A stretch of DNA of 34,550 nt from a virus, in the IMG/VR virus record IMGVR_UViG_3300047181_000005, positions 1-34,550 of that record, one strand, 5' to 3'. Under the pieces are notes generated by a model, which was not told the DNA's origin, did no database searches, and saw nothing but the letters and a program-made list of their open reading frames with translations. The stretch's first letter is position 1. The number at the start of each line of letters is the position of its first letter. Positions 1 to 34,550 of this stretch are shown piece after piece. The translations under genes and the position numbers were made by a program.

Positions 1-127
1 AAACGACTCAGAAATGCGAAGACTCTCTCGATTGAATGTTCTTTGATGAAGTTGCGGTTTCATACTGAGAGAATATACTCTCGAAAGGAATATGTCAAGA
101 CAAAAAAAGAGACCGCCACTGCCCCGG
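1..127. repeat. Terminal direct repeat, left copy (circular overlap)
   Basis: Bases 1-127 are identical to 34424-34550. A perfect overlap of exactly 127 bp is what a k=127 de Bruijn assembly leaves on a circular or circularly permuted contig, so this is most likely an assembly overlap and not a biological terminal repeat. Removing one copy gives a 34,423 bp circle. The repeat holds promoter P1 and half of terminator T1. Confidence 0.9.
70..98 (-). promoter_or_regulatory. Promoter P1 (left copy)
   Basis: On the minus strand TTGACA (93-98), a 17-bp spacer and TATTCT (70-75) form a near-consensus sigma-70 promoter. The -10 lies inside a dyad, GAGAG-6-CTCTC (67-82). It fires across the circle junction into the genes at 34486/34341. 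It lies immediately downstream of terminator T1. Confidence 0.8.
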
Positions 128-136
128 AGCGATCTC
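102..136 (-). terminator. Terminator T1, end of the late operon
   Basis: On the minus strand a 9-bp GC-rich stem (128-136 pairing with 109-117, two G-U pairs, 10-nt loop) is followed by seven Ts (102-108). It lies 12 nt beyond the stop codon of the last late gene and directly before P1, so it insulates the late operon from the next unit. Confidence 0.85.
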
Positions 137-147
137 TCCGTACTATA

Positions 148-507
148 TCATGAATTTGCGAGTATTTGTTCCCACCGCAAGAGCGCGTCTGCGAGTTCGT
201 CGTCATACTCCCCGATCTTTCCCATTGTGTGAAGCGCAGTCACCGCCCTTTGATTGATTGCGTCGATTGACCAGTCATTTTGACGTTGTTTCAGCCCTAT
301 TTCTTCAGGATTATCTCTAAAATAGATATGATATGCCAAGTGCTCGACCTGTGTGACTTTGAGGGCATTCTTCGCGCAATTCTTGTCTCCCTTTCCATGA
401 ACGAAGTGCATTCTCTCAAGGGGTCTGTCATTCCTTCCTGACAATTCTGATATGTTCCCGGCGCGAGTGTCGATCTCGACGCGTACCCTTTCGGAGAATG
501 GAGGCAT
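148..507 (-). CDS. Putative HNH-like nuclease, last gene of the late operon
   Basis: 119 aa. The region from about residue 34 to 60 resembles the HNH_3 pattern of homing-type endonucleases: H37, then GDKN (40-43), N47-A-L, and E55-H56 with H60 three residues on. The usual first HH pair is not intact (MHFVHG), so activity is uncertain. The start has no Shine-Dalgarno; the preceding gene ends 89 nt upstream, in a spacer with a weak hairpin and no clear promoter. It is the last gene before terminator T1. HNH proteins often sit beside terminases and assist DNA packaging; on the circle this one is far from terL, so a packaging role is only a guess. It could also be a free-standing nuclease. Confidence 0.5.
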   Translation of the reverse strand: MPPFSERVRVEIDTRAGNISELSGRNDRPLERMHFVHGKGDKNCAKNALKVTQVEHLAYHIYFRDNPEEIGLKQRQNDWSIDAINQRAVTALHTMGKIGEYDDELADALLRWEQILANS

Positions 508-595
508 ACAAAAAGATTGATCAACTTATTTTGTGTATAGATTGTGGATATTTTCAGGGGATTCCTCCTCTCTATGCGAGAGAAAGGTGCGTTTG

Positions 596-955
596 TCATG
601 GGATTTTCGCGAATACTCTTTCGACAACTAGAGCGATTATAGTCATGACAGTAATTCCGAGAGCACTCATGACAGCAAGGATCGTTCGGATTGAAGTCCA
701 ACCGTTGCGGAGAGGCTCAAACGGAAAGTCTTTTGATTTATCTTCCATTGCGACGAGTCTTTGCTCGTGATCTTGCATGATTGCGATGACTCCTTTTTGA
801 CCGTTTTCAGGGACTCCATACATTCCGACGACGAGTTTTGACAACTTTTCATCGTGTGATTTCAATAGTCCTATAATTTCCGCCTGTTGTTGTTGCACGT
901 CTTTCATGATCATATCGTCTTGACGACGCATTTTTTCTGTATTATTTCCCGACAT
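596..955 (-). CDS. Small coiled-coil protein with one C-terminal membrane segment
   Basis: 119 aa. Residues about 8-75 are polar, Gln/Glu/Lys-rich and predicted helical; residues about 91-112 are a strong hydrophobic segment, leaving a short basic tail. This coiled coil plus C-terminal anchor recalls haemolysin XhlA-type and other phage membrane accessory proteins placed after tail genes. A second holin or a membrane tether at lysis is possible, but the recognisable holin lies elsewhere (30585-30851). The start has a weak GAGGG 9 nt upstream. I do not recognise a specific family. Confidence 0.6.
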   Translation of the reverse strand: MSGNNTEKMRRQDDMIMKDVQQQQAEIIGLLKSHDEKLSKLVVGMYGVPENGQKGVIAIMQDHEQRLVAMEDKSKDFPFEPLRNGWTSIRTILAVMSALGITVMTIIALVVERVFAKIP

Positions 956-1026
956 AGTTTTTTGCCCTCTGTCATTTCATATTATCAACTGATAGCAATT
1001 TTCGCAAGGATTGTCATTGATTGCAA

Positions 1027-1449
1027 CTATGACGTCTCGTATGTTCCTTCAATCACGATTTCATCACCTGTCGCCCAAGTGTGAGGAACTGTCGATGACA
1101 ATGCGACATTCGACGCGTATGTTCCGTCAGTTTTGATGACTGTGACGCTTCCTGTGATGACGATTTGACCCTGATATGTCGCCGTCCCTGTGTCGAATAG
1201 CCTGACAATTCCGATCGGTTGCCCAAACGTCGTATCCTTTGCAGTTGTCGGAAGAGTGAGCGTGACGCCACCTGTGACCGCAGTCGTTGATCCGAATAGC
1301 AATTTGACTCTGATATGAACAGTCTTTCCGATCTTCGTATAGAATCCGGTCAATGTTCCGTTTCCGACAGTTATTCCCGCGAGAGACGGAGCGAAAGAAG
1401 TCCAGCCATAATCGCCGATCATTCTTCGAAGTGTTTCAAGTAGTACCAT
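1027..1449 (-). CDS. Tail-tip or receptor-binding accessory protein
   Basis: 140 aa from the ATG that overlaps the end of the preceding hub gene; longer upstream frames exist but run into that gene. The first 20 residues are helical, followed by a beta-rich, Gly/Thr/Val-rich domain (WTSFAPSLAG, then GNGT and a GxYTKIGKTVHIRV stretch) typical of C-terminal head domains of phage tip and fiber proteins. Its position at the end of the tail module supports a structural role at the tail tip, perhaps trimeric. The exact function is not known. Confidence 0.6.
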   Translation of the reverse strand: MVLLETLRRMIGDYGWTSFAPSLAGITVGNGTLTGFYTKIGKTVHIRVKLLFGSTTAVTGGVTLTLPTTAKDTTFGQPIGIVRLFDTGTATYQGQIVITGSVTVIKTDGTYASNVALSSTVPHTWATGDEIVIEGTYETS

Positions 1450-1450
1450 T

Positions 1451-3634
1451 TCAGACGGAGACCTTTGTGATATTAGATATTCCGTCGCTGTACACTGCGT
1501 CAGAGAGACCCCTTCGAACGTCATTGAGTTCCTTTCCTGTGAGAGCGCGCTTGTCTTCGACTACGATGTCAGCGAATCGCCCCTCTCCGTCGACGGTGAC
1601 TTTTGTGATGAGGAGATTCGATGAGTATATGTCAGGATCGGAGAGATTGAGAATCTTGCAAGTATCACCGGGATTGATTGATTCGATGTCGTATCCTCTT
1701 TCAGTGTCGAAGTTGTTGTCGGTGACTCTGAGTTGAATTGATACGTTCGGATCTTTGTTTGCGTTCACGAATGCCGTTCCAAGTTTGAGCATATACGCGG
1801 GATCTGTGATTCTTCCGTCTGTCATTCGTTCCATTTTTGACCAGTAGGAAGCAATCGAGGCTGAATTGTAGTACATTTTAGAAAGAAAGTTCGTGTCGTC
1901 TTCCTGAAGTCCGTTCCAAGCGACGAGCACGTTCGCAATATCAGTCCAAGACTTGAGAATTCTGAGATTCTGTACATTCGCCCCCATTGTGAAAGTGTGT
2001 GTCGCCGTTGCCGGTTTTTGCTTGAATGTCAGTATGTTTGAAGCGTCGAAAAAGTAGTAATAATCGACGCCGGTCATTTCCTTGATCTTGTCGAGCAACT
2101 CAAGACCGAACTTTGAGTCTGAAGAGTATGAAACGGTGAATCCGAGAGCGGGAATTGATGTCGCTGAATAGTTGATGAAAGGATCTGTTTCGTTTGCTCT
2201 GAATTTGTCGACAATATCTTTGACAATATCTGCGGGATCTGTCGAATTGTATGTCATTCTCACGTTTGTTCCGTCCCAATGAAGCACGAATCCGAGTCGA
2301 ACATAGTGCCCGAGAGTCTTGATTTTGACTGATTCTTGACCGTCTTGAATTCCGATCTCGATGTCAGCAATGAATCCCGAGTATACGAGAATCCCCGATG
2401 TCGCTCGAGTGTCAATGTCTTGAACCCATACTTCGACCTTATTCAAGAATGCGACTGTTCCGTCAGTGTTGTATCTGTCGAAAGTGCGAGGAAGATCAAT
2501 TGACATTTCACCGCAACCGCCGTTGATGACCTTTGTGAATGGATAGCCTGTGAGAGGACTCCATGTTCCGAGAAGAGTCGTTCCTGTTTTGTCGTATATT
2601 TTGACAGTGAAAGTCTTGTTTTTGAGGAGTGTTCCTGTAATTGCTCCGGTGACGTTCGGAATTGAGGCGATTTCATGAGAGATTGAAACGAAAGTTGCGG
2701 GATCGTTCATGTTTGCGTACTCTGTCGCGATGAGTTCCGCAGAGAGTTCGGACTTTGCGATTCTCACTTCTTCGAGAGATCCCTTTGTCGAATCACCGCC
2801 CGCAGACTGCGCGCCGAGATATGAAGGATTCTGAGACATAGATCCGAGCCCTCCCGAATGGAGACTTGCTTTGAGAGATCCGTTTTTGTATGCCTTTCCC
2901 CCGCCCGCCCCGCTTGCAGAGTTGACGAAGTGATACAGATTCCATGCTCCATAATCGACCATTGTCGAGAGCGTGTTTGAGTTTCCGTATGCTGTTCCGT
3001 TTCCTAAGAAGGCAACGAGATTTGTGCTCGCCGTGTCAATATACATTGAGTTCCAAAAATTCGAGTTGAAGATTCTCATTCTTGAAGCCTTTGACGTCAG
3101 ATTGACAAACATCTGAAGCGTTGTGACGCCTGTCAGTGTAGGAATTGCGGGAAATGAAGTGTAGTCATTCACTCCGTCGAATTGGTATCCCTGATCAATC
3201 TTTCCAGTGACCGCGAGAGGCTCTCCGACTCCTTTGAGCGTGAGAGTGTATCCGTTCCCGGTCGAGTCAGTAGTTGCGCCCAAGTGCCAAACAGCCCAAT
3301 AATTTGACCATGTATTCGCGAGATCCTGTTCGGTGACTGATTGACTTGCGTTTCCGTAGTATATTTCAATGTTATCGCTCGCCGAATATGCGGGAACTTT
3401 GACGAATGCTATGAGTTGACCTGTCGTTCGATCCCATTTTTTTAGTTCGAAAGGAATCAACGCTCCCCCTTGCTCGAACCTTATATCATAGAGAGTTTCA
3501 CTCTTCCCGCCGTTTGCAGTGCTTTTGAGATAGTCGAAAGTCCCTGAAATGAGAAGAATTCCGTTGTTATGCGAACCAGTAACGAAAGGAAACGTGATTC
3601 TTCTTCGGTATAAATATCCGTTTGAGAATGTCAT
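1451..3634 (-). CDS. Tail hub / baseplate protein with N-terminal DUF2341 and LamG-like domains
   Basis: 727 aa. Residues about 5-105 match DUF2341: YRRRITFPF at the start and KVPAYS-DNIEIYYGN at its end. Residues about 110-300 are a LamG/concanavalin-like jelly roll (WAVWHLGAT, GYQFDGVNDY). Residues about 325-700 resemble the Gp37-like siphovirus tail hub or minor tail protein, with a two-lobed beta core, GLELLDKIKEMTGVDYYYFF and a closing IVVEDKRALTG. The protein probably forms the central tail tip and carries two sugar-binding-type domains that could contact the cell surface. It overlaps the upstream gene by 4 nt. The assignment of the hub part rests on remembered family features and gene order. 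Confidence 0.7.
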   Translation of the reverse strand: MTFSNGYLYRRRITFPFVTGSHNNGILLISGTFDYLKSTANGGKSETLYDIRFEQGGALIPFELKKWDRTTGQLIAFVKVPAYSASDNIEIYYGNASQSVTEQDLANTWSNYWAVWHLGATTDSTGNGYTLTLKGVGEPLAVTGKIDQGYQFDGVNDYTSFPAIPTLTGVTTLQMFVNLTSKASRMRIFNSNFWNSMYIDTASTNLVAFLGNGTAYGNSNTLSTMVDYGAWNLYHFVNSASGAGGGKAYKNGSLKASLHSGGLGSMSQNPSYLGAQSAGGDSTKGSLEEVRIAKSELSAELIATEYANMNDPATFVSISHEIASIPNVTGAITGTLLKNKTFTVKIYDKTGTTLLGTWSPLTGYPFTKVINGGCGEMSIDLPRTFDRYNTDGTVAFLNKVEVWVQDIDTRATSGILVYSGFIADIEIGIQDGQESVKIKTLGHYVRLGFVLHWDGTNVRMTYNSTDPADIVKDIVDKFRANETDPFINYSATSIPALGFTVSYSSDSKFGLELLDKIKEMTGVDYYYFFDASNILTFKQKPATATHTFTMGANVQNLRILKSWTDIANVLVAWNGLQEDDTNFLSKMYYNSASIASYWSKMERMTDGRITDPAYMLKLGTAFVNANKDPNVSIQLRVTDNNFDTERGYDIESINPGDTCKILNLSDPDIYSSNLLITKVTVDGEGRFADIVVEDKRALTGKELNDVRRGLSDAVYSDGISNITKVSV

Positions 3635-5166
3635 TTGTACAATTTTCGTGATCTGATTTCAACGTTGAAAGGAGCGGTCACTGTCGGCTGTGTGTATACA
3701 TAAAACATCATGTCAGCAGACGAGTATCCCGCAGATTCCCACGTCGGAGTAGTTGACGATTTTTGATAGCGAATTGCTCCGCTTGCATAACCTCCCGCAG
3801 TATTGTATCCGATTCCTATTTCGAAAGATCCCGGAACGAAAGGATCTTCAATGACGATCCAGTATGTCGAACCGCTTGTGATTGCATAGTTGACAGCAAT
3901 TTCGGTCGTCTGATAGGAAGTATTCGTCAGAGTGATCGGCGTTGCAGTATAGACAACCGTGTTCGGTGCTCCCGCGCTCGAGTTGTATATCTTCAATTTG
4001 AGAGTCCCCGAAGTTCCAAGAAAGAGTTTGACAGGAATACTGATCTTCGTGATTGTTCCAGTAACGACAGCGATGAATGATTGAGCCCATTTTTTGATGA
4101 TGTCGAGAGAAGTGAATGTTTTGTCAGTTCCGTATGATGTTCCGACTGAGTTGATTGCATACGCTCGATAGTGATACAACGTCACCGCCGAGAGACTCGT
4201 CATGACCCCATTGAATGCGCTGAGTCCACTTCCTGAAGCGATTTTGTTTCCCGCAGTTGTCGGATTTGAAGAAGTTCCCCATACAATCCCGCGTTCAGAG
4301 ACAGTCGCGCCACCGTCTGCGGTGACTGTTCCTGATCCTGTCGCTTGACTTGATGAAATACTTGCGACCGAATCTGTTGTGACAGTAGGAGCAACGGCGT
4401 CAGTTGATTGAGTCAAGACTGCTCCGTATGAAGTTCCCTGAGAGTTGATCGCGTATGCCCTGACATAATAGAGAGTACCCGGAGAGAGACCTGTGACAGC
4501 GACACTCATTGCTCCAGTCGTTCCTGTCGTTGTTTGTTTCGAATCACCTGTTGTCGGAGTACCATTTGAGGGAGAATACACGACACCGCGTTCGGTAACT
4601 GTTGCGCCACCGTCCGAGGAAACATTTCCCGCAACCGTGAAGCCTGAAGACGTGACCGTCCCGATTGAATCAGTAGTGACAGTCGGAGTGAGTGCGGATT
4701 GATAGCCGTACACTTCGAACCACATATCATATCCGTTCGCAGTCCAAGATCCCGCAGAGTATTTCCAGTAAGAATCGCCGTTTGCGTAACTATTTGAGCC
4801 ACGATACCAACCGACATTGCTTGACGAAGAAGTTCCCGGATTATCGAACACAATCGCGTATTTTGATCCGGCTGTGACAGCGATGTCAGTGAAATCGAAT
4901 TGAATTGTTTGCCCTGAAGTTGAAATTGAGTTTGACGCGTATGTTTGAGTCGCGAGAGCCGATCCAGTCGGAAGACCTCCCGAAGTTGCGTATATTCCGA
5001 CAGTAACGTTCCCGCCCGGAGATCCTGCTCTTCGGAGATATAGTTGAACGTAGTCGATTCGATCATATCCCGCCGGCATGACGAACGTCTGACACATTCT
5101 CGTTCCGCTCCATGCGAGATCCCACGTTGAAGATCCATGATTTGAGACCAGTAGTGAAGTTGCCAT
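3631..5166 (-). CDS. Modular tail protein with duplicated carbohydrate-binding-like and Fn3-like domains
   Basis: 511 aa. Residues about 1-155 and about 355-500 are related beta-sandwich modules (CQTFVMP / AQSFIAV openings, a G-P-T central motif, then SKYAIVFDNPG / STYWIVIEDPF). Between them lie two Fn3/Ig-like repeats of about 90 aa, each with TVTTDS, SDGGATV-ERG-V and YYVRAYAINSxGTSYG-type motifs. The layout suggests a receptor-binding or virion-surface adhesin of the tail tip. It starts 2 nt after the distal tail gene and overlaps the hub gene by 4 nt, so it is translationally coupled. No enzymatic residues are evident. Confidence 0.65.
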   Translation of the reverse strand: MATSLLVSNHGSSTWDLAWSGTRMCQTFVMPAGYDRIDYVQLYLRRAGSPGGNVTVGIYATSGGLPTGSALATQTYASNSISTSGQTIQFDFTDIAVTAGSKYAIVFDNPGTSSSSNVGWYRGSNSYANGDSYWKYSAGSWTANGYDMWFEVYGYQSALTPTVTTDSIGTVTSSGFTVAGNVSSDGGATVTERGVVYSPSNGTPTTGDSKQTTTGTTGAMSVAVTGLSPGTLYYVRAYAINSQGTSYGAVLTQSTDAVAPTVTTDSVASISSSQATGSGTVTADGGATVSERGIVWGTSSNPTTAGNKIASGSGLSAFNGVMTSLSAVTLYHYRAYAINSVGTSYGTDKTFTSLDIIKKWAQSFIAVVTGTITKISIPVKLFLGTSGTLKLKIYNSSAGAPNTVVYTATPITLTNTSYQTTEIAVNYAITSGSTYWIVIEDPFVPGSFEIGIGYNTAGGYASGAIRYQKSSTTPTWESAGYSSADMMFYVYTQPTVTAPFNVEIRSRKLYK

Positions 5167-5168
5167 GA

Positions 5169-6449
5169 TTAGAGTTCCCCCCTGAGATTAGCGTTGTTTG
5201 TCGTCTGAGAGATGATGTCTTGCGAAGTTGCAACGAGAGCGATGTTCACTTTGTTTCTACCGAGTGCGAATCGAGGAATGACCGAAGTATAATCGACGGC
5301 TGTGTTGTTGACTTTGACTGTTTTTGTAGTCATATTGAATTCGATCGTGTCGTTGATGACCCATGTTCGCGTGATTGTTACTGTGTCACCGGTCGTTTTG
5401 TTGTATAGAGTGAGCGCAGAGAGATTTGTGACGCCTGTGAATTTGAGTGTGATGACCGGCTCAGGTGTTGCAGAGCCCCCGAGATCAATGATGAAATCTG
5501 AAGTGATTGCAGAGACACCGTTTTGAAGATATACGAGTTCACTGTTTGTTCCTTCTCCGATTCCCCTGTATGCGCTGAATTTGATTTCGAAGTTTCGTCG
5601 ATCGACTTCTTCTCGAACTGTTGATTCTGAGATTCCGAGTTCGTAGCATTTGAAATTGAGTGTGTCGGATTCAAGTTGCCATATAATACCCCCGAAGACA
5701 ATCCCTGCGATATCGTCTTGCGCGCTCGCGTACTGTATAGACAGGGAAACATACCTCCCGAGGAGTCCGTAGTCGACAGAGCCAGTTTCAGCCATGTCAG
5801 CAATAGAGACGGAGAACTTGTTTCGCCCTTCAGTGATTGGAGCGTCATCAATTTGTTTTGTGATTGTGCCGACGAGGAAGTTGTCAACGTCAGATCCAAC
5901 AACAAGAACGAGTCCTGTGAGTTGTTCAACGTTGTTGATGTCGAGATATGCCTCGATGTTTCCTTCCCCTGCGTACTGTGAGACATTGATTCCGGGAAGA
6001 TTTATGTTTGAAATGGTTGCTTGATTGTTCCCTGAGATTGAAACGTCTGCGTCGAATTGGATTCCACCGTCGAACCACCTCTTTTGAGTTGTATACGAGC
6101 GATTCACCGCGTCGTCAGAAAGAGTCCAATCTGTATCCGTAGTCATTGAGGTTATTTGATCCCACTTTCTGATTATGCGGAGATATCGACCTCCGTCTTC
6201 AGTAGCGCGCTTGAGTTCAGTCCAAACATCAACGAGAGTTCTTGCTGAATCTTCCTGAACCTGACAAGAGAGAGAAATTTCCTTGTCAGAGATACGAACC
6301 GCAACTGGTGTTGAACCTGATTGTCTTGCGTTTTTATTCGCCTGAAATTCGATCGTGTGATCTCGGAATCCCGAACGATTGAAAACTTTGCAGTTCGGAT
6401 TATTCGTGAGATTCTGTGCTCCGTATTCGACGAGATTGATTTTTTTCAT
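5169..6449 (-). CDS. Distal tail (Dit-like) protein
   Basis: 426 aa. It follows the tape measure with a 4-nt ATGA overlap, the standard slot for Dit. The N-terminal about 130 residues fit the Dit/tail-tube-like fold (R-SGFRDHTIEF, KEISLSCQV, VWTELKRATEDGGRYLRI). A beta-rich C-terminal extension (about 170-426) resembles the galectin/CBM-type insertions of evolved Dit proteins. It is expected to form the ring joining tail tube and tip. Family-level support is from order and general pattern, not a strong motif. Confidence 0.65.
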   Translation of the reverse strand: MKKINLVEYGAQNLTNNPNCKVFNRSGFRDHTIEFQANKNARQSGSTPVAVRISDKEISLSCQVQEDSARTLVDVWTELKRATEDGGRYLRIIRKWDQITSMTTDTDWTLSDDAVNRSYTTQKRWFDGGIQFDADVSISGNNQATISNINLPGINVSQYAGEGNIEAYLDINNVEQLTGLVLVVGSDVDNFLVGTITKQIDDAPITEGRNKFSVSIADMAETGSVDYGLLGRYVSLSIQYASAQDDIAGIVFGGIIWQLESDTLNFKCYELGISESTVREEVDRRNFEIKFSAYRGIGEGTNSELVYLQNGVSAITSDFIIDLGGSATPEPVITLKFTGVTNLSALTLYNKTTGDTVTITRTWVINDTIEFNMTTKTVKVNNTAVDYTSVIPRFALGRNKVNIALVATSQDIISQTTNNANLRGEL

Positions 6450-8359
6450 TGTATGTTCAGCCTTGCAAGTTTATTTGATCGCGCTTGACCTTCAGATACT
6501 CCTCGAGCGACGGTTTCGATGAGATCATTCACTCCGAGAATAGTACCTTGAACAATCACTTGAATTGTAACATTTCCACCGACTCCGTTTGCTTGTGAGT
6601 TTGGATTGAAAGGATTCATTTTTGCAGGGACGACGGCTTCGCCTTTGTGAATCATTGCCACCATGTCTCGAGGAACGTTGTTGACACCTTGAGCAAGTCG
6701 AGGGATTGCAGAGACCGATCCGATACTGACTCCCGGGATCTTGTTTGCTTCGGTGATGATTTTATTGAGTCCACCGAGTGCCCTGTTGATTGGATCAATG
6801 ATTCCCCAGTTGATAATATCTTTGATGACTCCGACTGCTCCCTTGAATATGTTTCCGAGGAAGTCACCGAGTTTTGACCATGTTTCCTTCATTCTTTCCC
6901 ATGACCAGTTCATGTATTCGACGATCTTTGTTCCGACTTCTTGCCACCTTCCTTGAATTACGAGTGAAACGATTTCAAACAGACGTCCGATTCCCTGAAG
7001 AACAGTCTGAACAACAGACCACAAGTACTGAAATCCCGCGATGATGATACCTGTGAGATTCCATTCATTCCAAGTTTGAACGAGGAACATGAAAACATTC
7101 GCGACAGTTTGCCCGAATAGTACAATCAACGGCATGATATACGTCGAGATCCATGACCAGATTGATTGAAGAATCCCGAGGAACGCCGTTGCTTTGTCTT
7201 GAATACCCATGAAGTTTTGTTCCCATAGTGAACGAAGAACAACGACTGCGACTGAAATTGCTGTGATTGCCAAGAGAACAAGAGTGAAAGGATTGACGAG
7301 TGAGGCAATTATACCGACAACGACAGAGAGACCGACGAGAGATCCGAATATCTTTGCGAATTCGATGACTTCTTTTTTGTTTGTTTTGATGAAAGTGAAT
7401 ATCGTGTCGAGTATCGAGGAGAATCTCTTGATATACGGCTCAGTTTTTGGAAAGATCTCATAGACATACGCGAACGCGTCATTGAATCCCTCCATGTCTT
7501 GCACTGCGTACACCATACCTTGACCGAACGCAACAAATGCTTTGATGACGTTTGAAATGTTCTTTGCAGTGTCTCCGCTCAATGCTTCCGACAATGCTAC
7601 GACTGCTCCCTTTGCAATGTCAAGGAGACCGCTACTTTCGGCAATTCCCGCAATGAACAGATCCCATGAATCAGCAAGTGTCGAGAGTGTTCCCTGAAGA
7701 GTCTTTGATTGTTTATCCATACCGCCCGCAAAGTTAGTCTCCCCGAGTTTCAATAGATAGTCCTGAATTGATTTTGAGTCGTTTTTGACCGTTGTTTTCA
7801 TGCCCTTGAACGTGAACGCGACCTTTCCGTTTGATTGTTCCGCTCGAATACCGAATTCTTTGAGTCGTTCGAATTGAAGTGTTGACGCGTCTGCGACGGC
7901 TTCAATCATTTGATCGAGGCTCTTTCCCATTGATGAGGCTGTGTTTCCGTAAGATGTCAACGCTCTTTCTGAAGGATCGAGACCGAGGTTTTTGAGTTTG
8001 ATGAATGATCCGAGAACTTCATTGAGTTGATATGGAGTTTTCGCCGAGAATTTCGTGATTGTATCTTGAGCGTCTTTCGCTGCCTTTTTATCTCCCCCGA
8101 ATGCTGTTTCAAGAGCAACGCCCATTGACTCGAATTTCCCTGCGGTGTTTATTGCTTGCATTCCGAGAGCACTGAGCCCCGCAACGCCAACACCAAGAGC
8201 GACCGCCCCGGCTGTTGCAATAGTTGATCCGAAGTTTGCGTATGCCTTTCCGACGTTTCCGACAGTGCTTGCAAGTGAGCCGGTTGCGTTTGTGACACCT
8301 TTGATGACCGAAGAGGCGAGGTCTTTTGCGAGAATTTTGATGTCAATTTCCGAAGCCAT
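6446..8359 (-). CDS. Tail tape measure protein
   Basis: 637 aa. The Ala/Gly-rich N-terminus (about 15-75) and the stretch with SAKTPYQLNEVLGSF and SSMGKSLDQM are typical of siphophage tape measures. Central hydrophobic segments (about 340-445) could act as the membrane-inserting part during DNA ejection. At the usual 1.5 angstrom per residue the tail would be about 95 nm (inference). The ATG lacks a close Shine-Dalgarno; a GACGAGGA box lies 22 nt upstream, inside the end of the frameshifted chaperone gene. Confidence 0.9.
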   Translation of the reverse strand: MASEIDIKILAKDLASSVIKGVTNATGSLASTVGNVGKAYANFGSTIATAGAVALGVGVAGLSALGMQAINTAGKFESMGVALETAFGGDKKAAKDAQDTITKFSAKTPYQLNEVLGSFIKLKNLGLDPSERALTSYGNTASSMGKSLDQMIEAVADASTLQFERLKEFGIRAEQSNGKVAFTFKGMKTTVKNDSKSIQDYLLKLGETNFAGGMDKQSKTLQGTLSTLADSWDLFIAGIAESSGLLDIAKGAVVALSEALSGDTAKNISNVIKAFVAFGQGMVYAVQDMEGFNDAFAYVYEIFPKTEPYIKRFSSILDTIFTFIKTNKKEVIEFAKIFGSLVGLSVVVGIIASLVNPFTLVLLAITAISVAVVVLRSLWEQNFMGIQDKATAFLGILQSIWSWISTYIMPLIVLFGQTVANVFMFLVQTWNEWNLTGIIIAGFQYLWSVVQTVLQGIGRLFEIVSLVIQGRWQEVGTKIVEYMNWSWERMKETWSKLGDFLGNIFKGAVGVIKDIINWGIIDPINRALGGLNKIITEANKIPGVSIGSVSAIPRLAQGVNNVPRDMVAMIHKGEAVVPAKMNPFNPNSQANGVGGNVTIQVIVQGTILGVNDLIETVARGVSEGQARSNKLARLNIQ

Positions 8360-8375
8360 ATCATGAACACTGTGA

Positions 8376-8389
8376 ATTATTTCCTCGTC
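8376..8389 (-). promoter_or_regulatory. GACGAGGA box before the tape measure gene
   Basis: The 14-mer GACGAGGAAATAAT on the minus strand is identical to the one before the protease gene and close to one before the portal gene. Its GAGGA core looks like a Shine-Dalgarno, yet it sits 22 nt from the start codon, too far for ordinary ribosome placement. Confidence 0.45.
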
Positions 8390-8993
8390 TTGTTATTCTC
8401 ATTCTCTCTTTTTTTTCGTAAATTGTAAAGGTAAACGGTCGAATGAACGTGATCGGGAGATTCTTTGAGTACCTGTTCCCATGTTAGCCCACCGATGATC
8501 CTTTGATACTCCATGAAAACGAGTTCGGCAACGTCTCCGTCTGTGAAAAGACTGTCATCGTTCAGGTTGAATGAAGCGTCGAGAGCCTCTTTCAGGCTTT
8601 TGGGACGTTTCCTGTCAGTTCCTCGATGACTTTCTTGAGCACCTCAGAATCGAATTCCTTGAGTTCTTCAGCCAATAGAGGACGTGTTTTGTCTTCATCG
8701 TTGTCGTAAATCATACCCGAAACGAAGACGTCCGATACCATTTTATAGGTCAACGCCACGATTTCCCCTGCGAGTTTCGTTGCCTTTGTGTCATATTCCT
8801 CGAGTTCCTCGGCTGTGACACCTGGTTTTTCTGATAGTTTCTGAAGTTTTTGAACTTCTTGATTCTTGTGACCAATCTCTTTTTTCTTGTTGAAGATATC
8901 CTGAAGACCTGTTGTTTTGACTAACACGAAAGACTCGCTCCATTTTGGATCGAATTCTGCGAGTTCAACTCTTTTTGTTCGATAGAATGCCAT
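8377..8993 (-). CDS. Tail assembly chaperone, long form made by -1 frameshifting (gpGT-like)
   Basis: The short chaperone frame ends at 8592, but the -1 frame stays open from the slippery site (8598-8604) to a TAA at 8377-8379. A -1 slip would fuse residues 1-132 of the short form to 73 further residues, giving about 205 aa. The extension contains LVFMEYQRIIGGLTWEQVLK and a basic tail. This is the classic G/GT arrangement between tail tube and tape measure, in which the long form binds the tape measure during tail assembly. It also accounts for the otherwise empty 215-nt gap. The extension has no good start of its own. Confidence 0.8.
8592..8993 (-). CDS. Tail assembly chaperone, short form (gpG-like)
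   Basis: 133 aa, acidic and helical, between the tail tube and tape measure genes. It has the length and position of lambda gpG-type chaperones. ACGAGGA lies 4 nt before the ATG and is a good Shine-Dalgarno. The last codons (GTC CCA AAA GCC TGA) contain the CCCAAAA slippery heptamer in the correct frame, so a fraction of ribosomes should continue into the long form. Confidence 0.8.
   Translation of the reverse strand: MAFYRTKRVELAEFDPKWSESFVLVKTTGLQDIFNKKKEIGHKNQEVQKLQKLSEKPGVTAEELEEYDTKATKLAGEIVALTYKMVSDVFVSGMIYDNDEDKTRPLLAEELKEFDSEVLKKVIEELTGNVPKA
8598..8604 (-). other. Programmed -1 frameshift site CCCAAAA
   Basis: The minus strand reads C CCA AAA in the X XXY YYZ phase of the short chaperone frame, two codons before its stop. 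After slipping, the new frame is open for 73 codons and ends 18 nt before the tape measure start codon. I did not identify a clear downstream pseudoknot by eye. Confidence 0.75.
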
Positions 8994-8997
8994 AATT

Positions 8998-9004
8998 TCC
9001 TCGT
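8998..9004 (-). promoter_or_regulatory. Ribosome binding site of the tail chaperone (ACGAGGA)
   Basis: ACGAGGA ends 4 nt before the ATG at 8993. It shares its core with the boxes before the portal, protease and tape measure genes, but here at normal Shine-Dalgarno distance. Confidence 0.6.
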
Positions 9005-9033
9005 TGTTATATTATGTCGTCTCTTTTCAGTGA

Positions 9034-9070
9034 GGAGGAGAGAGACCGAGACGAGGATTCTCTCTCCTTC
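9034..9070 (-). other. Stem-loop after the tail tube gene
   Basis: GGAGAGAG (9037-9044) is the perfect complement of 9060-9067, extended by A-T, G-T and G-C pairs outward and one A-T pair inward, with a loop of about 13 nt. There is no T-run, so it is not a standard terminator. It fills the 144-nt gap between the tail tube and chaperone genes and could protect the 3' end of the abundant tube mRNA or lower downstream expression. No other feature is seen in this gap. Confidence 0.5.
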
Positions 9071-9137
9071 ATTTCGCGCCCCCTTCTCTCGCCTCAGTTG
9101 GAGCAAGAGTCAGAGTCTTGAAATATACCTCCGAAGT

Positions 9138-10130
9138 TTAGTATGACGCGACAGCGTTTGTGATCACAATCTGAAGAGGTGCTGTTGCGACTGCGGGATC
9201 GTCTATTGCTGAGAGAACAGGCGTTTCTTTGCGAACATCGTTCGCGCCCATTTCGTCAGACCATTCCGTGATTTTTGCTGTTGGATAGAAGAATGCAATC
9301 GAAGGACGTGTCGAGGCTACCGAGCCGACGACATAGCGAGAAGTATCTGAAATCGTCGCTTTCGCTTGAACCTTTGTTCCCGCGCTCCATGCGTCGCGAT
9401 AGGTGTTGTTCGCTCTTATTTTTGAGAATTCCATTGTGAATTCGTCTGCGAGAGTCAAGATGTTTGTCGGTGCTTCGCTTCCGAGTTCGAACATTGTGTC
9501 ATCTCCGTTCAATGGGAATGAGTGAGCAAGTTTCAACGTTAGAATCGAGAGGTTTGCAAGTGCCGATCCGAAGTTTGCGAATTGAAACACTGTATGACGA
9601 CCGAGGAATGAGTTCGGAGCAAGAGAGATCGAGTTTGTGATCGTTGCGCTTGCGGGAAACAGTCCCTTTCCTGAGAATTCCATGTATACAAAGCCCTTTT
9701 GATCAATGGAGAAATCCATTTTTTCGAATCTGAAGCCCGCGATCTTTTGATCTGCAACAGCTGGATCATCAACGAACAGAGTGAATGATTGCTTTGCTGA
9801 GGGAACGTTTGTGTTCAAGTATGTCATAGTGTGAGTATATACGACAGTTTCACCGACTGAAGCACTTGAAGAAATAGAGAATTTTTGTTTCAAAATCATC
9901 GGGAGAATGTCTTCGTTGACTTTCATCTTTCCTGATACTTCGCTCCACTGTAAAGCGGGACGCGCGTCATCAAATGCGAAAGAAGATCCGAGCATTGCTT
10001 CGTCTTTTGCCATTTCGACCTTCGGATCAATTTTGATCTCGACGTTTGGCATGATATAAGTTGCCGACGCTTCGGCTGTATATGGAGTCGCTTCAGGTGC
10101 GATTCCGAGAGTGACAAGTCTTCCGATCAT
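9138..10130 (-). CDS. Major tail (tube) protein
   Basis: 330 aa. The N-terminus (MIGRLVTLGIAPEATPYTAE) and the passages NVEIKIDPKVE and GFVYMEFSGKG fit phage tail tube proteins, which open with an insulin-like start and build a beta barrel. Its place between the tail terminator and the chaperone genes is canonical. The start lacks a Shine-Dalgarno and has an A/T-rich leader. It should be one of the two most abundant virion proteins. Confidence 0.8.
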   Translation of the reverse strand: MIGRLVTLGIAPEATPYTAEASATYIMPNVEIKIDPKVEMAKDEAMLGSSFAFDDARPALQWSEVSGKMKVNEDILPMILKQKFSISSSASVGETVVYTHTMTYLNTNVPSAKQSFTLFVDDPAVADQKIAGFRFEKMDFSIDQKGFVYMEFSGKGLFPASATITNSISLAPNSFLGRHTVFQFANFGSALANLSILTLKLAHSFPLNGDDTMFELGSEAPTNILTLADEFTMEFSKIRANNTYRDAWSAGTKVQAKATISDTSRYVVGSVASTRPSIAFFYPTAKITEWSDEMGANDVRKETPVLSAIDDPAVATAPLQIVITNAVASY

Positions 10131-10134
10131 ATTG

Positions 10135-10308
10135 TTATTTCTTGATATTAGTCTTCACTGAGATTTGTTTTTCAAGAAGTTTTTTCGCTTCTTCCTCGCT
10201 CGTCGCCTCGATGACAATTTTTAGACTGTCAATATGGAAAGTGTACGTTTTTTTTTGTATTTGTGCAACAGGCGTCTCGACGGTTTGTTCGTTTTTCAGT
10301 TTTTTCAT
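10135..10308 (-). CDS. Small Lys/Glu-rich protein before the tail tube gene
   Basis: 57 aa from the ATG that overlaps the upstream stop codon as ATGA; a longer frame reads back into that gene. Residues about 18-50 form a beta-alpha unit (KTYTFHIDSLKIVIEA, then SEEEAKKLLEKQI). It looks like a small phage structural accessory protein, but I do not recognise the family. It is coupled to the genes on both sides. Confidence 0.55.
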   Translation of the reverse strand: MKKLKNEQTVETPVAQIQKKTYTFHIDSLKIVIEATSEEEAKKLLEKQISVKTNIKK

Positions 10309-10805
10309 AATTGTTTCGGTATAATCGTGTATACAATAGAGAAATTTATGCTCAGATATACTCTGAGACCGTCCTCGCCTATTTGATAATCCCATGACGA
10401 GGGCTGAATGTCAATTCTTTCAACGTCTGCGCCCGCGACTGTTCCTCGAAGAGCGTCCGGGATCTCTTGAAGATATTGAAGAACGATGTCTTCGATATCT
10501 TTGATTCGTGTCATTTTACGCTTTGCTTCAGTGAGTTTGTCGGCGTCGCTTGCTCCGGCTTCGAAGTTGATGATTTCGTATGTTACCGCAGTGAATCCCA
10601 TTGCTTGCTCGTTGTATTCGAGCCCCATGACGGAAGTCGATACAGGTGACGGCATAACTTCACAAACAGGAAGAGACGCGGGAAGCGTCAGGAATATCTC
10701 GTCAACGCTTGCGAATAGTGCGTCAGATCCGTTGACGTGTTTGAGTGCTCTGAGATCAGTGAGAATCTTTGTGTGAAATGGATTGCGGATTTGAAAGTTT
10801 GCCAT
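10305..10805 (-). CDS. Tail terminator / tail completion protein
   Basis: 166 aa, directly before the tail tube region and after an HK97 gp10-like gene, the slot of gpU-type tail terminators. The fold is alpha/beta with a helix HTKILTDLRALKHV near the start and a long beta C-terminus (IQPSSWDYQI and YLSINFSIVYTI), as in tail completion proteins that cap the tube and join it to the head. It starts 16 nt after the upstream stop codon. Confidence 0.6.
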   Translation of the reverse strand: MANFQIRNPFHTKILTDLRALKHVNGSDALFASVDEIFLTLPASLPVCEVMPSPVSTSVMGLEYNEQAMGFTAVTYEIINFEAGASDADKLTEAKRKMTRIKDIEDIVLQYLQEIPDALRGTVAGADVERIDIQPSSWDYQIGEDGLRVYLSINFSIVYTIIPKQL

Positions 10806-10821
10806 TGTCTATGATATCAGA

Positions 10822-11316
10822 TTATTTGAAGTTGACCAATTCTCGAGATAATTTGTCGACGAGTAGAATGAAGACTTCGGTGACGGTGTTCTTTGAATTC
10901 CTTTCAGCTCTGACTGCGAATTTGTTCGGACGAATTGACATTTCAACGCCTCTCTTTCTCATTGCCTTGAACATGATGATCTCTTTGTCGGTGTATCCCC
11001 CGCGCGCGCGAACGAGCCCGGTCGTGTACCCGCCGTCAGGATCTCCCTTGAACTTCCCTGTTCCTTGTGAAATATAGAGAGGATACGGCTTTCCCCCGGC
11101 TGATTTTGCTGTTGTTGTCGTGATGAATCCCCCTGCGACATCTTTCGAGGAAATAAGTTGTCGGAGAAGGCTCTTGTCGACAGGTGCTTCCTTTCGATAT
11201 TCTCCCTCGACAATATACTTTGAATCATTGATCCCTTTCGAGAATCGTTTCGAGAGTTCTCCGTCCTTGAGTATCTTTGCGAGTTTTGCTTTGAATTCGA
11301 CGTCAAGATGAATCAT
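10822..11316 (-). CDS. HK97 gp10-like head-tail joining protein
   Basis: 164 aa. It has the typical form of the HK97 gp10 family: an N-terminal helical part, EAPVDKSLLRQ-type APVDTG-like motif at about 44-55, a central YPLYISQGTGKFKG (Y-xx-E/Q-GTG) motif, and a C-terminal helix. Members bind at the head-tail interface during joining. The start overlaps the upstream stop codon by 4 nt. Confidence 0.75.
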   Translation of the reverse strand: MIHLDVEFKAKLAKILKDGELSKRFSKGINDSKYIVEGEYRKEAPVDKSLLRQLISSKDVAGGFITTTTAKSAGGKPYPLYISQGTGKFKGDPDGGYTTGLVRARGGYTDKEIIMFKAMRKRGVEMSIRPNKFAVRAERNSKNTVTEVFILLVDKLSRELVNFK

Positions 11317-11642
11317 GTTGATTTTGCTACAAGTGAGACCTGAAGATGACTGTCATTTCCTTCGAACATGTCAGTGTATAGGCTCACTCCTTGCACTCCG
11401 TATTGAACAGAGTCAATCGTCACAATGTCTCCCGGCTTCACGTCGAGTGAACTGTCGCAACGCATGACGAACTCTTTTCCGAAGTTGTCGACGTTGAACA
11501 ACTGAGAACGGCTCTGAACAGGCTGAAGAGAACAGGCTTGACTCGTTTGTATAGTCGAAGACGTATCGAGGCGATTTGAGCCACTTTTGACCATGCGTTT
11601 TGATGAGAACGTCGTTGTATAGAATGAGGTGATTGTACTCAT
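11313..11642 (-). CDS. Head closure / head-tail adaptor protein
   Basis: 109 aa, between the gp6-like connector and gp10-like genes. Beta-rich with VMRCDSSLDVKPGDIVTIDS, the kind of OB/SH3-like barrel seen in head closure proteins (HK97 gp7 or SPP1 gp16 type). Both ends overlap neighbours by 4 nt, indicating tight coupling. Assignment is mainly by order and size. Confidence 0.6.
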   Translation of the reverse strand: MSTITSFYTTTFSSKRMVKSGSNRLDTSSTIQTSQACSLQPVQSRSQLFNVDNFGKEFVMRCDSSLDVKPGDIVTIDSVQYGVQGVSLYTDMFEGNDSHLQVSLVAKST

Positions 11643-12220
11643 ATTTCAACGGTTGCATATTTATTCAATACGCTCATATACTTCTCCATTGAGGGAGATC
11701 CGAGTTCGTATGTCACGGAGAATCCTCCGAGGTTTTTGCTCTTGATAGTTCCTGAGCCCTTTGTTCCTTTTGCTCCCGCGAACATTTCTTTGACCATTTC
11801 TTTACATACTTGCTGAAGATCATACGGAGAGGTTGCGAATCCCGCAGTGTACACAATGACAAGATCTTCAAATTTTCTGCTCAGTGTGACGATACCTGTT
11901 TGAAGGTCGATCGAGTAGTCAGTCCCGGAAACGAGTGAAGTTTCAGCGTCTCCGTATTTTATCGAAGAAATAGCAACGACAGGAAAGTTCGGGAGTATTA
12001 CCTGAACCGGCAGTTTGTTCAGATCGAACAATGCTTTTTTCTGAAGATCAAAGTCTGATTCGCCATATTCGACGTACTCCGTGAACGACTTGACGACGAT
12101 TGATTTTCCGATAATGGATTCAATCATTGCCGTCGCTGAGAGAATCAGTTGACCGAGGAGAGTGTCGTCAGTTGACACCGTGATTCCGAGATATGTTTTG
12201 AGGTCTGCGAGAGTGATCAT
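11639..12220 (-). CDS. Head-tail connector (HK97 gp6-like)
   Basis: 193 aa. It opens with ITLADLKTYLGITVSTDDTL, followed by LILSATAMIESIIGK, the hallmark N-terminal helices of gp6/YqbG-type connectors, and contains VVYTAGFATSPYDLQQVCKEM (GY/GF-P-DL pattern). Such proteins form a ring under the portal. Position after the capsid gene agrees. Confidence 0.8.
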   Translation of the reverse strand: MITLADLKTYLGITVSTDDTLLGQLILSATAMIESIIGKSIVVKSFTEYVEYGESDFDLQKKALFDLNKLPVQVILPNFPVVAISSIKYGDAETSLVSGTDYSIDLQTGIVTLSRKFEDLVIVYTAGFATSPYDLQQVCKEMVKEMFAGAKGTKGSGTIKSKNLGGFSVTYELGSPSMEKYMSVLNKYATVEI

Positions 12221-12465
12221 TTTGTTTTTGCCTTTGTTTTGTTCCTATAATCTGACGTGCTCACTGTTCGAACGGTCTTTTGATCTTTCGTGATGACTGT
12301 TTTTTGAGCGGTGTTTTGTGCTTTTTCAAGCGTAGGAACTACAGTCTCGACGATTGTGACGTCGGATTTGATTTCATTATAGATTTTGTCTTCGTTTTCG
12401 TAGGTATTCCCGCCGTCATAAACGACTCCGAGATATGCGAATCCGTGTTTTGCAATTACTTTCAT
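12217..12465 (-). CDS. Small head-associated protein of unknown function
   Basis: 82 aa from ATG at 12465 (MKVIAKHGFAYLG); the longer frame upstream would include the hairpin region. The N-terminus is beta-rich (FAYLGVVYDGGNTYE), like short SH3-like phage proteins encoded between capsid and connector; the C-terminus is Lys/Thr-rich and disordered. Overlaps the connector gene by 4 nt. Confidence 0.55.
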   Translation of the reverse strand: MKVIAKHGFAYLGVVYDGGNTYENEDKIYNEIKSDVTIVETVVPTLEKAQNTAQKTVITKDQKTVRTVSTSDYRNKTKAKTK

Positions 12466-12489
12466 TTGTTCACCGATCAATTTATATCT

Positions 12490-12527
12490 GAGTAGGAGGG
12501 AACTCCTTTTGCATTCCCCCCTCACTC
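12490..12527 (-). other. Strong stem-loop after the major capsid gene
   Basis: The minus strand from 12527 to 12490 folds into a stem of about 13 bp (12514-12527 with 12490-12502, one bulged G, one G-U pair) with an 11-nt loop. There is no T-run. It occupies the short gap between the capsid stop and the next gene and probably marks or protects the 3' end of capsid mRNA, or dampens read-through. Confidence 0.6.
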
Positions 12528-12543
12528 AAACATCGAGAGTCAA

Positions 12544-13704
12544 CTATGCTGAGACAGTTGCTCGGGTTGCGAGAGTAACGATTCCAGTTTCGCCAGCGAT
12601 GACGAATGCTGTTCGCTTTGTGACGCGGATTGCCTCTGCGTCATCGGTTGCCAAGTTGACAGATCCGATCGTTCCTTCAGAAAGAATCTTCATCTTGATT
12701 CCTGTTCGGTCTCCGATGAATGCGTGTTTTTTCAAGTCTGCGAATACAACGAACTTCGTTGATTGTGCGGAGGCTGAAATTTTAGGCATTTGATTCGTGA
12801 TAACGATTTCGTGACCCCATGCGAGCGCGGGTTGCGCTTGTGTAGGAGCAACAGGCAAGAAGAAAACGCCGGAGGTTGAAGCCTTCAACACTCGGAGTAC
12901 ATTATAGACAGATCGTGACATATAATATTTCGCTGTTTCGGCTTCCGCTTCGTCTACTTCCGACAATGCGACTTCCATTCCTGCGAGGTCTTCCCATGTA
13001 ATATCTTCGAATCCGTCACCTGCGATCAATTGTGTTGCAGTGACACCGCTCTTTTTCAAGAGACCCTCTGAGCCTGAAGTAGTTCCGCCGATGAACTGTT
13101 CTTCTTCTTTCTTCGAGATTGCGCGAGCAATTCTTTCAGCAAGTAAGGAGACAAGATCAAACGCTGAATCTTCTCCGACTTCAGATGACCAATCAGCGAT
13201 CGCGACATACTTTTTCGCGGTCAATACTGGTTTCCCGAAAGTGATTCCGGTTGCGGTAATCGTTGCAAGTTCGTCTTCGACTGTGACAGTAGGCTCGCCG
13301 GTCAATGCCGTGAGTTCTTTTGTCTTCGATGTCATCGGAAGAACAAACGAATTTCTTCGAATTGCGTTGTATGGGCTCATAAATTTCACAATGAGTTTTT
13401 CGAATTCGACAGGTACTAGATAGCCACCGGCTGATCCTGTCCCTTCGTTCAAGGTCTTCCCTGAAGCCTCGATTCGCTCTTTGTGTAATGCTTTGAGTGT
13501 TTTGCGATCGCCGTTTGCGATTGCGTTCAGGAATTTGACTGTCTTCCCGAGTTGTTTGCCCTCGTCGAGAGCCTTTTTGTCATTTTCTGCGTTAGTGAGT
13601 GCGAATTTTTTCTCGCGAGCGTCATTCATTGTCTCGAAAGACTTTGAGAGATCTGCGATCAATGCCTTCACTTCGGTCATTGTGACTGGTTTGTTTTCGT
13701 CCAT
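12544..13704 (-). CDS. Major capsid protein (HK97 fold)
   Basis: 386 aa. Residues 1 to about 95 are a charged helical region that would serve as the scaffolding delta domain removed by the protease. Then come GTGSAGGYLVPVEFEKLIV, the classic junction of HK97-type capsid proteins, the E-loop and spine helix (SAFDLVSLLAERIARAISKKEEEQFIGG), and the P-domain and A-domain to the C-terminus. The protease gene precedes it by 20 nt. The start has an A/T-rich leader without Shine-Dalgarno, notable for such a highly expressed gene. Confidence 0.9.
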   Translation of the reverse strand: MDENKPVTMTEVKALIADLSKSFETMNDAREKKFALTNAENDKKALDEGKQLGKTVKFLNAIANGDRKTLKALHKERIEASGKTLNEGTGSAGGYLVPVEFEKLIVKFMSPYNAIRRNSFVLPMTSKTKELTALTGEPTVTVEDELATITATGITFGKPVLTAKKYVAIADWSSEVGEDSAFDLVSLLAERIARAISKKEEEQFIGGTTSGSEGLLKKSGVTATQLIAGDGFEDITWEDLAGMEVALSEVDEAEAETAKYYMSRSVYNVLRVLKASTSGVFFLPVAPTQAQPALAWGHEIVITNQMPKISASAQSTKFVVFADLKKHAFIGDRTGIKMKILSEGTIGSVNLATDDAEAIRVTKRTAFVIAGETGIVTLATRATVSA

Positions 13705-13724
13705 GATTGAACTATATTCAAAAT

Positions 13725-14519
13725 TTATACTTTTTTCGTCCCGAACCTTTCAATGAACATTTGCTTGATTTCCTCGAGATCTTTCTGTGTGACATATTGA
13801 GGGGTCTCCTCTTTTTTGTCATCGGCTTCAGGGGTTTCCTGATCCGAAGAGATAGATTTTGATTCCATTAGCGAGAAGACGTTTTGAATGTCTTCAAGTT
13901 CATTTCCTGTTTTATTATACCCGATCTTTTCGCAGAGTTCGTCGGAGAGAAAGAGTTTGCGAAAGGTCTTGACGACCGGGTGTATTCTTTCATAATTGAG
14001 GAGCATTTTGTAGGGATCTTTCTCAATTTGAATTGCTTTTTTCATGCCCTTTGTGACTCGCGCTTCGGGGTTTGCGGGTACTGTGACGAATGACACTTCA
14101 TAGAGTTCCCATTGATTGATTGTGCGAGTGTCAGCGTTGTATCCTCCGTCTTTGATTCCGAATCCGACCGATACTGACGTGATAATTCCTTTTTCGACCA
14201 TTCCTTTGAGATACTGTGCTTTCGGGTGATCAGCGAATTCGACGTATCCTGTCATCATTGGAACGGTATTTTGATCAACGGTTTTTTCTATATTGACGAG
14301 AGTTCCGATGACGTCTTCGATGTCACCGCCGATCATTCTATGACCCCACAATACGATTGAATTCTTTCTGAAATTCTCAATGTCGCAACCGTCAATCATG
14401 AGGACTTCTCCGTCACGATCTTCAACTTGCTTTGAAAGAATGATTTTGATTCGTCCGTCTTCCGATTTTGTGACTTCCGTTTGAAAGTATTTTTTGACGA
14501 CAGTCTGTTTTTCGCTCAT
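13725..14519 (-). CDS. HK97-family prohead protease
   Basis: 264 aa. The peptidase U35/S78 core shows ILSKQVEDRDGEVL, catalytic His in LWGHRM (about residue 59) and Ser in ITSVSVGFG (about 117), followed by WELYEVSFVTVPANPEA. The C-terminal part (about 165-264) is charged and helical, and may assist scaffolding. It acts inside the prohead to cleave the capsid delta domain. A GACGAGGAAATAAT box lies 17 nt before the ATG. Confidence 0.9.
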   Translation of the reverse strand: MSEKQTVVKKYFQTEVTKSEDGRIKIILSKQVEDRDGEVLMIDGCDIENFRKNSIVLWGHRMIGGDIEDVIGTLVNIEKTVDQNTVPMMTGYVEFADHPKAQYLKGMVEKGIITSVSVGFGIKDGGYNADTRTINQWELYEVSFVTVPANPEARVTKGMKKAIQIEKDPYKMLLNYERIHPVVKTFRKLFLSDELCEKIGYNKTGNELEDIQNVFSLMESKSISSDQETPEADDKKEETPQYVTQKDLEEIKQMFIERFGTKKV

Positions 14520-14536
14520 ATTGTATCGAACTCGAT

Positions 14537-14550
14537 ATTATTTCCTCGTC
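14537..14550 (-). promoter_or_regulatory. GACGAGGA box before the protease gene
   Basis: Minus-strand 14-mer identical to 8376-8389. Its GAGGA core is about 23 nt from the protease start codon. The 74-nt gap here holds no other feature I can recognise. Confidence 0.45.
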
Positions 14551-14593
14551 GTCTGTTTTACTGTATCGCATTCCGAGCGTTCGCGCAAGTGTT

Positions 14594-14797
14594 CTACTTT
14601 TTCGCGGAGGCTTTTTCTGCGACTTCGGCTTTCTCGGCGACCTGTTTTTCTTGTTCAGCCTTCAATCTTTCGATCAATTCCTGTTGCACTGTGTTCAATG
14701 CGCCTGAATAGCCTTCGATCTGTATTTTGAGATCGTATGCAAGAGCCTTGATGTCATTGATTGACATTGTTTTGAGATTGTATTCTGTAGGATTCAT
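14594..14797 (-). CDS. Small coiled-coil protein of the head module
   Basis: 67 aa, helical and charged, ending in an Ala/Lys/Glu-rich tail (EKAEVAEKASAKK). The motif MSINDIKALAYDL near residues 11-23 recurs in short phage proteins encoded near fibers and portals. GACGAGGG lies 4 nt before the ATG, a good Shine-Dalgarno. Function unknown; chaperone of the neighbouring fiber is possible. Confidence 0.55.
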   Translation of the reverse strand: MNPTEYNLKTMSINDIKALAYDLKIQIEGYSGALNTVQQELIERLKAEQEKQVAEKAEVAEKASAKK

Positions 14798-14801
14798 AGT
14801 T

Positions 14802-14809
14802 CCCTCGTC
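14802..14809 (-). promoter_or_regulatory. Ribosome binding site GACGAGGG
   Basis: Minus-strand GACGAGGG 4 nt upstream of the 67-aa gene, related to the boxes before other late genes but at normal Shine-Dalgarno distance. Confidence 0.5.
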
Positions 14810-14835
14810 TGAGATTAGTTTTCTATTGTCACCTA

Positions 14836-17214
14836 TTATGAAGCAGAAATCAACCCATGAGCAATCATAGCGTCTCTCAGTGCGTCAATTACTCCGTCAG
14901 TTGTTGCGTCTCCTGAGTTGATCGCGTCGTCACAACGTGCGTCGACTACCCTTGCGCCGACAACTTGAGTCCCTGCGATTTGAATGACGCCACCGCTTGC
15001 AATGTTTACAACGCCCGCGCCTGTGATTCTCATTCTTTCTGTCATTGTGAGGCTTCCGTTGACTGTTGCGATAATCATATCAGCGACCGGAACAGTTGCG
15101 CTCACTGTCATTTGCTGTGTGAAGAATCCTCCGACAGGAACGTTGCTCGAATTGTATGAGGTGAATCCAGTCCAAGTGTTCGCCCCGGTGTTTGTGTTTC
15201 GTGATCTGATAGCAGTTGCAGGGATTGAGGCTGTTGTCGCGTCTCCGACTTGCCCGACGATTGTTCCTGTGATTGTGAATGATCCCCCGCTTGTTAGCGT
15301 GAGGAGAGTTGTTGCTCCGTATTTGAGCGTGAATGTCGTCGAGTTCGAGACCGTTGTCGGAATAGATTGAAGGGAGAAGTTTCCCGCAACGGCTGAAGAT
15401 CCGTTCCACATTGCGCTCTCGAAGTTCAAGATATTTGAACTCCTTTGATCTGCGTATCCTGTCGCACTTGCGCCGATTTGCATTGCTTTGAATGTACCGT
15501 CTGCGAGCATTGACCATTTCAGATCTTGCGCTCCCGCGTTCGATAGATAGAACAACAGATCAGCCGAGCCGACTGTTGCAGAGTGAGAGACGTTTCTGAA
15601 TGCAATTGTACCTGTTGCCATTGCTCCCTGATTTCTATTGATGATTGAAGTCAGGTTGTTGACTGTGCTGTTTGTGTTGTAAAGTAGCGCGTGATAGTTC
15701 GAAAGAGAAGGAGATGTCGCGCTCTGTGATGTTTGCGTGATTAGAGGCTGAAAGAATGAAATCAGTGACGTTGAAGCACCGAAGGCGAGAGAGAGCCAAT
15801 TTGTTCCGCTATTATCCTGAAAGAAGATATTTCCGTTTCTCGCGCCTGTTGAAGGAGTTGCGACGATTCTGAATTCTCTTTCTTCGGGAGCAGATCCAGT
15901 CCACAGAGCGTATCTGAGAGCAAACGTGCCCGATCCGACATTGTTTGCGTATGAGTCAGGAGCGACTTCAGATGTTTTCGCAATATAGATCTTTCCCTTT
16001 GTTGCGTTTGATGTACTTCTCAATTCGAGGTTCTCCCCTGCGCCAGTTCCACCATAGATGACTTGTCCTCCGGCTCTCCCGGCAAGAAGAACGGCAAGCG
16101 CGAGAGCATTGTCGATTGATACTTTGACAAGGTTATTTGTCGGATATTTTGACGTTGACGTGTCGAGAGTTGTGTTTTCTTTGTTTGCAGTAACTTCGTA
16201 ACTTCCCGAAGCCTGTTTCCCTGCGAGTCCGTCGTTCACCGCTTTGACCGTAGGATACAGGGTGTCATTTGAAGTCGCGAGATTGACCGCTTTGTTTGCG
16301 GCATTCTCAGGGGTGAATCCGAGTGAATTCTCTTTCGTCCCGAGCCCTGTGTCGACGTAGGTTTTGACTGCTTTCTGTGAGGGGTATTTCGTGTCAGACG
16401 TTCCGAGGGACGTTGAAATATCTTTGTTTGCTGAGTTCTCAGGAGTATACGAGAAATTCGTTTCCATGACAGACCAATTTGAAGAGGTTTGACCGGGAGC
16501 GTTTGATAGTGCCCTGATTGTATCTCCGATCTGAACCGCTACCCCTCCGAGAGTTCCCGCGACAGAGATGAACCACAAGTCGCCCTTTCTGATTGCTCCG
16601 GCTGTTCCTGAGCCACCTGTTGCCGGATAGGTGTTCACTGAGGCGTCATAGTTCCCTCGATCGTTCAATACTCCGACGAGTTCGTTGTTGATGTAATTGA
16701 TGAGATCTGTTTGATCTGTAATTGTTCCGAGTATAGTTCCCCATAATAGAGAAGGAGTTGCGGGAACAGGAATTCGAAGTCCTGAGATCATTTGATACAC
16801 AATTCTTTCAACGTCTTTTGTCGAAAGAGGCTTCTCGACTCCCTCGAGTGCCTTTGCGATTCCTTCATTGAGTGCCGTTTTGATTTCTTGAATGTTCGGA
16901 AGTTCTTTGAGTGCCTTCTCTGAAGCAAGAGCAATGATTGACCTGACTTCTTCCGTTGTGAAATAGTCAACGCCTTTCTTCGGTCTGATAATCTCGCGAA
17001 TTTCTTCAATTTCCTTTGAGGTCATATAGTCAAGCCCTTTGACCGGAGTCTTGCCGTTTCGACCGTCGATTCCTTTTTCTCCTTGCTCTCCCTGATCGCC
17101 TTTGTCTCCGCGAGTAGGGTTGAAAGATGAAAGAATGTCAACGATGAGAAGTTTGAGTCTTGCCTTTTTGTCTTTCTTGAGAATTTCCGAGTATTCTTTG
17201 AGTAATGGATTCAT
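14836..17214 (-). CDS. Large fiber protein with collagen-like segment
   Basis: 792 aa from the ATG at 17214, which has AAAGG 2 nt upstream; the longer frame starts inside the portal gene. Residues about 35-55 are a Gly-X-Y run (GDKGDQGEQGEKG). A helical neck follows, with two KG-DY-T repeats. Residues about 255-385 hold three pseudo-repeats built on D-x-YP(S/T)xKAVxxxxD and GFTPENAANK. The rest is a long beta-rich shaft ending in a helical knob (DGVIDALRDAM). These are features of trimeric phage fibers. Its location between portal and protease, far from the tail tip genes, suggests a head or neck fiber, but a tail fiber cannot be excluded. Confidence 0.7.
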   Translation of the reverse strand: MNPLLKEYSEILKKDKKARLKLLIVDILSSFNPTRGDKGDQGEQGEKGIDGRNGKTPVKGLDYMTSKEIEEIREIIRPKKGVDYFTTEEVRSIIALASEKALKELPNIQEIKTALNEGIAKALEGVEKPLSTKDVERIVYQMISGLRIPVPATPSLLWGTILGTITDQTDLINYINNELVGVLNDRGNYDASVNTYPATGGSGTAGAIRKGDLWFISVAGTLGGVAVQIGDTIRALSNAPGQTSSNWSVMETNFSYTPENSANKDISTSLGTSDTKYPSQKAVKTYVDTGLGTKENSLGFTPENAANKAVNLATSNDTLYPTVKAVNDGLAGKQASGSYEVTANKENTTLDTSTSKYPTNNLVKVSIDNALALAVLLAGRAGGQVIYGGTGAGENLELRSTSNATKGKIYIAKTSEVAPDSYANNVGSGTFALRYALWTGSAPEEREFRIVATPSTGARNGNIFFQDNSGTNWLSLAFGASTSLISFFQPLITQTSQSATSPSLSNYHALLYNTNSTVNNLTSIINRNQGAMATGTIAFRNVSHSATVGSADLLFYLSNAGAQDLKWSMLADGTFKAMQIGASATGYADQRSSNILNFESAMWNGSSAVAGNFSLQSIPTTVSNSTTFTLKYGATTLLTLTSGGSFTITGTIVGQVGDATTASIPATAIRSRNTNTGANTWTGFTSYNSSNVPVGGFFTQQMTVSATVPVADMIIATVNGSLTMTERMRITGAGVVNIASGGVIQIAGTQVVGARVVDARCDDAINSGDATTDGVIDALRDAMIAHGLISAS

Positions 17215-17225
17215 GACCTTTCTGA

Positions 17226-19295
17226 TTATTTTATGACAGGAATTATAGTGCAACGACAGTTGATGACATTGCCCGCGCTTCCGTTTTTATCTCCGGGATA
17301 TTCGAGCCATTCCCCACCGACGAGGAACTTCGCTCCGATCGAAGCAGTTCGAAAGTCGACCGCTTCATGAGCGTCTCTGACATCGTTGTCGTGAGCAGTG
17401 AGCCATTGAAGCCCATTGATGATTTCGCTTTGCATATACGTCGCTCGATACACTCGGTTCGAGATTGAGTTCGTTTCAGTGATTGCGATTGTAGTCGCGC
17501 GCGCCTGAGTAGTTTCCTCAGTTCCATTCGAATAGTCGTCGAACAGTTGTTTGATTTGTTTTGCGGTCTCTGAGTAGGAAGTCCCTTCGCTGAGTGATGT
17601 TTCGATAATCTTCGCGAGATCTTTTTGAGTCGTGTCAGTTATTTCCTCGGAGAAGATTTTGAGATTCTGCGCGAGTTCGTCTTTTGCATATTGCGGGATT
17701 GTATAGTTTGAGTCGATCATATCGTTTGCAACTTTGAGAGAGTTTCGAGCAATCAGTGAGACCGTATCTTCGAAGTATTTCTCAGCGTACTCGGCTTCAG
17801 ATTTTGCGTTGAATATGAATGCGACGTCGATTCCGTCGACAGCCTTTGTCGGTTTGAGATCTTTGATGATTCTGTTCGCTTGATCCTTGAAATACTCCTT
17901 GCACGTTGTTTCGTATGTTTTTTCGTTGTTGATTGATTTCTCATAGAAGAAGATTCTGAGAGCGTCCTGTTTTTCTTTGAGTTGCATTTTGACGAGAGGT
18001 GCTTCCTTGATGATTTCGCTCAATTTCTTCACCTTTGCTTCGAGTTTGACCAGTTTTGAAGGAGGAGTCGTTTCGTCTTGATTCTGTGCGTTATTGTCAA
18101 CGATAGGAGCAACCGGAGCGACAGGCGCGGATTTGTATTGATCTCCGTTCTCTTCGTCAGGTGCTTGATTGACCATTTCTCGAGCCTCGTTCAATTTGAT
18201 GATTCCCGCTTGATAAAGAAGTGAGGAATTTTCAGCCTGTTCTTTCATGTTTGCTTCGACAGGGTTTGAGCATACGAAGAACAGATCCTTCGGCATTGTC
18301 ATCACCTTGTAATACTTCGGAAGAAGTTGTTCATTGAATGCGTCAGTTTCGGAAATGAGTTCCGGGTGCGTTGTGTACTGTTGGAATATCTTTTGAGCCT
18401 CGAATGAGTTCGTGTACGTCGAGTCAGTCAATCCGACAAGAGGTTTCGGAACTCCATGAAACGAAAGGATCTCGTCTCTCATGAGAACGATGTTCTCTTT
18501 GAATTGAAGGTCTTTCGGTGCTGAGGTGATAGGAAGCCACTGAGCGAGCCTGTTCAAGACACCGGTCTTCCCGGCGTTCTTATAAGATCCATACTTTTGA
18601 CGAAGTTGTCGTTCAACACGTTTTCGCGCAACGTTTGAGATTCCGTCCATAACAATGAAGCCGTCAGGATTCCCCATGTTCCCGAACACGTTCATATTGA
18701 ATTTCATTGCGAGTTCATACGAGTTGTGTGAATACCTCGAAGCCTGAAGAACGGAATATCCGTTCAGCCAATCTTTCGGGTTTGGATCTTTGAACACAAT
18801 CAGATCGAGAGGATCAATGTCGTGAGTTGTTCCGTCCGGTGTTTGATATTGGTACATTTTAGGAAGCCCAAACGAGTCAACTTTGAGGCTCATTTTTGTC
18901 GGATCGAGAATGAAAAGTTCGTATCTGTATCCCTTTGCTTCCGCTTGAGTGATGAGCCAATATGCCGAGCCGACGAGTCGTTTGTGTGCTATTGTGAGCC
19001 ACCGCGCCTCATTGAGAGTCTGAAATCCGTTGAAGCGTTTCAAGTCCCTGAGAAGATCGTTGTTTGCTCGTTTCACTTCACCATACTTGTCTTCTTCGCC
19101 TTTCGCGAGGACGACAGGGTTTCGAATGACTGAATCAGCGACAACTTTGATCGCCTTATAAGTCCACCCGAAAAATTGATCAAGATAGTTCGTTGAATCT
19201 GCGAGGTGTGAGTAGTCTTGCCATTGCGAACGTGAAGAAACAGTGAAAGTCGGTTGTTTCGTGAAGGCTTTTCGGATTGAATCAATGAGACTCAT
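17226..19295 (-). CDS. Portal protein fused to a MuF-like domain
   Basis: 689 aa. Residues about 1-385 are an HK97-type portal (FFGWTYKAIKVVADSV, YELFILDPTKM, YSVLQASRY, ILSFHGVPKPLVG). A helical linker follows (about 400-550). The C-terminus (about 555-689) matches the Mu gpF/SPP1 gp7 minor head domain: TETNSISNRVYRATY, WLTAHDNDVRDAHEAVDF, YPGDKNGSAGNVINCRC. The two functions are usually separate adjacent genes. The portal forms the DNA channel; MuF domains are carried in the head and may be ejected. The start has no Shine-Dalgarno. Confidence 0.88.
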   Translation of the reverse strand: MSLIDSIRKAFTKQPTFTVSSRSQWQDYSHLADSTNYLDQFFGWTYKAIKVVADSVIRNPVVLAKGEEDKYGEVKRANNDLLRDLKRFNGFQTLNEARWLTIAHKRLVGSAYWLITQAEAKGYRYELFILDPTKMSLKVDSFGLPKMYQYQTPDGTTHDIDPLDLIVFKDPNPKDWLNGYSVLQASRYSHNSYELAMKFNMNVFGNMGNPDGFIVMDGISNVARKRVERQLRQKYGSYKNAGKTGVLNRLAQWLPITSAPKDLQFKENIVLMRDEILSFHGVPKPLVGLTDSTYTNSFEAQKIFQQYTTHPELISETDAFNEQLLPKYYKVMTMPKDLFFVCSNPVEANMKEQAENSSLLYQAGIIKLNEAREMVNQAPDEENGDQYKSAPVAPVAPIVDNNAQNQDETTPPSKLVKLEAKVKKLSEIIKEAPLVKMQLKEKQDALRIFFYEKSINNEKTYETTCKEYFKDQANRIIKDLKPTKAVDGIDVAFIFNAKSEAEYAEKYFEDTVSLIARNSLKVANDMIDSNYTIPQYAKDELAQNLKIFSEEITDTTQKDLAKIIETSLSEGTSYSETAKQIKQLFDDYSNGTEETTQARATTIAITETNSISNRVYRATYMQSEIINGLQWLTAHDNDVRDAHEAVDFRTASIGAKFLVGGEWLEYPGDKNGSAGNVINCRCTIIPVIK

Positions 19296-19315
19296 GATTT
19301 CATAATAGTCAACAG

Positions 19316-19328
19316 ATTAGTCCTCGTC
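19316..19328 (-). promoter_or_regulatory. GACGAGGA box before the portal gene
   Basis: GACGAGGACTAAT on the minus strand differs from the protease and tape measure boxes by one substitution and one missing base. It ends about 20 nt before the portal ATG. Confidence 0.4.
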
Positions 19329-19336
19329 ATAGTTCT

Positions 19337-19365
19337 ATTCTATGCAGTAAACGTCGAAAGTGCAA
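19337..19365 (-). promoter_or_regulatory. Possible weak promoter before the portal gene
   Basis: On the minus strand TTGCAC (19360-19365), 17-bp spacer, TAGAAT (19337-19342). The -10 matches 5 of 6 bases, the -35 only the TTG. It lies in the 219-nt gap between terL and portal, the largest gap in the head module. A CCTTCA...TGAAGG hairpin without a T-run lies upstream. Evidence is weak. Confidence 0.3.
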
Positions 19366-19398
19366 GTCGGAGGAGAAATCGTCCTTCACAATTGATTT

Positions 19399-19479
19399 CT
19401 ATGAAGGTTTGTCGTCGACTTTGATGTTTGTGAAATGTTTTTTCGACATTCTACGAAGTACCATTCCGTCGAATGTCAT
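19399..19479 (-). CDS. Possible 26-aa peptide between terL and portal
   Basis: ATG at 19479 with GGGAG 7 nt upstream, 26 codons, stop at 19399. The peptide is basic (RRMSKKHFTNIKVDDK). It lies in an otherwise gene-free 219-nt gap and has one of the better Shine-Dalgarno sites here, but nothing else supports it. Confidence 0.3.
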   Translation of the reverse strand: MTFDGMVLRRMSKKHFTNIKVDDKPS

Positions 19480-19514
19480 TTCAATTCTCCCGCCGGCTGT
19501 ATCCTTGTGATGTT

Positions 19515-21047
19515 TCACGCCCACGAAAGATTGATGTCATCATCTTGCTTCTCTTTCTGAAGGTGTAATTTGATCACGGCGGTCAACGTGTCAACGCGGT
19601 CATCGTGAATTCCGTTCGGGAACGCTGTACATTCTTCGATGAAGTCCTGAATCCACGAAGCCCCCTCCATGAGATAGACGTGACCGGACTCGATCTTCGG
19701 GGAGGTTGCAATCACTCGGGAGATCTTTGACTCTTTCGGAGGCTCGTCTTCGGTGACGTTGATTCGTTCATATTCGCCGTCGATCATGATCTCGAGTTCT
19801 TTGATTTCCTGAACCGCAGAAATCCCGGAGGCTTTCGGCTCGAATCGAGAAATACTCTTTGAAGTGTATCCATTGAGTTGAAGATAGTTCACGAATTTCC
19901 GCTTGAAATCGGGGAGTGAGAGATTCTCAGCCCAAACGTCCCAAACGAAGAGATCTCCATTGAAAACGGTGTATGTCATCGTCGCAGTATTGTCAGACCC
20001 TTCCTTTCCGTATGCTGTGTCAGAGTAGAACTTTTTGACCATGTATTTTGAAGCGTTCACCTTCTCGCCTTTCTTCTCTTTGATCATTCGAATAAGGGAG
20101 TCAACTGTGAAGCGATTGAACCATTGCTTTTTGATGAGTTCTCCTTCTTTCGGTGCGGGGCGTTGCATGATTTGACCGGCATATCCGTATGAACCGAGGT
20201 CGATTTGCATATTTCGGAGCGTGTTAGCACTCAATCGAACGGGGTCGAGTAGTTTGTCGATATAGTATTGTCGAGCCTCTAATGGCTTTATATCCTCAGA
20301 TAGTTCACCGGGCAAACATATATGCTTGACTTGCTTTTGAGGGTTTGAGAGTAGCATTCCAGTCGGATCATCCTCATGTAAACGTTGCATGACTAGGATT
20401 GTGACTGTGAGATCTTTATTCACCTTTCGAGTTGAAAGTGTTTGAGTGAGAAAATCATTCGCTGACTTTCTTTCGGCTTCGGATTGTGCTTGTTTTGCCG
20501 ATAACGGATCATCAATGAGAATCAAGTGCGCGTGAGTACCCGTTGCAGTACCGCCGACTGACGTTGCCATTCGAGCACCGTTTTTCGTGTTGGTATATCC
20601 CGTTTTGTTATTCTCATCCTTTTTCATTGCGACATCGGGAAATAGTTCTTGATACATCTCACTTTGAATGATATCTCTCGAACGTACAGCGTGTTGTACT
20701 GATAGATCGCCGGAATATGTCCCCGATAATATCTTGAGCGTCGGATCAATACACCATAACCATGCCGGAAACATAATTGAAACGATGGTCGTTTTTGAAG
20801 TACCCGGCGGGATGTTTATAATCAGCGTGTTGAACGTCCACGGTTCACGAGCTTTCAAACATTCACCAATTTCCTGTAGCTGATCGCATAAGAATTTTAT
20901 ATGCCAATTATCGACCAATTCTTCGGGAATGATCGTATTCCAAAAGTATCGCAAGAAAAAATGAAAGTCCCTTTTGCATAGTTCGCGGGTATTCGCTTTA
21001 TAGTACTCAATCTTTTGTTTTAGGGATAGATTTTGCAAGGAGTTCAT
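19515..21047 (-). CDS. terL: Terminase large subunit
   Basis: 510 aa from ATG at 21047, overlapping terS by 41 nt; an upstream TTG could add 12 residues. The ATPase half has Walker A INIPPGTSKTT (about 78-87) and Walker B LILIDDP (174-180). The C-terminal half is the RNase H-like nuclease (Terminase_6C type) with acidic FYSDTAYGKEGSDNTA and closing HDDRVDTLTA. It translocates DNA into the prohead and cuts it. Codon use changes sharply near 20,230: the ATPase half uses TTA, CTA, ATA and GTA codons, the nuclease half almost none, suggesting recombination at the domain linker. Confidence 0.92.
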   Translation of the reverse strand: MNSLQNLSLKQKIEYYKANTRELCKRDFHFFLRYFWNTIIPEELVDNWHIKFLCDQLQEIGECLKAREPWTFNTLIINIPPGTSKTTIVSIMFPAWLWCIDPTLKILSGTYSGDLSVQHAVRSRDIIQSEMYQELFPDVAMKKDENNKTGYTNTKNGARMATSVGGTATGTHAHLILIDDPLSAKQAQSEAERKSANDFLTQTLSTRKVNKDLTVTILVMQRLHEDDPTGMLLSNPQKQVKHICLPGELSEDIKPLEARQYYIDKLLDPVRLSANTLRNMQIDLGSYGYAGQIMQRPAPKEGELIKKQWFNRFTVDSLIRMIKEKKGEKVNASKYMVKKFYSDTAYGKEGSDNTATMTYTVFNGDLFVWDVWAENLSLPDFKRKFVNYLQLNGYTSKSISRFEPKASGISAVQEIKELEIMIDGEYERINVTEDEPPKESKISRVIATSPKIESGHVYLMEGASWIQDFIEECTAFPNGIHDDRVDTLTAVIKLHLQKEKQDDDINLSWA

Positions 21048-21519
21048 TGAGTTGCCTGAGTTCGTCAGTCGATAAGTTATCAAAATTCACGTCGCCGATA
21101 CTATCCTCCTTCTTGGTTATAACCACGTCGCGCATGTCAGTGATATTGATTGCAACAAACTTAGTGAAATTGGCATTATAGAATCCTCGTGTTGCAAGAT
21201 CGACGAGCATATCTTTCTGAATTTTTTTGCATTTCTTATATGCACCGGAAAATTCTGGTTTGTTTTCATCCTTTGACCATTCCAAAAGTGTGTCATAGTC
21301 GAGGTCTTTTTCAACTGAAAACTTTTCAAATGTCGGCAATTGATTCGCTGAATAGAATGTTCGTATTTTTACCGTCCCGTCGTTCTTGAGTACTTTTTCC
21401 TCATGCTCTAACAAATGAGGTCGATCGAACCACTTCAGCATTTCCTCAGCGAGTTCCGGATAGTATTTTGTAGGACGTCCGACGGGTAGCAAGTCTTTTG
21501 GATCTTTTTTCTTGGTCAT
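21007..21519 (-). CDS. terS: Terminase small subunit
   Basis: 170 aa. The opening LPVGRPTKYYPELAEEML is the conserved GRPTKY start of phage DNA-packaging proteins, followed by a helix-turn-helix region (about 60-110, YDTLLEWSKDENKPEFSGAYKKCKKIQ) and a C-terminal acidic helix (NLSTDELRQLNELLAKSI) of the kind that contacts terL. It recognises the packaging site on phage DNA. Codon use matches the ATPase half of terL and differs from the rest of the genome. Confidence 0.8.
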   Translation of the reverse strand: MTKKKDPKDLLPVGRPTKYYPELAEEMLKWFDRPHLLEHEEKVLKNDGTVKIRTFYSANQLPTFEKFSVEKDLDYDTLLEWSKDENKPEFSGAYKKCKKIQKDMLVDLATRGFYNANFTKFVAINITDMRDVVITKKEDSIGDVNFDNLSTDELRQLNELLAKSIPKTKD

Positions 21520-21532
21520 ATTCGCCTATTTT

Positions 21533-21745
21533 TTACCTTATTTCACCACTTTCGCGTTTAGCTTGTAAATTCGCCATACTTTCGAGAACGTGTTGCATTC
21601 TTGCATCTTTACTCAATTTTGTCACTCTCTTTCGTTTTTTGACCGTTTTTGCGAGGTGAAAAATCCGAGAGAGAGAAGAATTTCGCTCTTCCCTCTCGTT
21701 TATGTCTTGAAGCGTTCCGATGACTCCCGAACTATGCTTTTTCAT
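21533..21745 (-). CDS. Small basic protein before the terminase
   Basis: 70 aa from ATG at 21745, overlapping the upstream gene by 14 nt; upstream in-frame starts exist. Lys/Arg-rich in the middle (KTVKKRKRVTKLSKDAR) and probably nucleic-acid binding. The change in codon use begins near its 3' end. No family recognised. Confidence 0.45.
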   Translation of the reverse strand: MKKHSSGVIGTLQDINEREERNSSLSRIFHLAKTVKKRKRVTKLSKDARMQHVLESMANLQAKRESGEIR

Positions 21746-22076
21746 TTCTGATTTCGATGAAAGTTTGAAGAGGCTCATTGAGATTCGTTGCAATCTCTCC
21801 CCGGAGTATATCGTAGGCGTGACCGAGTAGCGAACTTGCTCTCTTGTCTTGAGTCGACTTTGCTTCGTCGGCGACTCGAGTTTGAATCATGTTCATAATA
21901 GTATGAAGGAATTCGAGAAGATTCTGTTTTGTTTGATACATCTTCCCATTGATAAACTGTGCGAGTGCTTTCTTCCCACCGCCGAAACTGTCGTCTCCGA
22001 ATCTGAGAACGAACTCGTCGATGATCGCTTTTTCTTGTTCCGTATACTTGAATACAATTTCATTCTTCTTTTTCAT
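21732..22076 (-). CDS. Hypothetical helical protein
   Basis: 114 aa, mostly helical, with an N-terminal EIVFKYTEQEKAIIDEFV segment and a C-terminal helix. The 4-nt overlap with the zinc-ribbon gene upstream supports the start. Small proteins of this type often precede terminases, but I do not recognise a family. Confidence 0.5.
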   Translation of the reverse strand: MKKKNEIVFKYTEQEKAIIDEFVLRFGDDSFGGGKKALAQFINGKMYQTKQNLLEFLHTIMNMIQTRVADEAKSTQDKRASSLLGHAYDILRGEIATNLNEPLQTFIEIRNEKA

Positions 22077-22270
22077 TTTTTCAGTAGTTTCAATTTATGC
22101 AATGACGGAGTGAATGCGTCTTCCCATGTTTTGACGCACTTCTCACATCTCCAGTAACATTTCTGATCCGGGAATTCGTCTTTCCAGTACCCTTTTGAGT
22201 ATTTGAGAAATCTCATTTGTGAACGACACTGAGGGCATTCAATGGATTCGAGAGAGATTCTGTGAATCAT
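22073..22270 (-). CDS. Small zinc-ribbon protein
   Basis: 65 aa with two CxxC pairs, CPQC (12-15) and CEKC (about 42-45), spaced as in a rubredoxin-like zinc ribbon. The C-terminus is basic. ATGA overlaps join it to both neighbours. Likely a DNA- or protein-binding accessory factor; target unknown. Confidence 0.55.
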   Translation of the reverse strand: MIHRISLESIECPQCRSQMRFLKYSKGYWKDEFPDQKCYWRCEKCVKTWEDAFTPSLHKLKLLKK

Positions 22271-22530
22271 GTTTCCTTCTTCCCCGAGATCTGAACTTTC
22301 ACGTCGTTTGCAAGGTCTTTGATCATTGACAATACTCTTTGACCTCGTGCGAGCCTGTTCTTGAGGAGGCGTTCTCGCTTCAGTTTCAATCGTTCAGCCT
22401 TCGGAGGCTTTGTTCTCGTGTGAGTCATTGGAGATGACTTCTTCAATGCCGTCGGCTTGTTGCGTAGCTTTGCATGAAGTTTCATTCTCTCTGCGACTTT
22501 CTTGTTTTGCTTTTTGTTGATGTCTTTCAC
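22267..22530 (-). CDS. Small very basic protein
   Basis: 87 aa from a GTG at 22530 (VKDINKKQNKK); a TTG at 22560 or an ATG at 22485 are alternative starts. About a third of residues are Lys or Arg, so it probably binds nucleic acid. The stop overlaps the following zinc-ribbon gene by 4 nt. No family recognised. Confidence 0.4.
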   Translation of the reverse strand: MKDINKKQNKKVAERMKLHAKLRNKPTALKKSSPMTHTRTKPPKAERLKLKRERLLKNRLARGQRVLSMIKDLANDVKVQISGKKET

Positions 22531-22546
22531 TGATAATCTGTTGAAA

Positions 22547-22756
22547 TTAGAACTTCTCAATCCTCATCAATTCACCGTGAACGTTGACCGTTACTTCAAC
22601 GAACGAAGTGAAAAAGAACAGGAACTTTTTCTCATACGTCACTATAAGATGACCGCTTGTTTTCTCCATGTCAGAGAATTTGTATGAGTTTCCGAATTGC
22701 TTCTCGAGGTATTCTCGAGCGCAGTCAAGGAGTTCACTCTGCGTCTTCGATTTCAT
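22547..22756 (-). CDS. Hypothetical small alpha/beta protein
   Basis: 69 aa from the ATG at 22756 (MKSKTQSELLDCAREYL), which overlaps the upstream gene by 23 nt. A helix is followed by beta strands (LIVTYEKKFLFFF, VEVTVNVHGELM). Function unknown. Confidence 0.45.
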   Translation of the reverse strand: MKSKTQSELLDCAREYLEKQFGNSYKFSDMEKTSGHLIVTYEKKFLFFFTSFVEVTVNVHGELMRIEKF

Positions 22757-23087
22757 GCTTTGTGACAGTGACATTATATTTGAGGAACTTTGCAACGGCG
22801 AGGATATTCTCGAACGCCTGAAGCGGTTTCTCTTTCTTGATCCATGCGTACAAAAACGATTGACTCAATGCCGTTGTATACATCATCACGAGGAATTTCT
22901 CGCGACTGAGCATGAAGACACGTCGACCGTCTTTGCGCTTCACTCTGATCTTCATGTATTGGACGGCTTCCTTTCTGAGTTCTTCGGAGATTTTCCGAGC
23001 GTCAGAGATGAATCCCTCCTTGATCGAGATGAGTGTTCTTTTGACCACTCCTCGAAGTTGCTGTTTTTGCTTGTTTGAGATGTTCAT
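22734..23087 (-). CDS. Hypothetical basic helical protein
   Basis: 117 aa, Lys/Arg-rich, helical (KQQLRGVVKRTLISIKEGF; ISEELRKEAVQYMKIRVKRKDG). Starts with an ATGA overlap on the upstream gene. Position among recombination-linked small genes suggests nucleic-acid binding, which is an inference only. Confidence 0.5.
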   Translation of the reverse strand: MNISNKQKQQLRGVVKRTLISIKEGFISDARKISEELRKEAVQYMKIRVKRKDGRRVFMLSREKFLVMMYTTALSQSFLYAWIKKEKPLQAFENILAVAKFLKYNVTVTKHEIEDAE

Positions 23088-23311
23088 ACAAGTTTTGTGA
23101 AATTATATTTGCGGAATTGCCTTCCGTGTTCGATGAGTATTTCGTGAATCTCGTGAATTCTTGCCTCGAGAGTTTGCGTCTTGTAGTACCAGTTGATGAC
23201 GTCGACGACTTTCATTCTCTCTCCGTTCTTCTCGATATACGCTTGAATTGCTTGAACCGCGTCATGAAGTTCGCTCCATTCCATGAGTAGGTGAATTTCT
23301 TTGCCGTTCAT
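23084..23311 (-). CDS. Hypothetical small helical protein
   Basis: 75 aa, helical, His-rich (ARIHEIHEILIEHGRQF). It has 4-nt overlaps at both ends. No family recognised. Confidence 0.5.
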   Translation of the reverse strand: MNGKEIHLLMEWSELHDAVQAIQAYIEKNGERMKVVDVINWYYKTQTLEARIHEIHEILIEHGRQFRKYNFTKLV

Positions 23312-23556
23312 CGTGTGTTTCTTGTTGATTTATATCCGCAAGTCGGACAAGTATTCAAGTCGTCAACCGCTTTTCTCGGGTTTACTTCTCCGAAAATGTA
23401 GTGACACTTTATACAATACGGCAAGTCCGAGTTTCCGTATTTTATAACCTCGTCGCAGTTAGGACAACAAGTGTTCCCCACAAGGAAAGTTCCGAAGGAG
23501 ATCAGTCCGATCGGCATTGTTGGATATGCGGGAGGGTTAGAAGGTGCTTTTTTCAT
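23308..23556 (-). CDS. Small double zinc-ribbon-like protein
   Basis: 82 aa with three CxxC motifs: CPNC, CIKC and CPTC, enough for one ribbon plus an extra pair. Begins as TAATG on the exonuclease stop codon and overlaps the next gene by 4 nt, so it is co-translated with the recombination genes. May bind nucleic acid or a partner protein. Confidence 0.55.
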   Translation of the reverse strand: MKKAPSNPPAYPTMPIGLISFGTFLVGNTCCPNCDEVIKYGNSDLPYCIKCHYIFGEVNPRKAVDDLNTCPTCGYKSTRNTR

Positions 23557-24242
23557 TATAGCGTCATTGAATTGAGATATTCCCGAGCGTCGATGATTCT
23601 GTTGTACATCATCGTCATTTGTTCTTCGTCGAATTCAACCGTGAATTCCTTGACCTTGAGTTCGTCAGCAATGTCATTGTAGGTCATATTTTTCTCGATT
23701 TGCTCCGAGATTTCAACGTATAGATCGTCAGTGTCTTTGATTCCCTTGTAGAAAGTCTTTTTCTTCACTTCGTCATAGATCAATCCCTCCGGTGTGTTCA
23801 CTAGACAATAGGTGAGAATTGCTTTCTTTTGCCCTGTGAGTGCCATGTACCCCATGAGTTGCCATAGATAAGCGTCTGAACACTCATCAACGTTGCCGAA
23901 TGTAAAGATATCCCATGCGGATTTGATGTCTCTGAGTACAGGAACAACAACGTCAGGCGTCCCGGTGATGAAATCGTTTGAAAGTTCTTCCCTGTTCTTG
24001 ATGAGAAGTTGCTTTGAAACTCGAGTTGCGAGAGAGAGAGAATCTTCTTCAACAGTTGTTCCTTTCTCGAGAAATTTGCTGTCGATTTCTTTCTTTCGTC
24101 CGAACATTCTCTCGATATACACCTCTTTGAGATATGATTTTGTCGTCTCCGAGAGTTTTTCTGATTTATTGCGCGGATTTGTTGCAAGTTTTGACAACTG
24201 CGAACAACGGCATTTCCAGTCTGTAAAATCAATTTTTTTCAT
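23556..24242 (-). CDS. PD-(D/E)XK recombination exonuclease
   Basis: 228 aa from ATG at 24242; a TTG 12 nt upstream is a weaker alternative. The nuclease core is clear: E in the LEKGTTVEEDS helix, GTPDVVV, then RDIKSAW (D-x-K) and YLWQLMGYM with the conserved Gln, the order found in lambda Exo/YqaJ-type and RecB-like nucleases. It follows recT, so the two probably form a two-gene single-strand annealing system: the nuclease resects ends and RecT anneals. Slightly short for YqaJ, so it may be a distinct subfamily. Confidence 0.75.
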   Translation of the reverse strand: MKKIDFTDWKCRCSQLSKLATNPRNKSEKLSETTKSYLKEVYIERMFGRKKEIDSKFLEKGTTVEEDSLSLATRVSKQLLIKNREELSNDFITGTPDVVVPVLRDIKSAWDIFTFGNVDECSDAYLWQLMGYMALTGQKKAILTYCLVNTPEGLIYDEVKKKTFYKGIKDTDDLYVEISEQIEKNMTYNDIADELKVKEFTVEFDEEQMTMMYNRIIDAREYLNSMTL

Positions 24243-24274
24243 ATTACGATTCAATCATTTGAGTTTTTCCCATG

Positions 24275-25213
24275 TTATTTCTTCACCGTTTTTGATGTTA
24301 GTTCAGCGAGCTTTGCTTCATAGAGTGTGTTCAATTCGTCTGTGATGACTGACTGATCGAATAGCATGACCTGATCGAGTTTTTCGATTGTGTCAGATTT
24401 TTCAATCCATTCACGGATTCTGTCTTGCTCCTTTCTGACTTGCATTTCACCGAGAGTTTCGGGAGTGTTGTCAGGATATTCCGCGCTTCCGTTTGGAGTG
24501 ACAACGGCTTGATCGTATTCGATCGCCTGTTGCATTTCTACTGAGAGAGGAGCGGATCTTGAGAGAAGAAGTTTTAGAACAGTTTTTTTCGCCATTGCTT
24601 CGAAGTCTGTTTCCCACTTGCTCGATTTTCTGATCCAGTCTTTGTCACTTTTGAAAGTTTGAGAGTATTTCTTTCCATGATTGAAGAGTTCGTCCTCGGT
24701 CATGTATAGAGTGTCTTCGAGACCTGATTTGAGAATGAAGTATGCAACGAAGCCGACGTTCTTGAGTTCATTGCGTTTGTCGTTGTCAATTTCCCACTGA
24801 AAGTCAATTTCACCAGTCAGGCGATTGATTGATCTGAGTTCACCTTCCCGGACGTCAGAGACGTTGATTCTCTTGAATTGACCTGATCTGATTGCGAGTT
24901 GTCGGAAGCCTTTATATCCGAGCTGAAACTGTGCTGAAGATGTTCCGTCTTTTTGCTTATAGGGAATAACATACGCGAACCCGAGATTCTGATTCACCGG
25001 GAGATCAAGTGTCGAAGCCTGAAGACAGGCGTTGATCACTGACAACGGCTCGCATTCTGCAATCTTCGGATTTGTATTGACTAGGGAGAGAACTGATGTT
25101 CGAAACGCGACTCGCTTTCCTTCCGTTGCGAACGACTTTTCGAGACTGCGCTTCAATGCGTCAGAGTCGAGGAGGACTTTGATGTCTTGTTTCACTTGAA
25201 TATCACTCGTCAT
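24275..25213 (-). CDS. recT: RecT-family single-strand annealing protein
   Basis: 312 aa. It carries the RecT core: LSLVNTNPKIAECEPLSVINA, ASTLDLPVNQNLGFAYVIPY, AQFQLGYKGFRQLAIRSGQF, and WETDFEAMAKKTVLKLLL. RecT binds single-stranded DNA and anneals complementary strands, promoting phage recombination and concatemer or circle formation. A promoter (P4) lies just upstream, and the exonuclease gene follows after 32 nt. The start has no Shine-Dalgarno. Confidence 0.93.
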   Translation of the reverse strand: MTSDIQVKQDIKVLLDSDALKRSLEKSFATEGKRVAFRTSVLSLVNTNPKIAECEPLSVINACLQASTLDLPVNQNLGFAYVIPYKQKDGTSSAQFQLGYKGFRQLAIRSGQFKRINVSDVREGELRSINRLTGEIDFQWEIDNDKRNELKNVGFVAYFILKSGLEDTLYMTEDELFNHGKKYSQTFKSDKDWIRKSSKWETDFEAMAKKTVLKLLLSRSAPLSVEMQQAIEYDQAVVTPNGSAEYPDNTPETLGEMQVRKEQDRIREWIEKSDTIEKLDQVMLFDQSVITDELNTLYEAKLAELTSKTVKK

Positions 25214-25242
25214 GATGATTCATTTTTGAATTTAGATAATAG

Positions 25243-25271
25243 AGTGTAGTCCCTTTGAGAGGAACTGTCAA
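25243..25271 (-). promoter_or_regulatory. Promoter P4, upstream of recT
   Basis: Minus-strand TTGACA (25266-25271), 17-bp spacer, TACACT (25243-25248). The -35 is perfect, the -10 matches 4 of 6. It lies between the preceding gene and recT, and the -35 overlaps the preceding stop codon. The spacer has a partial dyad (GTTCC...GGGAC). Confidence 0.6.
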
Positions 25272-25609
25272 GGCCAGTTGTTGTTTATAACTTCAAACAT
25301 TGCATAGTACCAAAATTCCGACAATATGCTTTCAACTTCGAACCTTTCTTCGTTCAATGACTGAATCACATCGAGGGAATACGAACCGTCATCTTCGATC
25401 GACGCGACGAACCTGAGTTCGAATGATACGAGATCCGAGAACTCGCTTTTTGCTATGATACGGAAGGGAATCTCAAAATACGAGCCGAGCTCTTCAATGT
25501 TCTCGATAATAAATGAGAACGAGAACGAATGACTGTAATCCCTGCGAAGTTTCTCAATAGACTGAATGACAGTTCTTCGGAGTAGTGCTTTTGATCTTTG
25601 TTTTTTCAT
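25268..25609 (-). CDS. Hypothetical protein
   Basis: 113 aa, alpha/beta, with a basic N-terminus and an acidic C-terminal half (SLNEERFEVESILSEF). It starts 1 nt after the stop of the preceding gene. Its last codons (TGG CCT TGA) include the only GGCC in the window and part of promoter P4. No family recognised. Confidence 0.5.
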   Translation of the reverse strand: MKKQRSKALLRRTVIQSIEKLRRDYSHSFSFSFIIENIEELGSYFEIPFRIIAKSEFSDLVSFELRFVASIEDDGSYSLDVIQSLNEERFEVESILSEFWYYAMFEVINNNWP

Positions 25610-25610
25610 A

Positions 25611-26069
25611 TTATGTTCTATAGAATATAGTCATTTGACCTTCGGGAGTGAGGAATTCTTCAACTCCTTTGACTTCCCATACTGAACCGCGCTCGAGTTC
25701 TTCAACGATGTTTGACTTCCCTTTCTTTGCTACTCGGAGAGGAACGTTCCATTTCCCGCGAAAGAAGGCGTCGGCTTTCACCATGTCGAGACCCCAATTC
25801 CCGCGCCCCTGTTTGAGTACCATTCCACCGGATAGAAATTTCCAGTCACCGAAAGTCGCAACGATTGTTTCCGAGCCCATTTTGAGAAGATAGGGACGGA
25901 TCTCTTCACGAGTGAACCATGCGACATTTTTTTCGACTTCTTTGTTGACTTTGCAATACTGAAAGATTCTATAGAGAGCGTTCACCATGATTTTCGTGAG
26001 TACAATTTCCCGCCTGTTGATCGTTTGACCGCAGTGAGAGCATATTTCACGATTGATTGTTTTCGTCAT
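25611..26069 (-). CDS. Conserved phage protein with N-terminal zinc knuckle
   Basis: 152 aa. ICSHCGQTI near the N-terminus is a CxxC knuckle, followed by a winged-helix-like region (LTKIMVNALYRIFQYC... WFTREEIRPYLL... FGDWKFLSGGMV). Proteins of this pattern are common beside recT in phages of several phyla; the function is not established. Overlaps the YopX-like gene by 4 nt. Confidence 0.55.
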   Translation of the reverse strand: MTKTINREICSHCGQTINRREIVLTKIMVNALYRIFQYCKVNKEVEKNVAWFTREEIRPYLLKMGSETIVATFGDWKFLSGGMVLKQGRGNWGLDMVKADAFFRGKWNVPLRVAKKGKSNIVEELERGSVWEVKGVEEFLTPEGQMTIFYRT

Positions 26070-26500
26070 GATTTCTTTTTGAATTTACCTTGATAAAAGT
26101 TGCCGATTACGGTGTATATGTCACTTTCGTTGAATTCGTATATGTCATTTCCGAGATTTGTCGGAGGATAGATATTGAACGAAGCACCGGTTTCGTTGAA
26201 TCCGACTTCGCAAACGACTTTTTTCTTGTGACCCCCATTCGTGAAATCCCACTCTTCGACGGTGATGATGTCTTCTTCATAGATTCTCACTCCGTCTTTG
26301 TCGAGCCTTCCCGTGAATCTCATGATTTCGAGTTCAGTCGGAGAACACCATTCAAGTTGATTTTTTCTTTCGATGTTGAAGTGAAAATAGTCGGTTACTT
26401 TGTTACACAATACCTGTTTCCACTCAATACTCACGACGTTGAACATCTTTTTCTCTTTCATATGCCATGCCCTGCAACGCAATAATTCTTGAATTTCCAT
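26066..26500 (-). CDS. YopX-like protein
   Basis: 144 aa. Recognisable as YopX family (phage_1 domain): RAWHMKEKKMFNV at the start, then IMRFTGRLDKDGVRIYEEDIITVE and the closing DIYTVIGNFYQG. YopX proteins are frequent in phages and prophages and their role is unknown. Starts just after a zinc-ribbon gene. Confidence 0.8.
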   Translation of the reverse strand: MEIQELLRCRAWHMKEKKMFNVVSIEWKQVLCNKVTDYFHFNIERKNQLEWCSPTELEIMRFTGRLDKDGVRIYEEDIITVEEWDFTNGGHKKKVVCEVGFNETGASFNIYPPTNLGNDIYEFNESDIYTVIGNFYQGKFKKKS

Positions 26501-26503
26501 GAT

Positions 26504-26746
26504 TTACTTTTTCAATTTATAACACCGGGAGCAATAGATGATCCCCTTCTCCATACAGAAAGAGCCTGAGTCTTTGTTTCCGCAGACTGAGCAACCCTCA
26601 TTTCCTTTCGCTTTGTCTCGTTTGATTTTCGCTCCGAAAGACTTCAGGCTTTTTCTGATTGACTGTTTGATCTCTGCGTACTGAATCACCGTGTCTTGAA
26701 CCTTTTTTGCGAGATTCCTTGAGAATTTGTTTTGTTTTCTTCCCAT
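26504..26746 (-). CDS. Small basic zinc-ribbon protein
   Basis: 80 aa. A basic helical N-terminus (RKQNKFSRNLAKKVQ) is followed by a four-Cys ribbon, CSVC and, 14 residues later, C plus CSRC (GIIYCSRCYKLKK). Likely nucleic-acid binding. It follows the CAP-domain gene by 3 nt. Confidence 0.55.
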   Translation of the reverse strand: MGRKQNKFSRNLAKKVQDTVIQYAEIKQSIRKSLKSFGAKIKRDKAKGNEGCSVCGNKDSGSFCMEKGIIYCSRCYKLKK

Positions 26747-26749
26747 GAT

Positions 26750-27187
26750 TTATTCTTTGAAATAAGTACCCACCCAATAGCAAACGCCCTTCTCGTCGAT
26801 GTCGAGAGTGATGATTGCTCGAGTGAATGTCTTGTCGGAAATGATCTCTTCATGTTTCGGAGACGCTTTCCATGCTTTCGCCACCTCCTCGAGAGAACAG
26901 TATGACTTTCCGAGAACTTCTCCAACCTCCCCATGAAGAGGAGATTCAGAGAATCTTTGATTGAATGTCTTTCCGTCTGAATCTGCGTGTGACCAGTATC
27001 CAGTGATGAGCAAGTCGCTCGCTTTCGCTCGATTGAATTCATAGAGAGGATCGACCTTTCTTTCAGCGATGATCCTGTTCAGATTTTTGACTTCGACCTG
27101 TGATTGATACAGTGCTCCCGCGAATACAATTGCGATGATTGCTGTGAGGATCTGAGCAATTATCATTGATACACTTTCGTTCTTCAT
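26750..27187 (-). CDS. Membrane-anchored CAP (SCP/PR1) domain protein
   Basis: 145 aa from ATG at 27187, which overlaps the upstream stop codon as ATGA. Residues about 6-27 are one hydrophobic segment that would export and anchor the protein. Residues about 45-143 follow the CAP pattern: FNRAKASDLLITGYWSHADS, GEV at about 87-91, then AKAWKASPKHEEII, and a closing CYWVGTYF. CAP proteins are extracytoplasmic; bacterial members (YkwD-like) are of uncertain activity. A CAP protein in a phage early operon is unusual; it may act on the host envelope. Confidence 0.78.
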   Translation of the reverse strand: MKNESVSMIIAQILTAIIAIVFAGALYQSQVEVKNLNRIIAERKVDPLYEFNRAKASDLLITGYWSHADSDGKTFNQRFSESPLHGEVGEVLGKSYCSLEEVAKAWKASPKHEEIISDKTFTRAIITLDIDEKGVCYWVGTYFKE

Positions 27188-27411
27188 GATCTTGGAATTT
27201 TTGGAGTTAGTGACGGATACGATTCGAACTTCGGAATTCCTTTGAGAAATTCCCTCTTGAAGTTTGACCATAATTCCTCAATGCTGATCCTGAGAGCGAG
27301 TTCCTTTCCGAAAAATGTTTCCCATATCTGAGCATAGTATGAATCGATGAAATTGATTTTGAAGTGAGCATTCACGCGCTTTCTCCATTCCCGATTGTGA
27401 TGAGTCATCAT
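27184..27411 (-). CDS. Hypothetical small protein
   Basis: 75 aa, aromatic-rich and basic at the start (HHNREWRKRVNAHF), with an amphipathic helix (SIEELWSNFKREFL). Overlaps both neighbours by 4 nt. No family recognised. Confidence 0.5.
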   Translation of the reverse strand: MMTHHNREWRKRVNAHFKINFIDSYYAQIWETFFGKELALRISIEELWSNFKREFLKGIPKFESYPSLTPKIPRS

Positions 27412-28052
27412 ATTGATTCCCCCTCGACAACTCGTTTCAGATCTGTGCTGATTGATTGCTTTGCGTCTTCGTACCTCAATGGCATGAGAATCGAAACGAC
27501 TTCTTCTTCTCCGTATTTCTTTCCGACTAACACTGCGGGATCAGATTTCCCGCCTGTATAGATTGCAACTTTATCGACTCCGAGTTCCCGGAGAGTTGAA
27601 AGAATTTTTTGAAGCATATCGACGCTCAATGATGTTCTATACTCCCCGGCGACTTTCACTTTCTCGAGCCCTGTACTCAGATCAGATTCTTCGTCCGAGA
27701 CATCTTCGACCATAACCGAGCCGACGACCTTCTCTCCGGCGATCCAACAGGAAACAGGATCTCCGTTCTCCGAGCGTTTGAGAGATTTCTCGACAGGTAC
27801 TTCAGGGAGAGCGTTCTTTCCTTTGAAGATAGAATCCTGAAGAACCGCCTGAAGTTTGTGATTCTGAATGATGACAGATTTGTCGATGTCGAATTTCTTC
27901 TTCACAACGATCGCGAAATAAGGATTGATGATGAGGATTGCGTTCGGTCTGACTTGAAACGTCCTGTCACATAGAGGTCGAATGTTCTCGCTGTAGTTCA
28001 ATCTCTTGACCGCTTTGATGACATTGACCGGGATTTGAATTGTGTTGTTCAT
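27408..28052 (-). CDS. Possible sliding-clamp-like protein
   Basis: 214 aa. The opening IPVNVIKAVKRLNYS and the C-terminal part (DMLQKILSTLRELGVDKVAIY, SDPAVLVG, VVSILMPLRY) resemble the domain ends of bacterial beta clamps, whose last strand reads like VVMPMRL. It is shorter than DnaN (about 370 aa), so at best a two-domain relative that would dimerise differently or trimerise. Context with DUF1351-like and RecT genes fits DNA metabolism. The call is tentative. Confidence 0.4.
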   Translation of the reverse strand: MNNTIQIPVNVIKAVKRLNYSENIRPLCDRTFQVRPNAILIINPYFAIVVKKKFDIDKSVIIQNHKLQAVLQDSIFKGKNALPEVPVEKSLKRSENGDPVSCWIAGEKVVGSVMVEDVSDEESDLSTGLEKVKVAGEYRTSLSVDMLQKILSTLRELGVDKVAIYTGGKSDPAVLVGKKYGEEEVVSILMPLRYEDAKQSISTDLKRVVEGESI

Positions 28053-28070
28053 AGAATTTGAATTGAAAAA

Positions 28071-29210
28071 CTAGAGTTTGTTCTCGTATTGAATTGAGAA
28101 TTGATAGACTGCTTCCTTGAGCGTTGCTCCACTTCCTGAGAATCCGTCGAATTCAAACGTGTATTCGCCCGCCTCGTTGACAGAGACTTTGAATTCCTTT
28201 ATTGCTTCCGTGAGTTTGCGAGTTTGTTCCTGAGCCTTCAACGTCTCAGCCTCTTGAGCCTTGCGCTTCTTCTCGAATTCTTCCCTTTGATTTCTGAGTT
28301 CAAGTTCCTTGCGCGCTTTTTCTTCCCTGTACTTTCGATTGAGATCGTCGCGTTCTTTCTGCGCCTTTGCTTCGGCTTTCTTCCTTGCTTCAGCCTTTAC
28401 TTCTTCGCGCTTCTCAATGATTGAGGAGTTTTCTGTGAGGAATTTCGAGAATTCTTCTTCGATCATATTTGCAACTAGAATCCCGGTGATCGCTATTTCT
28501 TCATAAATGAAGGAGAGTCCGTTGTATGCGAACCCCACCTCCGTGAGTTTTTGAGCCCTTTTTGCGAGAAGTTCTCGGAGTTCCTGTTGCTTTTTCGCGT
28601 CATCTTGAGCCTTTTTCAACTCCGCTTGACGTTTGTTCTCTGTGTCGATCCGTTCCTGTTCGATTCTTTCTTGCTCTGCGATCTTCGCCTGTTTTTTTGC
28701 TTCAAGCGTTTCGACGTACTTTGAGAAATGTTCGTCGGTTGCTTCCTTGACATTGATGATCGGATCTTCGTCGTAGTCATACGTTGCGAGTATTTTGAGA
28801 CGTTCCTGAAATCGTTCGAGTTTTGCTTTTTCGGCTTCGATCTCGATGAAGTGTTCCTGTCGATCAAGATGTTCCTCAATTGGAACAATGAGATTTGTGA
28901 GAATCTTTGCGATTGCGTCAATCGTTTGACCTTCTCGGAGTGCGTCGGCTTTCAATTCCTTTCGAGCCTTCTCAATTTGAATTCGTTTTTCACGGAGAAA
29001 AAGTCTTCCCTCTCGAGCCATTTTCATTTCTCCTTTCTGATCGGGAGAAGTGATCTTGATTGCTCTCGCTTTGACTTCCCACTCTCCGGCGAGTTTGAAA
29101 TATCCCGAGAAATTCTCGAGGAGATATTCCGCTTTCGTCTTCCCGAGATTCGATTTCTCGATGATTTCCATGAGCGGAGAGGCGATTTCGATTGTGTTAT
29201 TTTTCTTCAC
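28071..29210 (-). CDS. DUF1351-like coiled-coil protein
   Basis: 379 aa. Starts at GTG (29210), overlapping the upstream gene by 14 nt. The N-terminal third (EWEVKARAIKITSPDQ, GRLFLREKRIQIEKARKELK) matches the DUF1351-like proteins that accompany recT in many phages. Residues about 165-230 and 260-345 are long charged coiled coils rich in Glu, Lys, Arg and Gln. The C-terminal 40 residues form a small beta unit. Probably an accessory of the recombination module; no catalytic residues seen. Confidence 0.65.
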   Translation of the reverse strand: MKKNNTIEIASPLMEIIEKSNLGKTKAEYLLENFSGYFKLAGEWEVKARAIKITSPDQKGEMKMAREGRLFLREKRIQIEKARKELKADALREGQTIDAIAKILTNLIVPIEEHLDRQEHFIEIEAEKAKLERFQERLKILATYDYDEDPIINVKEATDEHFSKYVETLEAKKQAKIAEQERIEQERIDTENKRQAELKKAQDDAKKQQELRELLAKRAQKLTEVGFAYNGLSFIYEEIAITGILVANMIEEEFSKFLTENSSIIEKREEVKAEARKKAEAKAQKERDDLNRKYREEKARKELELRNQREEFEKKRKAQEAETLKAQEQTRKLTEAIKEFKVSVNEAGEYTFEFDGFSGSGATLKEAVYQFSIQYENKL

Positions 29211-29412
29211 CTTGTGTTTGATTGAAATTATGTTTTTCGAAGATTGTGACCGTGAGGAGGAATGCCGTCATTTCATTTGTGAGATAACTGAAAGTCGGGC
29301 AAGTCTTCACAACGACCTTTGCTGAGTTTCCGTATAGATCCATATAGTATTGAATCCCCTCTTCGAGTGCTTTCGCTGAATCGTAAACATTGCAGATCGC
29401 TTGATTCTTCAT
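29197..29412 (-). CDS. Hypothetical small protein
   Basis: 71 aa from ATG at 29412, 3 nt downstream of the preceding stop codon; a longer frame runs back into that gene. Contains KVVVKTCPTFSYLTNEMTAFLLTVTIF, amphipathic to hydrophobic. Overlaps the coiled-coil gene by 14 nt. No family recognised. Confidence 0.5.
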   Translation of the reverse strand: MKNQAICNVYDSAKALEEGIQYYMDLYGNSAKVVVKTCPTFSYLTNEMTAFLLTVTIFEKHNFNQTQGEEK

Positions 29413-29414
29413 AA

Positions 29415-30053
29415 TTATTTCATTGAATTGAATGCTCTTGAAACGTTTGCTCTCCAATTTGCGACGGCTGTTTCGTTGTTTTGATTGTGCTCTGCGCGAC
29501 AACCGACGACGTAACACCATGATTTATTGTATGCAACAGATCCGTCATCGGAGATGAGGTTGTTGTATATCATTCCCGGAGTTTTGATCGTTTCACAAAC
29601 ATCTTTTGCAACTTGTTCGGGAGATGAATATGAGTGAAATCTGTCATAATTCCAGTAGTTGTTTGCATAGAGAGCCCGCTTTCCTTGACCTGTTTCGGCT
29701 GTTGAAATTGCAACGGCTGTTTTTGTGTTGTGTACAGATCCGCAGTATGAGTGAATCTGATTCACTAGATTCTCGTTGATTTTGCCACCGTATGAGGAGG
29801 CGTATCCTTTCACGCCCTTCAACTCGTCGACTTTGATTTCGGGTACGTTTTGAGTGACTGACGGTGTAACCGTAGCGACTTCAGCCGTGATGATTATTGA
29901 TTCCCCTTGTCGGAGAGTGATTCGTTTCATTTCTTCTCCGGCTTGAACTGCTCGGAATGAGGCGATTGAGATGTATGCAACCGCAACTCCTAAAATGAAC
30001 CACTGTGAAGGCTTGATGACCTTCTTGAACTGACCTTTCGTATTTCTCGTCAT
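29415..30053 (-). CDS. Membrane-anchored glucosaminidase/lysozyme-like protein
   Basis: 212 aa. A basic start and one hydrophobic segment (about 17-34) give a type II membrane anchor, followed by a linker and a catalytic-type domain from about 95: AVAISTAETGQGKRALYANNYWNY recalls the glucosaminidase/transglycosylase pattern (catalytic Glu, likely E120, then N-N-(Y/F)-(W/G)). Four Cys (about 104, 153, 180, 185) could form disulfides outside the cytoplasm. It would cut peptidoglycan glycan strands from the outer face of the membrane. It is the first gene after P3 and far from the lysin/holin pair. Confidence 0.6.
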   Translation of the reverse strand: MTRNTKGQFKKVIKPSQWFILGVAVAYISIASFRAVQAGEEMKRITLRQGESIIITAEVATVTPSVTQNVPEIKVDELKGVKGYASSYGGKINENLVNQIHSYCGSVHNTKTAVAISTAETGQGKRALYANNYWNYDRFHSYSSPEQVAKDVCETIKTPGMIYNNLISDDGSVAYNKSWCYVVGCRAEHNQNNETAVANWRANVSRAFNSMK

Positions 30054-30082
30054 GATACGTTTTTGTTATTTTATAATATACA

Positions 30083-30111
30083 ATTATAGTTCCTCTTGCG
30101 AAGAATGTCAA
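30083..30111 (-). promoter_or_regulatory. Promoter P3, perfect sigma-70 consensus
   Basis: Minus-strand TTGACA (30106-30111), 17-bp spacer, TATAAT (30083-30088): both hexamers and spacing are perfect. The -10 is the left arm of a perfect dyad, TATAATTGTATATTATA. It drives the long recombination unit. Confidence 0.9.
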
Positions 30112-30120
30112 GAGTCAATC

Positions 30121-30468
30121 CTATGACTCACGAATGATGATCCTCCCCTCATGATTTGTCTTGAAGTATGAGACAGTATCGTTTTTGATTCGATCCGAAA
30201 AAAGACCATAGAAAAAGAGAATTTTGAGGACGACGAATTCTTGAAGTGATTCTTCTTCAACTCCTTCATAGTAGCATTCATCGAGAATCGGATCGTCTGA
30301 AACTCGGTCGAACACGGCTTCGATATAGCCGGCTTCCTGTAACTGCTCGAGAGCCTTTGTCTCGAATGATTTGATTTCGCTTGCGGGAATGTTTGAAAGA
30401 ATGTCGGAGAGTTCTTTCATCTCTTCCTCTGACTGAGGACGTCCGACGTTGATTGACAATCGTCTCAT
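30121..30468 (-). CDS. Hypothetical acidic protein, sole gene between P2 and P3
   Basis: 115 aa, acidic (EEEMKELSDIL; VEEESLQEFVVL), mostly helical, without membrane segments or motifs I recognise. It has its own strong promoter (P2) and no terminator before P3. Early-expressed single small acidic proteins in phages are often host-takeover or anti-defence factors, but nothing here proves it. Confidence 0.55.
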   Translation of the reverse strand: MRRLSINVGRPQSEEEMKELSDILSNIPASEIKSFETKALEQLQEAGYIEAVFDRVSDDPILDECYYEGVEEESLQEFVVLKILFFYGLFSDRIKNDTVSYFKTNHEGRIIIRES

Positions 30469-30498
30469 GATTTTTGTGTATTACTTTATTATGAGACA

Positions 30499-30527
30499 AG
30501 TATATTCCGCCTCAAGGGAATTGTCAA
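30499..30527 (-). promoter_or_regulatory. Promoter P2
   Basis: Minus-strand TTGACA (30522-30527), 17-bp spacer, TATACT (30499-30504), 5 of 6 at -10. It follows terminator T2 directly; the segment TCTTTTTGTCTTGACA is shared with the T1-P1 junction. Confidence 0.85.
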
Positions 30528-30530
30528 GAC

Positions 30531-30559
30531 AAAAAGAAACGCCATATTTCAGGCGTTCC
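30531..30559 (-). terminator. Terminator T2 after the holin gene
   Basis: Minus-strand 8-bp stem (30552-30559 with 30536-30543, one G-U pair) with an 8-nt loop, followed by five Ts (30531-30535). It lies 25 nt after the holin stop and ends the replication/lysis unit. Confidence 0.8.
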
Positions 30560-30584
30560 GTCCGAATGAGTAAAATATCAGAGA

Positions 30585-30851
30585 CTAGATGATCTCTTGA
30601 ATCGCACTGTCTTTCGGGAGACGTGCTTTGATTAGCCCCGCAACGACTGTGAGAGCGACATTGATGATCGGAGCATAGAGTAAAGTCTGAGGATTGTTCT
30701 TGAGTAGATCCATGAGTTGAGGAGAGAGAAGAACTGCGACGATTGCAGACGGAATGATATACACAACGAGGATCTTCATTCCTTCAACTATTGAAACACC
30801 GAGGTCAACGAGTGCCTTTTTGAGCGGTGTGAAATCGACTTGTTCAGCCAT
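30585..30851 (-). CDS. Holin
   Basis: 88 aa with two hydrophobic segments (about 24-45 and 57-76), a short charged N-terminus and a charged C-terminus, the size and topology of class II-type holins. It overlaps the endolysin gene by 8 nt and is followed by terminator T2. It would permeabilise the membrane and release the signal-less endolysin. Confidence 0.75.
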   Translation of the reverse strand: MAEQVDFTPLKKALVDLGVSIVEGMKILVVYIIPSAIVAVLLSPQLMDLLKNNPQTLLYAPIINVALTVVAGLIKARLPKDSAIQEII

Positions 30852-31674
30852 TTTTTCGCGGTATAAGTTTATTTATTATCAACGCAATCAATTCGACCGT
30901 CGTCGCTTCCTTGAGAGCGTTTGCCTTCATTGTAGCAATTGCGCCGTCGAACTTGTAGTGTTGACCGATAATTTCTGCGCTTCCTTTCCATTCTATCGCG
31001 GGATCATACTGAGTTTCGAGAAGTTTTGAGATCTCTGCAATGTCGGAAAGATACTTGTCTTTCAATTGCTGTTCAGTGTTCACGGAGGATTCGAGAGCGG
31101 TGATTTTCTTCTCCCTGTCGACAACCATGTCAGAGAGAGTCTCTTTGTCTTTTGTGAGTTGATAGTTTGCGTCTGTGAGTTCTTTGATTTTTGCGTCTTT
31201 CGGATCGACAGGAACGACGACCGGAGGAGGGGCAATCATGTCGGAGTATAGTTGCATTCTATCGAAGAACGGTTGCGGATTGAGTGTTTCCGGTTGCATA
31301 GTGCCTCGTATAGAACGACCGCGATTGAATTGAACGTGCGTGTGTTCGGCATAGATCCCGGATTTCCCTGTGAGCCCTATGACATGACCTTTCTTGACCT
31401 GTGCCCCGCTTGGAGAGTACCGTGTTTCAATATGCCAAAATACCTCAGTGACATTCTCTTTTTCACTATATACCGCAAGACAGAGACCTCCTTTCGGATC
31501 ACTTCCCCATATAATAACGCCGTCGAATGCTGAATGAATGTCTCGATTGCTTTGATTGTCACTTGTTCCGAAGTCATAGCCTCCGTGAGGTTGATTCGTC
31601 GGAGGATTGACAACGTTGAATTCTTGAGTCAAACGCGTTTTTCTCGCGAATGGATAGCAGAGATCTTTTGCCAT
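30844..31674 (-). CDS. M23-family endolysin (zinc endopeptidase) with C-terminal coiled coil
   Basis: 276 aa from ATG at 31674, 1 nt after the glycosyltransferase stop; a longer frame runs back into that gene. The LytM/M23 domain (about 8-145) shows the zinc ligands H30 and D34 (HGGYD) and H113 (HTHVQF), plus FWHIE and KKGHVIGLTGKSG. A proline linker (APPPVVVPVDP, about 148) leads to a coiled coil (160-220) and a helical end. No signal peptide, so export needs the holin. It cleaves peptide cross-links of peptidoglycan. The C-terminus may bind wall or oligomerise. Confidence 0.88.
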   Translation of the reverse strand: MAKDLCYPFARKTRLTQEFNVVNPPTNQPHGGYDFGTSDNQSNRDIHSAFDGVIIWGSDPKGGLCLAVYSEKENVTEVFWHIETRYSPSGAQVKKGHVIGLTGKSGIYAEHTHVQFNRGRSIRGTMQPETLNPQPFFDRMQLYSDMIAPPPVVVPVDPKDAKIKELTDANYQLTKDKETLSDMVVDREKKITALESSVNTEQQLKDKYLSDIAEISKLLETQYDPAIEWKGSAEIIGQHYKFDGAIATMKANALKEATTVELIALIINKLIPRKNG

Positions 31675-31675
31675 A

Positions 31676-32809
31676 TTAGACGATAGCACCTTTTTCAATA
31701 TAGAGCAATTCAACGAGATTCTTTTGAGATAATGCTTCAGCCCTTTCGAATGTCGTGAAGTATTTTTCTCCTTTTTTGACTGTTCTTCCGAGATTGACGT
31801 CTGAGAACTCCTCAATCACTCTCACTTGAATTCCTTCGGGATTCGCCTCGGCTTTTTCTACCGTGAGAATTTCATTCCACTGTTCGATTGTTCCCCGGGG
31901 ATTGAATGAGAAGTCTTTCGGGATTTTTTCAGCAATTTTTCTGATATCAATTTCCGTCATGTCTCTCCGAATGATGTACCCATTGCAACCGTCTTTGACG
32001 TGTTCGAATGCCGTGTTGTAGTCAGTAGTTATCACCGAAGTCTCGAGCTGAAGCGATTCAAGTATCGAATAGCAACAACCCTCATGATCCGAGAGTTGCA
32101 CGAGATAGTCAGCGTCTTTGATTTTTTGAGCCATGTCTTCACAATAGCCATGAAATACAACTTCGGGAATATCTTTGAAATAGTCAATCACTTTCGTTTT
32201 GTAGGAGAGATCTGGAGTGTTTCCGTATACGTCCCAAACGAAAGGAATTTTTTCATCACATAACATTTTCGCAAGAATTGGCATTCGTTCGAATCCTTTC
32301 TCGGGAGATATTCTCGAGGCTGTTATCAAGTGAAGCCTCTTGTCTTTCTGTTTTTGCCGTGTGAGCCCCTTTCCGAAGTCAGGATCGAGCATATTCATAA
32401 TCACAACGCTCGGAACATTGAAGAGGCGTTTCGAGACCTTTGAGACGTGCTCTGATACTGTGATGTATCTTGTGACGTGAGGATTTCGAACCAATGGCAA
32501 GGAATAGAGTTCATAGTCAGCGTGAATCCATTGAATGAATTTGCGCGCCTTGATGAGATAGTGTTCAGGATAATTCGAGGCAATCAAACAGATATCGCAG
32601 TGAATCGGAGGCATTCCGTCATATAATCTTTGAATCGTTGCGTACTTGCTCCACTTTTTGACAAGATGAGTCCCGGTATTTGTGAGGAATAGATACACGA
32701 TTTCGAATTTCTTCGGGTCGAGTTGCTTGATGAGACTATAGATTGCAGTCTCAATCCCTCCAAGTTCGGGAGTATGCTGATGATAGATTGCAAGTTTGAT
32801 TTTCTCCAT
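31676..32809 (-). CDS. GT4-type glycosyltransferase with extra C-terminal module
   Basis: 377 aa. GT-B fold, family 4: HQHTPELGGIETAIYSL near the N-terminus (GGIE at 17-20), ASRISPEKGFERMP, VFHGYCEDM, and the E-x7-E type donor-binding region DHEGCCYSILESLQLE. From about residue 315 a separate module (IQVRVIEEFSDVNLGRTVKKGEKY...) resembles small beta modules found in phage capsid-region proteins. Substrate unknown: host wall polymers, virion proteins or DNA are possible. It sits between ninG and the endolysin, an odd place for a glycosyltransferase. Confidence 0.8.
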   Translation of the reverse strand: MEKIKLAIYHQHTPELGGIETAIYSLIKQLDPKKFEIVYLFLTNTGTHLVKKWSKYATIQRLYDGMPPIHCDICLIASNYPEHYLIKARKFIQWIHADYELYSLPLVRNPHVTRYITVSEHVSKVSKRLFNVPSVVIMNMLDPDFGKGLTRQKQKDKRLHLITASRISPEKGFERMPILAKMLCDEKIPFVWDVYGNTPDLSYKTKVIDYFKDIPEVVFHGYCEDMAQKIKDADYLVQLSDHEGCCYSILESLQLETSVITTDYNTAFEHVKDGCNGYIIRRDMTEIDIRKIAEKIPKDFSFNPRGTIEQWNEILTVEKAEANPEGIQVRVIEEFSDVNLGRTVKKGEKYFTTFERAEALSQKNLVELLYIEKGAIV

Positions 32810-32815
32810 ACAAAA

Positions 32816-33403
32816 TCATATCACTTTCCACTCTTTGAGTTTTGACTTGAAGAACTCCCTCCTTTCCGCAATGTATTCGCGAGTCACCTCGGCTTTCGGT
32901 CGATAGAGCAACTTCTTCATTTCGGCGACACGCTCCTCTCCATATCTTTGAATCATAAAATCCGTATAGTAGTGAATGTTCCCCCCTTTCTCGAGATTGC
33001 ATGAGTAGCATTGACAATGAGCATTGTCAGGAAGTAGCCACGCGTCAAGTTTTACCCTCGGAATAAAGTGACCTCCCTGAAACTTCGTCCAGTGCTTGAC
33101 AACTGAACAAGTGACGCACTTGATGAGTCCAGTTTTGACGTCTCCTCGATCGAGAAGATCTTTGAATCTGTAATATTTCGAGCCGTATGCGTCCCATGCC
33201 AATTGACAGAGTTTCCGAAGTGAGAATTTCTTCTTCGTATCCTTCGGAAGTTTGAGTTTCTTTGAAAGAGCATTGATTTCAACTGTAGTCTCTCGAGAAA
33301 GTGCGAGTTTTTTGAGTGGTCCGACAATCTTCGGGATTCCCGCGATCTTATTGAATGCGATTTCTTCGTCTGAAAGAACGCGCGCTTTTTTCTTTTGAAT
33401 CAT
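32816..33403 (-). CDS. ninG: NinG/Rap-like recombination endonuclease
   Basis: 195 aa. The NinG pattern is clear: CVTCSVVKHW (about 96-105), GGHFIPR (110-116), DNAHCQCYSCN (126-136) and GNIHYY. NinG (Rap) proteins bind and cut Holliday junctions and D-loops. The start has AAGGAGG 4 nt upstream, the strongest Shine-Dalgarno in the window, inside the overlapping end of the initiator gene. Confidence 0.85.
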   Translation of the reverse strand: MIQKKKARVLSDEEIAFNKIAGIPKIVGPLKKLALSRETTVEINALSKKLKLPKDTKKKFSLRKLCQLAWDAYGSKYYRFKDLLDRGDVKTGLIKCVTCSVVKHWTKFQGGHFIPRVKLDAWLLPDNAHCQCYSCNLEKGGNIHYYTDFMIQRYGEERVAEMKKLLYRPKAEVTREYIAERREFFKSKLKEWKVI

Positions 33404-34341
33404 GATTCCTCCTTGAAATATGTATCAATCTCCTTCTCCGGCTTCAATCCCATAACCTGACGAACACGCTCCTCACGCGTCGGCTCTTTGATCTTCTTCC
33501 CTCTGAGCGGTGAATGAATCAACTTGTCAATCCCTTTGTGAATTTTTGCTTCAACGTAGGGAGAGCGAATCTCTTTTTGAACTGCGATTTTTTTAGCAAC
33601 TCTTTCAGCGAGCCCCTTTGCGAATCCGTTCAATTGTACAGGCTGAGTCACCGGCTGTTCGGGACTGTTTTTGACAACAGGCTTCTCAGGAACTTTGAAA
33701 CGAGGAGAAATCGTGAAGGATTTGAATTGATCCTGTTGAACTTTCTGCTCGAAGTGAAGTTTCCAGTTTGTGATCTTCGAATGATCGTGTGTTTCGTAGT
33801 ATGCAATGATCAGTTTCCATGCTTTCGCAACGTCTCGAGTTGGGAACTTCTCTTGAAGATCTTTGATAACTTCTTCTTTTTGAAGTTTGAATTCTTCGAA
33901 AGGCGACATATTGTTTTCTTTGTCATTGTTGTCATTGTTGTCATTGTTGTTTGTTGTCGTTTGCCTGTCGTTTGACTGTCGCTTTCCTGTCACGTTGTTG
34001 ACTTTCTGCCTGTCTTTGTCTTGGTATTCCGAGTAATTTTTGACCGTAACGACGGAGAATTTTGAGTATGTCTTGACTGTCACTTCGCCTGTCGTTTTGA
34101 GTTTCGACAACGCTGTTCTCAGTTGACGGATTGACAGTCGCGTTTCTTCACTGAGAGCAGGGTATCCGATGATCCGTTGACCGCGTTCAATTTCTACTCC
34201 ATGCCATGAGTTCGGCTTGTGATTGACTGTGAGCAATAGATGAATGAAAAGTCTCGAGACATTGATGTCGTCGTACCATTCCCACGCGAGAATTTTTCGG
34301 CTGAGTGTAACCCACCCGGAGAGTTCAGAATTGATTTTCAT
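33400..34341 (-). CDS. Replication-initiator-like protein (winged-helix, DnaD-type N-terminus)
   Basis: 313 aa from ATG at 34341. Residues 1 to about 95 match the N-terminal winged-helix of phage replication organisers: GWVTLSRKILAWEWYDDINV, RLFIHLLLTVNH, RGQRIIGYPALSEETRLSIRQLRTAL. A disordered Asn/Asp/Thr-rich linker (about 105-140) follows, then a helical domain (about 145-210) and a basic tail. It likely binds the origin and loads host replication factors. The linker DNA holds tandem TGTC repeats. There is no Shine-Dalgarno. A 17-nt overlap joins it to a small ORF upstream. Confidence 0.72.
   Translation of the reverse strand: MKINSELSGWVTLSRKILAWEWYDDINVSRLFIHLLLTVNHKPNSWHGVEIERGQRIIGYPALSEETRLSIRQLRTALSKLKTTGEVTVKTYSKFSVVTVKNYSEYQDKDRQKVNNVTGKRQSNDRQTTTNNNDNNDNNDKENNMSPFEEFKLQKEEVIKDLQEKFPTRDVAKAWKLIIAYYETHDHSKITNWKLHFEQKVQQDQFKSFTISPRFKVPEKPVVKNSPEQPVTQPVQLNGFAKGLAERVAKKIAVQKEIRSPYVEAKIHKGIDKLIHSPLRGKKIKEPTREERVRQVMGLKPEKEIDTYFKEES
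33921..33998. repeat. Tandem TGTC iterons, candidate replication origin
   Basis: On the plus strand three perfect 9-bp TGTCATTGT repeats (33921-33947) are followed by four tandem 11-bp units at 33955, 33966, 33977 and 33988 (TGTCGTTTGCC, TGTCGTTTGAC, TGTCGCTTTCC, TGTCACGTTGT). Looser TGTC elements follow at 34011, 34078 and 34090. An 11-bp period is out of phase with codons, so coding repetition does not explain it, and it places one site per helical turn. Iterons inside the initiator gene recall lambda O. Confidence 0.55.
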
Positions 34342-34486
34342 TTTTGTTGCGGTTGATCTTATATTCAAGAGCACTCAAGGGAGAGAGCCTTTCGACTGAT
34401 ATTCCGAGCCATAACCGCAACAGAAACGACTCAGAAATGCGAAGACTCTCTCGATTGAATGTTCTTTGATGAAGTTGCGGTTTCAT
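34325..34486 (-). CDS. Possible 53-aa leaderless ORF under P1
   Basis: An ATG at 34486 opens 53 codons to a TGA at 34325, overlapping the initiator gene by 17 nt in another frame. The ATG is 7 nt after the P1 -10 box, about where transcription should start, so the mRNA could be leaderless. The peptide is basic and helical (ESFLLRLWLGISVERLS). It could be a small regulator or coincidental. Confidence 0.35.
   Translation of the reverse strand: MKPQLHQRTFNRESLRISESFLLRLWLGISVERLSPLSALEYKINRNKNENQF
34346..34482. repeat. Three GTTGCGGTT motifs around the first gene
   Basis: GTTGCGGTT occurs at 34346-34354 and 34474-34482 on the plus strand and inverted at 34413-34421. The 9-mer appears three times in 137 bp between P1 and the initiator start codon, so it may be an operator or an initiator-binding site. 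Confidence 0.45.
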
Positions 34487-34550
34487 ACTGAGAGAATATA
34501 CTCTCGAAAGGAATATGTCAAGACAAAAAAAGAGACCGCCACTGCCCCGG
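34424..34550. repeat. Terminal direct repeat, right copy (circular overlap)
   Basis: Identical to bases 1-127. In this copy P1 sits directly upstream of the replication-initiator-like gene, which shows the operon order across the circle junction. Confidence 0.9.
34493..34521 (-). promoter_or_regulatory. Promoter P1 (right copy), first promoter of the replication/lysis unit
   Basis: Minus-strand TTGACA (34516-34521), 17-bp spacer, TATTCT (34493-34498). The predicted transcript start is near 34486, about 145 nt upstream of the initiator-like gene. A GAGAG-6-CTCTC dyad at 34490-34505 covers the -10 and could be an operator. One copy of the GTTGCGGTT motif lies just downstream. Confidence 0.8.

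Follow-up and report, generated by a model that had tools for sequence, protein, structure and literature searches.

In-gene 11-bp iterons as the probable replication origin of a circular phage, and their covariation with the winged helix of the phage initiator

The window (the whole 34,550-nt stretch of viral DNA analyzed here) carries, in the part of its initiator gene that codes for a disordered linker, a segment that very probably represents the replication origin of a circular phage and would be bound by the winged helix of the initiator itself. The segment contains a real array of four tandem 11-bp iterons, which is conserved at the DNA level and adjoins a tract rich in A; its letters covary with two winged-helix residues in a nearly deterministic manner (Table 1). 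That the protein binds the array, opens the strands and loads a helicase, and that the segment is active as an origin, is what we infer. Iterons inside the initiator gene had been proposed as a likely origin in the initial annotation of this DNA, and the conserved 11-bp period, the A-rich tract and the covariation with the helix-turn-helix support this proposal. While an in-gene iteron origin is of a known kind, of which the window provides a further example, the residue-base code described below is the new part. The segment provides a testable origin for this phage as well as a route to the origins of related phages from sequence alone.

Initiator gene and repeats in the window

Bases 1-127 of the window are repeated exactly at 34424-34550, indicating a complete circular genome of 34,423 bp; the initiator gene is located near the arbitrary cut of the circular record. 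The gene matches PHROG 2514, a DnaD-like helicase loader family (E=1.2e-30), as well as several PHROG families described as 'replication initiation O-like', in agreement with the initial annotation, which had described an initiator-like host gene with a product of 313 aa. In an AlphaFold2 model, the winged helix is predicted with a pLDDT of about 95 over residues 30-100, and residues 60 and 72 are located where the two helices of the helix-turn-helix have their N-terminal ends. Residues 112-141, part of a linker rich in N, K, Q and T, form a mostly disordered segment, which is followed on the C-terminal side by less certain helices. A sequence search of solved structures found no convincing homologue (8pqm at E=0.03), and a fold search found generic winged helices only, none at E<=0.001.

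Table 1. Features of the initiator gene and of the candidate origin (positions in the window)
Feature	Position	Strand	Description	Basis
Initiator gene	33400..34374	minus	313 aa when started at the ATG (34341); 324 aa when started at the GTG (34374)	translation; PHROG matches
Winged-helix DNA-binding domain	34027..34314	minus	covers residues 10-105 approximately; iteron letters covary with residues 60 and 72	model pLDDT, covariation
Probable outlying iteron GACAGGCAGAA	34004..34014	minus	upstream of the core array in the coding direction, at a distance of 23 bp (about two turns)	
Core array, four 11-bp iterons GACAGGAAAGC, GACAGTCAAAC, GACAGGCAAAC, GACAACAAACA	33948..33991	minus	period kept in 153 relatives	
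9-bp codon repeat AACAATGAC, three copies (Asn-Asn-Asp)	33916..33947	minus	inside the A-rich tract, off the iteron lattice	
A-rich, AT-rich tract, candidate unwinding element	33905..33954	minus	coding strand with 70% AT and 58% A	

The array, which reads GTGACAGGAAAGCGACAGTCAAACGACAGGCAAACGACAACAAACA on the coding strand, is located within the DNA coding for the disordered segment. Its TGTC boxes on the plus strand (33955-33958, 33966-33969, 33977-33980 and 33988-33991) are spaced by exactly 11 bp, and the corresponding GACAR boxes on the minus, coding strand start at 33991, 33980, 33969 and 33958. It represents the one chain of at least three GACA/TGTC motifs at 11-bp spacing in the whole window, and a chain of four was found in 0 of 300 simulated second-order Markov genomes; the four contiguous 11-bp TGTC units reported initially are confirmed. 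The probable outlying iteron also falls in the region of the linker that shows self-similarity at a lag of 11.

Two further groups of repeats had initially been counted with the iterons. The three 9-bp copies of TGTCATTGT, with TGTC at 33921, 33930 and 33939, are real, but they represent the in-frame codons AAC AAT GAC inside the A-rich tract and do not fall on the 11-bp lattice. Relatives of the gene showed weak DNA-level constraint at a lag of 9 (mean z 1.07, with p<0.05 in 14%), and a role of these repeats as iterons was not supported. Scattered TGTC elements are likewise present at 34077-34093; they sit in conserved winged-helix codons, where they are probably coding and need no origin explanation.

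The A content of the tract at 33905-33954 corresponds to the 99.9th percentile for A in the window genome. Among 128 relatives, the array itself has an AT content of about 0.55, the 40 nt after it reach 0.76-0.79, and the value then drops back to 0.62. This AT peak is located directly 3' of the array, and in its coding strand A is in strong excess over T.

Conservation of the 11-bp period at the DNA level

Relatives were collected from 62 viral and 80 prophage loci and a further 80 viral loci, yielding 155 non-redundant winged helices, 153 of which could be tested. In these 153 genes, the best 33-nt self-match at a lag of 11 averaged 25.2/33 in the linker, compared to 14.2 in the winged-helix codons; a lag of 22 was second highest in the linker (22.1), and the remaining lags gave 15-20. 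When synonymous codons were shuffled with the amino acids held fixed, the lag-11 match of the natural genes yielded a mean z of 3.06 with p<0.05 in 82% of the 153 genes, and p=0.003 for the gene in the window. Among 131 clean arrays, the unit letters were AACAA (23), AACCA (21), GACAA (20), GGCAA (19), GACAG (10), GACCA (10), GGCAG (9) and others, and the linker residues varied along with these letters. Since the 11-nt period stays constant while letters and residues change, it represents a property of the DNA. The initial annotation had named amino acids kept with the 11-bp repeat lost as the pattern that would count against its reading; the opposite was found, and the 11-bp phase, which it had suggested comparing in related phages, is conserved above both controls and synonymous shuffles.

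These data bear directly on whether the repeat could have arisen incidentally from a protein linker of low complexity, with selection or slippage acting at the amino-acid level and the period in the DNA as a mere by-product. The N/K/Q/T-rich, disordered nature of the linker and the presence of a nearby 9-bp repeat that is a codon repeat would fit such an origin. However, as 11 is not a multiple of 3, the units of the array are read in three frames, the period is destroyed by synonymous shuffles and 11 bp is kept in relatives with other residues and letters, so that an amino-acid repeat was rejected and the initial view that the spacing cannot be a codon repeat holds. Taking into consideration that the array letters also covary with a distant domain, the by-product explanation is extremely unlikely.

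When the DNA pattern alone was used as a query, 13 of 21 matches fell within winged-helix initiator genes, including subfamilies that the protein search had missed. Seven other matches in viral contigs (L065, L068, L070, L078, L080, L081 and L084) were set aside as one unrelated repeat family; they have in common 11-bp GACAGTCAAGC repeats, which are located outside initiator genes in short ORFs with shared flanks. Another match, L071, was set aside because it is located outside any initiator; at 306-331 it carries GACAGTCAACC units at 11 bp beside inverted ACTGTC copies, upstream of an ORF encoding a portal-protein-like protein of 541 aa. In two distant relatives, Vibrio phage 1.167 (L261) and Pseudoalteromonas phage SL25 (L255), the period in the linker is 23 bp (about two helical turns) rather than 11 bp.

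Covariation of iterons and winged helix

The 11-bp units were aligned without reference to the protein and then compared with the columns of the winged helix. Two couplings were dominant, one between residue 72 and unit bases 1, 2 and 11 and the other between residue 60 and base 4, and both persisted among sequences of under 60% identity (n=70). At residue 72, Gln was found with AA at bases 1-2 in 49/50 arrays, Arg with GA in 35/36 and Lys with GG in 30/31; at residue 60, Arg was found with C at base 4 in 31/32. The residue 72 rule was obeyed in 114 of 117 arrays (maximum of 59/117 for shuffled pairings) and the residue 60 rule in 127 of 131 (maximum of 99/131). Contacts of Arg or Lys with G and of Gln with A are textbook contacts. 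The window follows both rules, with Arg72 and GA, and with Tyr60 and A. Some remote homologues (phiAT3, A403 and SA345) do not obey the code.

Disjoint closest pairs were counted in place of tree-based independent pairs. Bases 1-2 differed in 56 of 57 pairs with a different residue 72, as compared to 3 of 55 pairs with the same residue, and base 4 differed in 29 of 32 pairs with a different residue 60, as compared to 5 of 58 pairs with the same residue. In the tree-based analysis, supported branches were too few for significance or for an event count, and the direction was never opposite. Out-of-sample prediction was right for bases 1-2 in 8 of 9 cases and for base 4 in 21 of 23, after removal of loci that repeated training contigs (11/13 and 26/28 before removal); the mispredicted cases were remote homologues.

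As the letters of the array track the winged helix encoded by the same gene, the initiator most likely reads its own iterons. The probability of a different reader, such as a host factor or a packaging or recombination protein, is close to negligible, as the letters follow two winged-helix residues encoded by the very gene that holds the array and as recombinants exchange the winged helix and the array jointly.

Judging from sequence comparisons, natural recombinants exchange the helix-turn-helix and the array together. Between locus L060 (the same locus as L267) and locus L266, the shared fraction is 96-98% in the flanks and 96-100% in the C-terminal coding DNA, but identity is only about 53-77% across the winged helix and array; one of the two has D72 with CCCAA and the other K72 with GGCAA. 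The winged helix and array are swapped likewise in the S. aureus phages SA345 and PVL and in the Vibrio phages 1.116 and 1.167, and in the coliphages Sf6 and HK022 the swap pattern was seen for the C-terminal side. Among the swap comparisons, no pair was seen that had the same winged helix with unrelated downstream DNA. By locus, the swap pairs are L266/L267, L254/L259, L245/L261 and L256/L257; the C-terminal part is near-identical within each pair, as are the upstream flanks in the first three. An exchange of the winged helix in the initiators of two Gordonia phages has been published without mention of iterons (PMC10684548).

Overall, we consider it probable that recognition follows a two-contact code, in which residue 72 specifies bases 1-2 and residue 60 specifies base 4, and that winged helix and iterons are exchanged as one recombination cassette, altering origin specificity and leaving the C-terminal part of the initiator in place. 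Neither the residue-base code nor its occurrence across host phyla was described in the open-access literature searched, which does not prove novelty, as subscription papers were mostly outside the scope of the search. If the code is true, protein sequence could serve to predict the iterons of many uncultured phages. The residue-to-base rules predict the binding target of each initiator and could be tested with one or two substitutions. The exchanges suggest that phages may change origin specificity by swapping the helix-turn-helix-plus-iteron cassette, which could be relevant to whether co-infecting phages are compatible, and to satellites or defences directed at phage origins.

Origin function and comparison with known systems

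In the mechanism that we propose, the winged helix of the 313-aa protein would bind the GACAR boxes with one protein per 11-bp turn, and the monomers would thereby be lined up on one face of the DNA. The ordered complex could then strain and open the A-rich tract next to the array, and the replicative helicase may be brought in with the help of the helical C-terminal part. This helicase is probably the host's, because no helicase or ATPase loader was recognizable among the 29 window proteins scanned. The detrended GC skew has its minimum at 1594, which would fit an origin near 34 kb, but with p=0.057 it is not significant and was rejected as proof of an origin.

The initiator could also bind the array for autoregulation or copy control only, with replication starting elsewhere, given that covariation indicates recognition rather than origin function and that the GC skew is not significant. 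This seems highly unlikely, as the array is located mid-gene, far from the start codon of the initiator, an A-rich tract adjoins it in 128 relatives and the same layout is a working origin in lambda (PMC7466680) and SPP1 (PMC6316719).

Several known systems resemble the window in layout. Tandem 11-bp units inside the initiator gene are shared with the P22-type initiators, i.e., phage L gene 18, ST64T, Sf6 gene 43 and HK022 O. Phage L gene 18 carries six imprecise 11-bp TGTCCAACGGA repeats, which were termed the likely origin; the same study noted that initiators of distant relationship seem to differ in the iterons that they bind within their respective genes (PMC8022706). In the Sf6 record, a putative rep_origin is annotated at the site of the in-gene repeats. 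The window protein matched Sf6, HK022 and ST64T by tblastn with E values of about 1e-8, and those phages also have lag-11 arrays; PHROG 2514, tblastn and the model together point to a homologous winged-helix N-terminal domain of the DnaD-like, P22 gp18 type. By comparison, the units of P22-type initiators are GTCCA or TACCA rather than GACAR, and residue 60 is Arg and residue 72 is Asn or Asp, as compared to Tyr60 and Arg72 in the window. In addition, the P22-type initiator gene is followed by a DnaB-like helicase gene and that of the window by a NinG gene; a neighbouring helicase or loader gene, which is common but not strictly defining in the P22 gp18 type, was not found among the 29 window proteins scanned and is also unannotated beside the gene in some relatives.

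The window also shows two traits of the lambda O and SPP1 G38P type, namely tandem, DNA-conserved in-gene repeats and the presence of an adjoining AT-rich tract. In ori-lambda, the iterons are found mid-initiator gene, and the neighbouring AT-rich tract is the one that opens (PMC7466680). The iterons of lambda measure about 20 bp (PMC8022706) and those in the window are direct 11-bp units, so that the window protein does not represent lambda O proper, to which its sequence is linked through the PHROG O-like profiles only. SPP1 G38P and oriL are likened to the window by published description, as gene 38 contains direct repeats together with an AT-rich unwinding element; theta replication of SPP1 has been reconstituted in vitro (PMC6316719). 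Staphylococcus phage 80alpha ORF20 resembles the window in that the gene is annotated as containing a putative origin and has an N-rich stretch after the repeats; it is not complemented in trans, which suggested an embedded origin (PMC5499656). Unlike the window, 80alpha ORF20 shows no detectable homology and no 11-bp period (best lags of 30 and 15), and it was rejected as a member of the family.

With regard to neighbouring genes, the initiator and NinG genes are directly followed by a glycosyltransferase family 1 gene (PF00534, 31676-32809), which precedes an M23 peptidase gene. The NinG, RecT and exonuclease genes, at 32816-33403 and 23556-25213, represent a recombination set that accompanies the initiator.
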